A stretch of 64,000 nt of DNA, taken from assembly GCA_003134685.1 (NCBI GenBank), contig PLCA01000013.1, positions 1-64,000 on the forward strand, read 5' to 3'. This stretch comes from Gemmatimonadota bacterium. Its GTDB lineage: Bacteria; Gemmatimonadota; Gemmatimonadetes; Gemmatimonadales; Gemmatimonadaceae. The notes under the pieces were generated by a model. The model saw nothing but the letters and a program-made list of their open reading frames with translations, was not told the DNA's origin and searched no databases. Positions 1-64,000 of this stretch are shown in pieces. The number at the start of each line of letters is the position of its first letter. Position 1 is the first letter of the stretch. The translations under genes and the position numbers were made by a program.

Positions 1-2
1 CG

Positions 3-1376
3 AGCGAGACGGCTCCGAGCGCGACGACGCCTACGATCACGGTCACTCCAGCTCTTGCCTCTGGCCCGTTGCGGGTCAGCACGGCCAACCCGCGTTACTT
101 TGCCGATCCGTCGGGCCGGGTGGTGTATCTGACGGGCTCGGAATACTGGAAGACCATACAGGACAATGGCCCGTCGAACCCGCCACCAACGTTCGACTAT
201 TCAGGCTTTCTCGATTTTCTCCAGAGGAACAACCACAACTTCACCCGGCTCTATATGTGGGAGCAGGCGCGCTGGAGCGCCGAGACGAGCCTGAGCCATT
301 GGTTCTCGCCGACGCTCTACTTGAGAACCGGTCCTGATACAGCTGACGACGGAGGTCCGAAGTTCGATGTAACGCAGATCAATCCTGCGTATCTGGCCCG
401 AGTCAGGCAGCGAGCGATCGATGCCGGTGCACGCGGGATCTACGTCTCGGTCATGCTCTTCAATGGTTGGAGCGTCGAAGACAAGGAGGGGACTGGCGGA
501 GGCAATCCATGGCTGGCCCATCCCTTCAATTCAGCCAACAACATCAACGGCATCAATGGCGATCCGAATAATGACCAGTCGGGCAGTGAGACGCAGACGC
601 TCTCCATCCCGGAAGTGACGGCACTCCAGGAGACCTACGTCAAGGCGGTGATCGACGCGGTCAATGATCTGGACAACGTGATTTATGAGATAAGCAACGA
701 GAGCAATCAATCGAGTGATGCCTGGCAGTACCACATGATCGACGTGATCCGGAACTATGAGGCGACCAAGCCGAAGCGGCACCCGATCGGCATGACGGTG
801 CCATACCCGACGGTGCCGGATGGCACTAACAGCGATGTATTGAACAGTTCGGCCGACTGGGTGTCGATGAATGGAGATGTCAACAACCCTGCGGTGGCCG
901 ATGGCACCAAGGTGGACCTGTCGGATACCGACCACTTGTGCGGCATCTGCGGCGATGTGACTTGGCCGTGGAAGAGTTTCACCCGTGGCCACAATCCGTT
1001 GCTGATGGACGGTTATGACGGAAGCGCGGGTGTGGGAGACCCGGCATACAATCCAGACGATCCGAAGTGGCCAGCGATCCGGACGAACATGGGATATGCC
1101 AGATCCTTCGCGCTTCGAATGGACCTCGCCCATGATACGCCCCGCGGGGATCTTGCGTCCAGCGGATACTGTCTAGCGGGGACCGAGTACCTGGTATTCC
1201 TGCCGACTGGTGGTAGCGTTAGCGTGGATCTCTCGGTCGTGTCGGGCTCCCGCACCGTCGAGTGGTTCAACCCGGCAAATGGCCAGACAACAGCGGGCGG
1301 AACAGTCACTGGCGGCAGCACGCGCAACTTCACCGCTCCCTTCACCGGCATGGCAGTCCTCTTCATCCACCCCTAA
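3..1376 (+). CDS. Secreted glycoside-hydrolase-like protein with C-terminal collagen-binding-like domain (5' partial)
   Basis: The reading frame is open to the left window edge, so the true start lies outside; the first in-frame start codon is a TTG at 69, but the upstream residues (a Thr/Pro/Ser-rich linker ending ALASGPLRV) read as coding. The body begins with the NPRYFADPSGRVVYLTG motif of DUF4038/GH140-like (beta/alpha)8 proteins. It contains IYEISNESNQ, where the Glu is a good acid/base candidate. The last ~65 residues resemble the small collagen-binding-like beta domain often found after DUF4038. Role is inferred: an extracellular glycanase acting on the polysaccharide made by the following locus. 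Substrate cannot be told. Confidence 0.75.
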   Translation, partial: SETAPSATTPTITVTPALASGPLRVSTANPRYFADPSGRVVYLTGSEYWKTIQDNGPSNPPPTFDYSGFLDFLQRNNHNFTRLYMWEQARWSAETSLSHWFSPTLYLRTGPDTADDGGPKFDVTQINPAYLARVRQRAIDAGARGIYVSVMLFNGWSVEDKEGTGGGNPWLAHPFNSANNINGINGDPNNDQSGSETQTLSIPEVTALQETYVKAVIDAVNDLDNVIYEISNESNQSSDAWQYHMIDVIRNYEATKPKRHPIGMTVPYPTVPDGTNSDVLNSSADWVSMNGDVNNPAVADGTKVDLSDTDHLCGICGDVTWPWKSFTRGHNPLLMDGYDGSAGVGDPAYNPDDPKWPAIRTNMGYARSFALRMDLAHDTPRGDLASSGYCLAGTEYLVFLPTGGSVSVDLSVVSGSRTVEWFNPANGQTTAGGTVTGGSTRNFTAPFTGMAVLFIHP

Positions 1377-1439
1377 GGGGCAACGGCGCCGCAACAACAC
1401 CGCAAAAAAACGGGAGCTCGCTTACGGGAGACCGCGGTA

Positions 1440-2153
1440 CTATAGCGAAAGAGCGATCTTGCGCGCGTGAAAGGCCTCGGCGAATGCCTCAGTAGCTCGG
1501 CACTCCATTCCACGCAACCGCATTAACCCGAGGAAGGTCTCCTCGCTAAACCAATCCTTGGATCGCTGCGTCCCGAAGACATCGATGAGTGCCTTGGCCT
1601 TACGAAGCGCAGCGCTCCGACTCGCGGGTACGTAAAAGTTCGGCCGGCCGAGATCGCCATCCCATTTCGGAATCTCGTACTCGAGGATCAGCTGGTTTCG
1701 AAAGGTGTTCCAGGTCAGTTCGGAAATGATCCTGTGGTCCTGATGCCGGTCGTCACCCGCGTGAGTAAAAACAATATCCGGCCTGAATTCGCGAGCGAGA
1801 CTCTCAAACGCATCCTTGATCGCCGAGAATTGAGCGGGGAAATACCCGTCCCGGAACTCATGCAACTGAATCGCGTCCTTGGCGGCTGGTCCGAGAAACT
1901 TCTGCGCTCCAAGCCGCGCCTCGCGGCCCCGGGTACCGTCTGCGCTCCAGACCACCCAACGGAATTCCGCGCGTGGCCGCCTTCGCCCCAGTTGGAGCAC
2001 TGTGGCGCCGCAGCCGATCTCAATATCATCCGAATGCGCGCCCAGGCACAGCACCCGAAGCGGTTTAGAGGATGCATCGGCTTTCAGGTTCAGCAGTGTA
2101 GTCTCCTGGCGCGGACGTTCACAGAAAGGTTCATCCGCTCGAGGCCGAGGCAT
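1440..2153 (-). CDS. PIG-L/LmbE family deacetylase
   Basis: This zinc-dependent N-deacetylase of the PIG-L (LmbE) family probably removes an acetyl or formyl group from an amino sugar. The metal motif AHSDDIE (family consensus AHPDDE) comes right after the first beta strand, and the second motif THAGDDRHQDHR supplies further His/Asp ligands. The start is uncertain: ATG at 2153 overlaps the upstream gene by 23 bp, whereas a CTG at 2096 has a much better ribosome site (AGGAG, 6 nt spacing) and gives the normal short N-terminus. It is last in the minus-strand sugar operon. Confidence 0.85.
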   Translation of the reverse strand: MPRPRADEPFCERPRQETTLLNLKADASSKPLRVLCLGAHSDDIEIGCGATVLQLGRRRPRAEFRWVVWSADGTRGREARLGAQKFLGPAAKDAIQLHEFRDGYFPAQFSAIKDAFESLAREFRPDIVFTHAGDDRHQDHRIISELTWNTFRNQLILEYEIPKWDGDLGRPNFYVPASRSAALRKAKALIDVFGTQRSKDWFSEETFLGLMRLRGMECRATEAFAEAFHARKIALSL

Positions 2154-3480
2154 GGGTCCCAGACGTTCTGGAGCGAACCGGCGCGGAAGCGGACCCAGGA
2201 ATTGCTGTCTCGAAGCGGCCTCGGCGCTCATCGGCGGTGATCAGAAGCCCTGCGTCGCGCAAGGCAATCGCAGCGCGGCGAATCGTCGTGAACGGAAGCG
2301 CCGCGCGCTCAGCGATGTCCAGCAGTGAATATTGGCCGTCGGAAAAGTTGAGAACCCAAAGCAGGGACATCTCGAAGTCCGCTGGAGAGGTGCCCCCTGT
2401 GTTCTTGTACAGCCCGCGGCGACCGAGCTGAGGCTCGCCCTTTGGACTCAGGTTCACGCACGCGACATCGTGCTCCAGAATCTCGATGATCGCGAGCGCC
2501 TTGGCGAGCGAATCTTCCAGCGCTTCGGGCGTGACGAACGAGAGATTGTCCGCAGACGTATGGTATTCCGGGAAGCGACCGTTCGGTGTGCGGGTGAGGC
2601 ACCCGACTGGCAGATCGAAGCCGGGCGAACAATATTGTCGTTCGTCGTAGCCGTAGGGCACAAAGTCGAGCAGCCGGTGGGCTCCAGATCTTCCGAGAAC
2701 GTGGGCGGCGGCGCGATCCACCAGCGCGTTACCACGACGACTGCGCTTGTAAGTGGAGTCGCCGGGATCGCCCAGACAGGAAAGCACGAGCCCGTGCCGG
2801 ATGCGGGCGACCTCTGGCTCGTGGAGCGCCAACCATGTTATTGAGCCGATCGTTCCAGGGATGAAGAGAAAGCGGAAGGTATGTCGTCGGCTCGACGAGG
2901 ACAGGTGTCTGGCGAGGAACGCCCCCACTGCCATCCCCGACAGATTGTCGTTCGCGAGCGACGGGTGGCAACTATGCACGCTGATCAGCACCTCATCCGT
3001 CGTCGTCCCCCGGAGCACGCACTCGCCATAGCTCAGACTCCCTGGCGCGAGAGTAGAATCGATACACACCTCGTATTCTCCCTCAGGAAGCGCGTCGAGC
3101 GCGCGCTGGCTCATGCAGAATCCCCAATCCTCCGAGTAGTATGTCGTGCGATAGGGGATGAGGTCCGGTTGAGCGGGAAGGGTGTGGAGCCGTGGTCTCA
3201 GATCCGCTAGTGAGATCCGTGTGTGCACCGGGATACTGTAGCTGACGACGTGCAGGTTGGACGCGCGAAAGTCGACGACACGCCGACCGCTGGCGTCTGC
3301 GATCCACGCGTCCCTGATGTTCCATTCCTTGGGGATCGTCCAGTCGAGTACGGCGGTTCCTGTGGGAACCTCAGTGACCTCGATCGGCACAAACTCCGCG
3401 AGGCGGCGCAGGGAGTTGCGGAACCCATCGCCGGTAATGCTGCGACAAATCGGATAGAGATCCTGGATTAGCGTATGCAT
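2131..3480 (-). CDS. DUF4910 M28-aminopeptidase-like protein with C-terminal winged helix
   Basis: About 449 aa. The start chosen is ATG 3480 (MHTLIQDLYPICRSITGDG), since residues further upstream look non-coding. The core carries the hallmark SCHPSLANDNLSG and FIPGTIGSITWL motifs of DUF4910/DUF2172 proteins, which keep an M28 zinc-peptidase fold. The C-terminal ~70 residues (YSLLDIAERAALPFTTIRRA) look like a winged helix. Family members commonly sit in O-antigen/EPS loci beside rfb genes and PIG-L proteins, as here. The reaction is unproven; hydrolysis of an amide on a sugar or lipid-linked intermediate is a guess. Confidence 0.85.
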   Translation of the reverse strand: MHTLIQDLYPICRSITGDGFRNSLRRLAEFVPIEVTEVPTGTAVLDWTIPKEWNIRDAWIADASGRRVVDFRASNLHVVSYSIPVHTRISLADLRPRLHTLPAQPDLIPYRTTYYSEDWGFCMSQRALDALPEGEYEVCIDSTLAPGSLSYGECVLRGTTTDEVLISVHSCHPSLANDNLSGMAVGAFLARHLSSSSRRHTFRFLFIPGTIGSITWLALHEPEVARIRHGLVLSCLGDPGDSTYKRSRRGNALVDRAAAHVLGRSGAHRLLDFVPYGYDERQYCSPGFDLPVGCLTRTPNGRFPEYHTSADNLSFVTPEALEDSLAKALAIIEILEHDVACVNLSPKGEPQLGRRGLYKNTGGTSPADFEMSLLWVLNFSDGQYSLLDIAERAALPFTTIRRAAIALRDAGLLITADERRGRFETAIPGSASAPVRSRTSGTHASASSG

Positions 3481-3518
3481 CGCTGCGCCCGATCCCGGGG
3501 AGGCAATGTACGGAGGTG

Positions 3519-4061
3519 TCACCGGGCGACCAGAGGAATATAGTCGGGATATGCGGCATCCCTGGCGTGAAGAATCGGCGTCGTCACGGGCCACTCGATC
3601 GCAAATGCAGGATCATTCCAGCGAACGCCCCGCGCGAAGGCGGGCTCGTGGAACTCCGACATCTGGTAGAAAACTTCCGTACCGTCGACGAGCGTCACAA
3701 AACCGTGGGCCATGCCCTCAGGGATATAGAGCGCCCGGCCTGAGTCGGCGTTCAGCTCAACTCCTACGTGATGCATATGAGTCGGCGACTCGGGACGAAG
3801 GTCGAGAATCACGTCCCAGATCGCTCCGCGCGTGCATCGCACAATCTTTACTTCCCCATGCGGCGGCGCCTGCCAGTGCATACCGCGGAGCGTTTGGCGG
3901 CGCGAGTTATACGAGACACTGGTCTGCACGAAGGATGTGTGGAGGCCCATTTGGTTAAACTCACGCTGGCACCATGTTCGCGCAAAATAGCCGCGATCAT
4001 CGCTTCGCCGCTCCAACTCGATGATAAATGTGCCGGCGAGCGCCGTCGGCAGGAAAATCAC
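3519..4061 (-). CDS. rfbC: dTDP-4-dehydrorhamnose 3,5-epimerase family protein
   Basis: A 180-residue cupin of the RmlC family, which epimerises C3/C5 of NDP-4-keto-6-deoxyhexoses. Landmarks are SDDRGYFARTWCQREF near the N-terminus, the RGMHWQAPPHGEVKIVRC strand with the catalytic-type His, and YIPEGMAHGFVTL. The likely start is the GTG at 4061, which overlaps the TGA of the upstream methyltransferase as GTGA, a translational-coupling arrangement. With the C-methyltransferase it should act on a 4-keto sugar, giving a branched or methylated deoxyhexose. No 4,6-dehydratase was recognised with certainty nearby. Confidence 0.9.
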   Translation of the reverse strand: MIFLPTALAGTFIIELERRSDDRGYFARTWCQREFNQMGLHTSFVQTSVSYNSRRQTLRGMHWQAPPHGEVKIVRCTRGAIWDVILDLRPESPTHMHHVGVELNADSGRALYIPEGMAHGFVTLVDGTEVFYQMSEFHEPAFARGVRWNDPAFAIEWPVTTPILHARDAAYPDYIPLVAR

Positions 4062-5356
4062 GGATAAACCGTCACTTCGGGAATGGGCACCACGAAACGG
4101 CCACCCCATTCGGCGATGCCGGCCAGTTGCTCCATGATCTCATTCTTGAGATTCCATGGGAGAATCAGCACATAGTCAGGGCGAGCCTCCCACAGCTTCT
4201 CGGGTGGAAAGATCGGAATGTGGGTACCTGGAAGGAATTTCCCGTGCTTGTGAGGACTCCTATCGACGGTAAAATCCACGAAATCCGTTCGGATGCCGCA
4301 ATAGTTGAGCAGTGTATTGCCCTTCCCAGGGGCGCCGTAGCCAACGACCCGCTTGCCTGCGTTTTTCGCCTCTATCAGAAATGCGAGGAGCTTTCTCTTG
4401 GTCTCCCGCACCCGTGACTCGAACCCCGCGTAGTACGCAAGCGTGTCCACACCAGCGTCCGCCTCGCGCGCGCGGAGCGCGAGCAGACGGTTTGTGACAC
4501 TCTTCGACCCATCTTCCGCATGTCTCGCGTAGATGCGAATTGAACCCCCGTGAGTTGGGAGTTCTTCCACGTCGTAGATCGGGAGACCGTGCGCGGCGAA
4601 TATTCGTTCGACAGAGTACAATGAAAAATAGGAGAAGTGTTCGTGGTAAACCTGGTCGAACTGATTTCCGTCGATCGTGCGCATCAGGTGAGGGAACTCG
4701 ATAGTCACGACTCCAGTCGGTGCCAGCAATATCTTGATCCCGCTAACGAAGTCGTTGAGGTCGGGGACCTGTGCGAGCACATTGTTGCCGAGTATGAGAT
4801 CGGGCTTGTGACCGCCGGCTGCGAGTTCACGCGCAGTCTCCCGTCCAAAAAACTTTACGATCGTCGGAACCCCCTTCTTTTCCGCCACCCTAGCGACGTT
4901 GGCGGCCGGCTCAACACCGAGGACATGAATTCCTCGCTCCACGAAGAACTGCAGCAGATAGCCGTCGTTGCTCGCGATCTCCAGCACTTCACTGTCGGCA
5001 GTCAACCCGAGTTGGGTAATCATTTGGTCCACATAGCGGCGGCAGTGGTCCAACCAGGAGTCGGAGAAGGACGAAAAGTAGGCGTAATCGGAGAAAATCT
5101 CCTCACCACCCACGTATTCCTCCAACTGTACCAGGAAACAGCTCTCGCAAACCCAGACGTGCAGAGGGTAGAACGGCTCCATCCGGTTGAGGCTGTGCTG
5201 GCTCAGGAAACTTTCGCATAAGGGCGACATCCCCAGGTCGACAACGCGGTGGCGGAACGACGTACCGCAGAATCGGCAATGGCCTGAAGAGGGCGCGCTC
5301 GGAATGGCCGATGGCCAATCGATCGAATGGGGGCTCACATTTACTGCAGTCATCAA
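4058..5356 (-). CDS. SAM-dependent NDP-sugar C-methyltransferase (TylCIII/NovU type)
   Basis: 432 aa with the three-part architecture of sugar C-methyltransferases. The N-terminal zinc-binding module has CRFCG and CESCF cysteine pairs (residues ~28-80). A Rossmann SAM domain follows (VLEIASNDGYLLQFF, ~120-135). The C-terminal domain contains VVGYGAPGKGNTLLNYCGI. These enzymes methylate C3 of NDP-4-keto-6-deoxysugars. It is first in the operon with rfbC (GTGA overlap), DUF4910 and PIG-L genes, and is divergent from the dioxygenase operon across a 400-bp spacer. Confidence 0.92.
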   Translation of the reverse strand: MMTAVNVSPHSIDWPSAIPSAPSSGHCRFCGTSFRHRVVDLGMSPLCESFLSQHSLNRMEPFYPLHVWVCESCFLVQLEEYVGGEEIFSDYAYFSSFSDSWLDHCRRYVDQMITQLGLTADSEVLEIASNDGYLLQFFVERGIHVLGVEPAANVARVAEKKGVPTIVKFFGRETARELAAGGHKPDLILGNNVLAQVPDLNDFVSGIKILLAPTGVVTIEFPHLMRTIDGNQFDQVYHEHFSYFSLYSVERIFAAHGLPIYDVEELPTHGGSIRIYARHAEDGSKSVTNRLLALRAREADAGVDTLAYYAGFESRVRETKRKLLAFLIEAKNAGKRVVGYGAPGKGNTLLNYCGIRTDFVDFTVDRSPHKHGKFLPGTHIPIFPPEKLWEARPDYVLILPWNLKNEIMEQLAGIAEWGGRFVVPIPEVTVYP

Positions 5357-5560
5357 CTCTCAGCCTCCAAAGGCGTTCGTTACATCAGTTTACGGGCGGT
5401 CGCATGAGCGTGTTGGCTGCCGCCATCTGATGTCATTCGGGTCAACTCCGTGCCAACAGGCAATGGCGATAGCTGTGCCGCGTGTCTTGTCTTCCTGGCA
5501 TCCGTACGCCCGTGTTCGACGCACCGGACTCGGGGGCGAAGCGTCCAGTAAAGACACCGG

Positions 5561-5579
5561 TGTTGCTCTGAATCGCAAA
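5561..5579. promoter_or_regulatory. Imperfect enhancer-like inverted repeat (TGTTGC...GCAAA)
   Basis: TGTTGC (5561-5566) and GCAAA (5575-5579) are separated by 8 bp. The half-sites match those of the perfect repeat at 40467-40483, but the spacer is 2 bp longer. Position -123 to -105 relative to the predicted sigma-54 start suits an enhancer site. Weak on its own. Confidence 0.3.
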
Positions 5580-5658
5580 CCTGTCGGACGGACGCTACAC
5601 CTTGGTTGCAAATCCCTGATTTGTCTCGCTTTGAGGGGTGTTCTGCGACATCTGGTGC

Positions 5659-5673
5659 GGGCGCGTGAGTTGC
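5659..5673 (+). promoter_or_regulatory. Candidate sigma-54 (-24/-12) promoter
   Basis: GGGCGCGTGAGTTGC matches the TGGCACG-N4-TTGC consensus at 9 of 11 positions, with the required GG-N10-GC spacing. The expected transcript start is near 5684, giving a leader of about 74 nt to the dioxygenase ATG at 5758. It is the best-matching of the candidate sigma-54 promoters in this window. Confidence 0.5.
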
Positions 5674-5757
5674 CTATTCCGCCCGCAGTGGCCGTCAATC
5701 CGCGGTCCCGCGACCAGCCCGTCAAATCATACGCACCGCCCTTTCTAGGAAGGCTAC

Positions 5758-6687
5758 ATGAATTCGGTTTTCTTCGATCCCGCGCTCACCGATGATGAGC
5801 GGCGCAATCTGCTTTACAGCGGACAATTGTTCGTGTACACCGCTTCGCCGGGGGCCAGAAAACTGGTGGCCCTGGCTCAGGAGATGATCGAAGACGCGTT
5901 CCACGGTCGGGATCCCGAACTGGCGCAGCACGAGATGCCGGTCGAAGAGTACGCCGCTTTGCTCACCGACCTGAAGCCTAGGTTCATCCACCATCCGAAC
6001 TCCAAGCAGTGCATTCAGGAAATCCTGAGTGAGGCCGGGTGCGATCCAGAGCAGACTTATTTTGACGTCCCACGGATGCGCACGTCCACCAGTGAGAACT
6101 ACCTGACATCCGGGATCGCGTACGCTTTTCACCTGCATCGCGACACATGGTATTCCGCGCCAATGTCCCAGATCAACTGGTGGCTGCCCATCTACCCCGT
6201 CCTGCCCTCGAACGCGATGGCCTTCCATCCAGCCTACTGGAACAAGCCGGTGAAGAATGGATCCCGCATTTACAACTACGAAGAGTGGAATCGCACCAGT
6301 CGCCTGGAAGCCGCGAAGCATGTTAAGACCGACACTCGCGTGCAACCGAAACCAGAGCAGCCGATGGAGCTCGATCCGCAGCTTCGACTCCTCCCGGCAC
6401 CGGGAGGCATGATCCTGTTCTCCGGGGCGCAAATGCATTCCAGCGTTCCAAATGATTCTGGCCGCACCCGGTTCAGCATCGATTTCAGGACGGTACATCT
6501 CGGGGACGTCAAGGCGAACCGTGGCGCATTCAATATCGATTCGGAGTGCACCGGAACTACCATGCGCGACTATCTCCGGGTTTCCGACCTCGCCCACATC
6601 TCCGAAGAAGTGTGTCTCAGCTACGAAAGTGGAACACCTCTTGTCGGCGCGTCAGAGAGGATGGAAGCGCTGGTCGGCGCGGCGTAG
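5758..6687 (+). CDS. Phytanoyl-CoA dioxygenase-like Fe(II)/2-oxoglutarate oxygenase
   Basis: 309 aa, ribosome site AGGAAGG 4 nt before the ATG. The iron triad is visible: HRD (HxD) in FHLHRDTWYSAP, and a distal His in GAQMHSSVPNDSGRTRFSIDFR, which also provides the Arg that binds the 2-oxoglutarate carboxylate. The product should hydroxylate a sugar or lipid substrate of this locus. First gene of the plus-strand operon with epimerase, rfbF-like, LhgO and GT2 genes. An oxidase of a 2-oxoglutarate-derived acid two genes downstream is notable. Substrate unknown. Confidence 0.82.
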   Translation: MNSVFFDPALTDDERRNLLYSGQLFVYTASPGARKLVALAQEMIEDAFHGRDPELAQHEMPVEEYAALLTDLKPRFIHHPNSKQCIQEILSEAGCDPEQTYFDVPRMRTSTSENYLTSGIAYAFHLHRDTWYSAPMSQINWWLPIYPVLPSNAMAFHPAYWNKPVKNGSRIYNYEEWNRTSRLEAAKHVKTDTRVQPKPEQPMELDPQLRLLPAPGGMILFSGAQMHSSVPNDSGRTRFSIDFRTVHLGDVKANRGAFNIDSECTGTTMRDYLRVSDLAHISEEVCLSYESGTPLVGASERMEALVGAA

Positions 6688-6689
6688 AA

Positions 6690-7748
6690 ATGCGTGTCCT
6701 GATAACCGGTCATAACGGGTACATCGGCTCCGTTCTCGCGCCCCTGGTGCGAGCAGCCGGGCACGACGTCGTGGGGCTGGACACCTTCCTGTTCGAGGGA
6801 GGAACATTCGGCCCTGACGGCTCGCAGATTGATGCACTGCGAATGGATCTTCGAGACGTGCAGATCTCCGACCTGCGTGGCTTCGATGCGGTGATGCATT
6901 TGGCCGCGTTGTCGAACGACCCGCTCGGCGACGTGAACCCCCAGTGCACATACGACATCAATCACCTGGGCTCTGTTCGCCTCGCGCGCCTTGCGAAAGA
7001 GGCTGGGGTCCCGCGTCTCATCTTCGCGTCTTCATGCAGCCTTTATGGGATTGCTGGCGATGAGATGCTTACTGAAGAGGCCGCATTCAACCCGGTCACC
7101 CCGTACGGGATGTCGAAGGTGCTCTTTGAGCGCGACGTGGCCAAGCTCGCAGACGATGATTTCAGTCCAACGTTTCTGCGCAATTCCACCGCGTATGGTG
7201 TTTCTCCCCGACTGCGCGCCGATGTGGTGGTGAACAATCTGGTTGCGATCGCTTTCACGACTGGCGACGTCCTGATTCAGAGCGACGGCACGCCGTGGCG
7301 TCCGCTCGTCCACATCGAGGACATCGCGAGCGCATTTCTGGCCGTGTTGCACGCGCCCCGTGAACTGGTGCACAACGAGGCATTCAACGTCGGGCGCTCA
7401 GAGGAGAATTATCGCGTGCGCGATCTGGGCGAGCTCGTTGAGCAGGTCGTTCCGGGAAGCAAAGTCCGGTACGCTGAGGGCGGCGGTCCGGACCCGCGTT
7501 GCTATCGGGTGGACTGCGGCAAGCTGATGCGAACGCTACCGGAGTATCAACCCCAATGGACCGTCCGTCGTGGGATGGAACAGCTCCGCGACGCGTTCAA
7601 GCGAAACGGACTGACCCGAGAGGAACTGCTCGGCGATCGGTACTTCAGGATCAAGCGGATTCGCGCCCTCCAATCGGAAGGGCTGCTCGATGATTCCCTG
7701 CGGTGGACTTCCCTCGACAGCCCGGTGCTCGCGGGCAGCGTCGCATGA
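6690..7748 (+). CDS. NAD-dependent epimerase/dehydratase (extended SDR)
   Basis: 352 aa from ATG 6690, 2 bp after the previous stop. The Rossmann motif TGHNGYIGSVL is at the N-terminus. The catalytic set follows: Ser in FASSCSLYG and the YxxxK pair in TPYGMSKVLFERD. This is the fold of UDP-galactose epimerases and NDP-sugar dehydratases. The neighbouring cytidylyltransferase gene overlaps as ATGA, so a CDP-sugar substrate is likely. Whether it is the missing 4,6-dehydratase or an epimerase cannot be settled by eye. Confidence 0.9.
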   Translation: MRVLITGHNGYIGSVLAPLVRAAGHDVVGLDTFLFEGGTFGPDGSQIDALRMDLRDVQISDLRGFDAVMHLAALSNDPLGDVNPQCTYDINHLGSVRLARLAKEAGVPRLIFASSCSLYGIAGDEMLTEEAAFNPVTPYGMSKVLFERDVAKLADDDFSPTFLRNSTAYGVSPRLRADVVVNNLVAIAFTTGDVLIQSDGTPWRPLVHIEDIASAFLAVLHAPRELVHNEAFNVGRSEENYRVRDLGELVEQVVPGSKVRYAEGGGPDPRCYRVDCGKLMRTLPEYQPQWTVRRGMEQLRDAFKRNGLTREELLGDRYFRIKRIRALQSEGLLDDSLRWTSLDSPVLAGSVA

Positions 7749-8680
7749 AGGTCGTAATCTTCTGCGGTGGGCTTGGGATGCGGCTGCGCGAGGCTGGCGA
7801 GGACATCCCCAAGCCGATGGTGCCGATAGGGAATCGTCCGATCCTCTGGCATTTGATGAAGTATTACGCCCACTATGGACATACGGATTTCATCCTCTGT
7901 CTGGGCTATCGCGCGGACGCGATCAAGAAGTTTTTCCTCAACTATGAAGAGACCAGCTCCAACGATTTCGTCCTCTCAAAAGGGGGACGCGAAGTCGAGC
8001 TGATGAACAGGGACATCTCGGATTGGCGCATTACGTTCGCCGATACGGGAGTGAACGCGAACATCGGTCAGCGGCTAATGGCGGTGCGCCAGTATCTGCG
8101 CGGTGACGAGACCTTTCTCGCAAACTATGCGGACGGTCTCACGGATATGCATCTGCCGTCTGTGATCGAGCGGTTCGAGTCCGCCGGGAAGATCGCCAAC
8201 TTCGTCAGCGTTCGGCCCAATCTGAGCTTTCATGCTGTTTCTGCCAGACCGGACGGCAGAGTGAGCGAGATCAAGCCTGTGATGGACACCGATCTGAGAA
8301 TCAACGGCGGATTCTTTCTATTCAGACGCGAGATCTTCGACTACATGGGGCCGGGCGAGGAGCTGGTTCAGGAGCCGTTCGACCGCCTCATACAGGCTGA
8401 CCAGCTTCTCACACACGCGCACGACGGCTTTACAGCGTCGATGGACACCTTCAAGGACAAGCAGCACTTCGATGAGCTTTACGCCAAGGGAAGGGCGCCG
8501 TGGGAGGTGTGGCGGAATTCTTCGGCGATTGCCAGCGAAATTGCCCTTGAGCCAGCGCTGACTACGGCGAGCACAGGTCCATTCGGGGCCGGCTCCGCGG
8601 TAAAATACGGCGGTGGGGATTTTCTGACCCTGGTCTCTCGAGGATCCTCAGAAGCGGTGCAATCGCCGGCCGCGTCCTAG
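7745..8680 (+). CDS. rfbF: Glucose-1-phosphate cytidylyltransferase-like nucleotidyltransferase
   Basis: 311 aa; ATG 7745 overlaps the preceding TGA (ATGA). The nucleotide-binding signature GGLGMRLREAGEDIPKPMVPIG and PILWHLMKYYAHYGHTDFIL are those of RfbF, which makes CDP-glucose from CTP and glucose-1-phosphate. The metal/sugar region NYADGLTD is present, as is DTFKDKQHFDELYAKGRAPWEVW near the C-terminus. The ~45 residue tail after this is longer than usual. It supplies the activated sugar to the epimerase, RfbC-like and C-methyltransferase enzymes. Confidence 0.9.
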   Translation: MKVVIFCGGLGMRLREAGEDIPKPMVPIGNRPILWHLMKYYAHYGHTDFILCLGYRADAIKKFFLNYEETSSNDFVLSKGGREVELMNRDISDWRITFADTGVNANIGQRLMAVRQYLRGDETFLANYADGLTDMHLPSVIERFESAGKIANFVSVRPNLSFHAVSARPDGRVSEIKPVMDTDLRINGGFFLFRREIFDYMGPGEELVQEPFDRLIQADQLLTHAHDGFTASMDTFKDKQHFDELYAKGRAPWEVWRNSSAIASEIALEPALTTASTGPFGAGSAVKYGGGDFLTLVSRGSSEAVQSPAAS

Positions 8681-8752
8681 CCGACGCGGTGCTGCTGATG
8701 TAGCGCGCCTTTGTTGGCTGCTACAGTGCGAGTTAATCAAAGGCGAAAGAGA

Positions 8753-9958
8753 ATGAATTCAGATCGCGACGGAGCCATCGTAATCGGGGGCGGAATCGTG
8801 GGACTCGCCACCGCCCTCGCGATGGCTGAGCGGGGACATCCGCCGATCGTGCTGGAGGCAGAGCACCGCCTTGCGCTGCACCAGACCGGGCACAACAGCG
8901 GCGTCATCCATTCGGGTCTCTATTACAAGCCGGGATCGTCAAAAGCGCGAATGTGCCGCGCGGGACTCGAGGCGATGTATCGTTTCTGCGCGGAAGAGAA
9001 CATCCCTCACCGTAGATGCGGGAAGATGGTGGTGGCGGTCCGACCGGAGGAATTGCCGCGCCTGGCCGATCTGGAGGAGCGAGGCCGCGCTAACGGCGTG
9101 GCCGTCCGGCGCCTAACGCCCGAAGAGATACAGGAGCGCGAGCCAGAAGTACTGGGACTCGCCGGACTATGGGTCGAGGAAACCGGCGTCGTTAACTATT
9201 CGCAGGTCTCGGAGCGTATGGCTCGCAGGTTGGCCAAGCTGGGAGGCGAGGTCCGCGTAAATCACAGAGTCCTGGCCATCCGGCGTGAGAAGAGCGCACA
9301 GATTGTCGAAACGACGGGCGGTCTCCTGCGGGGCTCGCTGCTGATCAATTGCGCAGGCCTGCAGTGCGACCGCGTCGCTCGGCTGGCCGCGGTAGATCCG
9401 GGAATCCGAATTGTCCCATTTCGCGGGGAGTACTACGTCCTGCGGGCGGAGCGGGCAAGCCTGGTTCGCGGCCTGATTTATCCGGTCCCGGATCCCGCGA
9501 TGCCTTTTCTCGGTGTTCACTTCACAAGGGGCATCGACGACGTGGTGGAAGCCGGTCCCAACGCCGTGCTCGCTCTGAAACGGGAAGGCTATTCCTGGAA
9601 AGACGTGTCACTCACGGACATCGCCGATATGGCGGCATTCCCCGGATTCTGGAGAATGATGCGTAGGCAGTGGCGAACGGGAATCTCAGAGGTGCAACGA
9701 TCGCTGAGTCGGAGGCGCTTTCTCGAATCACTTCAGTCACTGGTTCCCGCTCTCACCGACGCCGACATCGAGCGTGGAGGAAGCGGGGTCCGGGCTCAAG
9801 CCGTGGGCGCAGATGGACGCCTGATCGACGACTTTCACATCCAAATCGTTCCGGGGATGGTCAATGTCCTCAATGCCCCATCGCCGGCAGCGACCGCGTC
9901 TCTGGCGATCGGGCGTGAAATTAGTGAGCGCATTCTGGCGATGCGCACAGCCGCATGA
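8753..9958 (+). CDS. lhgO: L-2-hydroxyglutarate oxidase/dehydrogenase (FAD)
   Basis: 401 aa from ATG 8753. The FAD dinucleotide fold is IVIGGGIVGLATALAMAERG. The LhgO/DAO signature HQTGHNSGVIHSGLYYKPGS and the C-terminal GSGVRAQAVGADGRLIDDF follow. The enzyme oxidises L-2-hydroxyglutarate to 2-oxoglutarate. Within a sugar operon that also encodes a 2-oxoglutarate-dependent oxygenase, it could recycle a by-product or oxidise another alpha-hydroxy acid carried by the glycan. That link is inference; the family assignment is firm. Confidence 0.92.
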   Translation: MNSDRDGAIVIGGGIVGLATALAMAERGHPPIVLEAEHRLALHQTGHNSGVIHSGLYYKPGSSKARMCRAGLEAMYRFCAEENIPHRRCGKMVVAVRPEELPRLADLEERGRANGVAVRRLTPEEIQEREPEVLGLAGLWVEETGVVNYSQVSERMARRLAKLGGEVRVNHRVLAIRREKSAQIVETTGGLLRGSLLINCAGLQCDRVARLAAVDPGIRIVPFRGEYYVLRAERASLVRGLIYPVPDPAMPFLGVHFTRGIDDVVEAGPNAVLALKREGYSWKDVSLTDIADMAAFPGFWRMMRRQWRTGISEVQRSLSRRRFLESLQSLVPALTDADIERGGSGVRAQAVGADGRLIDDFHIQIVPGMVNVLNAPSPAATASLAIGREISERILAMRTAA

Positions 9959-9992
9959 GCGCAGCCTGCGAACACGTCGTCCGGAGACAAGT

Positions 9993-10940
9993 ATGACCGA
10001 GTTATCGTCGCTCACGCCACAGATATCTGTCGTGATCTGCACCTGGAATCGAAGCAGGCTTCTGCGGCTCACGCTGGAGCGGATGACGCACCTCGACGTG
10101 CCGCATGGCACAACCTGGGAGCTAATCGTCGTCAATAACAATTGTTCGGATGACACCGACAGTGTGCTGGGGGAGTTCGGCCAGCGGCTTCCCATAGTGA
10201 GATTGTTCGAGCCCACACCCGGCAAATCACACGCTGGCAATCTCGCCATACGCCAGGCGAAGGGAGAGTACATCATCTGGACGGATGACGACGTGCTCGT
10301 CGAGGCAGGTTGGCTGCAGGCATACCTTGACGCGTTCGCGCGGTGGCCAGAGGCAACGATTTTCGCGGGGGCCATCGACCCCTGGTTCGAGCAGTCGCCT
10401 CCGCGATGGCTCGAGCTGGTTTTTCCGAAGGTTGCAAGTGCCTACGCTGCGCTGGATCACGGCCCCACCGGCTTCGACCTTACGCGAGACACCTATCCGT
10501 ACGGGGCGAACATGGCGCTCAAGCGCAGCGCGCAACTGAGAGAGCCGTACGACACCCGGCTCGGGCCACGCCCCAACAGCGGTATCCGCGGCGAGGAGAT
10601 GATCATGGCCCGCCGTCTGTTAGATGCCGGAGCCACCGGTCGATGGGTGCCCGAAGCAAGAGTCCGACATTTCATTCCGCCGAATCGCCAAACATTGGCC
10701 TATCTGCGTGAATACTTCTTTGGATCCGGCGAGGTTCTTGGGATGCTGGGAAGGAACGACAACGGGGAACGGCGAGCGTTCGGCCGTCCGCTGTGGCTCT
10801 GGAAAGAAGTGGTGTCCGCGGAGCTGGATTATCGATTTGGCCGGGTATTCCGGTCGCCGGAAAACTGGATCGAGGCGTTTCGCAGATCAAACGTGGCCCG
10901 GGGCCGACTCAAGAGATACGTCTCGGGAAGGACCGTCTAG
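9993..10940 (+). CDS. Family 2 glycosyltransferase
   Basis: 315 aa, ATG 9993 with GGAG 6 nt upstream. A GT-A domain at the N-terminus (ISVVICTWNRSRLLRLTLE), nucleotide-binding KSHAGNLAIRQAKGEYIIWTDDD with the metal DDD, and a catalytic-region ED equivalent RGEEMIMARRLLDAG. It adds one sugar to the repeat unit on the cytoplasmic face. It closes the operon and overlaps the convergent GT4 gene by 4 bp. Confidence 0.9.
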   Translation: MTELSSLTPQISVVICTWNRSRLLRLTLERMTHLDVPHGTTWELIVVNNNCSDDTDSVLGEFGQRLPIVRLFEPTPGKSHAGNLAIRQAKGEYIIWTDDDVLVEAGWLQAYLDAFARWPEATIFAGAIDPWFEQSPPRWLELVFPKVASAYAALDHGPTGFDLTRDTYPYGANMALKRSAQLREPYDTRLGPRPNSGIRGEEMIMARRLLDAGATGRWVPEARVRHFIPPNRQTLAYLREYFFGSGEVLGMLGRNDNGERRAFGRPLWLWKEVVSAELDYRFGRVFRSPENWIEAFRRSNVARGRLKRYVSGRTV

Positions 10941-12181
10941 ACCAGAGTATTCTCAAGATCTGCCGTAGTCGCTTGTTTCTCGGCGACTTGCTGGAGGAGC
11001 ACGTTGATTGCCGCGGCGGGCTCTTGCCACGAGAAACTTCGGACTGCTGTCGACCTTGCGAGGGCGCCCAGTTTGGTCCGACGATCCTCGTTCGTCAGAA
11101 GCTCGACGACCAAAGCGGACAACTCGGGTCCTTCCCCGGTGAGCAGCAGTTCCGACGGTGCACTGCTCAGCCCGTTGGTTGCGATCGGAGTCATGACTGC
11201 CGGGGTGCCTACGGACCACGCCTCGAGAACTTTGTTCTTGATGCCGCAGCCCGTGAGCATCGGCGCGACTGCCAGCCACGCGCGCGCTAGAAAAGCCTGA
11301 ACGCTCTCGACATCGGCGTGCACTTCGATGCCCGGGCGCTGTCCGAAAGCCAAAATCTCCGGAGTCGGACTACGCCCCACGATTTGGAATACAGCATCGG
11401 GAAGACGCGTCTGAATCGCCGGCCAGATCTCATTGCCGAAATAGACGACCGCATCGATGTTTGGCTGGTAGTTCATGACCCCGGTAAACATCACCGTCGG
11501 CCGTGACGATCGCCCGATGTCGGGAGTATCGGAGACGTCGACCCCGTTCGGAATCACATGGACATTTCGCACGCGCAGGAACCGGCGCAGCACGCTCGCG
11601 TCGGCGTCTCCCACAACAACCATGGCGCGCGAAGAGCGGCGCATGCTGAACTCGTACCGCGCCACATAGGCAAAGTGTGCCAGGCGCCGGCGAATCGCCG
11701 TTAGACCGCGTGCATGCGTCAGCAGACGCCACGACGAAAGCGTCATGCAGTCGACGCGGTCGCTGATCGACGGAGGCATCCCGGGGACGTGCTCGCTCAG
11801 GTATTCCATTCCACCCCAAAGCAACGCCAAGGTGGGCCGGTGAGCTCGGACGGCCTCAGAAACCGTTCTTACTACGGGCTCCACGTCGTACTGCGATGGG
11901 ACGTACATCCACTTTCCGACGTGCGGAAAGCTGATCTCGGCGGCCAACTCGACTCCATTGGCCGCAGCCGGCTCACCACCCGCCGGACAGATCAGGACTA
12001 TCGACCAGCGCGAAGCGAGATGCTCGAGCAGACGCGATACGCGAAGGGACATGCCATCCCTCGCAGGCCACGGGGGAATGGGTGATATCGCGAGAAGCGT
12101 CGGACGGGAGCGCGGTTCGTTCAGCGAGTAGTCTCGGTCAGAATTCTCTTCGGGGGACAATCGGAGGGCGGAGGATCGCAT
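10937..12181 (-). CDS. GT4-type glycosyltransferase, XrtA/EpsH1-associated stp1 type
   Basis: 414 aa GT-B glycosyltransferase. The N-terminal ISPIPPWPARDGMSLRVSRLLEHL and the C-terminal stretch TGVMNYQPNIDAVVYFGNEIWP ... IVGRSPTPE ... GCGIKNKVLEAWSVGTPAV follow the pattern of the PEP-CTERM/EpsH1 sugar transferase group (TIGR03087-like). Glycogen-phosphorylase-type E(x7)E positions lie in the last block. A perfect 14-bp palindrome lies just upstream of the start. It is convergent with the GT2 gene. Confidence 0.85.
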   Translation of the reverse strand: MRSSALRLSPEENSDRDYSLNEPRSRPTLLAISPIPPWPARDGMSLRVSRLLEHLASRWSIVLICPAGGEPAAANGVELAAEISFPHVGKWMYVPSQYDVEPVVRTVSEAVRAHRPTLALLWGGMEYLSEHVPGMPPSISDRVDCMTLSSWRLLTHARGLTAIRRRLAHFAYVARYEFSMRRSSRAMVVVGDADASVLRRFLRVRNVHVIPNGVDVSDTPDIGRSSRPTVMFTGVMNYQPNIDAVVYFGNEIWPAIQTRLPDAVFQIVGRSPTPEILAFGQRPGIEVHADVESVQAFLARAWLAVAPMLTGCGIKNKVLEAWSVGTPAVMTPIATNGLSSAPSELLLTGEGPELSALVVELLTNEDRRTKLGALARSTAVRSFSWQEPAAAINVLLQQVAEKQATTADLENTLV

Positions 12182-12190
12182 TTGGCCTCG

Positions 12191-12204
12191 TGGGTTGCAA
12201 CCCA
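12191..12204. promoter_or_regulatory. Perfect 14-bp palindrome upstream of the GT4 gene
   Basis: TGGGTTGCAACCCA lies 10 bp upstream of the start codon of the minus-strand GT4 gene. It contains GTTGC and GCAAC half-sites directly abutted, the same half-sites as the repeats at 40467 and 42366. It may be an operator or RNA hairpin over the ribosome site. Confidence 0.35.
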
Positions 12205-12388
12205 GGGGCCGATATCGACTGCTTTCGCACGGGCGCCGGCTACAGGGCGGCGTCGAAGTCTAACCCTCTATCGTCGAACACTTTAGCCGGTTGAGAGAAG
12301 TGGCGCCCCAGATACCTGTTCTCATAGGAGAAATCCGAGTGTGGCGAGGGAGCAACATGACTGGCACGTCAGGCCACCCTGCGGGCAT

Positions 12389-13702
12389 TCAAGCGGTCGA
12401 TCCCCTGACCGCGTCTCGTTCAGCCACACGCGTAGCTATGGCGGCGCCCAAAAGAGTCCCGATCACCGAGGCCAGCCAGTCGCTGCGCGGCGCCGGGCTC
12501 AGTCCAAACGCCAGCGGCACAACGACCAACCCAACGTAGAGAAGCGCCACCGCGATCGACACCAGAATCACTCGAGTTCTTGCAGTGTCCGGTCCCCGGA
12601 AAAGCCGGGTTCCAACCTCGCCCCAGTAACCGATCGGTATCAGCATCCAGGCAATCCAGATTCCGCTCACGAGTAGCTCCGCGCTGGTTCCCTCGATGTG
12701 CCACTGAAATGGCAGGACCATGGTCCAAGCGAGGGAGGCCCTGGTCGCGATGCGGCGATCACGCGTTACCCGCGCCGTCTGCGCGTTCAGACGCGCTTCG
12801 CGGGTGGAATAGCTTGCGCGCATCGCGATCGTGTCGGTCGTCAGGCCGATGTCCCGACGCGCCACGGCCGGAAAGAGATCTGACAGCGCAAAGATTGGGG
12901 GACGAAATCCAAGCACAACCGCTCGCGTGCGAACACCAAAAATCAATTTGTCGCCGTCTTGCGCGAGAAGAACTATCTCCCGCTGCCTGGCATCTGCCAC
13001 TCGCACGATGGGCGCGATATCGTGTGTGCGCCCGGCGGGCAACACGGTCGTCGTGACGGTTGCCCCGTGGTCGAGCAGCTCTCGCACTTTGCGGCTGTCA
13101 GCGAACCTGGTATCCGGTACGGGGACGTCGGCGATGCTGGCGTGAAGGACACGACCCCTGAACTGCTCGAAGTGCCCAAGTTGTCGCGCGATTTCACCGT
13201 AGTACTCTGAGCTCGGGATGGCGGGTGAGAACCCGGAGGCGGACACTGTCTGAATTGCCAGCCAGAAGATGGACCCACTCACACTGAGCGCGAACGCAAT
13301 TCGCGGCGACGGTCTCAAAAAAGTGAACGCATATCGACCGATTGTGAAGCCCAGTGCCCCGCCCAGCGAGTTCATGAGCACATCGCCGATCGTGGCATCA
13401 CGACCCGCAATGAAAAAAAGCTGCGTCGTCTCGATCAATACGGAGAGCACGCACATCGCGGAGAAGGCGAGCCGCGCGCGCGCGCCGAGAAGCCCGAGAC
13501 CGATCCCGAGGGGGACGAAGAGTATGATGTTGAGGACGGCATCGACGCCGCCCCGAGACCCGCAGACCACGCAAAAATGGGAGGCGATGGGCGTATCCGA
13601 GTCCGGGAAGAGAGTCGCCAGGAGAATTCCCGCGAAGCCCGCGATCGCGATAGCCACGCCGAGCCGCCGCACTTGTGGCGCCGAGGCAACAGTAGTCAGC
13701 AT
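12389..13702 (-). CDS. VanZ-like membrane protein
   Basis: 437 aa from ATG 13702. The first ~150 residues carry several hydrophobic helices and the VanZ pattern (NIILFVPLGIGLGLLG, SVLIETTQLFFIAGRDATIGDVLMNSLGGALGF). A soluble extracytoplasmic beta-rich part (~180-330) follows, then C-terminal helices. VanZ-like proteins are common in EPS clusters with exosortase-type genes, but their role is unclear. Divergent from the deacetylase operon across ~100 bp. Confidence 0.85.
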   Translation of the reverse strand: MLTTVASAPQVRRLGVAIAIAGFAGILLATLFPDSDTPIASHFCVVCGSRGGVDAVLNIILFVPLGIGLGLLGARARLAFSAMCVLSVLIETTQLFFIAGRDATIGDVLMNSLGGALGFTIGRYAFTFLRPSPRIAFALSVSGSIFWLAIQTVSASGFSPAIPSSEYYGEIARQLGHFEQFRGRVLHASIADVPVPDTRFADSRKVRELLDHGATVTTTVLPAGRTHDIAPIVRVADARQREIVLLAQDGDKLIFGVRTRAVVLGFRPPIFALSDLFPAVARRDIGLTTDTIAMRASYSTREARLNAQTARVTRDRRIATRASLAWTMVLPFQWHIEGTSAELLVSGIWIAWMLIPIGYWGEVGTRLFRGPDTARTRVILVSIAVALLYVGLVVVPLAFGLSPAPRSDWLASVIGTLLGAAIATRVAERDAVRGSTA

Positions 13703-13806
13703 TCCCGAGGATTGAGGTCTCCAGCAACACGTCCATCCGTCGCCCCTTCTCCTTGTGGCATAAGGGGATAGCACAAGTGCTGTGACGGTCATGACAAGCT
13801 ACGAAA

Positions 13807-14760
13807 ATGGCATTTGAAGTGCGAATGGATTGGCACCGCACCTTCGCAGCGCCCATTCGTCGCACCCATCACATGCAACCAGCACACATCTCGACTTCGC
13901 ACTTCTTCACGGTCGATGTCGAGGAGTATTTTCAGGTACAGGCGCTGGAGTCGGTCGTGTCGCGCGAAGAGTGGCTGTCGCGCCCGAGCAGGGTCGGCCG
14001 GAGCATTGATGGGCTACTGGCAGCTCTCGACCGGCGGGGTGTTCGGGGAACATTCTTCGTGCTGGGCTGGCTGGCTGAGCACCGCCAGGACGTGGTGCTC
14101 GCTATAGCAGCCGCTGGGCACGAGATCGCCTCCCACGGCTATTGGCATCAACGCGTGACGGCTCTGGATCCGAGTGCGTTCCGGGAAGATGTGCGGACGT
14201 CCAAGGACGCCCTCGAGGATTTGATCGGCACTGCCGTTGTTGGCTATCGCGCTCCGAGCTTCTCGATCATCCCCGGATGCGAATGGGCTTTTGATGTCCT
14301 GCTCGAGGAAGGCTACCGCTACGATTCGAGTCTCTTCCCGATTCGAAGGGCCGGCTACGGTTATCCCGGGGCGCCGCGTGTTCCGCACCTCATTCAGCGC
14401 GCGGGTGGTCAACTCGCGGAATTTCCGCTCGCGACGACAAGTCTTCTGAATTATCCGATTCCCGCGGCCGGCGGCGGATATCTCCGTCAGTTTCCGCTCG
14501 CCGTTATTCGGCGCGCATTCCGTGAAGCAACTGATCGATGCGTGCCGGCGACCTTCTACATCCACCCCTGGGAGATCGACCCGGGCCAACCGCGTTTGCC
14601 CGTCTCCAGCCTGACTCGTATCCGACACTACCGCGGGCTTGAAACCACGTTGGCCCGGATCGAGCGCCTGCTCGATGAGTTCAGGTTCGGACCCATCGCC
14701 CCTTACCTCCCTCACCTCGAAGCGAGCGCGTCCACTCTGGCGGCAGAGGGAGCTGCCTGA
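13807..14760 (+). CDS. Polysaccharide deacetylase, XrtA/PEP-CTERM-associated type
   Basis: 317 aa from ATG 13807; ATG 13873 (MQPAHISTSHFFTVDVEEYFQV) is closer to the usual family start and may be the real one. NodB fold: DVEEYF holds the catalytic/metal Asp, SHGYWH gives the metal His pair, and RAPSFSI and FYIHPWEIDPGQPRL are the later motifs. The whole pattern is that of the TIGR03006 deacetylases of XrtA EPS loci. It likely removes N-acetyl groups from the polymer. It overlaps the FemAB gene by 1 bp. Confidence 0.92.
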   Translation: MAFEVRMDWHRTFAAPIRRTHHMQPAHISTSHFFTVDVEEYFQVQALESVVSREEWLSRPSRVGRSIDGLLAALDRRGVRGTFFVLGWLAEHRQDVVLAIAAAGHEIASHGYWHQRVTALDPSAFREDVRTSKDALEDLIGTAVVGYRAPSFSIIPGCEWAFDVLLEEGYRYDSSLFPIRRAGYGYPGAPRVPHLIQRAGGQLAEFPLATTSLLNYPIPAAGGGYLRQFPLAVIRRAFREATDRCVPATFYIHPWEIDPGQPRLPVSSLTRIRHYRGLETTLARIERLLDEFRFGPIAPYLPHLEASASTLAAEGAA

Positions 14761-15782
14761 TGATACGCGTTGAACAATTCGCTGGGACCGAAGAGGTGTG
14801 GGACAAGTTCGCCGCTGCGCAGACCGGATACACGCACTTTCATCGGCTGCGGTGGCGCGCGGTCATGGAGCGCGTATTCGGTCATGAATGCGTTTACCTC
14901 GCGGCGCGCAATGCCGAAGGAGAGCTCGACGGAGTATTGCCGCTCGTCCGGGTCCGCAGCGTTGTCTTTGGGCACTATCTGGTTTCGATGCCCTTTCTGA
15001 ATTACGGCGGACCGCTCGGAACCGACGCGGGAATTCGCGCGCTGGTAGACGAAGCCACTGAATTGGCGCGGCGCGACAAGGTGAAGCTTCTCGAGATGCG
15101 CAGCAACATCCCACTCCGTATCGAGCTTCCCGCATCGCACCGTAAAATCACAGTGCTACTGGATCTGCCGAGCACTCCGCAGGAACTACTCAAAGGATTT
15201 GGTGCGAAGCTGCGCAGCCAAATTCGTCGGCCGCAGAAAGAAGGCGTCAGCGTAGCGTTTGGCCCTGAACAGGTCGAACCCTTTTACGCAGTTTTCTCTC
15301 GGCACATGCGCGATCTGGGAACACCGACCCAGTCACTCAATTTCTTTCGCGAGATCGCCCATCAGTTTCCCGACGACTGTTGGTTCGCCTGCGCCTATCT
15401 CGGAGGGAAGCCTGTGGCCGGCGGCTGTGGCTTTCGCTTCGGGGACGAGTTCGAGATGACGTGGGCGTCCTCTCTGCGCGAGTACAACCGTGAATCTCCC
15501 AACATGCTGCTTTACTGGGCGTGCATGGAGCGAATGATCGGTGAAGGCGTTTGCCGATTCAATTTCGGGCGGTGCACGCCGGGCACGGGCACGCATCGCT
15601 TCAAGATGCAATGGGGAGGGCGCGAGCAACCCCTCTGGTGGTACCGTCTCGCCGCGTCGAGTGAGGTGACTACGCCCTCTCCCCAGGATGGGGCATTCCG
15701 CTGGGGACCTCGCATCTGGCGTCGGCTGCCGACTTCGATCGCGACGACGCTCGGCCCCTCGATCGTACGCTACATCCCATGA
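14760..15782 (+). CDS. FemAB/GNAT-type protein, XrtA/PEP-CTERM-associated
   Basis: 340 aa with two GNAT-like halves: HFHRLRWRAVMERVFGHECVYLAA in the first, and LRSQIRRPQKEGVSVAFGPEQ and FNFGRCTPGTGTHRFKMQWGG in the second. The pattern follows the FemAB-related TIGR03019 proteins of XrtA EPS loci. These are predicted to transfer an acyl or aminoacyl group onto the glycan. ATG 14760 overlaps the deacetylase stop, and the end overlaps the DegT gene as ATGA, so the three are translated together. Donor and acceptor are unknown. Confidence 0.9.
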   Translation: MIRVEQFAGTEEVWDKFAAAQTGYTHFHRLRWRAVMERVFGHECVYLAARNAEGELDGVLPLVRVRSVVFGHYLVSMPFLNYGGPLGTDAGIRALVDEATELARRDKVKLLEMRSNIPLRIELPASHRKITVLLDLPSTPQELLKGFGAKLRSQIRRPQKEGVSVAFGPEQVEPFYAVFSRHMRDLGTPTQSLNFFREIAHQFPDDCWFACAYLGGKPVAGGCGFRFGDEFEMTWASSLREYNRESPNMLLYWACMERMIGEGVCRFNFGRCTPGTGTHRFKMQWGGREQPLWWYRLAASSEVTTPSPQDGAFRWGPRIWRRLPTSIATTLGPSIVRYIP

Positions 15783-16942
15783 CCTGGCGCTGGCAGCCTC
15801 CGGTGCTGTCGCCGGTCTCGTCGCGCGCACTTATCGACGGGATAGGAGTGGCGATGGGTTTTAGACCAGGTCCCCATGAGACCGTGGTCGCGGCTCTGCG
15901 CCAGCGCTATTCGGCCGCCGATGCTCTACTGACTGACAGCGGAACCTCGGCGCTCATTCTCGCGCTTCGCAAGATTCTTCCTCCCAGCGGTACGGTGGCG
16001 TTCCCCGGATATGCGTGCATGGATCTTACGACCGCAGCACTCGGAGCAGGGATGCGCGTGCGCCTCTATGACATCGATCCCTCGTCGCTGAGTGCGGACC
16101 TCGACTCCGTGAGAAAAACCATCACGCGCGGAGTCGATGCCATTGTCGTAGCGCATCTCTATGGCTATCCCGCCGACGTCCTCGGCGTGCAGGAAGTCGC
16201 GGCGGAATACGGCGTACCCGTAATCGAAGACGCCGCTCAGGGGGCGGGCGGCACTCTGCGCGGCGGTCTGCTCGGCACTTTCGGCGACATTGCGATCCTG
16301 AGCTTTGGTCGCGGGAAGGGAATGACGAGCGGTTCCGGCGGAGCCGTGCTGGTGCAGACGCTGGAGCTGGCTGCGTGGACTAGTCGCACGCGCGCGGCGC
16401 TGGGCGCCGCGTCCGCTGGTGGTTTCGAAGTGATGACGCTCGCGGCTCAGTCGCTGCTCGCCCATCCGTCGATGTACAGACTACCGGCGTCGATACCCGC
16501 GCTCAAGCTTGGGGCGATGGTATACCATCCGCCGACCGAGCCGCGTCCGATGGCCGCGGCTGCCGCATCGATTCTCCACTCGGCGCTGGAAATGGACGAG
16601 CGAGAAATCCAGTATCGACGCGCCCGCGCGAAAAATCTGCTCTCCAGTATGGCCGACTCACCCGACGTGGTAGCGGTGCGACCGATCGTCGGAGGAGAAT
16701 CCGGATTCCTGCGGCTTGCCTTGCTTGACGCCGGCGGCCACAAGTTGCCGCGCGCCACGATCGGAGCGCTCCGCGGCTATCCGATGACACTCGAGCAGCA
16801 TCCACAGCTGCAGCCTATTCTTGTCCCGGGCGAACGAGCTGGAAAGGGCTCGGAGTTCCTGCGGGACCGGCTCTTCACCTTGCCAACGCACTCGCACGTA
16901 AATCGCGCGGATCTAACTCGGCTCGAAAAGTGGCTAGACTAA
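15779..16942 (+). CDS. DegT/DnrJ/EryC1-family PLP aminotransferase
   Basis: 387 aa. The sugar-aminotransferase fold shows LLTDSGTSALILAL, the PLP-contact IEDAAQGAGG, and the Schiff-base Lys in SFGRGKGMTSGSGGAV. Members transfer an amino group to NDP-keto sugars. The Arg/Gly-rich loop around the Lys differs from the usual SFxxxKxLTTGEGG, so an altered substrate is possible. It starts as ATGA within the FemAB stop and overlaps the phosphatase by 13 bp. Confidence 0.85.
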   Translation: MTWRWQPPVLSPVSSRALIDGIGVAMGFRPGPHETVVAALRQRYSAADALLTDSGTSALILALRKILPPSGTVAFPGYACMDLTTAALGAGMRVRLYDIDPSSLSADLDSVRKTITRGVDAIVVAHLYGYPADVLGVQEVAAEYGVPVIEDAAQGAGGTLRGGLLGTFGDIAILSFGRGKGMTSGSGGAVLVQTLELAAWTSRTRAALGAASAGGFEVMTLAAQSLLAHPSMYRLPASIPALKLGAMVYHPPTEPRPMAAAAASILHSALEMDEREIQYRRARAKNLLSSMADSPDVVAVRPIVGGESGFLRLALLDAGGHKLPRATIGALRGYPMTLEQHPQLQPILVPGERAGKGSEFLRDRLFTLPTHSHVNRADLTRLEKWLD

Positions 16943-17565
16943 GCATTGTGAATTTCGCTCCTCCGGTCGCCGGGCCAGCGAGCAATGTTCGCAGCCGCAC
17001 ATTCGCTCCGAGGCAGGCGTTGGGGCGCGCCTTTCGTGGGGCCCACAGTCTTTACGAACGCGCTCTCCACCGGCGCCGCCACCTGACGGCGCGTCGGCGA
17101 CTGTCAAAAGCCGAGCGTCCGCGGCGAATGCTCGTGGTGTGCTACGGCAACATCTGCCGAAGTCCCTATCTACAGGCCGTCCTTCAACGCGCCCTTCCAG
17201 ACATTGCAACAACATCGGCCGGCTTTGTCGGAAATGATCGCCCCGTTCCGCAGATCTCGATTTCACTGAGCGCGGAGAGAGGCCTGGACCTTTCACGGCA
17301 TCGTTCCCGGCTCATTGCCCAATCAGGAATAGCTGACGCTGATCTGGTGATAGTGATGGACGCAGAACAGGCGCAGCGAGTCGCAAGTACGTTTCGAGTC
17401 AGCCGCGAACGAATCGTGATTGCCGGCGATCTTGATCCGATGTTCGAGACGACTCGCGCCATTCGAGATCCCTGGAATCAGCCCATTGAAGTATTCGAGG
17501 CATCGTTCGATCGTCTCGACCGTTGTGCCGCGACCTTGGTGAGCGTGGTTCGACCCACGAAGTGA
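16930..17565 (+). CDS. Low-molecular-weight protein tyrosine phosphatase (Wzb type)
   Basis: 211 aa if started at GTG 16930; GTG 16948 is an alternative. After a basic N-terminal extension of ~65 residues comes the P-loop VCYGNICRSP (C71, R77), and later the general-acid loop IRDPWNQP. Such enzymes dephosphorylate the BY-kinase Tyr cluster, here the kinase at 37933-40338, to cycle capsule export. The N-terminal extension is unusual for a family whose P-loop normally begins near residue 7. Confidence 0.9.
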   Translation: MARLSIVNFAPPVAGPASNVRSRTFAPRQALGRAFRGAHSLYERALHRRRHLTARRRLSKAERPRRMLVVCYGNICRSPYLQAVLQRALPDIATTSAGFVGNDRPVPQISISLSAERGLDLSRHRSRLIAQSGIADADLVIVMDAEQAQRVASTFRVSRERIVIAGDLDPMFETTRAIRDPWNQPIEVFEASFDRLDRCAATLVSVVRPTK

Positions 17566-17633
17566 CCCTCAACTTGAGGCTCGCACTCCCACTCGTACGG
17601 CGTGGGGCCAGCCCTCCGTAACCCCAACATCGC

Positions 17634-17650
17634 TGTTGCGGGCGCACCAC
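17634..17650. promoter_or_regulatory. Candidate enhancer-binding site, degenerate copy of the 40467 repeat
   Basis: TGTTGCGGGCGCACCAC matches the sequence at 40467-40483 at 13 of 17 positions. It lies about 134-150 bp upstream of the predicted sigma-54 start at ~17784, a normal enhancer distance. The right half-site is degraded. Confidence 0.35.
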
Positions 17651-17758
17651 ACCCGCGATGAAAGAGCCACCAATCGCGCCGACGTTCAACCTGTCTATGT
17701 CATTGTGCCAGCGCATGTTAGGTCGGCTCTGCTGAGCTTCCCACGATAGGACGTTGGT

Positions 17759-17773
17759 GGGTGCCAAGCTTGC
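17759..17773 (+). promoter_or_regulatory. Candidate sigma-54 (-24/-12) promoter
   Basis: GGGTGCCAAGCTTGC keeps the GG-N10-GC spacing and the full TTGC (followed by A) of the -12 element. The -24 element is weaker; 7 of 11 consensus positions match overall. It would drive the asparagine synthase-ACP-ligase-deacetylase-ATP-grasp-GT4 operon. Confidence 0.4.
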
Positions 17774-17953
17774 ACTCCTGGCGCTGGCCGGTTCGCTCCA
17801 AGCTGCCGAAAACGACAATTCAAACCTTGCACCGCGCGTCCGATGACCGTACACACTTTTTTCCCCCATGGGCTCTATGACGACGCGGTATAAAAGCGTT
17901 GCACGGCCACTCACTGAGCCGCAGCAACAGGCCCTTTCCGAAAGAAGCCTCCG

Positions 17954-19960
17954 ATGTGTGGGATAGCCGGCATCGCGCGACGGTCACCAACAGGGGTGAC
18001 TGTGCAGTCCCTTGGCCGCATGGCCGCTGCGATAAGGCATCGGGGTCCTGACGCGTACGGCTTTTATGCCGGACTGAGAGTCGGACTCGCCCACGTCTGG
18101 CTGAGCACGCTCGACGGCGATGGCGGCGCGCAGCCGCTCACAAACGAAGACGGCCAGCTGGTGCTCACCGCCAACTGCGAGGTTTTCAATCATCCCGAGC
18201 TTCGTCACGAGCTCGAGGAGCGAGGCCACGTCTTCCGAACTCGCTGTCACGCTGAGGTTCTCGTCCACGGTTACGAGGAGTGGGGAGCCGATCTCCTTCA
18301 AAGGCTCGATGGCCAGTTCTCTTTTGCAATCTACGACCGCAACCGCGAGACAGTGTTCGTCGCGCGCGATCGCCTCGGGGTGCGCCCCTTGTTTTACGCA
18401 CAGCGCAACGGTGACTTCTATTTCGGATCGGAGATCAAGGCGATCCTGGCGACTGGAGAGGTCGATCCGGCGCTGGATCAGCGCGGCCTCGACGAAATCC
18501 TCAGACTCGGCGCAGCTCGCCCTCCGCGCACACCGTTCAGTGGCATCGCGGCACTCGAGCCGGGCACGTACGGAATCTGGAAGGATGGAGCTTTGTGGCT
18601 TCGCCACTACTACGAGCTCGACTATCCCGAAGCATCGGAAGAGCCACTCGATGTAATCGAGCAACTCGACGAGCTGATGCTTCGCAGCGTGGGAATGCGT
18701 TTGCGGGCCACCGTGCCCGTCGGTGCATACCTGAGTGGTGGACTGGATTCTTCAATCACCGCATCGCTGGTCCGGAGCGCGTCGTCGGACCCTGTTCGAA
18801 GTTTCTCGATCACTTCCGACATTCCGGAATTCGACGAGAGGCTTCATCAAGCGGGAGTGGCGGCGGCTGTGGGCAGCGTCCATACGGCGTCTGCGATCGG
18901 GATGGACAGCATCGCGCAGAGCTTGCCTGATGTTCTTTGGCACACTGAGACTCCTCTCCTCGGATCGGCGCCCGCGCTGATGTTTCACCTCGCCAAGCTG
19001 ACCAGAGAGGCGGGCGTGAGAGTCGTGGTCGGCGGGGATGGCGCAGACGAACTATTCCTCGGCAATGATCTATTCAAGGAAGTCTCGGTGCGTCGATTCT
19101 GCCTGCGCCGTCCTGACTCACGGGTCCGCCAACGGTTGTTCGATCGGATTTATCCCGACGCTTCCCACGAGTCGAGCGCACCGGAGTCGTTGGGTCGGTC
19201 TTTGTTCGAAGGCGCGGAGCCCAGCGATCCGCTCTTCTCACATCTCCCGCGTTTCCTCGCTTCACGGATCGATGACTTCTACACGCCGGACTTCAAGGCG
19301 CGTTTGGGCGGGAGCGACGTAGTCGGCGAGCTACGCGCATCGCTACCGACGCGGTTCTTCGGGTGGTCACCGCTCAACCAGGCGGCATTTCTCGAGGTGA
19401 CGACGCGCCTCTCGCCGTATGCCCTCAGCTCTCAGGGAGATCGTATGACGATGGCACACGGCGTGGAGGGACGCTATCCGTTCCTCGACCATCGGCTATT
19501 CGAGTTTGCAGCTGCGCTTCCAACTGGCTCGCGGCTGCGCGGACTGCGCGGGAAGGAAGTGCTTCGCCGTTGGGCATCGCGCATCCTGCCTGATCAAATC
19601 AAGTCGGGGAAAAGGCCGCCGCACCGCGCGCCGGACGCGCAATGCTTTTTCCTCCCGACCTCGCCCTCGTGGATCGGGAATCACCTTAGTGCCGAAGCGC
19701 TTCGGCGAGTTGGAATTTTCTCGCCCGGTGCCGTGGCCGGTCTCGTGGGTCGCTGTCGTGCCGGATTGACCACCGAACTCGGAGAGAATCAGGCACTGAT
19801 TGGTGTCTTGTCCACTCAGCTCTGGCACCACCGGTTCATCGAGAGCGCGCTGTTCGTGACGCCGCTCTCTCCCAGTGGAGCGTCCGTTCTCCTTGGCGAT
19901 AGCGCATCGGTCTCGCCAACCCTCTCAATGACCACGAGCCATGCTGACACAAGAACCTGA
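17954..19960 (+). CDS. asnB: Asparagine synthase-type amidotransferase, XrtA/PEP-CTERM-associated
   Basis: 668 aa glutamine-hydrolysing amidotransferase. The N-terminal Ntn glutaminase has the nucleophile Cys2 (MCGIAGI) and the RGPDAYG and LANCEVFNH-like binding loops. The synthetase half has the ATP pyrophosphatase loop YLSGGLDSSI (~residue 260) and VVGGDGADELFLG. Paralogues of this length in EPS loci with FemAB and XrtA-type deacetylase genes are thought to amidate uronic acids or build amide links rather than free asparagine. The ACP gene starts 20 bp inside its end, suggesting coupled function. Confidence 0.92.
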   Translation: MCGIAGIARRSPTGVTVQSLGRMAAAIRHRGPDAYGFYAGLRVGLAHVWLSTLDGDGGAQPLTNEDGQLVLTANCEVFNHPELRHELEERGHVFRTRCHAEVLVHGYEEWGADLLQRLDGQFSFAIYDRNRETVFVARDRLGVRPLFYAQRNGDFYFGSEIKAILATGEVDPALDQRGLDEILRLGAARPPRTPFSGIAALEPGTYGIWKDGALWLRHYYELDYPEASEEPLDVIEQLDELMLRSVGMRLRATVPVGAYLSGGLDSSITASLVRSASSDPVRSFSITSDIPEFDERLHQAGVAAAVGSVHTASAIGMDSIAQSLPDVLWHTETPLLGSAPALMFHLAKLTREAGVRVVVGGDGADELFLGNDLFKEVSVRRFCLRRPDSRVRQRLFDRIYPDASHESSAPESLGRSLFEGAEPSDPLFSHLPRFLASRIDDFYTPDFKARLGGSDVVGELRASLPTRFFGWSPLNQAAFLEVTTRLSPYALSSQGDRMTMAHGVEGRYPFLDHRLFEFAAALPTGSRLRGLRGKEVLRRWASRILPDQIKSGKRPPHRAPDAQCFFLPTSPSWIGNHLSAEALRRVGIFSPGAVAGLVGRCRAGLTTELGENQALIGVLSTQLWHHRFIESALFVTPLSPSGASVLLGDSASVSPTLSMTTSHADTRT

Positions 19961-20264
19961 TTTCGCGCCTGGCATGTCCGAATCGAGCATCCTGTCACGG
20001 GTGAATCGTTTCGTTCACGACAGCGCTTTCTACAGGGATCGCGGCATCGCACTCACCGAGGACGAGCGATTCCTCGAGACGGTGGGGATCAACTCGAAGC
20101 ACGTAGGCGAGATGATCAGCTTCATCGAGGTGGAATTCGGAGTGGCCGTCTCGAGTTGTGAGATTACCGAAGACAATCTCGGTACTCTTCGCGCGGGTGG
20201 CGCGCTTTGTCGCCAGCAAGCAGCCGTACGCCGTAGGCTAACCGACGTGTTTAATGTCAACTGA
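19941..20264 (+). CDS. Acyl carrier protein-like protein
   Basis: 107 aa (ATG 19941, or 96 aa from ATG 19974). The four-helix ACP pattern is clear: RFLETVGINSKHVGEMISFIEVEFGVAV, then ITEDNLGTLRAGG. The phosphopantetheine Ser is expected in INSK; the usual DSL motif is altered to NSK. It overlaps the amidotransferase gene by 20 bp. XrtA EPS loci often pair an ACP with an acyl-CoA/ACP ligase, but no ligase is present here. It may carry an acyl or amino-acyl group for the amidotransferase or FemAB protein. Confidence 0.8.
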   Translation: MLTQEPDFAPGMSESSILSRVNRFVHDSAFYRDRGIALTEDERFLETVGINSKHVGEMISFIEVEFGVAVSSCEITEDNLGTLRAGGALCRQQAAVRRRLTDVFNVN

Positions 20265-20279
20265 CGCTTCACCGCACCG

Positions 20280-21782
20280 ATGAACGCCGCACGCCGCTCG
20301 GTTCCGTTATCGGCTCCGCCAGATGTTACTGCGGGCTCGCGATCCGCGAGGGGCTCTTTCGCAATCGACAGCGGAAGGCTCAGTGTGGTGCGTGACCCAC
20401 TACGGATGCTGCTCTTCGCTCTCACAATCCTGACTGTGAGCCGTGTTCATCAGCACTATCCGCTGATCATGAAGCTTCGGCCAGCACTGCTCCTCATCAT
20501 GGCGGCAGCGGGCTACGCGTACCTGAACCCCCAGTACCTCACCCGTGCCAATGTGCTGAAGCTCTGGCCAATGCGGCTCGTCGCGATTCTCGGCGTGCTT
20601 GCATGCGGCTCGGCGGTTTTCGGAATCTCGCTCGGGGCGACGGCGACGTTCATTCTCGATTCCTACGTGAAGACGCTGATCTATGCGTTTCTGTTGGCCG
20701 TGAGCATCCGGCACGTTCGTGACTTGTACACCTTCGTGTGGGCTTACGTTGTCAGCTGCGGGATACTGGCGTTTTTCTCGCTCTTTGTGTTCGGGGTGAA
20801 TAAGGTCTCCGGCAGTTACATCGCCCGATTGGATCACCTCTACACCTACGATGCGAACGACCTCGGCGTCATGATGATGGTGGGACTCCCGTTGACCCTT
20901 CTGCTACTCGTGGTAGCACGAGGCAAACGGCGCTGGGTGTTGCTGTTGAACCTGGTGGGAATTTGCGCGACGATCGCGCGCTCGGGGTCACGCGGGGGAT
21001 TCCTCGGCTTTGTTGCCGTGGGGATCGCGGCGTTGCTACTTGCGAACAGCGTCTCTGTCGGGCGTCGAACAACCGTTGCTGTTGCGGCAGCCCTGGCGCT
21101 CGCGATTGGAGCGCCTTCGGGATACTGGCTGCAGATGGGCACGGTTCTCCAGCCAAAGCAGGACTACAACTACTCGACGCTCGACGGGCGCAAGGCAGTT
21201 GCCGAACGCGGACTCGGTTACATGGCGCGATATCCCATTTTTGGGATCGGCATCAATAATTTCTCGCGGGCCGAATGTACGATTTCGCCGAAACTTCAAA
21301 CGCTGGGTAGATCCGGACCTATCCGGTGCACGGCGCCGCACAATTCGTTCGTGCAGGCAGGGGCCGAGCTGGGGATCCCAGGACTGATCGTTTGGGTGTC
21401 GCTCGTTCTTGGGATGATCGGTGCGCTACTGCGGGTTCGCCGTCGCTTGCCTCGATCATGGCGCCGAGGCACTGAGACCGAGCGGTTCATCTACGGAGCA
21501 ACAACGTTCTTTCCACTGGCCATGATCGGATTTGCGGTGACAGCATTCTTCGTCTCCTTCGCGTGGATGGACGCGCTTTATATAATGGCAGCCCTCACCA
21601 CCGGGTTATACGTCGTGATCAGGCAGGCGCTACGTCGAACCGATGTGGACACGCTTGAAGCGGGCCCCGCGCACCACCCTGCACCCGGCGCACCGGAATG
21701 GCGCATGGCCGCGAGCGTCCACCGCTTCCAGATTCCGCGATCAGGGCCCCACCAAACGGCAGCTCCATGCGTCGCGCGCTGA
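20280..21782 (+). CDS. O-antigen ligase/Wzy-type polymerase family membrane protein
   Basis: 500 aa with about ten to twelve hydrophobic segments. The Wzy_C-type block (GICATIARSGSRGGFLGFVAVG) and the large periplasmic loop with YMARYPIFGIGINNF ... APHNSFVQAGAELGIPGL are typical of O-antigen ligase/EPS polymerase proteins. It polymerises or ligates lipid-linked repeat units on the periplasmic face. It lies 15 bp after the ACP gene and overlaps the next deacetylase by 16 bp. Confidence 0.9.
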   Translation: MNAARRSVPLSAPPDVTAGSRSARGSFAIDSGRLSVVRDPLRMLLFALTILTVSRVHQHYPLIMKLRPALLLIMAAAGYAYLNPQYLTRANVLKLWPMRLVAILGVLACGSAVFGISLGATATFILDSYVKTLIYAFLLAVSIRHVRDLYTFVWAYVVSCGILAFFSLFVFGVNKVSGSYIARLDHLYTYDANDLGVMMMVGLPLTLLLLVVARGKRRWVLLLNLVGICATIARSGSRGGFLGFVAVGIAALLLANSVSVGRRTTVAVAAALALAIGAPSGYWLQMGTVLQPKQDYNYSTLDGRKAVAERGLGYMARYPIFGIGINNFSRAECTISPKLQTLGRSGPIRCTAPHNSFVQAGAELGIPGLIVWVSLVLGMIGALLRVRRRLPRSWRRGTETERFIYGATTFFPLAMIGFAVTAFFVSFAWMDALYIMAALTTGLYVVIRQALRRTDVDTLEAGPAHHPAPGAPEWRMAASVHRFQIPRSGPHQTAAPCVAR

Positions 21783-22675
21783 GACTGCGAGTCGAGTCAG
21801 CGCTCGGGTCGGCCGCGGTCGGCCGCATGGCCCGATATCGCATCCGAGGAAAGCGGCTGATACTGGCCTATCATGGCATCGTGCCCGAGGGCGCGCCGTC
21901 GGCCGGCGAGCGCTCGCTCTTCGTGAGCCAGCGGGATTTCGCCGCGCACCTCGATGTCGTTACCGAGATCGGCGACGTGGTCGCGCTAGACGCGCTCGAT
22001 GCGCCGGGGAATGGCCGTCCTCGCGTAGCAATCACCTTCGACGATGCATATCGTGGCGCCGTCAACGAGGGTGTGCAGGAGCTCGCACGGCGTGGGCTGC
22101 CCGCCACAATTTTTGTCGCGCCCGGGCGGCTGAGCGATCACGTCTTCTGGTGGGATGCGCTATCGAACGGGGGCGCGGCGCTCGATGACGCAATCAGGCA
22201 TCATGCGCTGCACGGCCTCGGTGGCTCGGACGAGCGGGTTCGCGCCTGGGCCACCCGAATTCGGCTGCCGTCTTCAGACGCGGTGCCGGCGTACGCACAA
22301 ACCGCGACGCCCGCGGAATTGCGCGCCGCCCTCGATTTTGCTGGAATCACGGTCGGCTCGCACAGCTGGTCCCACGCGAACCTTGCGGCGCTCAGCGCGT
22401 TGGATATCGCGACGGAACTCGAGCGATCGCGCGACTGGTTGGACGCTGCTTTCGGAGAGAGAGCAATCCCCTGGCTTGCATATCCCTATGGCCTGGACTC
22501 CGAGGAAACCCATCGCGCCGCTGCGAAAGCAGGATACGCTGGCGCTTTGCGTATCGGGGGCGGTTGGCATCGCGCGATTGACGTTCCGCGGCTCGCACGA
22601 CCGCGGCTAAATGTGCCCGGGAGTCTTACGGTCGCGGGATTTCGCGCGCGCCTGCTGGGCGTCATGCAACCATGA
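21767..22675 (+). CDS. Polysaccharide deacetylase family protein (second NodB domain protein)
   Basis: 302 aa from ATG 21767. The NodB core shows RLILAYHGIVPEG, AITFDDAYRGAVNEG (catalytic Asp pair) and GSHSWSHANLAAL (metal His pair), then LAYPYGLDSEETH. It differs from the XrtA-type deacetylase at 13807, so the locus has two deacetylases plus a PIG-L protein. It lies between the polymerase and ATP-grasp genes with overlaps at both ends (16 bp and ATGA). Confidence 0.9.
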   Translation: MRRALRLRVESALGSAAVGRMARYRIRGKRLILAYHGIVPEGAPSAGERSLFVSQRDFAAHLDVVTEIGDVVALDALDAPGNGRPRVAITFDDAYRGAVNEGVQELARRGLPATIFVAPGRLSDHVFWWDALSNGGAALDDAIRHHALHGLGGSDERVRAWATRIRLPSSDAVPAYAQTATPAELRAALDFAGITVGSHSWSHANLAALSALDIATELERSRDWLDAAFGERAIPWLAYPYGLDSEETHRAAAKAGYAGALRIGGGWHRAIDVPRLARPRLNVPGSLTVAGFRARLLGVMQP

Positions 22676-23862
22676 ACCGACGCACGGTAATAGTGACGGA
22701 CGGAGAACAGCGGGCAGCCCTCGCCGTCGTTCGTTCACTCGGAGCCAAATACCGGTGCGTTGTGGCGGCATCATCGGCCGTCTCCCTTGCGGGTGAATCG
22801 CGTTTCTGCGCGAAGAGCGTCGTGGTCCCCGATGCGTTGCAGGAGCCGGATGATTTTGCCGAGGCTATCATCGTACTCGCGGCAGCGGAAGTGGCCTCAC
22901 TCGTGCTGCCGATAGCCGAGGCGGCGTTACTCGCGATTCTGCCGGTGAGAGTGCGTCTGCTTCCCGCGATCATTCCGTTTCCCGACTTTGCGGCGTTCAG
23001 CGCGCTCACCGACAAACAGCGCCTTCTCGAGGAAGCTTCAAAGCTGGGAATCGCGATTCCAGCCCAGCAAGTCATCGCGCACCCGGGCGCGTTGGGATCG
23101 ATCGATCTCGACTCGCTGCCTTATCCCGTCGTGCTCAAGCCCGCGCGCTCCGTGGGCGTTGATTCCGGTGGGCGCGCCAAGGTTTCCGTCTCGTACGCAT
23201 CCAATGCGGACGAATTGACGCGAGCGATCAGCTCATTGTCTCCGGCGGCGTTTCCACTCCTTGTGCAGCAGCGCATCGTCGGGGCAGGGACCGGAATTTT
23301 TCTTCTCCTCTGGGATGGCGAACAGCGAGCGCAATTTGCGCACAGACGCCTTTGTGAGAAGCCGCCATCGGGCGGTGTCAGTGTGTACCGGGAAAGCATA
23401 CCTGTCGACGAAGACCTGCTCGAACGGTCGCGCGCGCTGCTCGATTGCTTCGGCTGGCGCGGTGTGGCCATGGTGGAATACAAACGCGACACTGCAACAG
23501 GGCAGCCATACCTGATGGAAGTCAACGGGCGCTTTTGGGGTTCGCTGCAGCTCGCCATAGATGCGGGCGTGGACTTTCCCGGCCTCCTCGCAGCCTGCGC
23601 TCTTGGCGAGCAGGTTGAGCCTCAGCTGTCTTATCGCGTTGGTGTCCGGAGCAGGTGGTGGTGGGGACAGGTCGATCACCTCTGGGGTCGAGTGCGGCCG
23701 CGGCGGGAAGCTCCACTTCCACCCGGCACGCTGAGCGCGACGCGCGCCCTCGCCGACCTTCTCTTCGGTCCCTTTAGGCGCGCGGACTATGAGGAAGTTC
23801 TGTGGTGGAATGATCCACGCCCGTTCTGGAACGAAACGATACGCTGGATGGGGGCGCGATGA
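22672..23862 (+). CDS. ATP-grasp carboxylate-amine/thiol ligase
   Basis: 396 aa. The preATP-grasp domain begins VIVTDGEQRAALAVVRSLG. The ATP-grasp fold shows YPVVLKPARSVGVDSGG, the adenine/hinge LLVQQRIVGAGTGIF, and metal ligands in YLMEVNGRFWGSLQLA. Such enzymes form amide bonds from an acyl-phosphate intermediate. With an ACP, an amidotransferase and a FemAB protein in the same locus, an amino-acid or amide decoration of the glycan is plausible. Start and end both overlap neighbours as ATGA. Confidence 0.88.
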   Translation: MNRRTVIVTDGEQRAALAVVRSLGAKYRCVVAASSAVSLAGESRFCAKSVVVPDALQEPDDFAEAIIVLAAAEVASLVLPIAEAALLAILPVRVRLLPAIIPFPDFAAFSALTDKQRLLEEASKLGIAIPAQQVIAHPGALGSIDLDSLPYPVVLKPARSVGVDSGGRAKVSVSYASNADELTRAISSLSPAAFPLLVQQRIVGAGTGIFLLLWDGEQRAQFAHRRLCEKPPSGGVSVYRESIPVDEDLLERSRALLDCFGWRGVAMVEYKRDTATGQPYLMEVNGRFWGSLQLAIDAGVDFPGLLAACALGEQVEPQLSYRVGVRSRWWWGQVDHLWGRVRPRREAPLPPGTLSATRALADLLFGPFRRADYEEVLWWNDPRPFWNETIRWMGAR

Positions 23863-25082
23863 CGCAACGATCCCGGCTTAGAATCGCTATGATGCTCGAG
23901 TCCGACGGCCCGGGCGGCGCGGAAATGATGGTCTTCCGCCTGTCCGAGGAGCTCCGGCGGCGAGGGCATGTCGTGGTGCCCGTTGGCCCGGCCAATGGCA
24001 TCGGATGGCTTGGCGACCTCTTTCGCGAAGTCGGCGTGACACCAGAGTCGTTTCGGATCCGCCGCGCGCTCGATCCGGGCTGTGTGCGTGGCTTGGTACA
24101 GCTTTTCCGCGATAACGGCATCGACGCCGTTCACAGCCACGAGTTCACAATGGCTGTGTACGGCGCCGCGGCGTCACGCTTGCTGGGCCTGCCGCACGTG
24201 ATCACGATGCACGGAGGCTTCAAAGCATGCACCGCGCTCCGACGCCGGATCGCGCTACGATGGGCGATTCGGAATTCCGATCACACGGTCATGGTCTCGC
24301 GTGCGACTCAGCGCCAGTTCGCAATGGACCTTGGTCTCGACGAGACGCGGTTTGGCGTTGTGCCGAATGGAGTCCCGCTGAACATCGGAACGCAGGAAAA
24401 AGTTCGCGCCGAGTTCGGCGTACGTGCCGGCGAGCGCGTGCTATTGGCAGTGGGCACGCTCGAGCGACACAAGGGCCATCGGGTGCTCCTCGAAGCTCTC
24501 TTGCAACTCGAGCGCGAGCGGCAAAAGGTGCCATGGAGACTCATAATCGCCGGAGGACGCGGTGGCGATCAACACGATGGGCTGGTCGAGTTCGCGGAAG
24601 AAGCGGGATTGCAGGATCGCGTGCACATTGTGACCAATCGCAACGACATACCCGATCTGCTGGCGCTTGCCGACATCTTTGTCATGCCGTCGATTATCGA
24701 GGGACTGCCGATGGCATTGCTGGAGGCCATGATCGCGCGAAAGCCGATCATCGCATCGGCCACGGCTGGCATTCCCGAGGCAATCGCATCCGGACGAGAG
24801 GGACTGCTCGTACATCCAGGTGACGTTGGATCGCTGGCGCGCGCACTGCAGGGTCTACTGACCGATCCGGCTCGACGCGCTGCGCTGGGTGAGGCGGCGG
24901 GACGACGAGCGCATGGCGAATTCACCGTCCAGGTAATGGCCGATCGATACGAAACGCTCTACACTGGCGCGCCGCCCGTGCACGACGCGGACGCCGACTC
25001 CGACGCCCCGATTGTGTTTGGGCGACGTGCGGCGAAACGCAGTAGACGCGTCGCCGCCAGGATGTTCGGGTCCTTGCTGTAG
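23859..25082 (+). CDS. GT4 family glycosyltransferase
   Basis: 407 aa GT-B enzyme. The N-terminal SDGPGGAEMMVFRLSEELRRRGHVV is the acceptor-side glycine motif. The C-terminal half has VLLAVGTLERHKGHRVLLEAL and PSIIEGLPMALLEAMIARKPIIA, where the two Glu of the E(x7)E nucleotide-binding motif lie. It transfers a sugar to the lipid-linked repeat and is last in the asparagine synthase operon (ATGA overlap upstream). Confidence 0.92.
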   Translation: MTQRSRLRIAMMLESDGPGGAEMMVFRLSEELRRRGHVVVPVGPANGIGWLGDLFREVGVTPESFRIRRALDPGCVRGLVQLFRDNGIDAVHSHEFTMAVYGAAASRLLGLPHVITMHGGFKACTALRRRIALRWAIRNSDHTVMVSRATQRQFAMDLGLDETRFGVVPNGVPLNIGTQEKVRAEFGVRAGERVLLAVGTLERHKGHRVLLEALLQLERERQKVPWRLIIAGGRGGDQHDGLVEFAEEAGLQDRVHIVTNRNDIPDLLALADIFVMPSIIEGLPMALLEAMIARKPIIASATAGIPEAIASGREGLLVHPGDVGSLARALQGLLTDPARRAALGEAAGRRAHGEFTVQVMADRYETLYTGAPPVHDADADSDAPIVFGRRAAKRSRRVAARMFGSLL

Positions 25083-25252
25083 TCGCTGGAGCGACGCGCC
25101 GGGCAGAGCTACGCCGCACGGTTCATATTGTGCTTTCACCTGGACAACGTCACAAGCCGCGTTGAGAATGCCTTCCATTTATGGGAAATGGAGGTACTCA
25201 CGTTTTATATGCAGTGCAGGGCTAGCAATCGCACACCGGGGTGCTCAGACGC

Positions 25253-26527
25253 ATGCGAAGCAGGATCCTGTTCTTGTCTCAGTGTTTGCCTTATCCTCCC
25301 CACAGCGGGGTCACGAATCGCACCTTCCATATCCTGCAGGAGCTGCAGCGCGCATTCGACGTGACGCTGGTCGCTTTCTCGCGGCGGAACCACCAATCGG
25401 ATAGCGACGCCCGAGTCCGGTCAGTGACGGCACTGCGCCGAGAGGTTTCAGACGTTCTCGAGGCGGTGCCCATCGAGTCGGAATGGTCGTTGGCCGCGAA
25501 GCTGCGCGTCCACGCGTCGAGCGTGCTCGCGCACAAGCCCTACACATTTTTCGAATACGGCAATTCCGAATTTGGGCGTCAGCTCGAGATTGCGGTCGAT
25601 CGCGCTTCGCCGGACATGGTGCACATGGATAGCATGGATCTCTATCGATGGCTACCTCGGCTTCCCTCGATTCCCATCGCTTGCACGCACCACAACATCG
25701 AGTCGGACCTGCTTCGCTTGCGAGCCGAGCATATCGCTGGCCGCGCTGTGAGCAGCTACATCATGCATCAGGCGCGTCTGACGGAAAATCTCGAACGCAG
25801 GTTGTCGAGCCGATTCGACGTGAACATTATGACGTCCCAGACCGACGCCGAACGTCTGCGCGCGCTAGCGCCGGGCTCACGCACGAGCGTAGCTCCAAAC
25901 GGCGTCGACGTGGAGTTCTTCAGGCCCACGTCATCGCAGCAGATCGTTCCCGGCCGCGTAACGTTTCTCGGACCGACGTACATGTTTCCAAACCGGGACG
26001 CAGTCGAGTTTTTTCTTTCCGCCATTTGGCCGATTGTCAGAGCGAGGAGCCCGAAAGCCACGTTGGAGGTAATCGGAAAAAACGCGACCGGCGACAAAGC
26101 CCGTTTCGAGTTGCGCGCTGGAGTTGCCTGCCACGGTTACGTCGCCGACATTCGCCCATACTTCTCCGAGGCAAGTTGCTCCGTCGTGCCACTCCGCGTT
26201 GGAGGTGGAACCAGGCTCAAGATTCTCGACGCGTGGTCGATGGGCAAGGCGATTGTCTCAACCTCGATCGGCTGCGAAGGGCTCGATAACATCGACGGCG
26301 AGAACATCCTGATTCGTGACGATCCAGTGGAGTTCGCGGAAGCCGTCGTTCGAGTACTCAGCGATGACGATCTTCGCAATCGGTTGGGCCGCAACGGGAG
26401 GAAGACAGCAGAAGAGACGTATGCCTGGCCGGTGGTCGGGCGGAAGCTGAATGCTACCTACCAGGAAATACTTACAAAGGCCACGCCTATCGGCGGGCTG
26501 GACGCGGGCGAAGGCTCAGCAGCATGA
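25253..26527 (+). CDS. GT4-type glycosyltransferase (stp1-like)
   Basis: 424 aa from ATG 25253; a GTG 12 bp upstream is a weaker alternative. ILFLSQCLPYPPHSGVTNRTFHILQEL and LGPTYMFPNRDAVEFFLSAIWPIVRA ... VGGGTRLKILDAWSMGKAIV resemble the same GT4 subgroup as the protein at 10937-12181. It follows a 170-bp spacer, so it may have its own promoter. Its 3' end overlaps the convergent methyltransferase by 41 bp. Confidence 0.88.
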   Translation: MRSRILFLSQCLPYPPHSGVTNRTFHILQELQRAFDVTLVAFSRRNHQSDSDARVRSVTALRREVSDVLEAVPIESEWSLAAKLRVHASSVLAHKPYTFFEYGNSEFGRQLEIAVDRASPDMVHMDSMDLYRWLPRLPSIPIACTHHNIESDLLRLRAEHIAGRAVSSYIMHQARLTENLERRLSSRFDVNIMTSQTDAERLRALAPGSRTSVAPNGVDVEFFRPTSSQQIVPGRVTFLGPTYMFPNRDAVEFFLSAIWPIVRARSPKATLEVIGKNATGDKARFELRAGVACHGYVADIRPYFSEASCSVVPLRVGGGTRLKILDAWSMGKAIVSTSIGCEGLDNIDGENILIRDDPVEFAEAVVRVLSDDDLRNRLGRNGRKTAEETYAWPVVGRKLNATYQEILTKATPIGGLDAGEGSAA

Positions 26528-27296
26528 TCCGGGCGTACGGCCTCAGGAAAGGAAGGGCTCCGAGCAGAAAGCGATCCAGCTTTCCCAGCGCTCGCTGAAA
26601 TGGCTCCCATGAAATGACGCGATCCAGTCTTGAAAGCAGGTGATACTCCTGGGTCGTGATCTCGAAGCCGCTCTCGAACGCCTCGAGGTCCTTGTATTTG
26701 AATTGCTGTTTCCATTGATCTGGATCGTCCGCGGAGGCCGAGCGAACCGGAACGAAAGTGCGCAGGCGTTCGAGCGCGAGGGAATTGCCGAACGGCTCCT
26801 GAAAAACGGCGACCGCATCTTGCTTCATCACGCGCTTCATCTCGCTCGCAAATCGTGCCTTGTCGCCAAGGTGGTGCAACAACGCGCTACCGATTACGCC
26901 ATCGAAAGCGGCATCGGGGTAGGGAAGCTCATAGGCGGACGCCGTACGAAACGTGCACGAGCGCTCGACGCCATTGAGCTGGGCTCGGTCCTGCGCAATG
27001 CGTATTGCCCCCGGCGAAATATCGAAGCCGTCCACCTGCGCCCCTCGCTTTGCCAGAATCACGCTGAGCCAGCCATTGCCACAACCCGCGTCAAGGATGC
27101 GTTTGCCGCGAACGTCGCCGAGCATTCGGACAAGGCTTTCGTACGGAAGCCACGGTCGAGGCTCGTCGTCGAAGCGATCCCAGTCTCGTCGTTCCATCAT
27201 CAGGCTATTGCGCGTCGCAATTTCCGAATAAAGGCGGTCGTGTCGCTCTGCCTCTGACTCCTCTTCGCTGCGACGATCGAATGACGTATTTGACAT
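26487..27296 (-). CDS. Class I SAM-dependent methyltransferase
   Basis: 269 aa. The SAM-binding glycine loop RILDAGCGNGWLSVILAKRG (~68-87), the acidic residue after strand 2 (VDGFDISPGAI), and LPYPDAAFDGVIGSALLHHLGD are classic methyltransf_11/25 motifs. A ~60 aa helical N-terminus precedes them. Target unknown; a glycan or lipid O-methyl group is likely from context. Convergent with, and overlapping, the GT4 gene by 41 bp. Confidence 0.88.
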   Translation of the reverse strand: MSNTSFDRRSEEESEAERHDRLYSEIATRNSLMMERRDWDRFDDEPRPWLPYESLVRMLGDVRGKRILDAGCGNGWLSVILAKRGAQVDGFDISPGAIRIAQDRAQLNGVERSCTFRTASAYELPYPDAAFDGVIGSALLHHLGDKARFASEMKRVMKQDAVAVFQEPFGNSLALERLRTFVPVRSASADDPDQWKQQFKYKDLEAFESGFEITTQEYHLLSRLDRVISWEPFQRALGKLDRFLLGALPFLRPYARIMLLSLRPRPARR

Positions 27297-27378
27297 ATTG
27301 GTCCCGAACTAGTGGCTGAAGGGCTTTCGCCCAGCATCAGCATCAGCGACCAAATGTGGCGTCACTGGTTTGGAGGCG

Positions 27379-28539
27379 CTACCGACCCTCGATCGCTGAT
27401 TCACGCGCCTCAACATCGATCCCGCGCGTGGACCTACTCGATTCAATACTGCGATAAATGTCGTTAATCGAAGCGGCCCATGCATTGACGCCGAAGTCGC
27501 GTATCACGCGCTCTCTCGCCAGCAGGCTGCGCTGTTTTGTCGCGGCGGGCTCGCTCAGTAGCTCCCAAAGCGCGCTCGCGATCATTGCCGGCTCCTCGGT
27601 CGGAACAAGGAGTGCCTCTGCCGAGCTTACAACGTCCGGCACCCCGCCCACCCGTGTCGCCACGATGGGCACATCCGAGTGCATCGCTTCGAAGAGCACG
27701 ATCGGCGTGCCTTCTGTCCGCGAGCTCAGAACGAAAGCATCAAAGGCACAGAACAGAGTGCCGGCGCTCGGGACTGAGCCGTGCCAGGTGACGCGATCGC
27801 TGATGCCGAGGTCCGCCGCGCGTTTCCGAAGTCGTTCGCGCTCCGGCCCATCGCCAATCATCGAGAGGTGCCATGGAGGCTTGCAAGCGGCAATCGCATC
27901 CAAGATCACATCAGCACCCTTTTCGCGCGATAGTCGACCAACCCAACCTGCGATCGGCGCGCTGCCAGTCAAGCCGAGCTTCTGTCGAGCTGCGTCGCGG
28001 GTCAAGTTGGGCGCGACAGGCGTGTAGCCATTCGGAACGAAGTGAATCTTGTCGCTGGCGACGCCGGCTTTAGCGAGCCGATCGACGAGCGGGCGCGACA
28101 CGGCGAGCGCCGCGTCCACGTGCCGAAGTGCGATCAGCTGCATCCGCTCATACACCTGATTGCGTAGCGGCACGCCCAGAAACCCGTGCACGGTGCTGAC
28201 CGCGGGGAGTCGATGTGCTCGCGTCACTGCTCCTCCGATGAGATCAGCATGGTAGCCGTGAGTGTGCACGATCATCGGCTGCAGTTGGGCGACGAGCGCG
28301 CGTAGTGAGCGATACTCCTTCAGATAGCTGCGCGCCCCCACCACCACCGGCGTCACGGGAATGCCCAACTTCTTCAGTCCGGTCACGAACGGGTGGTTGA
28401 GCGCCTCGTTGGGTGCGAGCACAGCTGCGACGTGGGTCTCCTCCGCCCCCTGCGCGGCAGCCAGCATGGTGACGACGCGCTCGAGCCCTCCCTGGCGTGC
28501 GGGGGCGAGCAGGTGCAGTACGTGAGGTCTTTTGCTCAG
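27379..28539 (-). CDS. GT4 family glycosyltransferase with a non-ATG start
   Basis: The first ATG (28467) would cut off the first strand. In the same frame upstream the sequence reads LSKRPHVLHLLAPARQGGLERVVTMLAA, which contains the conserved GGLERVV acceptor loop of GT4 enzymes, so translation must begin upstream. CTG 28539 is my best candidate; no ATG, GTG or TTG exists between it and the in-frame stop of the gene upstream. C-terminal motifs: GWVGRLSREKGADVILDAI and SRTEGTPIVLFEAMHSDVPIVA (E(x7)E). Confidence 0.85.
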   Translation of the reverse strand: MSKRPHVLHLLAPARQGGLERVVTMLAAAQGAEETHVAAVLAPNEALNHPFVTGLKKLGIPVTPVVVGARSYLKEYRSLRALVAQLQPMIVHTHGYHADLIGGAVTRAHRLPAVSTVHGFLGVPLRNQVYERMQLIALRHVDAALAVSRPLVDRLAKAGVASDKIHFVPNGYTPVAPNLTRDAARQKLGLTGSAPIAGWVGRLSREKGADVILDAIAACKPPWHLSMIGDGPERERLRKRAADLGISDRVTWHGSVPSAGTLFCAFDAFVLSSRTEGTPIVLFEAMHSDVPIVATRVGGVPDVVSSAEALLVPTEEPAMIASALWELLSEPAATKQRSLLARERVIRDFGVNAWAASINDIYRSIESSRSTRGIDVEARESAIEGR

Positions 28540-28605
28540 TTGAAAAACGACTCGGGTTGACGATCCGATATTAGCCGACGCAGGATGATGCAGTTGGTCG
28601 TTTGC

Positions 28606-30081
28606 TTACGCGCGGGCGACGGGCGTGCCCAGAGAGAGGACCGTGCCCTTCATGTAGTCCGGCTTTTCGATACCGAACATCGAGAGAAGCGTGGGTGCGA
28701 CGTCACGCAGCGACACTTTCTCAGAGTGTGCATTGGGTCGATTCCCCGGGATTCGCATCCACAGAATTCCCTCAGGATGGTGCATCCCGCTCTTCAGGCT
28801 CTCCACCTGGTAGAACAACCGGAAGAACGACGTTGAGGCTCCGCCAGCTCCACCCTCCAGAAGAACTTCGTGGTCCAGCGAGGAGAAGATCGTGCAGCCA
28901 GAGAAAACATTGGTCTCGCGACGCTCAACGTGCATCGCTTGCCGCCCGTCTATGCGCAATGCGGTGAGGCGATCGGCCGCGTCCGCCGCATCGCTCTCCG
29001 ACCCGAAGCGAAGATGGAACTGCTCCGACATCACCGGCTCGACCTTCTGACAGCCACTGATCCCCGCGAACTTGAGCAGCGGTTCGAATGTGCGCGGTCG
29101 ATAGAACGTTTTCCCACCGATATCCTCATAGATCAGACACGGTTGCTGGCTGAGCGCTGTCGCCAGCACCACGACCGCGTTCGAGGGCGCTGCGCCGACG
29201 ATGTCGCCCACGATGCGATCCATCTCCTCGTACCCATAGCGCACCGCATGCTGATACTCGGCCTGGTCGGCATCCGTCGGTTTAATCTTGAAAGGCTCGG
29301 GATCCATATTCCGCCAGTGCGCGTGCTGGAAATGGGCGGTGCTGTTCAGGAAGAAGGTCGAGAACGCTGGGCGAAGCTTCTTGAAGTAATGCAGAAACAC
29401 ATCCCGCTGGAGCTTGTCGAGAATCGTCGCGCGCTTCCATCGTCCTTTGCCCGTCCGGCGCTCACCCAGGAGCTGTTGCGCGATAGATCGAACTGTGTGC
29501 ACCGAGAGCCCGTGCGTCATCATGAACTTGAGGAAACGTGAATAGTCGCCCTTCGACAGTGGCACGCGATCGTTGGTGTATTCCTGGACGTTTCTCTGAA
29601 CGAAGAGGTAGTAGGGTTCCAACTCACTCGGGAATGGGCTCATACCGACCGTCCACGGATCCGGTACGACGGCGCCTCGAAGAGGCTTGTCGTACTTGAT
29701 GTTCATGCTGCCGCAGACCCATACCGCCTTCCCCCCTACGGCGATCATGTCCCAAAGGGACTTCACCGCCAGCTTGTCCCCGTCGCCAAGGTGGTGAATT
29801 CCGTGCTGATCGAACGACAATCCGCTGTGGACCGTGACCCACTGAATCCAGGGATCGAGATTGGGTGCGACTTCTTCGGCATCTGTGGTGAAAACCTGGG
29901 AGGCATCCCGCAGCCGTTTGAAATTTGGCAGGTGCCCCTGGGAGATGAACATGTCCATCAGCACCGGGCTCAACTCATTGAACTCGAGTAGCACAAGCGG
30001 GCCATTGATCGGGCTATTGCTGGAGCGGCGCTGCGAAGATGGATTGAAGGGGCGCACGGAAGGACGAGTGTCAACGGCCAT
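28606..30081 (-). CDS. Alkaline-phosphatase-superfamily (phosphodiesterase/sulfatase-like) protein, metal site atypical
   Basis: 491 aa from ATG 30081; residues upstream in frame look non-coding. LVLLEFNELSPVLMDMFISQGHLPNF and PWIQWVTVHSGLSFDQHGIHHLGD are the N-terminal core of nucleotide-pyrophosphatase/sulfatase-fold proteins. Where active members have a SDHG metal motif this one has ATALSQQPC, so the site may be modified. A C-terminal SEKVSLRDVAPTLLSMFGI block is normal. The context suggests a phospho-group or phosphoglycerol-type glycan modification, but activity is uncertain. It is followed by the GT4 gene in the same frame. Confidence 0.75.
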   Translation of the reverse strand: MAVDTRPSVRPFNPSSQRRSSNSPINGPLVLLEFNELSPVLMDMFISQGHLPNFKRLRDASQVFTTDAEEVAPNLDPWIQWVTVHSGLSFDQHGIHHLGDGDKLAVKSLWDMIAVGGKAVWVCGSMNIKYDKPLRGAVVPDPWTVGMSPFPSELEPYYLFVQRNVQEYTNDRVPLSKGDYSRFLKFMMTHGLSVHTVRSIAQQLLGERRTGKGRWKRATILDKLQRDVFLHYFKKLRPAFSTFFLNSTAHFQHAHWRNMDPEPFKIKPTDADQAEYQHAVRYGYEEMDRIVGDIVGAAPSNAVVVLATALSQQPCLIYEDIGGKTFYRPRTFEPLLKFAGISGCQKVEPVMSEQFHLRFGSESDAADAADRLTALRIDGRQAMHVERRETNVFSGCTIFSSLDHEVLLEGGAGGASTSFFRLFYQVESLKSGMHHPEGILWMRIPGNRPNAHSEKVSLRDVAPTLLSMFGIEKPDYMKGTVLSLGTPVARA

Positions 30082-30570
30082 GGGAGCAGTAAGGATTAGG
30101 GTGGCGCAGCCGTGGTCATGACATTCACGAACGTGGACAATGTCCACAACCGTGGCTTTGCGCAGGCCGCGAATGGGCGAATGGACCCGCCCGCGCCGGG
30201 CTACCATTGTAGGCACGCTAGGCGCCAGCGTCAAGCAATCCGTTGCGCGCCTTCGCCGAGGATGAAAAGCGCGCGCGCTGGGATGAGTCCAAAAGGAATC
30301 GTAGACGAAATCGCGGTCTCATCCGTAGGACCTTCCTTGGACCAGACAGGGTAATGGCTTTCAGGAGTTCGGTGAGGGTATGTCGACCACGGTTGTGGGG
30401 TCACTCAGCGAGTAGACCCGCTGTATCGGCACTTGCGGCCCACTGCTTGCGCCCGCAGGGTGACACTTCATTTGACCAATCGTCGCTCATATGTTAGGAA
30501 ATTACCCCGCCTGCAATCGTTTCAGGCGCTTAGCTGAATAGCACGGCAGGATCGCGAGCCTCCTTGAGGG
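30082..30570. other. Divergent intergenic region upstream of the riboswitch
   Basis: About 490 bp with no convincing gene. The plus strand carries a candidate -24/-12 promoter at 30436-30450. A weaker sigma-70-like pair, TTGACC (30472) and TAGGAA (30495), has 17 bp spacing. Either would make a leader containing the riboswitch. Nothing clear is seen for the minus-strand gene. Confidence 0.45.
30436..30450 (+). promoter_or_regulatory. Candidate sigma-54 promoter ahead of the c-di-GMP riboswitch
   Basis: CGGCCCACTGCTTGC keeps GG-N10-GC and a full TTGC, with 8 of 11 consensus positions. The expected start near 30461 would give a leader of about 228 nt that includes the whole riboswitch. No good GTTGC/GCAAC repeat is seen upstream, so this is the least supported of the set. 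Confidence 0.3.
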
Positions 30571-30667
30571 GTGTGCGACAAAGGCAAACCCGGCGAAAGC
30601 CGGCGACGCAAAGCTACGAGGCTAAAGCGGGCAGTTCCGCCACGCCAGTCGGGCCGCCGAATCACAC
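30571..30667 (+). promoter_or_regulatory. c-di-GMP-I (GEMM) riboswitch
   Basis: The aptamer core is easily read. GGCAAACC (30583-30590) is followed by a stem capped with a GAAA tetraloop (CGGCGAAAGCCGG), then GACGCAAAGC (30605-30614), and the tetraloop-receptor-like GGCTAAAGC (30620-30628). The P1 helix is formed by GTGTG (30571-30575) with CACAC (30663-30667). This matches the Vibrio Vc2-type layout. Just outside P1, CCTCCT (30559-30564) is complementary to the AGGAGG ribosome site (30673-30678) of the downstream lipoprotein gene. Ligand-stabilised P1 could therefore mask the ribosome site (inferred OFF switch). Confidence 0.9.
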
Positions 30668-30688
30668 TACAGAGGAGGGGCGCATTCT

Positions 30689-32815
30689 ATGCGTACTTTC
30701 ATGCTGACAGTGACCGGCCTTGTTTTTGGCGTCGCTGCTTGTTCTTCATATGGGACCTCGGTCGTCGAGGTCGCAAACACGCACGCGGCGGTTGCCTCCG
30801 TCTCGGTCGCTGTTCCCCCCTCCATCGTAGCCGGACACACGGCGCGCGCAGTTGCGACGCCGAAGGACGCAAGCGGCGCGGTTCTCACAGGCCGTTCGAT
30901 TGCGTGGTTCACCTCGAGCGCGTCGATCGCCAGCGTGACCGATTCCGGTGTTGTCTCCGCGGTCTCGCCTGGTACCGCGGTGGTTAGCGCGGTAAGCGAG
31001 GGCGTCGCAGGTCAGGCGAGCATGTCAGTGATGCCGCCCTCGCCGACTCCGATCGCAACGGTAATCGTCGCGGTCAATCCATCGGCCGTTCTGATTGGTC
31101 AGAAGGCAGTCGCGACCGCAACCATGGAAGATTCGAGCGGCAATACCCTTGTCGGCCGAACCGTAACCTGGGTGAGCTCCAACACCAACATCGCGACGGT
31201 GGCAGCGTCTGGAGACGTCACCGCGGTCGGCTCCGGCACGGCAATGATCATTGCTTCGAGCGAGGGCAAAACCGACTCTTCAGCTTTAAATGTCAGCGCG
31301 CCTCCTGCAATTCCGGTAGCATCGGTCTCGGTGTCGCCCACGAGCGCGACCTTGCAGATCGGTGGGTCGCAACAGCTCTCAGTCGTCACGCGTGATGCAA
31401 ATAACAATGTGCTCATTGGGAGAGTCGTTACCTGGGGTTCCGCGAACGCCGCAATCGCGACGGTTTCGGCTTCGGGCCTCGTCAGAGCTGTTAGCGCGGG
31501 AAGTACATCTGTCACAGCTTCGAGCGAAGGACAAACAGCGTCGGCAGCAATCACTGTAAGTGCCGCTGCTCCGGCTCCGGTAGCGACGGTATCGGTGTCG
31601 CCGGCGACCAGTACCCTCCAGATCGGAGGAACGGTACAGCTCTCCGCGGTTACACGCGACGCCAGCAATAACGTGTTGTCGGGACGCGCTATCACATGGA
31701 GCTCGAGCAACGTGGTTGTCGCGTCGGTCTCTACTTCTGGCGTCGTCACGGCGCTCACGGCCGGGACTGCCACAGTTACCGCCTCGAGCGAGGGCAAGAC
31801 CGGGTCGTCCACAGTCACCGTTAATCCCGCTCCTGTCCCGGTAGGATCTGTATCTGTAACTCCCACGAGCGCGACCGTTCAGGTCGGCGCGACAGTGCAG
31901 CTGTCGGCCGCAACGCTCGACGCAAACAACAACCCGCTCACCGGTCGCCTTATCACCTGGAGCTCGAGCAACCCTGCGGTCAGCTCGGTCTCGTCATCGG
32001 GACTCGTCATGGGCATTGCCGCAGGTAATGCGACGATCTCGGCGTTGAGCGAAACGAAGACTGGAACCGCGGCGATCTCCGTGACGGCAGCCACCCCGCC
32101 CCCACCGGGCGGCGTTGAGCCAGCCGGGATGACGGTGGTCACCGAACGCCCATTCAGCAGCCTCAATGAGGATGGATGGACTAACACCGGAGGATCGGAC
32201 TATTCCATTCAGTCGGACGCGGCGGCTCCGAAATCGCCGTCGTCTGTCGGGCAGATTCTCTTTCCAGCCGGCTTTGGTGCTGGTAACGCGCCGGCAGTTT
32301 TGGAGAAAGTTTTCGGTGGCACGAACAAGACTATATACGTCTCCTTCTGGCTTAAGCTATCCTCGAACTGGGTGGGACAGCAGGCAGGCGTCAACAAGAT
32401 CTTCCATTTCTGGATCGGCGGGAGCAACCACTTATTCCTTAACGCGGCCGGCGCGGGGAATGGCAGCTTGACCGCGGAAGTTTGGTTGCAGGGAATCGTG
32501 GCTGGCGGCAACTTCGACGCGGGGCAAACCGCGGACTTTGCTCCTAATCTCGGAGCGTCGGGCCAGCTCGTCCGAGGCCAGTGGGCGCATTGGGAAATGG
32601 TCTTCACCGGCAACTCGAGCGGCGCGTCCGACGGCTCGGTAGAGTGGTGGGTCGACGGCGTGAAAGTCGGCAGCTACAGCGGAATACAGTTCGTCTCCGG
32701 CGCCGGCACATGGGAGAGCATGGAGTGGAGTCCAACGTGGGGCGGCTCCGGCGGCACGGTGCCGGCGGACCAGTTCATGAGCATCGACCACATCTACATA
32801 AGCGGAAAGCCCTAA
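30689..32815 (+). CDS. c-di-GMP-controlled BIG2-repeat lipoprotein with lectin-like C-terminal domain
   Basis: 708 aa. A lipoprotein signal ends at the lipobox VAAC (C18), so the protein is anchored in a membrane, probably the outer one. Five tandem ~85-residue BIG2 Ig-like repeats follow (~36-480; each has a VSVSPTSATLQIGG-type start, ITWSSSNxxxASV and VTASSEGKT). A Pro linker leads to a C-terminal ~220 residue concanavalin-A-like domain (SFWLKLSSNW, WAHWEMVFTG, EWWVDGVKVG). A surface matrix adhesin or glycan-binding protein is likely. Strong AGGAGG site; riboswitch upstream; terminator downstream. Confidence 0.9.
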   Translation: MRTFMLTVTGLVFGVAACSSYGTSVVEVANTHAAVASVSVAVPPSIVAGHTARAVATPKDASGAVLTGRSIAWFTSSASIASVTDSGVVSAVSPGTAVVSAVSEGVAGQASMSVMPPSPTPIATVIVAVNPSAVLIGQKAVATATMEDSSGNTLVGRTVTWVSSNTNIATVAASGDVTAVGSGTAMIIASSEGKTDSSALNVSAPPAIPVASVSVSPTSATLQIGGSQQLSVVTRDANNNVLIGRVVTWGSANAAIATVSASGLVRAVSAGSTSVTASSEGQTASAAITVSAAAPAPVATVSVSPATSTLQIGGTVQLSAVTRDASNNVLSGRAITWSSSNVVVASVSTSGVVTALTAGTATVTASSEGKTGSSTVTVNPAPVPVGSVSVTPTSATVQVGATVQLSAATLDANNNPLTGRLITWSSSNPAVSSVSSSGLVMGIAAGNATISALSETKTGTAAISVTAATPPPPGGVEPAGMTVVTERPFSSLNEDGWTNTGGSDYSIQSDAAAPKSPSSVGQILFPAGFGAGNAPAVLEKVFGGTNKTIYVSFWLKLSSNWVGQQAGVNKIFHFWIGGSNHLFLNAAGAGNGSLTAEVWLQGIVAGGNFDAGQTADFAPNLGASGQLVRGQWAHWEMVFTGNSSGASDGSVEWWVDGVKVGSYSGIQFVSGAGTWESMEWSPTWGGSGGTVPADQFMSIDHIYISGKP

Positions 32816-33229
32816 ACTGGCGGGCGCTCCACGATACGAATCGAATCGAACTAATGCAGCACCGGAACAGCGACGAGCGTCATTCTCGTCGCTGTCCTTT
32901 TTCCCCGGCTAAGGCGAGCGCATTATCGCGCCACCCCGGATATACCGATGGTTGTTCTGGTGCCATCGGGACCGGCAACTGCCAAGCGCCGTAGCGCGGT
33001 TGCAACAAAGTGCTGACCAAGATCTCAACGCGGACCGCGCATTCACACGGAACAACCTGCAGCGCAACGAGTTAGCGCTCCGGCGGTTCCGGCATAAGCA
33101 ATGCCCCTAGCGACAATCGAGCAGGGCGCGCTGCCTGGCGCCCTAGCTCACCACTCCGCCACCAGCTCTTGGCCGGAATGGGTCTGAACTCGCCGTACCT
33201 GCCGTCAACGCATTTCCGACAAAGCCAGA
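32816..33229. other. Intergenic region with terminator
   Basis: About 410 bp. It starts with a strong intrinsic terminator (32867-32902) for the BIG2 lipoprotein. The rest shows no gene, no -24/-12 match and no RNA I can recognise. A GTTGCAAC palindrome (32999-33006) is present. Confidence 0.6.
32867..32902 (+). terminator. Rho-independent terminator of the BIG2 lipoprotein gene
   Basis: Perfect 11-bp stem ACAGCGACGAG / CTCGTCGCTGT with a 7-nt loop, followed by CC and five T (32898-32902). It lies 52 bp after the stop codon and makes the riboswitch-lipoprotein unit monocistronic. Confidence 0.9.
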
Positions 33230-34402
33230 ATGTTCGCTCTCGCTGCGGTGCTCGCGGCTGCTCCGGTAGTCATCGCACTCTATGCATATGCCGGCTACCC
33301 CCTGATCCTCTGGGCGGTAGCCAAAATGCGGCGAGAATCGATCGCGATGCCGCTAGGCAATGTCTGGCCCAGTGTCACCATCACGGTGCCCGTGTACAAC
33401 GCCGCTTCGAGTATCCTCGCCACTCTCGGCAGAATCCTCGAGCTCGATTACGCCCGGGACAAGCTCCAGATCCTCGTTATCTCCGATGCCTCCAACGATG
33501 GGACCGACGAGATCGTTCAGGGGCTGAAGGAGCATGGCGTCGAGCTGCTCCGTCTTAGTGAGCGGAGAGGGAAGACCGTAGCCGAAAATGCCGCATTAGC
33601 CGTGGCGCGCGGCGAGATCCTGGTAAATGTCGACTCCACGATACTTCTCCCCGCGGGATCGCTCAAACGGTTGGTGCGTGTGTTCGACGATCCCACGATC
33701 GGCGTTGCCTCGGGCCGCGACGTAAGCATGGGCGACACCGACAATGAAGGAACTGGGGCGGAGTCGAGCTACGTCGGCTACGAAATGTGGATCCGCGATC
33801 TCGAGACTCAGGTCGGATCGATCGTAGGAGCCAGCGGCTGCTTCTACGGAAGTCGCCGCTGCATCCATGCGCGGTCGCTGCCGCCCGGGCTGAGCTGGGA
33901 CTTCGCGTCTGCGCTCAACGCGCGGATCCAGGGGTACCGGTCGGTCAGCGTTCCAGAGGCCGTCTGCATAGTTCCTCGCGCGGCGCAAATACGCACTGAG
34001 CTAACGCGAAAAGTCCGAACGATGGCTCGCGGCCTCAGCACGTTGTTTTACTTTCGCAGGCTTATGAATCCGTTCGCGCATGGCGGCTTCGCGCTGATGC
34101 TGATCAGTCACAAGCTCCTTCGCTGGCTACCGTACCTGCTTGCTCCAATCGCGTATGCAGCGCTTTGCGTGCTAGCTGTTGATAGCGTCAGCGCCCGCGT
34201 GCTCCTCGGAATCGCGTCGGTCGGATTGCTCGCCGGCTTAGTCGGGATTCAGCGCGGCGATTCTTCGCTGCCGAAGCTTCTCACCCTTGCCGGCTTCGTG
34301 GTCGCGGTCTTTTCGGCCGGATTCCTTGCCTGGTGGGCTGCACTTCGGCAAACGCAGATGGCGACGTGGGAGCCGACGCCGCGACCAGAGGTCCAGATCT
34401 GA
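33230..34402 (+). CDS. Membrane-associated family 2 glycosyltransferase
   Basis: 390 aa. N-terminal hydrophobic helix, GT-A domain (VTITVPVYNAASSILATLGRIL; VNVDSTILL as the metal strand; AVSGxx-like region replaced by GVASGRDV), then three or four C-terminal helices (~280-375). The layout matches processive or flippase-coupled GT2 enzymes of EPS synthesis. The metal motif reads NVDS rather than a clear DxD. The Q/RxxRW-type motif is not obvious, so it is probably a non-processive transferase. Confidence 0.85.
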   Translation: MFALAAVLAAAPVVIALYAYAGYPLILWAVAKMRRESIAMPLGNVWPSVTITVPVYNAASSILATLGRILELDYARDKLQILVISDASNDGTDEIVQGLKEHGVELLRLSERRGKTVAENAALAVARGEILVNVDSTILLPAGSLKRLVRVFDDPTIGVASGRDVSMGDTDNEGTGAESSYVGYEMWIRDLETQVGSIVGASGCFYGSRRCIHARSLPPGLSWDFASALNARIQGYRSVSVPEAVCIVPRAAQIRTELTRKVRTMARGLSTLFYFRRLMNPFAHGGFALMLISHKLLRWLPYLLAPIAYAALCVLAVDSVSARVLLGIASVGLLAGLVGIQRGDSSLPKLLTLAGFVVAVFSAGFLAWWAALRQTQMATWEPTPRPEVQI

Positions 34403-34443
34403 AGTGAATGCGCGGAACAGTTGCAATTCGGCTTGTAGCGGGA

Positions 34444-34463
34444 ACGCTACGCAATCGTAGCGT
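34444..34463. repeat. Perfect 8-bp inverted repeat (hairpin)
   Basis: ACGCTACG, a CAAT loop and CGTAGCGT lie about 40 bp after the GT2 stop. There is no T run on either side, so it is not a standard terminator. It could be a processing site or operator for the small gene at 34598. Confidence 0.45.
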
Positions 34464-34597
34464 GCCACGCGCACCAAGCCTCGACCCGCAATAGATAAAC
34501 TCCACTCGCACAAGGAGTTAGATACGCCGCGGGGAAGTATGCCTCTTGCCTCGCTGACTAACAAGCAATGCATGACCCGTCGCCTCCTGGAGGTAGG

Positions 34598-35032
34598 ATG
34601 TCCATAGCAGGACTTGACGCCGTCCCCTCTCACGACTCGTTCGCCTCACCAACGATGATCACCCTCAACGATCTGGAGCGATCGCTTGTGATGCAGCACG
34701 CCCGCATTGGAACAACACCGGCAGGGCATCAGGGGAACGGGGAACGACGGCGCACGCCCAGAAAGTCGCTCATCGTCGTGCTCCCGGAGAATCACGAGGT
34801 ATCGCCGGATCGGGTTACCGAGCGTTTGCCGGCTGAGGGGGACAATGAGGAGATGGATGTCATTCTCGCCTGCGCGGGACAGCCAGCGGGGATTGCCGCA
34901 CTTCAGCGAAGAGTCCGGGACCTGCAAGTTCTCCTCGCTCCGCCAGGAACGAGCACCGAGGATCTTCGCGTGCTCGCGATGAATCGGGCCCCTGGCGACA
35001 TCATTACTCTGCTGAACGGCACTCCGGTCTGA
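34598..35032 (+). CDS. Small stand-alone GT-A (GT2 N-terminal-like) fragment protein
   Basis: 144 aa from ATG 34598, which has GGAGG 4 nt upstream; an ATG 30 bp earlier lacks one. The N-terminal ~50 residues are helical and polar. The rest (KSLIVVLPENHEVSPDRVTERL, MDVILACAGQPAGIAALQRR, VLLAPPGTSTEDLRVLAMNRAPGDIITLLNG) follows the beta-alpha order of the nucleotide-binding half of GT2 enzymes. It stops where the DxD metal motif would be. It precedes a full GT2 gene. It may be a decayed or regulatory pseudo-enzyme. Family uncertain. Confidence 0.6.
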   Translation: MSIAGLDAVPSHDSFASPTMITLNDLERSLVMQHARIGTTPAGHQGNGERRRTPRKSLIVVLPENHEVSPDRVTERLPAEGDNEEMDVILACAGQPAGIAALQRRVRDLQVLLAPPGTSTEDLRVLAMNRAPGDIITLLNGTPV

Positions 35033-35088
35033 GTTATGAAGACGGTCAAGACGAAGAGATCTCAACATCGGGCGAGGGTCGCGATCTG

Positions 35089-36174
35089 ATGTCGGAGAGA
35101 CCTCCTCTCTCGGTGATCGTGTCCAGCTGCGACTCCGCCTCCACGCTCACACAAGCGCTGGAGTCGATTCGCGCGAGCGAGCTTCCGCGCGATTCGTACG
35201 AAGTCATTGTCGTGGATGATGCGAGCACCGATGGGTGTGTTTCGATCGCAGCACGGTATGCCGATACGATCGTAAGGCTCAGTGGACGCCAGTCCGGACC
35301 GGCTTATGCGCGCAATCGGGGAGCCGAGCTGGCGCGTGGCGAAGTAATCGCTTTTATCGACGGCGATGTGGTCGTGCGGCCAGATACCCTGCCAAGAATG
35401 TTGGCCACGCTCGCCGAGCAGCCGGACATCGGCGCGGTCTCAGCATCGCACGACGAAACCTCCGGTGCGCCCAACTTCGTCTCGCAATACTGGAATCTAT
35501 TGCTTCGTTTCGGCGAGGAACGCCACTCGGGTCGGTGCGCTCAGTTCGCGCCTGGATGTGGCGCCGTGCGACGCGGAGTTTTCGTCTCCGCCGGAATGTA
35601 TGACGAATGGCGCTTTGACACGGCCTGTGTCGAGAGCGTCGAGCTTGGAGAACGCCTGCTCGGCACAGGGCACGGACTACTACTGAGCTCGGAGCTCAGA
35701 GTCACCCATTTGAAGCGCTGGGATCTCGGATCAATTTGTCAGGAGGTATGGCATCGGAGCAGGCTTCTCGCGCGCTCACTGGGATACCAGCGCATGAGCG
35801 TTGCCACGCCAAGCGAGGTCGTATTCACTCTCAGCCGCACGCTCACACCCGCGGTGGCGCTGTTGGGAACGCTCATGCTGGCGGCGGCGTTCGTCCCGAC
35901 ACCCCACGCCGGAGCCAAGGTCGGAGTGGCACTCGTCGCGCTTTTTCTCACGAACCTTCCCGTGCATCGCTTCTACGCGAACGCGCGAGGATTTGGATTC
36001 GCGATTGTCTCAGCGCCACTTCACATCTTTGTTCAGATTGTAGCCGCGATCGCTTTGTGCACGGGCTGGGTGCTTCGCGATGTGCTTGGCGATGTTTCGC
36101 CGGATGCGACTACGCAGGCCTATTCCGAGGTAGGCCTCAAGGTATGGCCGCCCGTCCCACGAAGACTCGGATAG
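35089..36174 (+). CDS. Family 2 glycosyltransferase with C-terminal membrane helices
   Basis: 361 aa. The GT-A domain shows LSVIVSSCDSASTLTQALESI, VIVVDDASTDG, GPAYARNRGAELARGEVIAFIDGDV (DGD metal motif) and a GCGAVRRGVFVSAGMYDE acceptor loop. Three hydrophobic helices (~250-330) anchor it. It probably adds a sugar to the undecaprenyl-linked repeat. It lies 56 bp after the small GT-A fragment gene and converges on the priming transferase gene. Confidence 0.9.
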   Translation: MSERPPLSVIVSSCDSASTLTQALESIRASELPRDSYEVIVVDDASTDGCVSIAARYADTIVRLSGRQSGPAYARNRGAELARGEVIAFIDGDVVVRPDTLPRMLATLAEQPDIGAVSASHDETSGAPNFVSQYWNLLLRFGEERHSGRCAQFAPGCGAVRRGVFVSAGMYDEWRFDTACVESVELGERLLGTGHGLLLSSELRVTHLKRWDLGSICQEVWHRSRLLARSLGYQRMSVATPSEVVFTLSRTLTPAVALLGTLMLAAAFVPTPHAGAKVGVALVALFLTNLPVHRFYANARGFGFAIVSAPLHIFVQIVAAIALCTGWVLRDVLGDVSPDATTQAYSEVGLKVWPPVPRRLG

Positions 36175-36188
36175 TCGCTGGGTGAGAT

Positions 36189-37055
36189 TTACCAGCCACC
36201 CCTGCGGAAGATCATCACGGGCACCGTGCGGGCCATAATCATGAGATCTTCGGCCACGCCCTGACGCTCCAGGTATTCGAGATCGTAGCGGACCTTGGCC
36301 CGCACGTCGTCGATGCTCGTGTCATAGGCCTGATTCACCTGCGCCCAGCCTGTGATGCCTGGCCTTGCTTGCTGCCGCAGAGGATACTCGGCAATGTCGT
36401 CGCACAGACGGGAGAAGATGCTGGGGCGCTCGGGCCTGGGACCCACGATGTTCATCTCACCGCGAATCACGTTGACGAGTTGCGGGAACTCGTCGATCCG
36501 GTACTTCCGCATCACGCGTCCAACCGCCGTCACGCGTGAGTCGCCGCTTACCGCCCACACTGCGCCATTTTTTTCGGCGCCGATCCGCATCGTGCGAAAC
36601 TTGAGAATCATGAACGGCTGACCACCAACGTCACGCCACCGGCGGTCATAAGCGCTCAGCTTCCTGCCGGCGCCGCGCCGGTCGAGACCAACGCGAGCCT
36701 GCGTGTAGAAGATTGGTCCGGGCGAAGTGAGCTTCACCAATATTCCGAAGACCAGCATGATCGGCGCGGCCAGGGCGAGCCCTACTGACGCGAGGGCGAC
36801 GTTCACCATTCGGTCAACAGCCTCCGAACGGCGCCGGGGTACTGATTTCGGGGAAGTCGATATCCTGCGCGTCTCGGGCTCCTTGACGACAGAAATTGGA
36901 CGCACGCTTTCCATGACATCCGCCGAAAGCGTCGGTGGAGGACTGGAAGCCAGTGGATGAAACGGTGGTGACTCCGCCGCACCAACGCCGGGTATCACGA
37001 TCGAGGCTCGTGTCGAGTTTGCATAAGATTCAATGCGTTCGGTTTCGGGAGTCAT
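36189..37055 (-). CDS. Priming phosphoglycosyltransferase (bacterial sugar transferase)
   Basis: 288 aa. A ~75 residue soluble N-terminus precedes the re-entrant membrane helix (VNVALASVGLALAAPIMLVFGILVKL). The catalytic monotopic PGT domain has FMILKFRTMRIGAEK, RKYRIDEFPQLVNVIRGEMNIVGPRPERP and QARPGITGWAQVNQ. It transfers a sugar-1-phosphate to undecaprenyl phosphate to start the repeat unit. It lacks the multi-helix N-terminal domain of WbaP-type enzymes. Last gene of the BY-kinase/SLBB operon. Confidence 0.95.
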   Translation of the reverse strand: MTPETERIESYANSTRASIVIPGVGAAESPPFHPLASSPPPTLSADVMESVRPISVVKEPETRRISTSPKSVPRRRSEAVDRMVNVALASVGLALAAPIMLVFGILVKLTSPGPIFYTQARVGLDRRGAGRKLSAYDRRWRDVGGQPFMILKFRTMRIGAEKNGAVWAVSGDSRVTAVGRVMRKYRIDEFPQLVNVIRGEMNIVGPRPERPSIFSRLCDDIAEYPLRQQARPGITGWAQVNQAYDTSIDDVRAKVRYDLEYLERQGVAEDLMIMARTVPVMIFRRGGW

Positions 37056-37061
37056 GTGGAG

Positions 37062-37874
37062 CTAGTGGCGCCGCAATGCAACCAACAACGCGAGAACGCT
37101 CGCCAGCCCGCCCGTCATGCCAAGCAATGTTGAAACTCCGAACTGCCGCTGCTGCCCGACGACGAGCTCGTCGCCGGCAGAGAGTCCGAATTGATCGAGA
37201 GTAAGCCCGCCCGCGATCGCCTTGCTCGTTTCATCAGACGACCGGTACTCTTGATTCTTCCGCCGAACGGTCGTCCGTTGAACGTCCGCGGCCCCCGTTG
37301 GGCCGCCCGCGCCCATTATCGCATCGGTGAGCGGAAGGTCCGACGCGAACGCGAAGTATCCCGGCCGAGCGACCGCGCCGAGGATTCCGACGCGCACGAG
37401 AGGGGTGACCTCGATTTGTTGCGCCTTCACGTACTTCAGCACTTCCGTGGAGACGCGATCCTGCAACTCCGAGCGAAGCACACCGGTGACGGGCACAGTG
37501 ATCATTCCCAGGAGCTCGAGCGAACGGCCGGAACGGACGACAACCGTATCCCGGTGAACGGCGTCTGAAATGATTGTTACAATGACGCGATCTCCAACCT
37601 GAAGATCGCCGTCGCGAAGACGCTCTCGGATGGCCGCAGCCGTCAGCGCGTTTTCTGTGCGCTTGGAAGGATCGCCTGTTGCCGCTGCGACGTCGGCCCG
37701 AGTGGCGGCAACGGTCAGATCGGCGCGCGATACGAGCAGGTCCGGAGCGGATCGGGCCTGGCCCTCGGCCTTCATCGAGGCGAACGAGCTCAAAGTCATC
37801 GCGACGACGAGTCCACGCGCTGCCGCGCGCAGGGAAGTCGACGCGAAGGTTGGAAGACGCGATGCAATGACCAT
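37062..37874 (-). CDS. Polysaccharide export (Wza-like) SLBB-domain protein
   Basis: 270 aa from ATG 37874 with GAGGG upstream. A signal peptide (RGLVVAMTLSSFASMKAEGQA) is followed by the poly-export domain (LRDGDLQVGDRVIVTII ... GMITVPVTGVLRSEL) and one SLBB domain (VGILGAVARPGYFAFASDLPLTDAIMGAGG). A single C-terminal hydrophobic segment (LLGMTGGLASVLALLVAL) could span the outer membrane, as in Wza. No lipobox Cys is seen and only one SLBB repeat is present, so it is shorter than Wza. Confidence 0.92.
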   Translation of the reverse strand: MVIASRLPTFASTSLRAAARGLVVAMTLSSFASMKAEGQARSAPDLLVSRADLTVAATRADVAAATGDPSKRTENALTAAAIRERLRDGDLQVGDRVIVTIISDAVHRDTVVVRSGRSLELLGMITVPVTGVLRSELQDRVSTEVLKYVKAQQIEVTPLVRVGILGAVARPGYFAFASDLPLTDAIMGAGGPTGAADVQRTTVRRKNQEYRSSDETSKAIAGGLTLDQFGLSAGDELVVGQQRQFGVSTLLGMTGGLASVLALLVALRRH

Positions 37875-37932
37875 TGTACCCTCGGTGACGGTAAGAGCGC
37901 GTTGACTTCGCGACTCTTGAATCGATTGACCT

Positions 37933-40338
37933 TTAGGCGCTGACAACGAGCCCCCTCGCCGTAGCGAGGCTGCCTGCCGGATCTCGTGGGCCGCCGCCCT
38001 GGCTGTAGTCAGTTCCGTAGTACCGGTACATCCCACCGCCCGGGACGCCGTTGATAACGGCTCCGAGAAAGCGGATCGGCAAGCGATCCACTACAGCGAA
38101 CTTGGCTGCCGCAAGCTTTCGATCGGACACGCCCTGGCGAAGCACGACGAGAATGTTTCCAGCGGCAGCCCCAAGAGCATACGCGTCCACGCCTGCGATG
38201 AACGGAGGTGAATCGATGATCACGACATCGAACCTCTGTCGAGCCAGCTGTATGAGCGCGCCCATTTTGTCGGAGACGAGCAGCTCGGGCGCTCGAGGTG
38301 CGCGCGTGCCACGAGGGAGCAGAAACAGATTCTCGGAGGAAGTTGCCTTGACGACAGCCTCGACAGCTACGCCGTTGCTGAGATATTCGACCAGGCCCGG
38401 TGTCACTGCAATATCGAACGTGCTGTGCAGGCCACCGCGTCTGACGTCGCCGTCGATTAGGAGCGTGCGGTTGCCAGCGCTTGCGAATGCGAGCGCCAGG
38501 TTGGACGAGACAAGAGACTTTCCATCGCCGGTGCTTGGACTGGAGACAGCGAGTACCACGGGTCCGTCGGCGGGGAAGTCGTATCGCACGGCCAATCGAA
38601 GAGTGCGAAATGACTCTACTACTTGCGACATTAGATCTATCTGGAACTCTCCGCCGCGATTGGCTCTGAGCCGCGGCACTGTGCCGGCGATCGTCAGCCC
38701 GAGCTCGTGGGTTGCCTGCTCGGGGTAGCGAAAGCGACGATCGATGCGATCGTGCAAAAGCGCGATGCCAGCGGCAAGGCCAATGCTCGCGAGAATTGCG
38801 AGCAGCACGAAACGTGGCGCATCGTTCGAATTCGGACTCGGCGGAGGCACAGCGAAATCGAGAACGCTCAGGTCTGGGCTCGTCTCCGCCTCGGCGAGCG
38901 ACACTTCCTCATAGCGCGCCTTGAGCACGCCATAAAGATTCTCGCTTGCCGCAACCTGCCTCGCGAGGCGGACGTCTTCGATCGTCCGGGCGGGTATGGC
39001 CCGCAACTCCAGCGATTGTGACTCGACTCGGGACGTAAGGTCCTGTTCTCGCGCGCGAAGAGTCAGGATAACGTTTTGGGCGATTCGAGGGATGGTTTCA
39101 TACTGCATTACGCGTATCGTCTCGCCCAGTTGTTTGATGCGCGGGTTCGCATCCGTTAGGAATTGCTGCTCCGTCCGAAGAGCGGCTTGACGCGACGACA
39201 GTTCTTCGATTGCAGCGCGAAGCTGCGGAGTGTTGTTCAGGATCGAAGGCAGCATCAGGAAGGCCTGTGGGTCGAGAGGCCCTCCCTTCGCATTGGCAAC
39301 CATCTGCTCGAGAGCGATGCGCTCACTCTTCAACTCGCCCAGCGTGCCCTTCTGCTGAAAGTAGCCCGCAATCGTCGGGTCGGACTGTGCCTGAGTGGCC
39401 ACGCCCGCTGCCCCTCCACCCGAGGGGAGCGTGATGGTGCTCACGCGGAAGCGCTCGAGCTGTGCCTCGGACTCGCGAAGTTGGCTCTCTGCCAGGGCGA
39501 GCTGCGTAGTGAGAATCTTCTTGAACTCGAGAAGATGACGCTTCTTCAGATCACCAGAGGACACAACGAACTGTTCAACCCACGCGTTCAAGGTATTTGC
39601 AGTGCGGTTCGAATCTGATCCGCTGAGACTAATCGTCAGGAATTGACCGTCGTCGGGAAGGGATGCGCGCAGCGAAGAAAGGAGAGCCGCCGAGGTACTC
39701 CGCGGAGTAGAGACCCAGAACTGCAGCCCTCGGCCGGGAGTCAGGAGTCGTGCATCGGGCGCCCAACCAAAACCAATTTTCCGGCCGATGGAATCACCCA
39801 CGGCCCCCCGCTCAACGACCGCTCCTTTCGCACCTGTTAGTACGTACCGCCCAGCCGACTCGATTTTGAGGAGATATGCTCCTGGACGCAAGGACGGCAA
39901 CGACTCGAACGCGGTAAAGAAGATCGAGTCGGCAGGCTGCCTGTAAAAGATGTTCAGCTTCAGCTGGCGCACTACCGGGTCGATGATTGCGTAGCTCCGC
40001 AACAGCTCGACCCAAGACGTTGCCGGCAGAAGCTGCGCGGGTCGAATGGGCCCGGTCTGTGATGATGTCCCCGGGGCAATCCAGACAGTGGACTGGACAT
40101 CATAGACGGGCTGAACTCTGCGAGCGGCGAAGATGCCAAGAGCAGAACCGGCCGCCACGATCACAATCATCACCAAGAAATGCCGTTTGAGCGCATCGAT
40201 GTAGCGCGCCCAAGGAACCCCCTCTGAATCCTGAGCGGAATCCGATCCACGCAACATTGGCGGGGCTGACGGCGGGGCGTACGGCATCCCGTTTACGTAG
40301 TTGCCCGAGGGAAGTTGCTGGTTAGGCTGGACAGACAT
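37933..40338 (-). CDS. Wzz/Wzc-type co-polymerase fused to BY-kinase (tyrosine autokinase)
   Basis: 801 aa. The N-terminal Wzz domain has a first helix (HFLVMIVIVAAGSALGIFA) and a second near 510. A long periplasmic coiled region follows with GNVR-like LDFAVPPPSPNSNDAPR. The cytoplasmic kinase has Walker A SSPSTGDGKSLVSSNLA (~600), Walker A' LLIDGDVRRG and Walker B VVIIDSPPF. The C-terminal tail has clustered Tyr (MYRYYGTDYSQGGG) for autophosphorylation. It controls chain length and export with the SLBB protein; the LMW phosphatase at 16930 is the likely partner. A candidate sigma-54 promoter lies upstream. Confidence 0.95.
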   Translation of the reverse strand: MSVQPNQQLPSGNYVNGMPYAPPSAPPMLRGSDSAQDSEGVPWARYIDALKRHFLVMIVIVAAGSALGIFAARRVQPVYDVQSTVWIAPGTSSQTGPIRPAQLLPATSWVELLRSYAIIDPVVRQLKLNIFYRQPADSIFFTAFESLPSLRPGAYLLKIESAGRYVLTGAKGAVVERGAVGDSIGRKIGFGWAPDARLLTPGRGLQFWVSTPRSTSAALLSSLRASLPDDGQFLTISLSGSDSNRTANTLNAWVEQFVVSSGDLKKRHLLEFKKILTTQLALAESQLRESEAQLERFRVSTITLPSGGGAAGVATQAQSDPTIAGYFQQKGTLGELKSERIALEQMVANAKGGPLDPQAFLMLPSILNNTPQLRAAIEELSSRQAALRTEQQFLTDANPRIKQLGETIRVMQYETIPRIAQNVILTLRAREQDLTSRVESQSLELRAIPARTIEDVRLARQVAASENLYGVLKARYEEVSLAEAETSPDLSVLDFAVPPPSPNSNDAPRFVLLAILASIGLAAGIALLHDRIDRRFRYPEQATHELGLTIAGTVPRLRANRGGEFQIDLMSQVVESFRTLRLAVRYDFPADGPVVLAVSSPSTGDGKSLVSSNLALAFASAGNRTLLIDGDVRRGGLHSTFDIAVTPGLVEYLSNGVAVEAVVKATSSENLFLLPRGTRAPRAPELLVSDKMGALIQLARQRFDVVIIDSPPFIAGVDAYALGAAAGNILVVLRQGVSDRKLAAAKFAVVDRLPIRFLGAVINGVPGGGMYRYYGTDYSQGGGPRDPAGSLATARGLVVSA

Positions 40339-40401
40339 GATCGGATTGCCCTAGGGAGAAACAATAAACGGTCTAACTGAGACCCGCGCGCGACCAGTGA
40401 C

Positions 40402-40416
40402 GCAAATCACTGCCCA
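40402..40416 (-). promoter_or_regulatory. Candidate sigma-54 promoter of the BY-kinase operon
   Basis: On the minus strand TGGGCAGTGATTTGC has the TGG-N8-TTGC form (GG-N10-GC), with 8 of 11 consensus positions. The expected start near 40391 gives a ~52 nt leader to ATG 40338. The perfect GTTGC-N6-GCAAC repeat lies 77-92 bp upstream, and the adjacent gene encodes a sigma-54 activator, so support is good. Confidence 0.6.
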
Positions 40417-40466
40417 TAGTCAACTCTCTTGCCTGCAACGACTTACAAGAAAGCAACAGCTGAAAG

Positions 40467-40483
40467 TGTTGCGAGCACGCAAC
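40467..40483. promoter_or_regulatory. Enhancer-like inverted repeat GTTGC-N6-GCAAC
   Basis: TGTTGC GAGCAC GCAAC sits 77-92 bp upstream of the predicted sigma-54 start of the BY-kinase operon. Further GCAAC half-sites lie at 40435 and 40453. The same AAAGTGTTGCGAG core recurs at 42363 upstream of the activator gene, so this is probably the activator binding site. Confidence 0.6.
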
Positions 40484-40577
40484 GCGGTAGTAGTACCAGC
40501 CCACAGCTTGAAGTTCCGGCGCGCGGCGAGGAGCGGTGCTCAGCCAATCTGCCCGTGCGCCGGTTGTGGGAGTTGTC

Positions 40578-42143
40578 TTACTCTGGTGACAGCTTTGGGA
40601 ACCCGGGGAGCGAGAGATTTTCTGCGTCTGTCGCGGCGTCCTCGCCGGGTTGTCCGAGTGATGCAGGCTCAGCCAGATCGCGGCGAAAACCATGACGTTC
40701 CAGGAGTCGGTAAAGCGTAGTCCGATCGACGCTGGCGAGACGCGCAGCACGTGACATGTTGCCGGAGGCCCGCGCGACTAGGCGGGTGACGTACGTCTTC
40801 TCAAAAGTCGCCAGCACCTGCTCCTTTGCGACGTGATACGCGTCGCTCGAAGGGAAGGCAGGCAACCCGGCGATCGCCGAGCCGAGGTCGACTTCCTGGT
40901 CGAGCGGGAGTTGATGAATCTGGATCTTGGAGCCGGGTTGGGCGAGGATAGTGACGTGCTCGACAAAATTCTGTAGCTCGCGCACGTTGCCGCGCCAGGG
41001 CCGCGATACGAGGAAGTCGAGAGTGTCCTCGCTGAACTCCGGGATCGCGTCCTTCGCCGAACGGTGACGGGCCCAAAAGACGCGGAGAAAATGATTGGCG
41101 AGCAATGGAATATCTTCGGCCCGCTCGCGCAGCGGCGGAATTATCACCTGAACCACGTTCAGGCGGTAGTAAAGGTCTTCGCGCAGCTGCTTGTTCCTGA
41201 TGGATTCGCGTGGATCTCTGTTGGTCGCGGAAACGAACCGCACGTCCACGACGGCGTCTTCCTGTTCGCTGCCGACGCGACGAACAATTCCATCCTGCAG
41301 GACGCGAAGCATCTTGGCCTGGAGGGGCATCGACATCTCACTCAGCTCGTCGAGAAAGAGCGTCCCACCATCGGCGAGCTCGAGCAGTCCCATCTTTTCG
41401 CGATCGGCGCCGGTGAAGGCTCCTTTGCGATGGCCGAACATCTCAGACTCGAGAAGCTGCTCGGGGATGGCGGCACAATTGATCGGAACCAGACGTCGTC
41501 TGGCGCGGCGGCTGTGCTGGTGAATGTACTGGGCGAGAACTTCTTTTCCCGTTCCGGTTTCGCCGACGATCATGACGGCGGCGTTCGTTGGCGCGGCCCT
41601 CTTGGCAAGGTCTGTCGCGCGTCGAAACGCTGTGGAGGTTCCAACGAGGAGGCTACCGGCACCGCCCTCGGGGGTATCGAGCGCTGGTGTTTCGGATTGG
41701 CGGCGCGTCGAAACGGTGTGGGCTGCGCGGCCAAGAATCAACTGCAGCTGCGTTCCTGAGTATGGCTTCGAGAGATACTCCCAGGCACCGATTCGCATGG
41801 CCTCGATGCTCGAGTCGACGCTTGGATTGCCGGTCATCAGAACGACCAGAGTGTTCGGGGCTGTCGACATCACGGCTTTCAGGACATCGATTCCCGAAAC
41901 GGGCGTCATGTAGACATCGACGAACATGATGTCGTATCTGGAGCGGCGAACCATTTCAATGGCCTCGTCGCCGCGCGCGGTAACGTCTACGACGAATCCT
42001 TCGCTTCGTAGCACGCTGGCGCATCCTTCCCTGAGCGTGCGATCGTCATCGACGATCAGGGCTCGCATTTTTTCGATGACGGGGTTGTACTGGGTCGAGT
42101 CTGAGGCTGCGCGAAAGTCTTTTCGGGCCAGGGCGCTGGTCAT
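40578..42143 (-). CDS. Sigma-54-dependent response regulator (NtrC family, PrsR-like)
   Basis: 521 aa from ATG 42143 (GGGAA upstream). Receiver domain with VDDDRTLREG, phospho-Asp in IMFVDVYMTP and Lys in YLSKPYSG. The AAA+ domain has Walker A VGETGTGKEVLA (~190), the sigma-54 contact loop GAFTGA (~241) and Walker B GGTLFLDELSEM. The C-terminal Fis-type helix-turn-helix reads MSRAARLASVDRTTLYRLLERHG. It activates sigma-54 promoters from distant sites; its neighbour is the BY-kinase operon. No cognate PrsK-type histidine kinase gene is seen beside it. Confidence 0.95.
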   Translation of the reverse strand: MTSALARKDFRAASDSTQYNPVIEKMRALIVDDDRTLREGCASVLRSEGFVVDVTARGDEAIEMVRRSRYDIMFVDVYMTPVSGIDVLKAVMSTAPNTLVVLMTGNPSVDSSIEAMRIGAWEYLSKPYSGTQLQLILGRAAHTVSTRRQSETPALDTPEGGAGSLLVGTSTAFRRATDLAKRAAPTNAAVMIVGETGTGKEVLAQYIHQHSRRARRRLVPINCAAIPEQLLESEMFGHRKGAFTGADREKMGLLELADGGTLFLDELSEMSMPLQAKMLRVLQDGIVRRVGSEQEDAVVDVRFVSATNRDPRESIRNKQLREDLYYRLNVVQVIIPPLRERAEDIPLLANHFLRVFWARHRSAKDAIPEFSEDTLDFLVSRPWRGNVRELQNFVEHVTILAQPGSKIQIHQLPLDQEVDLGSAIAGLPAFPSSDAYHVAKEQVLATFEKTYVTRLVARASGNMSRAARLASVDRTTLYRLLERHGFRRDLAEPASLGQPGEDAATDAENLSLPGFPKLSPE

Positions 42144-42676
42144 TTTGTTCCCGTCGTCTGGTGCATTGTGGACAAAGTTGACGCGCGAAAGTTCGTGATC
42201 GCGCGGACACAAGGTTAGCAAACCTGCTGAGTTCGGCAATAGACGTTTCCCACTCATTCGCAACTGCGGTGGCAAGGCAACAACACCGTTAACATGCGCT
42301 AATGAGGGTTAACATCTGTCGCGAGTGAGCGGCGGCTTCGCAAAGCGCTCCGGCAGCCACAAAAGTGTTGCGAGAATGCAACAGTTGGGAAGCGTAACAT
42401 GTACGATCTCAGCCGCGCCTTTCCGGTTCGACGTTCGGCTGGAGACGAGACGTTAGGCCGGAGACGAAAAAAGTCGCTTGAAGATGGGTGGCAAAAGAAA
42501 TCGCTGGAGTCGTCGATGCCCGGCTCGCATTCATTCGAACCGCGCCAAATTCCCGGAACCGTTTTTTTCGGCGGGCAGGCAGTTCCGATACAAAGAATTC
42601 TGGCTAATATCTGGCCATAACGGTCCTCGTTGGGCTAGCTTGTCTGTCCACCCCATTTAGCCTAAGCGTCAACATC
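42144..42676. other. Intergenic region between the sigma-54 activator and the receiver gene
   Basis: About 530 bp with no convincing gene. It holds a perfect GTTGC-N6-GCAAC repeat (42366-42382). No correctly spaced -24/-12 promoter is seen on either strand; a GCAA/CC pair on the plus strand near 42237 has the wrong spacing (11). The sigma-70 promoters of both genes should lie here. Confidence 0.55.
42366..42382. promoter_or_regulatory. Second copy of the GTTGC-N6-GCAAC inverted repeat
   Basis: TGTTGC GAGAAT GCAAC shares an AAAGTGTTGCGAG core with the copy at 40467 and differs in two spacer bases. It lies ~225-240 bp upstream of the activator ATG, suggesting autoregulation, or it may act on the receiver gene at 42677. 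Confidence 0.5.
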
Positions 42677-43072
42677 ATGACCGCGCCCGAACCAGGACTA
42701 AAGGAAACCATCCTTCTCGTCGACGACGAGCAATCCGTGCGCGCGATCGTTCTGAAGATTCTGCGCCGGGCACATTACAACGTGCTCGAGGCGGAGAACG
42801 GGGAAGCGGCGTTACGAATCGCGGAGGCTCACCCGGGCAAGATCGATCTGGTGATAACCGACATGTTCATGCCGGGCCTTCGCGGCCGGGAAGTCGTCGA
42901 GCGTCTTGCGCCTATGAGGCCCGGATTGCGGGCTCTTTTCATATCCGGCTACGCGGACCAGGATGCCCGGACCGGAGTACCTAACGGCGCGAATTTTCTG
43001 AACAAGCCTTTCTCGGGACAGGAGCTGGCGAGCGCAGTGGAGAAAGTGCTGAAGGGCCCGGCGATCTCGTAG
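42677..43072 (+). CDS. Stand-alone response-regulator receiver protein
   Basis: 131 aa, receiver domain only. ILLVDDEQSVRAIV holds the acidic pair, the phospho-Asp lies in DLVITDMFMPGLRG, and the switch residues in ALFISGYADQD and the Lys of FLNKPFSGQEL are present. The FISGY form resembles receivers of hybrid kinases. It may relay phosphate in the EPS control circuit, but no partner kinase is adjacent. Confidence 0.9.
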   Translation: MTAPEPGLKETILLVDDEQSVRAIVLKILRRAHYNVLEAENGEAALRIAEAHPGKIDLVITDMFMPGLRGREVVERLAPMRPGLRALFISGYADQDARTGVPNGANFLNKPFSGQELASAVEKVLKGPAIS

Positions 43073-43130
43073 CAGGGAGCCTGGCGCGGACGGCGAAAAC
43101 CGCCGGCCGCATCTAATTCGTATGCGCGGC

Positions 43131-43595
43131 TCAGACCGCGACGCCGGCCTTTGCCATCAGCTGCTTCAGGCCTTCGAGGGGGAGTGCCCCCGATTGCCGC
43201 GCGACCTCCTTTCCGCCCTTGAAGACGATGGTCGTCGGAATGCCGCGAATGTTGAATCCCGAGGCCGTCCTCGCTGAGTGATCGGTGTTGAGCTTGCCGA
43301 CGAGCGCCTTTCCCTGAAGGTGCGCGGCGAGTGCATCGACCGCCGGCGCCATCATTCGACAGGGGCCGCACCAGTCGGCGTAGAAGTCGACGGCGACGGG
43401 GACGTCGCTTTCGTTTATCGTGCGAGTGAACGTCTCATCGTCGAGGGCGATTGGACGCTCCAGCAGGATCGGCTTGCCGCATTTTCCGCATTTGGGCCCG
43501 GCGGTGACCTTGCCGGCGTCGATGCGGTTCCACGTATTGCAGAACTGGCAGCGCACCGTGAGTTTCTGGCTCGCTGGCTTTGTATCTGTTTCCAT
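43131..43595 (-). CDS. trxC: Thioredoxin 2 with N-terminal zinc finger
   Basis: 154 aa from ATG 43595. An N-terminal zinc ribbon with two CxxC pairs (CQFC and CGKC) precedes a thioredoxin fold with the redox motif FYADWCGPCRMMAP and cis-Pro RGIPTTIVFKGG. This is the TrxC layout of oxidative-stress thioredoxins. The gene is divergent from a peroxiredoxin with only 30 bp between start codons, so both probably share control elements and work as reductant and peroxidase. Confidence 0.93.
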   Translation of the reverse strand: METDTKPASQKLTVRCQFCNTWNRIDAGKVTAGPKCGKCGKPILLERPIALDDETFTRTINESDVPVAVDFYADWCGPCRMMAPAVDALAAHLQGKALVGKLNTDHSARTASGFNIRGIPTTIVFKGGKEVARQSGALPLEGLKQLMAKAGVAV

Positions 43596-43625
43596 CGCAT
43601 CCCCGCGAGTTGTTAGTTTTCTGCG

Positions 43626-44105
43626 ATGACGAGTACGCAGCTGCAAAATTCGCCGCAGGTCGGAGATCTCGCTCCCGATTTTACCGCGGCCTCCACGTCT
43701 GGAAGTGATGTATCACTTTCATCCTTCCGCGGAAAGCGAAATGTGCTTCTTGCCTTCTTCCCGCTGGCGTTCACGGGCACCTGCACAAAGGAGCTGATTT
43801 GCTTCACCGAGGACTTCGATCAGTTCGCGGGGAAGGGAGTCGAGATACTCCCCATTTCAGTGGACGCGACGCCGTCGCTCAAGGAATTCAAGAACAAGCT
43901 GCAAATGAAGACCGAGCTCCTGAGCGACTTCAGGCGAGACGTTTCGAGGGTCTACGGGGTCCTCAATGAGGACCGGTTCTACTCCAACCGCGCCTATTTC
44001 CTGATCGACAAGGAAGGGAGGGTCCGTTGGTCGCACGTCGAGTCCAACAATGGCCAAAGGCGAGAGAATTCCGAGATTCTCGCCGCAATCGCTGGGCTGG
44101 GTTAA
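43626..44105 (+). CDS. Peroxiredoxin (AhpC/TSA family, BCP/AhpE-like)
   Basis: 159 aa. The peroxidatic Cys lies in [14 protein letters not shown] (P-x3-T-x2-C pattern). The conserved Arg expected late in the fold may be within [19 protein letters not shown] second Cys (ICFTEDF) five residues later could be the BCP-type resolving Cys. It reduces H2O2 and organic peroxides, most simply with the divergent thioredoxin as electron donor. Confidence 0.92.
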
Positions 44106-44408
44106 CCCCCTTTCAGTAAAGCCCTGCAGGATGGCTTAACCGGCCACGACAGGCGTTTTAATGGTGACTCAGCAGTAGCAGAATCGTCTTCTTCCTGATA
44201 GAAAGGAAAATTCATTTGGACCCCTGCCGGCTGCCACGGCGGAAGGGTTCCGCTGGAGGCGTTGTATGGGCTTGCGCCACGCTGGAGATGGTCAGAGACG
44301 CGCTCGGTTTGCGTTTTCCATCCACGATCTCATTTCCTGCGAAGTAGCGAGAGCAACTAGTACCTCCGGCGGACTGGTTACTATGAGTAACAACTGGGTG
44401 AACTACTA
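44106..44408. other. Intergenic region with possible small leader ORFs
   Basis: About 300 bp without a recognised gene. A 43-codon frame (44216-44347, TTG start after AAGGAAAA) and a 47-codon frame (44266-44409) are open. The latter ends in TAATG on the next start codon and contains an internal ATG giving the short peptide MSNNWVNY. A perfect inverted repeat GTTACT-ATG-AGTAAC (44377-44391) covers that ATG. Coding status is unproven. Confidence 0.3.
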
Positions 44409-44825
44409 ATGCTGGCCCACGGCAGCCCGGCACACCGGGCCCGTCGCGGTTTCGTGATCGGCGAGCTGCTGGTCGCGCTGTTACTGCTTGCAGTTGCAGT
44501 TTCTTCTTTGGCCGCTCTCATGTACTCGGTCTCCCGACGCCCCGCGGCGCATGCGGAGACCGAATGCGTGGCCAGCGCAGCGGCAATCGGCAAGTGCGTG
44601 CCGGCTCTGCAGGCAGCCGGGGGTCCGTCCAAGCTCCTTCGCTCCGGGTGCGCGACACGCTCCGTTTATGACCAGCGTGGCTGCAAAGACACAGTCGTAA
44701 CTGTGGATTCCTCCACCGGGACAGTTGTGAAGCCGCGCACCGATTCGGTAGCGATGGCGATGCTCGCGAAGAAGCAGAAGGCGCAGCGCGCGACCGAGAG
44801 ACCTGACAGAGGATTCATTCGCTGA
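44409..44825 (+). CDS. Prepilin-like protein with type IV N-methylation signal
   Basis: 138 aa. RRGFVIGELLVALLLLAVAVSSLAALMYS is a class III/type IV prepilin leader: Gly(-1), Phe(+1), Glu(+5), then a hydrophobic helix. The C-terminal part has four Cys (ETECV, GKCVP, SGCAT, RGCKD) that could form disulfides. It may be a minor pseudopilin, although no pilus or type II secretion genes are nearby. ATG 44409 overlaps a short upstream frame as TAATG. A strong terminator follows. Confidence 0.75.
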   Translation: MLAHGSPAHRARRGFVIGELLVALLLLAVAVSSLAALMYSVSRRPAAHAETECVASAAAIGKCVPALQAAGGPSKLLRSGCATRSVYDQRGCKDTVVTVDSSTGTVVKPRTDSVAMAMLAKKQKAQRATERPDRGFIR

Positions 44826-44874
44826 GTGAGCATGGCCTCCGTCGTTGAACCGCGAATGGCACAGATGTAAGTTA

Positions 44875-44910
44875 GGCGGAAATGCGGAAACGCATTTCCG
44901 CCTTTTTCTT
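44875..44910 (+). terminator. Rho-independent terminator after the prepilin-like gene
   Basis: Perfect 12-bp stem GGCGGAAATGCG / CGCATTTCCGCC with a GAAA loop, then TTTTTCTTTC. It separates the prepilin-like gene from the two-component genes 28 bp further on. Confidence 0.92.
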
Positions 44911-44937
44911 TCAACGCCAGAAAGTCCATCCCGCCCG

Positions 44938-45630
44938 ATGAAAATCCTGGTAATCGAAGACGATCCCACCGTTGGACAGTTCGTCAAACGGGGCTTTGAG
45001 GAGCAGCGCTGGGGGGTGGATCTGGTCGCCAACGGGGACGAAGGGGAAGCGCGAGCCATATCCGAGGAGTACGACGTCGTCGTCCTCGACATGCGGCTGC
45101 CCGGCAAGTCCGGCGCGCAGGTGCTGCACGATCTTCGGGCGCGAGGCTTCGACCGGCCAGTGTTGATCCTGACCGCGCAGGACGCCATCGACTCGAAGGT
45201 CGAGACTCTCCGGGCCGGCGCGGACGACTACGTCACCAAGCCATTCGCGTTCGAGGAGCTGCTTGCCCGCGTGGAAGCGCTGTCACGCCGGCCGCGCGGG
45301 CGCATTACACCAGTGCTGAAGGCGGCTGACCTCACGCTCAACCTGGATACGAGAGAGGTGGCGCGCGGTGGACATGCGATCGAGCTGACGCCCAAGGAAT
45401 ACACCGTGCTCGAGTATCTCATGCGCCACGCCGGCCGAGTCATGAGCCGAACGCTCATCACCGAGTACGCCTGGGGCTATCACTTCGATCCGGGCACCAA
45501 CATCGTCGACGTGGTGATCAACCACCTGCGCAAGAAGATCGACGCAACCAGCGCAAGAAAGCTCATACATACGATCCGCGGCGTAGGGTACGTGATTCGC
45601 GAAGAGAGCGTCGCGGGCAAGGTCGGCTAG
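44938..45630 (+). CDS. PhoB/OmpR-family response regulator
   Basis: 230 aa from ATG 44938. The receiver domain has VIEDDPTVGQF, phospho-Asp in VVVLDMRLPGKSG and Lys in YVTKPFAFEEL. The winged-helix DNA-binding domain reads IELTPKEYTVLEYLMRHAGRVMSRTLI and HTIRGVGYVIREE. The histidine kinase gene begins 6 bp downstream, so the two are a pair. The target genes are not evident, but the adjacent TonB cluster is a candidate. Confidence 0.95.
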   Translation: MKILVIEDDPTVGQFVKRGFEEQRWGVDLVANGDEGEARAISEEYDVVVLDMRLPGKSGAQVLHDLRARGFDRPVLILTAQDAIDSKVETLRAGADDYVTKPFAFEELLARVEALSRRPRGRITPVLKAADLTLNLDTREVARGGHAIELTPKEYTVLEYLMRHAGRVMSRTLITEYAWGYHFDPGTNIVDVVINHLRKKIDATSARKLIHTIRGVGYVIREESVAGKVG

Positions 45631-45636
45631 GGGCAC

Positions 45637-47094
45637 ATGCTCTCAACGCGTGTGAAGCTCACCGCGTCGTTCGTGGCCGGACTGGTCGCGGTTACGGTCA
45701 CTCTGTTTCTCGCTGTGCTTGCGGCTCGAAACAACGCTGTCTACCACGACATCGCGCAGTATGCGGCGGCACAGGGCGATCTGGCCGCGCGCGTGATCAC
45801 GGAGGCCGAACAGTCCCGCAACAAGGTCATGGGCACCAGCGATACCGCCCTCATCGCTCTTCTCGCGCCGAAAGTGGTGGAGCGGCTCCAGTCTGTGCCG
45901 GGATTCATAGTAGTGGTGGATACGACGGGGCGCGCCGTCTATCGCTCCAATGACGTGTTGCGCCTTCAGGGGACCGACATGTCGATACTTCAAACCGAGC
46001 TCGCCGACCTCCCGAAGTCAGGCGAGGCGCTCATCTTCACGCTCGACTCGCTCCAGGAAAAAGTTCTCTTCGTCTCGCATTCTCTGGCGGGGAGTCCGTC
46101 CGGCCTCAGTCGGATCGCCTCGGGAGCGATAGCGACAAGGGCGAGCACCGTTCCGCGCGAATACATGCTCGATGCGCTCGTGATCGTGCCGCTCATCATC
46201 GGCGCGGGGGGAGTGGGGGCGTTCCTTATTCTCGGGCGAACGCAGCGCCAGCTGAACGAGATCACGACGGAGGTAGCCGCCATCACCGATGGCCGCAGCC
46301 TGCACCGTCGTCTTGCCCTCAGCGAAGAGACGACAGACTTCGCGGATCTGGTGACGACGCTGAACGCGATGATTTCCCGGCTCGAAACGTCGTTCGCCGG
46401 GTTGCGCCGATTCACGGCGGACGCGAGCCACGAGCTCAAGACTCCGCTCACCGTGCTGAGGGCTGATGTCGAGCGCGCGATGATGGAGTCGTCGCACCAG
46501 ACGGAGCGCATGATCGCGCTCGAGGAAGCCCTGCAGGAAGTGCGCAGGATGAGCGATCTGGTCGAGAGCCTGCTGACTCTCGCGCGCGCCGACGAGGGAC
46601 GGTTCGATCTGCACCGCGAGCCGGTCGAGCTCGCGCCCCTCGTCCAGGAGGTCTACGAGACAGCCCTCATACTCGGCGAGGCCCAAGGGGTGACGGTGAA
46701 CCTTCCCTTCACGGCCGACGTCGTGGTCATGGGCGACAGGACCCGTCTGAGGCAGCTCTTTCTCAACCTCGTGACGAACGCAATCAAGTACACACCCGCC
46801 GGCGGCAAGGTGGAGCTGGGCGTGGGCCGCCATCCCGACAACGTGACGTTCGCCGTGCGGGACACTGGAATTGGAATCTCCGCGGCGGACTTTCCGCACA
46901 TCTTCGAGCGGTTCTGGCGGGCGGACAGAGTGCGGTCGCGAATGTCGGAGCGCGGAGGATTCGGGCTCGGGCTCGCGATCAGCCAGTGGATCGCGCAGGC
47001 GCACGGGGGAACTCTTATCGCATCGTCGCGCCTGGGGCGCGGAAGTCTCTTTACGGTGACGCTGCCGATCGTTGTCGACGGCCAGCACTCCTGA
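45637..47094 (+). CDS. Membrane histidine kinase (HAMP-HisKA-HATPase)
   Basis: 485 aa. Two membrane helices (~9-30 and ~182-203) bracket a ~150 residue sensor domain. A HAMP linker follows, then the H-box FTADASHELKTPLTVLRADV, N-box LFLNLVTNAIKYTPAGG, and G boxes DTGIGISAADFPHIFERF and GGFGLGLAISQWIAQAHGG. Partner of the PhoB-type regulator immediately upstream. The signal is unknown. Confidence 0.95.
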   Translation: MLSTRVKLTASFVAGLVAVTVTLFLAVLAARNNAVYHDIAQYAAAQGDLAARVITEAEQSRNKVMGTSDTALIALLAPKVVERLQSVPGFIVVVDTTGRAVYRSNDVLRLQGTDMSILQTELADLPKSGEALIFTLDSLQEKVLFVSHSLAGSPSGLSRIASGAIATRASTVPREYMLDALVIVPLIIGAGGVGAFLILGRTQRQLNEITTEVAAITDGRSLHRRLALSEETTDFADLVTTLNAMISRLETSFAGLRRFTADASHELKTPLTVLRADVERAMMESSHQTERMIALEEALQEVRRMSDLVESLLTLARADEGRFDLHREPVELAPLVQEVYETALILGEAQGVTVNLPFTADVVVMGDRTRLRQLFLNLVTNAIKYTPAGGKVELGVGRHPDNVTFAVRDTGIGISAADFPHIFERFWRADRVRSRMSERGGFGLGLAISQWIAQAHGGTLIASSRLGRGSLFTVTLPIVVDGQHS

Positions 47095-47236
47095 TATCAC
47101 CCCAACTGAAGACTACGGGCGGTTAACGATGCGCTAATCTGCGCGTTAGGAGTCTTTCATTCACTGCTAACGCGAGCGCTATTTCATTGTGGGTAGGACT
47201 CCGAGAGGTTGAGTGCGACATCCATTCGGAGAGAAA

Positions 47237-47923
47237 ATGCTCGACACGCTGCTGGAGTCAAAGTCGAAAAGAAAGCGCTCCGCTACGGGTGCGATCGTGA
47301 GCGTCCTGGGTCACACCGCCCTGATCGCGGGAGCTGTCTATGCTACCGCCCAGGCGCGGGTTCAACCGATCGGATCTCCGGAGACAGTTCGGCCCGTCTA
47401 CTTTCCGCAAACTCGGAATCCAACTTCCACCGTGCGGCCGCCGACGGCGCGGGAGCAACCGAACCGCCATAGCCTGATATTCGTCGACCCGCACGTCGAC
47501 ATAAAAGTTCCGGTCATAGACGTCGGTGATATCGTATCGAGGCCGGGGGATTTCAGCCCCGGCCCGATCACAGTCGCCGGGCCGACAGGCACTGGAGAGA
47601 GTGGCGCAAGGCCAACCGATATGCAGTATCGCGCGGATCAGGTCGAGAAGCAGGTCGCGGTGGTGCCCGGCACCTCGGCGCCACGGTACCCTGAGTCACT
47701 CAGAAGCTCGGGGGTGGAAGGGCGGGTGATTGCGGAATTCGTCGTCGACGAGCAGGGACGCGCACAAGAGGGGAGCGTCCGGTTTGTGCGCTCAGATAAT
47801 CAGCTGTTCGAGGATGCCGTGAGGGTCGCTCTTCGCCGAATGCGGTTCGTTCCAGCCGAGGTCGGCGGAAGGAAAGTGAAACAGCTCGTCCAAATGCCGT
47901 TCGTGTTTACTCTATCCCGTTAG
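47237..47923 (+). CDS. TonB-family energy transducer (copy 1)
   Basis: 228 aa from ATG 47237 (GGAGAG upstream). Basic N-terminus (ESKSKRKRSATG), one membrane helix (AIVSVLGHTALIAGAVYATA), a Pro-containing periplasmic linker and a C-terminal TonB_C domain (YPESLRSSGVEGRVIAEFVVDEQGRAQ ... FEDAVRVALRRMRFVPAEVGGRKVKQLVQMPFVF). Closely similar in layout to the next gene, so probably a duplication. It transmits proton-motive force to outer-membrane receptors. Confidence 0.92.
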   Translation: MLDTLLESKSKRKRSATGAIVSVLGHTALIAGAVYATAQARVQPIGSPETVRPVYFPQTRNPTSTVRPPTAREQPNRHSLIFVDPHVDIKVPVIDVGDIVSRPGDFSPGPITVAGPTGTGESGARPTDMQYRADQVEKQVAVVPGTSAPRYPESLRSSGVEGRVIAEFVVDEQGRAQEGSVRFVRSDNQLFEDAVRVALRRMRFVPAEVGGRKVKQLVQMPFVFTLSR

Positions 47924-48029
47924 CTCGAAGTTCTTCAATACTATGTTCATTGATTCTTAATCTTGTGGGTATTCCGCAGGATTCTCGTTGTTACCAGCTT
48001 TCATTCACGGACTTCCCACTGGGTGAGGA

Positions 48030-48731
48030 ATGTTTAACCAACTGATCGAGTCAAAGGCCAAGAGACAGAAGATGGCTGGCGGCACTGCGTTCAGCATCGT
48101 GTTCCATACGGTTCTGATCGGAGCAGCGGTGTACGCGACCGCCCGCGCCGGCGTCAAGGACGAGAAGTCGAAAGCCGAGAAGATTCAGTTCGTCGAGATG
48201 AAGAAGGAGCCTCCGAAGGTTCCTGACAAGCCGCCCCCACCGAAGGAGGTCGTGGTCAAGCCGCCTCCGCCGAAGGGATTCCAGGTTCTTCGCGCGCCCG
48301 TAAGGATCGACATCAAGATTCCAGAGATCGATCTCTCGAAGGCGATCACGAACGAAAACGATTTCAGCGGCAAGGGCGTAAAGGGTGGCACAGGCACAGG
48401 CGTCGTCGGTGGAATCGCCAACACCAATCAGACCTATTTCGAGTTCCAGGTCGAGAAGCCAGCTGAGATGCTCGCCGAGAGTCCAAAGCCGAAGTATCCA
48501 TCGGTTCTGGAGAGCTCAGGCATTGCCGGCGAGGTTCAGGCACAGTTCGTGGTGAGTCTTTCAGGCAAAGCCGACATGGATTCGTTCAAGGTGCTGAAGT
48601 CGACGAACGAGCTGTTCACGCAGGCGGTGAAGAATGTGCTGCCGCGGATGAGGTTCAGTCCCGCCATGATTGGCGGCAAGCCGGTCAACCAGTTGGTCCA
48701 GCAGTCCTTCCAGTTCGCTGTTCCCCGCTAA
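48030..48731 (+). CDS. TonB-family energy transducer (copy 2)
   Basis: 233 aa. N-terminal ESKAKRQKMAGG, membrane helix TAFSIVFHTVLIGAAVYATARA, a Lys/Pro-rich linker (KEPPKVPDKPPPPKEVVVKPPPPKG) and C-terminal TonB_C (YPSVLESSGIAGEVQAQFVVSLSG ... LPRMRFSPAMIGGKPVNQLVQQSF). It begins the run with exbB and two exbD genes, so this is the likely principal TonB. Confidence 0.93.
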   Translation: MFNQLIESKAKRQKMAGGTAFSIVFHTVLIGAAVYATARAGVKDEKSKAEKIQFVEMKKEPPKVPDKPPPPKEVVVKPPPPKGFQVLRAPVRIDIKIPEIDLSKAITNENDFSGKGVKGGTGTGVVGGIANTNQTYFEFQVEKPAEMLAESPKPKYPSVLESSGIAGEVQAQFVVSLSGKADMDSFKVLKSTNELFTQAVKNVLPRMRFSPAMIGGKPVNQLVQQSFQFAVPR

Positions 48732-48751
48732 CAAACTCACTGGAGTAAACA

Positions 48752-49498
48752 ATGCAGCTGTCACTACTCGACATTTACAACCAGATGGGCAACTTCGCGA
48801 AGGGCATTGTGTATGTCCTCGCTATCATGTCGATCTGGACCCTCTCCGTCGCCATCAAGAAGTGGTGGGATCTTCGCCTGGCGCAGCGTGAGACGCGCAA
48901 GTTCGCTCCCGAGTTCTCGCAGTTCCTCGAGGAAGACAATCTTACGGAAGCCGTCACTCTCGCCGACAAGTACAAGAAGTCGCACGTCGCCCGCGTACTG
49001 GGCGGCGCTCTCACCGAGATCCGCCCGCTCATTCAGGATGGATCGGTCACGGTCGGCGATATCAATTCGGCTGAGCGCGCGATCGAGCGCGAGATGCTGA
49101 TGACGATTACAGATCTGAAGCGCGGATTGGGCGTCATGGCAACCGTCGGCGCAACCGCTCCGTTCGTCGGACTTCTGGGAACCACGATGGGTATCGTGAA
49201 CTCCTTCGCCGCCATGGCCGCGTCGGGCTCGGGCGGTCTCGCCTCGATCTCCTCCGGTGTGTCCGAAGCGCTGATCACGACCGCGTTCGGTCTCGTCGTC
49301 GCGATCCCGGCGGTGTGGCTCTTCAACTACTTCCAGATCAAGATCGACAATCTCACGGCCGAGATGACGTACACCTCAAAGGAGATGATCGACTACATGA
49401 TCAAGAACGTCACCGGAACTGGCGAGTTCGGAAGATCGCGCTTCACGCGTGAGTTCAACACGACGGCGACCGCTGGCAACTCGCCAATCTCGCAGTAA
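48752..49498 (+). CDS. exbB: ExbB/TolQ/MotA proton channel protein
   Basis: 248 aa with three membrane helices. The N-terminal helix reads GIVYVLAIMSIWTLSVAI. The conserved core GVMATVGATAPFVGLLGTTMGIVNSFAAMA and VSEALITTAFGLVVAIPAVWLFNYF are those of ExbB/TolQ. It forms the pentameric channel around an ExbD dimer to energise TonB. It lies 20 bp after the TonB gene and is followed by two exbD genes. Confidence 0.95.
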   Translation: MQLSLLDIYNQMGNFAKGIVYVLAIMSIWTLSVAIKKWWDLRLAQRETRKFAPEFSQFLEEDNLTEAVTLADKYKKSHVARVLGGALTEIRPLIQDGSVTVGDINSAERAIEREMLMTITDLKRGLGVMATVGATAPFVGLLGTTMGIVNSFAAMAASGSGGLASISSGVSEALITTAFGLVVAIPAVWLFNYFQIKIDNLTAEMTYTSKEMIDYMIKNVTGTGEFGRSRFTREFNTTATAGNSPISQ

Positions 49499-49517
49499 CC
49501 CCGAGGAGGGCTGAGTT

Positions 49518-50003
49518 ATGGCAATGTCTGCCGGTACCGCGGGGGGAGTGAAGGCGTCACCGAACGTGACGCCGATGATCGACGTGATGCTGGTGCTGTT
49601 GATCATCTTCATGCTCGTCATCCCAGCGATTACAGCCGGTTTCCAGGCGATTCCGCCGACCGGTGTCAATCTCAAGCCTCATCCCGAGGAAGATCAGGAT
49701 CAGGTCCTCGGCATTGATGCGAACGGACAGTACTACCTGAACAAGAAAGCAATACCGAATGCGGAGCTTGGAGAGAGATTGAAGGCAATCTTCGAGAACC
49801 GCCAGGAAGACAAGCTTCTTTACGTCAAGGCGCACAAGGATCTGCAGTACGGAAAGGTCCTGGACGCGCTGGACATAGCGGCCCACAACGACGTCCGCGT
49901 AACGGGAATGATCACGGATCAGCGTCCCGGGACGATCTCCGCGGTTCAGACCGACAATCTCTTCAATGCGCCGGCTGCTCCACCGCCGGGAGGGAAGCAA
50001 TAA
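49518..50003 (+). CDS. exbD: ExbD/TolR biopolymer transport protein (copy 1)
   Basis: 161 aa. One N-terminal helix with the essential membrane Asp in VTPMIDVMLVLLIIFMLVIP, then a periplasmic domain (LGIDANGQYYLNKKAIPNAELGERLKAIF, VKAHKDLQYGKVLDALDIAAHNDV). The stop overlaps the next start as TAATG. The C-terminal tail (FNAPAAPPPGGKQ) is longer than in copy 2. Confidence 0.95.
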   Translation: MAMSAGTAGGVKASPNVTPMIDVMLVLLIIFMLVIPAITAGFQAIPPTGVNLKPHPEEDQDQVLGIDANGQYYLNKKAIPNAELGERLKAIFENRQEDKLLYVKAHKDLQYGKVLDALDIAAHNDVRVTGMITDQRPGTISAVQTDNLFNAPAAPPPGGKQ

Positions 50004-50419
50004 TGGCCATGTCCGGAGGAAATCCCAGCAGCGGCCTGACGAACGAGATCAACGTCACGCCGATGATCGACGTGCTGCTCGTTCTGTTGATCATCTTCAT
50101 GATGGTCATTCCGATGTCGCGGAAGGCGCTCGACCTGCAGCTGCCCGATCCGACTCCACAGCCGGATCAGAGCGGTCCGCCGCCGTCGCAGATCGTGCTC
50201 GAGGTGCTGCCCGGAAACACGTTCAAGATCAATTCACAGCCGGTGTCGAAGGAAGAGCTCGGGAAAAAGCTCAAGGAGATCTACGATCCAAGGCCGGACA
50301 AGATCATTTTCGTGAAGGGCGATCCGACCGTGAAGTACTCTGATGTGATCATGGCGATGGATGTGGCGCGGGGTGCCGGCGTCAAGGTAATTGCCGCAAC
50401 GCCGAAGGATGTGAAATAG
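50003..50419 (+). CDS. exbD: ExbD/TolR biopolymer transport protein (copy 2)
   Basis: 138 aa. Same plan as copy 1: INVTPMIDVLLVLLIIFMMVIPMS with the channel Asp, then a periplasmic domain (FKINSQPVSKEELGKKLKEIYD, VKGDPTVKYSDVIMAMDVARGAGV). Two different ExbD subunits in one operon may form a heterodimer in the ExbB channel. The stop region runs into the third TonB gene. Confidence 0.95.
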   Translation: MAMSGGNPSSGLTNEINVTPMIDVLLVLLIIFMMVIPMSRKALDLQLPDPTPQPDQSGPPPSQIVLEVLPGNTFKINSQPVSKEELGKKLKEIYDPRPDKIIFVKGDPTVKYSDVIMAMDVARGAGVKVIAATPKDVK

Positions 50420-50493
50420 TCACGCGTTATCCTTCTTTCGAGGAAAAGCGCAGGAAGGAAAAACAATGGAAAGGGATCATTGCGTCGCTGCTG

Positions 50494-51180
50494 GTGCACG
50501 CACTGATCCTTTTTCTCATTCTCGCGCCCATCGTCGGGTCATCGGATTTCACGCATGATCCAACGGTCGGGGGCGGCGGCCCCGGACCGGCAGGTGGAGG
50601 AGGCGGGGGAATCAATGGTCCCGGGTCGCGCGAAGAGCATCTCGAGTTCGTGCGCGTGAGATCGGATCCGACGGTGATGCCGAAGCCAAAGCCGCTCACT
50701 GTGCCGCCCGTGAAAACACCAGAGCCGAGGCCACAAGTGGAGTCTCCGGTGATTCCAACGCCCCCACCGGTCAGTGCGGTGACGACGACGGCCAGGGGTG
50801 AGGGAAGCGGGGGCAACACGGGAACGACGGGCGCGGGTCCGGGGACGGGCGGCGGCGTTGGATCGGGCGTCGGCACCGGAAAGGGGAGTAGCGTCGGACC
50901 CGGCACCGGCGGCGGTCCCGCAAAAGATTATCCGCCGACGCTCAGAGATCTGTTCATCCCGCCGCTTCCGGCGCCGGACAGAATAAAGCCCTACCACCTG
51001 ATCGCCTGGTTCGATGTTGACGAGAAGGGAAACGCGACGCTCATCGCGTTCAATCCGTCGAAAGATGGTGGCTACAACCGGAGACTGTCGGAGGTGCTGC
51101 GATCGCTGCGTTTTCGGCCGGGGGTGCACGCGGACGGGACACCCATGCGGGATACAGTCGACGTTCACTTTATTTTTTGA
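50494..51180 (+). CDS. TonB-family protein (copy 3), true start upstream and non-canonical
   Basis: The first standard start is GTG 50494, but it would begin inside the membrane helix. The same frame upstream reads YPSFEEKRRKEKQWKGIIASLL, a typical basic TonB N-terminus, with no ATG, GTG or TTG back into the exbD gene. A rare codon such as ATA 50416 (AAGGA 6 nt upstream) may be used. An ATG with a strong ribosome site at 50466 is out of frame. A Gly/Pro-rich linker and a TonB_C-like end (KPYHLIAWFDVDEKGNATL ... LRSLRFRPGVHADGTPM) follow. Confidence 0.8.
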   Translation: MHALILFLILAPIVGSSDFTHDPTVGGGGPGPAGGGGGGINGPGSREEHLEFVRVRSDPTVMPKPKPLTVPPVKTPEPRPQVESPVIPTPPPVSAVTTTARGEGSGGNTGTTGAGPGTGGGVGSGVGTGKGSSVGPGTGGGPAKDYPPTLRDLFIPPLPAPDRIKPYHLIAWFDVDEKGNATLIAFNPSKDGGYNRRLSEVLRSLRFRPGVHADGTPMRDTVDVHFIF

Positions 51181-51181
51181 T

Positions 51182-51214
51182 TCCGAGACAGAACTACGCG
51201 CTGGAGTAGTTCTC
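51182..51214 (+). terminator. Hairpin after the third TonB gene
   Basis: CCGAG...GAACTAC pairs with GTAGTTCTCGG around an 8-nt loop, with a small bulge. Only a short T-containing tail (TTCAGCTT) follows, so it is a weak intrinsic terminator for the TonB-ExbB-ExbD operon. Confidence 0.45.
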
Positions 51215-51340
51215 GGTTCAGCTTAACGTCGATTCCGAGCGACCCGCTTCCCTAGCAAAGCGCTCCTTGCCCGGGTAACTTTTGCCCGCTGTACAAGGGG
51301 GAACGCACCGGCGAGCAACCGAGCACTTCGAGGGAGAGCG

Positions 51341-52825
51341 TTGACAAGCACGACACCAACGGCCGACACTCCATCGTCGCGCGAGTTCGTCAAGGCGCTG
51401 ACGCTCACCGACGCGACGATGCTGGTCGCGGGCTCGATGATCGGGTCGGGCATCTTCATCGTCTCGGCCGAGATCTCGCGGACCGTCATTTCGCCTTTCT
51501 GGCTGCTCATGGCGTGGGTCGCGTCCGGCGTCGTGACGATATTCGGCGCGCTGGCGTATGGCGAGCTCGCGGCGATGTATCCCCGAGCGGGTGGCCAGTA
51601 CGTGTTTCTCCGGGAGTCCATGGGTCACCTCATGGGCTTTCTTTATGGCTGGACCCTTTTCGTAGTGATCCAGACCGGCACCATTGCCGCCGTCGCCGTC
51701 GCCTTCGGAAAATTCCTCGGCGTACTCTGGCCGGCGATCACGCCCGACCGGTACTCGTGGTTCCCGCAACTGGACTTCACGCTGTCCGGCGCTCCCGTGC
51801 AGCTCGGATTGTCGCCGCAGCGGCTGATCGCCGTCATTAGTATCTGGGTACTGACCTGGATCAATCTGCGCGGCGTCAAGGAAGCCAAGATCGTCCAGAC
51901 GACGCTGACCATCGTGAAGACCGGCGCCCTCGCCGTGCTCATCCTGCTCGGACTCACCATCGGCCGGCACCCAGAGGCCGTCGCGGCGAACTTCTCGAAC
52001 GGAAACTTCAATCCGGTTGCGTTCGTCCCGGCGTTCGTCATCGCGTTCGGATCGGCGCTGGTAGGCTCTCTGTTCGCAAGTGACGCGTGGAACAACGTGA
52101 CATTCGCCGCGGCGGAGGTTCACTCGCCGCAGAGAAATCTCCCGCGCGCACTCATCTACGGGACGGGGCTCGTCTGCCTGCTTTATCTTCTCGCGAACAT
52201 CTCCTACCTGAACGTGCTGCCACTTCACGGAGTGGCGAACGGCGCCACGGCGATGGAGCGCGGGATTCAGTACGCCACACAGGACCGGGTGGCGAGCGCG
52301 GTCGTCGAAACAATTTTCGGGGCAGTGGGCGCGTCGATCATGGCGGCGGCGATCCTGATCTCGACCTTCGGCTGCAACAACGGCCTGATTCTGTCGGGCG
52401 CACGGGTCTACTACGCGATGGCGCGGGACAAATTGTTCTTCGCGAAAGCGGGAACATTGAATCGCCACAATGTCCCAGCGGCGGCATTGATTGCGCAGTC
52501 GGTTTGGACGAGTCTGCTCTGTCTCAGCGGAACGTACGGGCAGCTGCTCAACTACGTCATTTTTGCCGCTTTGATCTTCTACGCGCTGACGACGGTTGGC
52601 CTGTTCAGGCTCCGCAAGCTGCTTCCGGACGCCGAACGTCCTTATAGGGTTGTTGGCTATCCTGTTTTGCCCGCTCTGTACATCATTCTCGCGTCGGCAA
52701 TCGCTGTGATTCTGCTGATCGCGGATCAGACGCGAACCCAGGCTCTTTTCGGCCTCGCGATCGTACTGCTCGGCGTTCCCGTTTATTTCATCTGGCGCAA
52801 AGTGGAATCCGCGCCTGCACGCTGA
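51341..52825 (+). CDS. APC-superfamily amino acid permease
   Basis: 494 aa from TTG 51341, preceded by AGGGAG. About twelve helices. The substrate-site glycine motif of APC helix 1 is clear (MLVAGSMIGSGIFIVSAEI), with YGELAAMYPRAGGQYVFLRE in the helix 2-3 region and FGSALVGSLFASDAWNN in helix 6. The pattern is of the LAT/YfnA-type amino acid transporters. Substrate unknown. A hairpin lies between it and hppA. Confidence 0.92.
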   Translation: MTSTTPTADTPSSREFVKALTLTDATMLVAGSMIGSGIFIVSAEISRTVISPFWLLMAWVASGVVTIFGALAYGELAAMYPRAGGQYVFLRESMGHLMGFLYGWTLFVVIQTGTIAAVAVAFGKFLGVLWPAITPDRYSWFPQLDFTLSGAPVQLGLSPQRLIAVISIWVLTWINLRGVKEAKIVQTTLTIVKTGALAVLILLGLTIGRHPEAVAANFSNGNFNPVAFVPAFVIAFGSALVGSLFASDAWNNVTFAAAEVHSPQRNLPRALIYGTGLVCLLYLLANISYLNVLPLHGVANGATAMERGIQYATQDRVASAVVETIFGAVGASIMAAAILISTFGCNNGLILSGARVYYAMARDKLFFAKAGTLNRHNVPAAALIAQSVWTSLLCLSGTYGQLLNYVIFAALIFYALTTVGLFRLRKLLPDAERPYRVVGYPVLPALYIILASAIAVILLIADQTRTQALFGLAIVLLGVPVYFIWRKVESAPAR

Positions 52826-52833
52826 GCACGAAA

Positions 52834-52854
52834 GCCGGCTCTGCCCGAGCCGGC
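52834..52854. terminator. Hairpin between the permease and hppA
   Basis: GCCGGCTC, five bases, GAGCCGGC: an 8-bp perfect stem 8 bp after the permease stop. No T run follows, so termination would need Rho, or it acts as an mRNA end-protecting structure. Confidence 0.4.
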
Positions 52855-52880
52855 CGCTATTCACCCTTGGAGAATTCAGA

Positions 52881-55391
52881 ATGAATCGGAAGTTTGCTGG
52901 AGTTGTTGGTACCCTTGTTCTTGCTATGTCGCTGCTGGCGATATTAGCGCCCCGCATGTTCGCGCAGGGTGTCGGAGAGAATCGAACGGACAGCGCGATC
53001 GCGGCTTCCGCGACAGGGACAGCGCAGGCCGTCCCCGTAGAGCACAAGGCAGGGGGTGAAGCGAACCTCATTATACCGGATCTCTCGCAGGTCAGTTTTC
53101 TGGGAGGAATCCACGGGCGATCGCTCCTCATGGGCGGACTCGTCATCTGCGGCCTCGGACTTCTTTTCGGGCTCGTGTTCTACAGCCAGCTCAAGCGCAT
53201 GGCAGTGCACGAATCGATGCGCGAGGTCTCAGAGCTGATTTACGAGACGTGCAAGACGTACCTGATCACGCAGGGGAAGTTCATTCTCATCCTCGAGATT
53301 TTCATCGGCTTCGTGATCCTGCTGTACTTCGGATTCCTGAGTCATCTGGCGCCATTAAAGGTTGCGATAATTCTGTTCTTCAGCCTCGTCGGCATCGCGG
53401 GCAGCTACGGCGTGGCCTGGTTCGGCATCAGGATCAACACGTTCGCGAATTCGCGAACGGCCTTCGCGAGTCTTCGCGGCAAGCCGTACCCGTGCTACTC
53501 GATTCCGCTCAAGGCGGGCATGAGCATCGGCATGCTGCTCATCAGCGTCGAGCTGGTGATCATGCTGTTCATCCTGCTCTTCATTCCCGGCGACTATGCG
53601 GGGCCGTGTTTCATCGGCTTCGCAATCGGTGAGTCGCTCGGCGCGGCGGCACTGCGCATCGCGGGCGGAATCTTCACCAAGATCGCGGACATCGGCGCCG
53701 ACCTGATGAAGATCGTCTTCAATGTGAAAGAAGACGATCCGCGGAACCCGGGCGTGATCGCGGATTGCACCGGCGACAACGCCGGAGACTCGGTCGGCCC
53801 GAGTGCCGACGGATTCGAGACCTACGGCGTGACAGGCGTAGCGCTCATCTCCTTCATTGTCCTCGCGGTGCGGGAGCCGTCGGTGCAGGTGCAGCTGCTG
53901 GTGTGGATCTTCGTGATGCGCATCATGATGGTGGTGGCGAGTGGACTCTCCTACCTGATCAATGAAGCGGTCGCGAGAGCGAGATATGCCAGCGCTGACG
54001 AAATGAACTACGAGTCGCCGCTGACCTCGCTCGTGTGGCTGACGTCGTTGCTCTCAGTTGCGCTAACGTATCTCGTCTCCTACCTGCTGTTGCCCGATCT
54101 CGGCGATGGCTCCCTTTGGTGGAAGCTCTCGACGGTGATCACCTGCGGCACGCTGGCGGGAGCAATCATCCCTGAGCTGGTGAAGGTGTTCACCTCGACG
54201 GAGTCACGTCACGTCAGGGAAATCGTGACGTCGTCGCGAGAGGGTGGAGCGTCGCTCAACATTCTGTCCGGACTCGTGGCCGGAGATTTCAGCGCGTACT
54301 GGATCGGGATGGCGATCATGTCGCTGATGGCGATCGGCTACCTCGTCAGCACCACCGGCTTTGGCACGCTGATGATCGCCCCAGCGGTGTTCGCGTTTGG
54401 TCTTGTTGCCTTCGGATTCCTGGGAATGGGCCCGGTCACCATCGCGGTCGATTCCTATGGTCCGGTTACAGACAATGCCCAATCGATATTCGAGCTATCG
54501 CAGATCGAGCAGGTGCCGGGCATCAAGCAGCAGCTAAAAACCGACTACGGTTTCGATCCCCAGTTCGAAAGGGCGAAGGATCTGCTCGAGGAGAATGACG
54601 GAGCCGGCAACACATTCAAGGCGACGGCCAAGCCTGTTCTCATCGGCACCGCAGTCGTGGGTGCGACCACGATGATCTTCTCGATCATTCTCGGACTTAC
54701 CCATGGGCTGCAGCCGGAGTTCATCGCCAACCTCTCCATCCTGCACCCGCCGTTCCTGCTCGGCTTGATCGCTGGTGGAGCGATGATCTACTGGTTCACG
54801 GGCGCATCGACGCAGGCGGTCACCACCGGCGCGTACCGGGCGGTCGAGTTCATCAAGGCCAACATCAATCTCGCGAGCTCCGCGAAAGCGTCGGTCGCGG
54901 ACAGCAAGAAGGTCGTCGAGATCTGCACCAAGTACGCGCAGCAGGGGATGTTCAACATCTTCCTGACGGTTTTCTTCGCGACGCTGGCCTTTGCGTTTGT
55001 CGAACCGTACTTCTTCATCGGGTATCTGATTTCGATCGCGCTATTCGGATTGTTCCAGGCAATCTTCATGGCCAACGCCGGCGGCGCGTGGGACAACGCG
55101 AAGAAAATCGTGGAAGTCGAGCTGAAGCAGAAAGGCACGCCGCTTCACGCCGCGACTGTGGTCGGTGACACGGTCGGCGATCCCTTCAAGGACACGTCTT
55201 CGGTAGCACTCAACCCGATAATCAAGTTCACGACGCTGTTCGGGCTGCTCGCGGTGGAGCTTGCCGTTTCGCTGACGGCGGACAAGGGTGCGACGCTGAC
55301 GCGGGTTCTGGCGGCGGTCTTCTTCCTCATCTCCGTGACGTTCGTGTGGCGGTCGTTCTACGCGATGCGCGTTAAGAGTGGCGAGGCTTAG
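52881..55391 (+). CDS. hppA: Membrane-bound proton-translocating pyrophosphatase, K+-independent type
   Basis: 836 aa with ~16 helices. It hydrolyses PPi and pumps H+ (or Na+). The substrate loop reads DIGADLMKIVFNVKEDDPRNPGVIAD and then CTGDNAGDSVGPSADGFE, a variant of the usual DNVGDNVGDCAGMAADLFE. The second loop has AVDSYGPVTDNAQSIFELSQ, and the C-terminal loop DTVGDPFKDTSS. GNTFKATAKP has Lys where K+-dependent enzymes have Ala (GNTTAA), pointing to the K+-independent class. The N-terminus has an extra signal-like helix ending APRMFAQG and a ~40 residue polar segment. Confidence 0.95.
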   Translation: MNRKFAGVVGTLVLAMSLLAILAPRMFAQGVGENRTDSAIAASATGTAQAVPVEHKAGGEANLIIPDLSQVSFLGGIHGRSLLMGGLVICGLGLLFGLVFYSQLKRMAVHESMREVSELIYETCKTYLITQGKFILILEIFIGFVILLYFGFLSHLAPLKVAIILFFSLVGIAGSYGVAWFGIRINTFANSRTAFASLRGKPYPCYSIPLKAGMSIGMLLISVELVIMLFILLFIPGDYAGPCFIGFAIGESLGAAALRIAGGIFTKIADIGADLMKIVFNVKEDDPRNPGVIADCTGDNAGDSVGPSADGFETYGVTGVALISFIVLAVREPSVQVQLLVWIFVMRIMMVVASGLSYLINEAVARARYASADEMNYESPLTSLVWLTSLLSVALTYLVSYLLLPDLGDGSLWWKLSTVITCGTLAGAIIPELVKVFTSTESRHVREIVTSSREGGASLNILSGLVAGDFSAYWIGMAIMSLMAIGYLVSTTGFGTLMIAPAVFAFGLVAFGFLGMGPVTIAVDSYGPVTDNAQSIFELSQIEQVPGIKQQLKTDYGFDPQFERAKDLLEENDGAGNTFKATAKPVLIGTAVVGATTMIFSIILGLTHGLQPEFIANLSILHPPFLLGLIAGGAMIYWFTGASTQAVTTGAYRAVEFIKANINLASSAKASVADSKKVVEICTKYAQQGMFNIFLTVFFATLAFAFVEPYFFIGYLISIALFGLFQAIFMANAGGAWDNAKKIVEVELKQKGTPLHAATVVGDTVGDPFKDTSSVALNPIIKFTTLFGLLAVELAVSLTADKGATLTRVLAAVFFLISVTFVWRSFYAMRVKSGEA

Positions 55392-55445
55392 GTTCTTCGA
55401 GTGACCACGCATCTTGGCCAGGCCTAACTTTTCCGAGTGACGATT

Positions 55446-55486
55446 TACCATGGTGGGCCGGCTGGCCCGCCATGGTAGAACTTTTT
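55446..55486 (+). terminator. Rho-independent terminator of hppA
   Basis: 14-bp stem TACCATGGTGGGCC / GGCCCGCCATGGTA with one G-T pair, a GGCT loop, then GAAC and five T. It ends only 10 bp before the start codon of the next permease, so that gene needs either readthrough or an unusual promoter position. Confidence 0.9.
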
Positions 55487-55496
55487 CCCACCTGAA

Positions 55497-57026
55497 ATGA
55501 TCCGATCACTGTTCGCGCGGAAGCCGATCGAAGCGCTTCTGGCAGAGGGTGAGAATCCAAACGGACTGAGAAGGGTCCTGGGCGCCGGCGATCTGATCAT
55601 GCTTGCGATCGGGGCGGTGATCGGCGCCGGCATCTTTGGCTCGATCGGTTCGGCGGCGGCGGGTCAGGTGGATGCCGCGGGTAACGTGATCCGCGTGGGA
55701 GCTGGTCCCGCTCTCGTAATTTCATTCCTGCTACTGGGCGCATGTTGCGGGCTTGCCGGTCTCTGCTACGCCGAGCTGGCTTCGATGATTCCGCAGGCGG
55801 GGAGCGCCTACGCGTACTCGTACGCAACACTCGGCGAGCTCGTCGCGTGGATCATCGGCTGGGATTTGATCCTGGAGTACGCGGTTGGGAACGTCGCTGT
55901 CGCGATCTCCTGGGGCGACTACTTCAAGTCGCTCGTCGGCGACTGGGTCTCCATACCGGTGTGGCTGACGACGGGTTACCGAACCGCGCTCCTGAGCTCC
56001 AATCCAGAAGTCCACGGCCTGCTGACGACGGCGCCGCACATTGCGGGAATTCCGATTCTCATCAACGTGCCGGCGTTCTCGATCGTCGCCCTGATCACGT
56101 GGCTGTTGATGCTCGGTGTGAGGGAGAGCGCTCGGGCGAACAACATCATGGTCGCGGTCAAGCTCGTAGTGCTCGCGCTTTTCATCATCATGGGATCGCA
56201 GCACATCAACACCGCGAACTACCATCCGTTCGCACCGAATGGCTTCACGGGGATCCATCAAGGCGCGGCGATCGTCTTCTTCGCGTACATCGGCTTCGAC
56301 GCGATCTCGACCGCCGCCGAGGAAACGAAGAATCCGCAGCGAAATCTTCCCATTGGCATTTTGGGGGGACTCGCGATTTGTACCGTGATCTACATCGTCA
56401 TCGGCTATGTGCTGACTGGCATGGTGCCATATCAGCAGCTCGGATCGGCCGCGGATCCGCTGGCGTTTGCGCTCAAGGCGACTGGCATGACCAACATTGC
56501 CAAGATCGTGGCGCTGGGCGCCGTTTTTTCCATGGCTGCAGTGCTCCTTGTGTTCCAGTACGGACAACCGCGCATTTTCTTCGCGATGGCGCGCGACGGC
56601 CTGCTCCCGCACTGGGCCAGCAAGCTCCACGGGAAGTACAGGACGCCTTACATCACGACGATTCTCACCGGGGTCTTCGTAGCGTTCTGGTCTTTGATTG
56701 GCGATGCAGGTGAAACGTACGACCTCACGAACATCGGGACGCTGTTCGCTTTCGCGCTGGTCTGCACCGGCGTGATCGTGCTACGCTACACCGAGCCGGA
56801 GCGGCCACGTCCGTTCAGGGTGCCGTTCGTCAATTTCGTCGGAGTGGTAGGTGCGGGGCTCTGCCTCTTCGTGATGAGGGGATTGCCGCACCTGGCGTGG
56901 GTCAGATTCGGGTGGTGGCTCGCGATCGGTCTCGTGCTGTACGTTTTATACGGTTACGGTCACTCGACTCTAAGGCGGAGCAGGCCGCCGGTGCCGATCG
57001 AGCCGCCGCCGCCGATCAAGCGATGA
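55497..57026 (+). CDS. APC-superfamily cationic amino acid permease
   Basis: 509 aa, about twelve to fourteen helices. The helix 1 motif MLAIGAVIGAGIFGSIGSAAAG, YAELASMIPQAGSAYAYSYATLGELVAWIIGWDLILEY and FFAYIGFDAISTAAEETKNPQRNLP are hallmarks of the CAT (YhdG/RocE-like) amino acid transporters. Start ATG 55497 lacks a clear ribosome site and sits 10 bp after the hppA terminator. Substrate inferred only at class level. Confidence 0.93.
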   Translation: MIRSLFARKPIEALLAEGENPNGLRRVLGAGDLIMLAIGAVIGAGIFGSIGSAAAGQVDAAGNVIRVGAGPALVISFLLLGACCGLAGLCYAELASMIPQAGSAYAYSYATLGELVAWIIGWDLILEYAVGNVAVAISWGDYFKSLVGDWVSIPVWLTTGYRTALLSSNPEVHGLLTTAPHIAGIPILINVPAFSIVALITWLLMLGVRESARANNIMVAVKLVVLALFIIMGSQHINTANYHPFAPNGFTGIHQGAAIVFFAYIGFDAISTAAEETKNPQRNLPIGILGGLAICTVIYIVIGYVLTGMVPYQQLGSAADPLAFALKATGMTNIAKIVALGAVFSMAAVLLVFQYGQPRIFFAMARDGLLPHWASKLHGKYRTPYITTILTGVFVAFWSLIGDAGETYDLTNIGTLFAFALVCTGVIVLRYTEPERPRPFRVPFVNFVGVVGAGLCLFVMRGLPHLAWVRFGWWLAIGLVLYVLYGYGHSTLRRSRPPVPIEPPPPIKR

Positions 57027-57046
57027 CGATCGACTAAGAACTGCAT

Positions 57047-57145
57047 TGAAGGGGTGGAGGCGTCAGAGGCTCTGAACTGCAACTGAACGGGCGGGAGGCG
57101 CCAGTAGGCTCTGAACTGCAACTAAACGGGCGGGAGGCGTCAGAG
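57047..57145 (+). repeat. Direct repeats, 39-bp period, about 2.5 copies
   Basis: CTGAACTGCAACT recurs at 57072 and 57111, and GGGCGGGAGGCG follows each copy. The units are almost identical (G/A and small length changes). The last full copy also forms the left arm of the inverted repeat at 57114-57313. Confidence 0.85.
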
Positions 57146-57313
57146 GCGTAGTCGCCAGTGATTCAGTTCACAACGCCCGGACTTGCTTCAGTGGCGGGCG
57201 AGGGACTGAACTCGCGTGCCTGTGCCACGAACCGCGCCAATACCGTCTGGGCGTTGTGAACTAACGAACTCGTAACTCTACTTCTGACGCCTCCCGCCCG
57301 TTCAGTTGCAGTT
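57114..57313. repeat. 200-bp nested inverted-repeat element (MITE-like)
   Basis: The outer arms (57114-57145 and 57282-57313) match over about 32 bp with one or two differences (AACTGCAACT, ACGGGCGGGAGGCG). The inner arms (57165-57182 and 57245-57262, AGTTCACAACGCCC) match over 18 bp with one difference. It has no coding capacity. It could be a miniature transposable element or an intergenic hairpin repeat family. Confidence 0.8.
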
Positions 57314-57347
57314 AGATCACCAATTCTCCCCGAGCGTAAATCAGGGC

Positions 57348-58661
57348 ATGATCTACAAGAATCTCAGACGAATCCCGCTGACAACCTGGATCATGATATC
57401 GATGGTCGTCGGCGTGCTCATCGGCACGTTCGCGCCAGCGTTCGCGATGAAGCTCAGTCCCGTGTCGACCGTGTTCCTGCGGATGATCAAGTCGATCATC
57501 GTCCCCCTCATTTTCGGAACGCTGGTCGTTGGAATCGCCGGGCATGGGGACGACATGAAGCGCGTGGGACGCCTCGCGCTCAAGTCGATCATCTACTTCG
57601 AGATCGTGACCACCCTGGCGCTCGTCATCGGGCTAGCCGCGGTCAACCTCGTACGTCCGGGGGTGGGTGTCACGCTCGCTGCGTCCGCCGAAGCCGGCAA
57701 GGAGCTCGCTCACAACACGCAGACAGGGACCGGATTCCTCGAGCATCTCGTCCCCACGAGCTTCTTCGACGCCGCGGCAAAGAACGAGATTCTGCAGGTG
57801 GTCTTCTTCGCCGTGATCTTCGCGGTGGCGTTGTCCAAGGTTCAGGGTCGCTCAAAGGAGATCGTTCTCGCCGGGTGCGAGGGTCTCGCCGACGTCATGT
57901 TCAAGTTTACGATGATCGTGATGCGCTTCGCCCCGTTCGGCATCGGCGCCGCGATCGCCGTGACGGTCGGACAGAGCGGGCTTGGCGTCCTCTTCAACCT
58001 GGGCAAGCTGATACTCACCCTGTACGGAGCCCTGCTCGTCTTCTTCCTCGCGGTGCTGTTGCCGGTGGCCGTGCTCTTCCGGGTGCCGCTCCGTCGATTC
58101 ATTCGCGCGGTGAGATCGCCCGCGCTCATAGCGTTCTCGACGACGTCTTCGGAGGCCGCTCTTCCACTAGCGATGCAGTCGATGGAGGCGATCGGAGTCC
58201 CGCGGCGCATAGTGGCGTTCGTGATGCCGACCGGATACTCCTTCAATCTCGACGGATCTACGCTCTACCTCGCTGTGGCGTCGGTTTTCGTGGCACAAGC
58301 GGCCGGTGTTCCGATGACGCTGACGACTCAGCTCTTCATGATGCTGACGCTCATGATCACCAGCAAAGGCGTCGCGGCAGTCCCACGCGCGTCGCTCGTG
58401 ATTCTTTCCGGAACTCTCACGACATTCGGGTTGCCGCTCGAGGGTGTGGCAATCATTCTGGGGGTCGATGCGCTGATGGACATGGCGCGCACCAGCACGA
58501 ATCTCATCGGCAACTGTCTGGCGACAGTCGTGATGGCTAGGTGGGAAGGTGAATTCGCCGAGCCGCAGCCCGAAGTGCTCCTCGCACAGGAAGGACTTCT
58601 TCCGATCGAAGCTGTGCCCCCGGCACCGCGGACTTCAGGCGCTGCTCCAACCGCTTTCTGA
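57348..58661 (+). CDS. Dicarboxylate/amino acid:cation symporter (DAACS/GltP family)
   Basis: 437 aa from ATG 57348. Eight-helix SDF fold with the hairpin motif FSTTSSEAALPLAMQ (equivalent of the serine-rich loop), MPTGYSFNLDGSTLYLAVASVFVAQA, and DALMDMARTSTNLIGNCLATVV with the substrate-binding Asp and Asn. It carries glutamate/aspartate or C4-dicarboxylates with H+ or Na+. Its 3' end overlaps the convergent kinase gene by 125 bp. Confidence 0.93.
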   Translation: MIYKNLRRIPLTTWIMISMVVGVLIGTFAPAFAMKLSPVSTVFLRMIKSIIVPLIFGTLVVGIAGHGDDMKRVGRLALKSIIYFEIVTTLALVIGLAAVNLVRPGVGVTLAASAEAGKELAHNTQTGTGFLEHLVPTSFFDAAAKNEILQVVFFAVIFAVALSKVQGRSKEIVLAGCEGLADVMFKFTMIVMRFAPFGIGAAIAVTVGQSGLGVLFNLGKLILTLYGALLVFFLAVLLPVAVLFRVPLRRFIRAVRSPALIAFSTTSSEAALPLAMQSMEAIGVPRRIVAFVMPTGYSFNLDGSTLYLAVASVFVAQAAGVPMTLTTQLFMMLTLMITSKGVAAVPRASLVILSGTLTTFGLPLEGVAIILGVDALMDMARTSTNLIGNCLATVVMARWEGEFAEPQPEVLLAQEGLLPIEAVPPAPRTSGAAPTAF

Positions 58662-59469
58662 GCGGCGAGCTGGCGTCCATCAGGCCACCGCTAAACGCCA
58701 CCGCAACCGCCGCACGCTCGTCCGTAAATAAATGGCGCGCCAGTGAGCGGATGTGTAGCACCAGCTCTTCGGCCGCCAGCGCGAGCAGGGCGTTGGCGCG
58801 GAGATCGCCCGCTGTGGCCGCGCCGAAAACTACCGGGACGAGTGAAGCAAACGTACGGGCATCGGCGGCCGCTGCCCACGGAATGAGATCCTCGACATCC
58901 TCGCATTGGGTGGCGGCCAGAATGGGGAAGAGAAGGGCAGTCGGCGGCTCGCGCCCGTCACTCGACGCCGCGACAATGCTCAGCGCACGCCTTCCGATCC
59001 AGCCACCGCTCCCCTCGTCGCCGAACGCAGGACCCCAGCCGCCACAGCGAACGATCTCTCCAGCCGGGCTCCGGCCGTAAGCGATGGAGCCGGTTCCCAC
59101 GACCAGGAGAATTCCCGGACGCTCGTCGAACGCATCATACATCGCGATCAGGCCGTCGGAATCGATGATGACTTCTTCCGCGAGCTCCTTCGAGTCGAGG
59201 GCGGAATGTAGCGCGCGACGCTCTTCGTCCCGACCGGTTCCGGCGACGCCGCAGTAAAGAACGCGAGGAAACACGGCGCCCGGCTGCGCGATCTCCGCGA
59301 GCGCGCGGGTTACAAGTTCCGCGATGACGTCGGCCGAGCGCTGAGCCTGTCCCGGCGTGACAGCTGACTTGGGCCCTTCGAGCGTGGCGAGAACCTCGCC
59401 CTCCGTCGTGCCAACGAGGACGCGGGTCTTCGATCCGCCTCCGTCAACGCCCACAACTATTTCATTCAA
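58537..59469 (-). CDS. BadF/BadG-family amino-sugar kinase (NagK/MurK-like)
   Basis: 310 aa. ASKHA-fold kinase: phosphate-1 loop VGVDGGGSKTRVLVG, phosphate-2 VGTGSIAYGR, and GWGPAFGDEGSGGWIGRRAL, which is the hallmark of N-acetylglucosamine/N-acetylmuramic acid kinases. It phosphorylates an incoming amino sugar. ATG overlaps the stop of the upstream symporter (ATGA), so uptake and phosphorylation are coupled. The C-terminal 41 codons overlap the DAACS gene on the other strand. Confidence 0.92.
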   Translation of the reverse strand: MNEIVVGVDGGGSKTRVLVGTTEGEVLATLEGPKSAVTPGQAQRSADVIAELVTRALAEIAQPGAVFPRVLYCGVAGTGRDEERRALHSALDSKELAEEVIIDSDGLIAMYDAFDERPGILLVVGTGSIAYGRSPAGEIVRCGGWGPAFGDEGSGGWIGRRALSIVAASSDGREPPTALLFPILAATQCEDVEDLIPWAAAADARTFASLVPVVFGAATAGDLRANALLALAAEELVLHIRSLARHLFTDERAAVAVAFSGGLMDASSPLRKRLEQRLKSAVPGAQLRSEEVLPVRGALRAAARRIHLPT

Positions 59470-60986
59470 TTCCAGCGATCTCCATCAGTCGGCGCGGGGT
59501 GTGTGAACGATGAAAGGATAGCGACTCCCATAGTGAACGACGTTCCGATCAGCACATACCAGGGAAATGCGATGTGCGAGATTGGTGTGAGTGCGTCTTT
59601 CATCGACGGAAATGTCAGCATCATCGGCTTCGCGAAGACCACGAAGCTCATCGCAATGATTCCTACCGCCATGCCGAGGATTGCATCACGCTGGATCGCC
59701 CGTCTCCACAACATGCCCAGAAAGAAGCCGCCGAGCAACGCACCGTATGTGAACGAGGCAATTGAGAGCGCGATGACGACGACCGGCGTGCCCTGCTGCT
59801 TGTACAGGAGCGCCGCGATCAAAAGTACAGCTCCCCAAAAAAGCGTAAACATCTTCGCCATCTTGAGCGTGCGTGGGTCCTCCGCAGTGCGGCCAGAGAG
59901 CGGCAAGTAGATGTCGTGGGTGGTTGATGCCGCCAGCGAATTCATCGCGCCGGAATGCGCGCTCATCGTCGCCGCGAGGACGGCCGCGACGATCAACCCT
60001 CGCAATCCCGCCGGCATCGAGTCGACGACGAAGGTGGGGAATATCGAGTCGGGAACTGCGAATGTCCGCGCCTGATAGAACGCGTACAAGCCGATTCCGA
60101 TAATAAGAAAGAGCGAAAACTGAAAGAAAACGGCGATGCCGCTGCCGATGAGCGCTTTGCGTGAGTCCTTGAGGCTCGAGGCCGCGAGCAACCGCTGCAC
60201 GATCACCTGGTCGGCACCGTGTGATGCCATCGAGAGGAACGCCCCGCCGATCAATCCAGCGAAGAGTGTGTACGGCTTGTCGAAGCCGAAGTAGACGTCG
60301 ATGACCCGCAACTTCCCGGCTGCGTGAGCCTGACCCAGAATCGCGCCCCATCCGCCGCTCACGCCCTTACCCAGCAGGTACACGGCCGAGAGCCCGCCGA
60401 GGAGATAGACGCTCGTCTGCAGCACGTCGGTCCACACAACGGCGCGCATGCCGCCGTGATAGGTGTAGATCAATGTCAGCGCGCCCAAAACCAGGATAGC
60501 TACGGGCATCACGTACTGCTGCGGCACCGACGGCCCGAGTATCAACGCGATCGGAATCGCGGTGGCGAACACGCGCACCGAGTCGGCAAACGCGCGGGTG
60601 ACCAGGAAGACGATCGAGGCAAAACGGCGCGTCCCGACGCCGAATCGCTTCTCGAGCAGGGCGTAGGCTGTGACGAGATCGCCCTGATAGTACCGTGGCA
60701 GCAGTGTATAGGCGACGACGATGCGCCCCAGCAGATAGCCCGCCGCGATCTGGAGGAAGCCGAGATTCGTGGTGTAGGCGAGGCCGGGGATGCTGATGAA
60801 GGTCAGCGCGCTCGTCTCCGTGGCCACAACCGAGAAGAGAACCGCCCACCACGGAATTGCGTGTCCCGCTACGAAGTAGTCTTTGGAGTCCTTCTGGTTG
60901 CGCCCCAGCCAAACGCCGAGAAGGGTGGTGCCGATCAGGTACGCGGCCAGTACAATAAAATCGAGGGCGGTGAAATTAGTCTTCAT
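59466..60986 (-). CDS. Sodium:solute symporter (SSS family), probably for an amino sugar
   Basis: 506 aa, about thirteen helices. TALDFIVLAAYLIGTTLLGVWLGRNQKDSKDYFVAGHAIPWWAVLFSVVATETSALTFISIPG is the SSS N-terminus; YTYHGGMRAVVWTDVLQTSVYLLGG and SAHSGAMNSLAASTTHDIY (sodium site region) follow. It overlaps the kinase gene as ATGA, so the substrate is likely N-acetylglucosamine or N-acetylmuramic acid. The ribosome site and start codon lie in a long perfect hairpin. Confidence 0.93.
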   Translation of the reverse strand: MKTNFTALDFIVLAAYLIGTTLLGVWLGRNQKDSKDYFVAGHAIPWWAVLFSVVATETSALTFISIPGLAYTTNLGFLQIAAGYLLGRIVVAYTLLPRYYQGDLVTAYALLEKRFGVGTRRFASIVFLVTRAFADSVRVFATAIPIALILGPSVPQQYVMPVAILVLGALTLIYTYHGGMRAVVWTDVLQTSVYLLGGLSAVYLLGKGVSGGWGAILGQAHAAGKLRVIDVYFGFDKPYTLFAGLIGGAFLSMASHGADQVIVQRLLAASSLKDSRKALIGSGIAVFFQFSLFLIIGIGLYAFYQARTFAVPDSIFPTFVVDSMPAGLRGLIVAAVLAATMSAHSGAMNSLAASTTHDIYLPLSGRTAEDPRTLKMAKMFTLFWGAVLLIAALLYKQQGTPVVVIALSIASFTYGALLGGFFLGMLWRRAIQRDAILGMAVGIIAMSFVVFAKPMMLTFPSMKDALTPISHIAFPWYVLIGTSFTMGVAILSSFTHPAPTDGDRWN

Positions 60987-61009
60987 TTCACCGCCCTCGA
61001 TTTGTACTG
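60948..61009 (-). promoter_or_regulatory. Long hairpin covering the ribosome site and start codon of the symporter
   Basis: Perfect 19-bp arms (60958-60976 and 60985-61003) with an 8-nt loop. They extend by another 8 bp (CAGTACAA) beyond a 4-nt bulge. On the minus-strand mRNA the 5' arm contains the GAGGGCGG ribosome site and the first bases of the ATG (60986), and the 3' arm is the first codons. A U-rich stretch follows the stem, so it could also end erpA transcripts. Confidence 0.8.
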
Positions 61010-61025
61010 CTGACCAGCAGCGACG

Positions 61026-61382
61026 CTACGCAGAGAATGAACTTCCGCAGCCGCACCCGCCGGTCGAATTCGGATTCTTGAACGTGAACCCCGAGCCTTG
61101 CATCGAGGTGACGTAGTCGATCGTGACTCCGTTCAGGTACTGCGCCGAGAACGGGTCGACGAACACGTTGAAGCCTTCGCGCGGGACGATGACGTCATCG
61201 TCAGCGGCGCGATCTTCAATGACCAGGCTGTACTTGAAGCCACTGCAGCCGCCCGGCTGCACGCTCACGCGAAGCCCACCCTGCTCGGCGGTGACGCCCT
61301 CGACGTCCATAAACTTCTTGACCTCGACGCCGGCGTTAGGCGTGACGTTGAGATCGATTTCAGGTTGCGACGAAACTGACAT
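61026..61382 (-). CDS. erpA: HesB/IscA/ErpA-type iron-sulfur cluster insertion protein
   Basis: 118 aa. The three conserved Cys are present: GGCSGFKYSLVIED and the C-terminal GGCGCGSSF. The A-type carrier fold reads VTPNAGVEVKKFM ... FVDPFSAQYLNGVTIDYV. It receives and delivers Fe-S clusters. It lies between two symporter genes with no iron-related neighbours, so it seems a housekeeping gene. 35-bp tandem repeats lie in its leader region. Confidence 0.95.
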   Translation of the reverse strand: MSVSSQPEIDLNVTPNAGVEVKKFMDVEGVTAEQGGLRVSVQPGGCSGFKYSLVIEDRAADDDVIVPREGFNVFVDPFSAQYLNGVTIDYVTSMQGSGFTFKNPNSTGGCGCGSSFSA

Positions 61383-61406
61383 TTATCCTCCGGTACTACA
61401 TGAAAT

Positions 61407-61511
61407 TTAGCATCAAACCTTCTACTCGTGGTAGAGTGTCGTTAGCATGGAACCGTCTACTCGTGGTAGAGTGTCGCTAGCATCAAACCGTCTACTCGTG
61501 GTAATGCGCCG
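61407..61511. repeat. Three tandem 35-bp repeats with internal dyad
   Basis: Units start at 61407, 61442 and 61477 (TTAGCATCAAACC-type), with only a few differences. A fourth decayed unit begins at the stop codon of the symporter at 61512. Each unit contains CTACTCGTGGTAG, a small dyad. They are directly abutted without spacers, so they are not CRISPR. They lie 25 bp upstream of the erpA start. Confidence 0.88.
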
Positions 61512-63350
61512 TTAGGCAGGTACGCCTACCCCGGGTAGTGCTGCTGGCTCCTCCCGGAACGACCGTGCTATCCAACTGAACGCAACAACGGCGATGGCCA
61601 GCATCACCAGGCCTGGAACGAGGTTGCCCAGCACCACCTTGCCGATCCCGAACAGTGTTGAATACACTGCCACGATCCCGGCGATCCAGTTGGTCCAGGC
61701 AAGCGCGCCGCCGGGAATGCTTTCCCGCCCGAACCCCGCCCGTTCCGACACCACGGCCCAACCAGGGCCCCCAGGCCGCACCCGCCGATAGAACGCTTCC
61801 AGCACGCGATCGGGCTCTGGTTTGGTGGCAAAGGTCACCCCTAACCAGACGACTGTACTCACCGCTACGGTAACGAGCATTACCCAGGCATCGCCCCGGA
61901 GGTCGCCGGCGGGGAACCGCGGCTTGATCAGGTTGATCGCGGTGACCGAGACGACGAAGGAGGCGATCATGGCGCTGATCTCGCTCCAGGCGTTAATCCG
62001 CCACCAGTACCAGCGGAGAATCAGCACGAGTCCAGTGCCCGACCCGAGCGCGAGCAGAAATTTCCAGGCGCCTTCGATCGTTCCGAGGTAGTGGGTTACC
62101 ACCGCGGAGGCCAGGAAGAGGAATATCGTGGCCCAACGCGAAATCGCCACATAGTGCTTTTCGGTGGCAGTCCGGTTGAGGAACCGTTTGTAGAAATCGT
62201 TGACAAGATAGGAAGCACCCCAATTGAGCTGGGTGCCGACCGTCGACATATAGGCCGCGGCGAAGCCCGCCATCATGAAGCCGCGCCAGGGCGTCGGTAG
62301 CAGATCCACGAAAGCCTGAACGTATGCGGCTTCGTGATCGTGGGTCGGGCCAATTCCGGCTGGATAGAGCAGCACCGTGCAAAGTCCTGTGATGATCCAG
62401 GGCCACGGCCTGATCGCGTAATGGGCGACATTGAAGAACAGCGTGGCGAGAACGCCATCGCGCTCCGTTTTGGCCGAAAAGATTCGCTGCGCCACGTAAC
62501 CGCCGCCACCGGGCTCAGCCCCGGGATACCAGGCCGCCCACCATTGCACCGAAAGGAAAACCGCAAGCGCCAGGAGCGGCATCCATGCGTAAGCCTCGAT
62601 GCCGCTGGAAGTCATTTTCACTGGAAGCACTGAGAGCGCGGCGTCGGCGCTCCCGAAGTGGGTCGTCAGGCCCGCCTTCAGCTTGTCCATTCCGCCTACA
62701 GCCCGCACCGAGTACACGGCGAGAACTATCACCGCGCTCATCTTGATGACGAACTGGACGAGATCGGTCCAGAGCACGGCCCACATCCCCGCGCCTGCCG
62801 AATACGCAACGGTGATCACGAAGCAGATCCCAACCGCGATGACTTCTCCGGGAATATTGCGTCCGAGGACGCTGACGTCGCGGAGGCCCAGCGAGATCGT
62901 GAGGATCTTGATCATCGCCTTGGTCACCCAGCCCAGGATTATCAGGTTGATGGGGATGGCGAGGTAGAGCGCCCGGAACCCGCGCAGCACCGCCGCGGGC
63001 CGGCCGCTGTAACGGATCTCCGCAAACTCGACGTCGGTCATGACGTGCGCTCTCCGCCACAGGCGGGCAAAGAAGAACACGGTGAGCATTCCGCTCATCA
63101 GCATGTTCCACCAGAGCCAGTTTCCGGCGACTCCGTGCGCGGAGACGAGACCTGTCACGACGAGTGGTGTATCAGCCGCGAACGTCGTCGCGACCATGGA
63201 TGCGCCCGCCAGCCACCAGGTCACCTGCCGACCGGAAAGGAAGTACTCGTTGAGGCTCTCTCCTCCGCGTTTTGTGAAGTAGAGTCCAATGCCCACCGAG
63301 AGCATGAAGTAGGCAGCGACAATCGCCCAATCGATTGCGGTTAGCGCCAT
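61512..63350 (-). CDS. Sodium:solute symporter (SSS family), long form
   Basis: 612 aa from ATG 63350; a start 27 bp upstream is less likely. About fourteen helices. Landmarks: IDWAIVAAYFMLSVGIGLYFTKRGGESLNEYFLSGRQVTWWLAGASMVATTFAADTPL, VAYSAGAGMWAVLWTDLVQFVIKM, and AAYMSTVGTQLNWGASYLVNDFY in the sodium-site region. It differs from the 506-aa symporter and so has another substrate. Divergent from namZ, with which it may share an operator region. Confidence 0.92.
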   Translation of the reverse strand: MALTAIDWAIVAAYFMLSVGIGLYFTKRGGESLNEYFLSGRQVTWWLAGASMVATTFAADTPLVVTGLVSAHGVAGNWLWWNMLMSGMLTVFFFARLWRRAHVMTDVEFAEIRYSGRPAAVLRGFRALYLAIPINLIILGWVTKAMIKILTISLGLRDVSVLGRNIPGEVIAVGICFVITVAYSAGAGMWAVLWTDLVQFVIKMSAVIVLAVYSVRAVGGMDKLKAGLTTHFGSADAALSVLPVKMTSSGIEAYAWMPLLALAVFLSVQWWAAWYPGAEPGGGGYVAQRIFSAKTERDGVLATLFFNVAHYAIRPWPWIITGLCTVLLYPAGIGPTHDHEAAYVQAFVDLLPTPWRGFMMAGFAAAYMSTVGTQLNWGASYLVNDFYKRFLNRTATEKHYVAISRWATIFLFLASAVVTHYLGTIEGAWKFLLALGSGTGLVLILRWYWWRINAWSEISAMIASFVVSVTAINLIKPRFPAGDLRGDAWVMLVTVAVSTVVWLGVTFATKPEPDRVLEAFYRRVRPGGPGWAVVSERAGFGRESIPGGALAWTNWIAGIVAVYSTLFGIGKVVLGNLVPGLVMLAIAVVAFSWIARSFREEPAALPGVGVPA

Positions 63351-63443
63351 TGGTCGTGAGTTGAGGTGGCCACGCAAGACGCTTGCGTTTGCATCGCTAG
63401 CTCGCGTCGGTCAACGTAAAAGGACGCAAAAGAGTATCATTCG

Positions 63444-63483
63444 TTACCGTCAAGCACGACCCATGTTACGGTCAAACACGACC
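63444..63483. promoter_or_regulatory. Direct repeats at 22-bp period upstream of namZ
   Basis: TTACCGTCAAGCACGACC (63444) and TTACGGTCAAACACGACC (63466) differ at two of 18 positions. A spacing of 22 bp, two helical turns, puts both on one DNA face, as for a dimeric regulator. They lie 20 bp before the namZ start and in the symporter-namZ divergent promoter region. Confidence 0.6.
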
Positions 63484-63503
63484 AACTTACAGGACACCCA
63501 TCG

Positions 63504-64000
63504 ATGATGCGACACTTTCGGCTGCTCGCAGTTCTCCTTCCAATCTGCGGCGGCTGCGTTGTCATCAGCAAGCAGATCGACCCCACAGCGGAGCTCGCCG
63601 AGGCCAAGGTCAGGCCCGGCATCACCATTCTCCTCGCTGACAGCATCCAACTCATCCGGGGGAAGCGCATCGGGTTGCTGACGAACCAGACGGGCATCAA
63701 CGAGAAGGGAGCCTCTGATATCGACCTGCTCAGAGACCGGAAGGCGCGCGACGCCTCCGTGAACCTGGTGCAACTGTTCTCTCCCGAACACGGACTTCGC
63801 GGAACCGAGGATCGCCAGAACATCGCGAGCGGAATCGACCAGAAGAGCGGGTTGCCAGTTTACTCGCTTTACGGACAAGAGACGACGGCGCCGCCCGACA
63901 GCCTTCTGCGCGGGCTCGATGCGCTCGTGTTCGATCTGCAGGATATAGGCACGCGAACCTGGACGTACGTCGGAGCAATGGTGTACTCAATGCGCGCCGC
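63504..64000 (+). CDS. namZ: NamZ-type exo-beta-N-acetylmuramidase, DUF1343 (3' partial)
   Basis: The frame starts at ATG 63504 (a second ATG is at 63507) and runs off the right edge; about 165 residues are visible. The N-terminus has a hydrophobic segment ending in PICGGC, a possible lipobox. The family motifs are clear: IRGKRIGLLTNQTGINEKG, LVQLFSPEHGLRG, PVYSLYG and LDALVFDLQDIGTRTWTYVGAM. NamZ releases N-acetylmuramic acid from the non-reducing ends of peptidoglycan fragments. The kinase and symporters to its left fit a salvage pathway. Confidence 0.92.
   Translation, partial: MMRHFRLLAVLLPICGGCVVISKQIDPTAELAEAKVRPGITILLADSIQLIRGKRIGLLTNQTGINEKGASDIDLLRDRKARDASVNLVQLFSPEHGLRGTEDRQNIASGIDQKSGLPVYSLYGQETTAPPDSLLRGLDALVFDLQDIGTRTWTYVGAMVYSMRA

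Follow-up and report, generated by a model that had tools for sequence, protein, structure and literature searches.

A conserved hairpin between erpA and a sodium:solute symporter gene of Gemmatimonadaceae carries features of a terminator merged with the start of the next gene

In a stretch of 64,000 nt from a Gemmatimonadota genome (contig PLCA01000013.1, hereafter the window), we identified a hairpin at the junction of an erpA-like gene and a gene encoding a symporter of the SSS family that, at the level of sequence, combines the features of an intrinsic terminator with those of a hairpin sequestering a ribosome binding site (RBS). The hairpin is real and conserved, and it is most likely a terminator merged with the start of the next gene. 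Our preferred explanation, which we consider probable, is that it constitutes the intrinsic (Rho-independent) terminator of erpA, merged with the RBS, the start codon and codons 4-10 of the symporter gene (Table 1).

Table 1 Positions of the hairpin, its parts and the surrounding genes in the window.
Feature	Position	Strand	Basis or remark
Hairpin including the outer, lineage-specific extension	60948..61009	-	Folding
5′ arm of the stem	60985..61003	-	Contains SD-like GAGGGCGGTGA and start-codon bases 1-2; conserved in 23 species
3′ arm of the stem	60958..60976	-	End of codon 4 to codon 10 of the symporter gene
U-tract UUUUAUUG, codons 9-12, overlapping the stem base	60953..60960	-	Approximate predicted 3′ end of erpA RNA after termination
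Spacer, erpA stop to stem	61004..61025	-	Length locked, sequence free
Symporter start codon ATG	60984..60986	-	Bases 1-2 paired in the stem, third base opens the loop
erpA-like A-type Fe-S carrier	61026..61382	-	ORF; PF01521 (Fe-S_biosyn), TIGR00049
SSS-family sodium:solute symporter, 5′ end forming the 3′ half of the hairpin	59466..60986	-	ORF; PF00474, TIGR00813
BadF/NagK-type kinase, next after the symporter	58537..59469	-	ORF and profile matches

The two arms of the stem are 19 nt long, 100% complementary and separated by a loop of 8 nt, which bears out the observation in an earlier note on this DNA that the first codons of the symporter gene are the exact complement of its own ribosome-site region over 19 bp. 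On the minus strand, the hairpin region reads CAGTACAAATCGAGGGCGGTGAAATGAAGACTAATTTCACCGCCCTCGATTTTATTGTACTG. Arms of 27 bp, as given in that note, are a slight overestimate: both the perfect 19 bp and the outer 8-bp part (CAGTACAA/TTGTACTG) exist, but the outer part re-uses two A's of the inner stem, so that no more than 25 bp are possible simultaneously (19+6, or 17+8 with a bulge). This outer extension was found only in the nearest relatives of the window. The 61-nt RNA of the hairpin was predicted to fold with −38.7 kcal/mol (z = −10.2 against shuffles), and a z of −8.3 was obtained within a context of 101 nt. Complementarity of this kind had been judged very unlikely to arise by chance, and indeed no other perfect inverted repeat in a 373-kb sample of the genome (GC 62%) is as long as this stem, compared with a single inverted repeat of 11 bp in one block-shuffled control. 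Other strong inverted repeats of the genome include classic A/T-flanked terminators located 7-50 nt past genes, and with simple ORF calls no further repeat spanning a gene start was found in the 373-kb sample. A hairpin at 44874-44903, placed inside a gene by a crude ORF call, was rejected as it turned out to be an intergenic terminator before a response regulator gene starting at 44939. A repeated element (REP/MITE) was rejected as well, because the hairpin is present in a single copy in the genome. Single palindromes with the core GAGGGCGGTG/CACCGCCCTC were observed in other genera and at unrelated places (L170-L172, L181-L184), several of them flanked by CGAC/GTCG and most without a T-tract.

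The upstream gene reaches an ErpA equivalog score of 110.6, just below the cut-off of 117, and the name erpA is therefore a close and not a formal call. The ATG at 60986 opens an ORF of 506 aa. A true start further downstream is unlikely because the motif LDxxVLxxYL right past this ATG is kept in nearly all of ~100 homologues; between the erpA stop and the ATG, there is no in-frame ATG, GTG or TTG. We also considered a read-through fusion of ErpA and the symporter (39 nt = 13 codons, in frame in genera g1 and g6), which was rejected because the frame is broken in genus g37 and in the relative L033, and an internal promoter yielding a short-leader or leaderless symporter mRNA, for which a scan with the sigma-70 consensus gave no hit in 60700-61600, other promoter types being possible. 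Just upstream of erpA, at 61408-61515, we noticed three head-to-tail copies of 38 nt with a spacing of 35 nt, 87-89% identical and sharing the core TCTACTCGTGGTAGA, which are perhaps a regulator-binding array. The region 58537-63377 contains a second SSS symporter gene upstream of erpA in addition to the NagK/BadF-type kinase gene after the first symporter gene, and the ORF from 63504, beside the second symporter gene, presumably resembles DUF1343/NamZ-like proteins; possibly, this region is a cluster for the uptake of amino sugars that surrounds erpA.

The reading as a terminator is the best supported one. The stem-loop is GC-rich and directly followed by UUUUAUU, the U-rich sequence that had been pointed out before. 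In species with the hairpin, the ten bases after CTCGA contain on average 6.6 T versus 3.0 T in 80 homologues without it; 7-8 T are present in most of genus g1, and the tract is weak in genus g37, with 4-5 T. The codons are unusual, since the ratio of TTT to TTC at the Phe codons 10 and 11 is 22:1, compared with 94:410 at the remaining Phe codons among the first 400; Phe codon 5, inside the stem, is always TTC. A simple terminator scan under its default rule (loop of up to 8, a stem cap, at least 5 T in the 8 positions after the stem) reported nothing at the hairpin because the stem swallows the first U's. Among relatives with the erpA-symporter pair but without the hairpin, nearly all gaps of at least 61 nt contain a terminator-like hairpin; about half of these gaps pass a strict stem-plus-U filter, in others, such as L109, L143, L117 and L148, the stem is visible by eye but the T threshold of the filter is not reached, and one or two (L064, L123) are doubtful. 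In gaps of less than 50 nt, no terminator-like hairpin was found, and in two such relatives the symporter start overlaps the erpA stop. As the longer gaps nearly all hold terminator-like hairpins, the conserved hairpin appears to take the place of the erpA terminator. From the U-tract, the substitute hairpins in relatives and the position 19-26 nt past the erpA stop, we infer that the hairpin terminates erpA transcripts, which the earlier note had offered as one option. In two relatives (L107, L109), the symporter gene has TTC ACC GCC CTC GAC, no left arm matches it and the gap contains a terminator-like hairpin, an arrangement that possibly resembles the state before capture.

According to this explanation, the hairpin would form when RNA polymerase leaves erpA, and most transcripts would end there. 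The same fold would bury the Shine-Dalgarno (SD) sequence and the AUG of the symporter gene, so that the truncated message should be protected from ribosomes that initiate on it and fall off its 3′ end. Only transcripts that escape would then yield symporter, either through read-through by the polymerase or through a ribosome that engages the nascent start while codons 5-9 have yet to emerge and thereby opens the start and blocks the terminator together; we put forward both routes as conjecture. A refinement, which we regard as possible though rather doubtful, is that termination and translation are decided jointly by a ribosome that either follows the polymerase up to the erpA stop or loads at the symporter start on the nascent RNA. 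It is favored by the spacer, as the distance from the erpA stop to the CGAGGG core is 26 nt in 17 of the 18 parsed species of g1 and g6 and 25 nt in the other one (L008, outside these 18, has the same total gap) and 19 nt in g37, with a sequence near saturation (32% identity versus 26% expected). A constant spacing may serve to hold the ribosome terminating at erpA away from the stem, or it may allow partial interference, but it may also have other causes. The efficiency of tR2 in E. coli climbs with the distance from stop codon to stem up to ~27-30 nt (PMC4824070), and at galE/galT termination is influenced by initiation at the next gene (PMC9239205). When initiation took place just upstream of a terminator, however, the efficiency of the terminator fell by only ~10% (PMC4824070).

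A less likely alternative is a lock on translation only, in which the hairpin hides the ribosome site, either to limit the amount of the transporter or to tie its synthesis to translation of erpA, and the U-rich codons merely favor initiation. The SD sequence and the start codon are indeed base-paired within a stable, conserved stem, with covariation at the start-codon pair, and the predicted energy of the start region is −25 to −36 kcal/mol with the hairpin versus −0.2 to −23 kcal/mol in the 80 homologues, two ranges without overlap. The left arm resembles an extended SD sequence and the 16S rRNA of the genome ends in the usual GGATCACCTCCTT, so that the 3′ arm also resembles an anti-SD sequence. 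The sequestration of the start described in the earlier note agrees with the predicted fold and with the covariation that includes the start codon, and by extension the hairpin would repress translation of the symporter. However, a lock alone does not account for a U-tract that lies exactly past the stem, is made of unusual codons and is absent in homologues without the hairpin. Moreover, because the erpA stop lies 19-26 nt before the stem core, the erpA ribosome does not travel through it, which does not fit translational coupling by unfolding. The proposed opening by a factor or ligand found no backing: no Rfam family came near its gathering score, the 26 nt upstream lack sequence conservation, and neither a conserved aptamer nor an alternative fold was detected upstream, where the erpA coding sequence lies beyond the 26-nt spacer.

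Folding combined with conservation in relatives, a check suggested in the earlier note, gave a stable fold whose core is kept in 23 Gemmatimonadaceae species of three genera, a count that overstates independence as the species share ancestry. The core always lies directly after erpA and was found in 15 of 15 species of the window genus with the symporter start covered, and in four species in each of two further genera, while homologues elsewhere in the family with a different upstream gene, or with erpA at other spacings, lack it. Relatives that carry names assign the window to Gemmatimonadaceae. On the symporter tree, the hairpin species do not form a single clade, and the backbone lacks resolution between one origin with losses and several origins. 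In the relative G004, an assembly break falls at the hairpin, and erpA and the symporter gene are on separate contigs that both carry it (L050, at the end of C111; L013, on C59).

Codons 5-8 (TTC ACC GCC CTC) are the same in all 22 of the 22 species compared, whereas a codon is invariant at 1 of 86 other positions with a conserved residue, at which the commonest codon has a mean share of 0.63. Except for one U-U, changes in the stem core are limited to C to U where the partner is G and A to G where the partner is U; they keep pairing in the sense RNA only and are substitutions of the RNA type. Base 1 of the start codon is paired with base 3 of codon 4; this pair is A-U in genomes with AUG and U-A in those with UUG (genus g6 and, at a different place on the tree, L011), and genus g37 keeps the start pairing through a one-base shift (GTGAATGA/TCATTCAC). 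Covariation of the stem exceeded all shuffles (0/500 in one test, 0/5000 in another), counts that are not probabilities because the species are related; it is confined to the inner stem, and the 11-pair core hardly varies. Judged from these sequences, the hairpin core is under selection. A DNA operator binding a dimeric regulator over the symporter start would match the long conserved dyad symmetry but appears very unlikely, since the G-U pairs kept in the sense strand are mismatches in DNA symmetry, the T-tract is on one side only, and arms of at least 14 bp with near-perfect complementarity are unusual for operators. Template switching can yield long perfect inverted repeats and the outer extension is confined to the nearest relatives, but a functionless inverted duplication is hardly credible given stem covariation and a core kept across three genera beside a spacer near saturation.

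Returning to the merged terminator, several known systems are comparable in part. Intrinsic terminators share the GC-rich stem, the U-tract and the short distance after a stop codon, but here the stem comprises the SD sequence and start codon of the next gene along with conserved codons of that gene, and it is far longer than most. Terminators in the first 100 bp of the coding region work in E. coli (PMC4824070), and both the tR2 constructs (PMC4824070) and the 3′ ends in E. coli 5′ UTRs and ORFs (PMC7815308) place a terminator near a start codon, which is free and upstream of the stem there and inside the stem here. A terminator just after an active start codon worked and upstream expression was halved, for which the authors blame non-stop translation (PMC4824070); given this effect of a free start, a start codon inside the stem would avoid non-stop translation. 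The galE/galT hairpin (PMC9239205) likewise sits at a cistron junction, marks the 3′ end of the upstream message and is linked to initiation of the next gene, but it is Rho-dependent and lies ~130 nt after the galE stop, past the galT start. Hairpins sequestering the start of coupled genes (PMC12548453) also hide a downstream RBS after a closely spaced upstream gene; those are opened by upstream ribosomes, whereas here none pass through the stem and a terminator-like U-tract follows. Riboswitch and attenuator platforms acting on both transcription and translation (e.g., Bc1, PMC11218506) join a terminator with RBS/AUG access in one RNA, but no aptamer or competing fold was found here. In the openly licensed literature, we came across no report of a terminator stem that is conserved and contains the start codon of the next gene, which is weak evidence of absence.

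As a tentative proposal, the start codon might lie inside the stem so that terminated erpA messages are not translated off their 3′ end, a self-locking terminator in which read-through and symporter translation would be won only together, by a ribosome that, ahead of the emergence of the 3′ arm, engages the nascent start or trails closely to the erpA stop 26 nt upstream. If this holds true, symporter output would report transcription-translation coupling at erpA. If the merged terminator is confirmed, ~45 nt would serve at once as terminator stem, U-tract, SD sequence, start codon and first codons of a gene for a conserved membrane protein, with selection apparent at their synonymous sites. 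Members of the family have this hairpin, an ordinary terminator or neither at the junction of the two genes, a natural comparison that could be used to ask how bacteria protect truncated messages from ribosomes and whether a ribosome that loads early can beat an intrinsic terminator.
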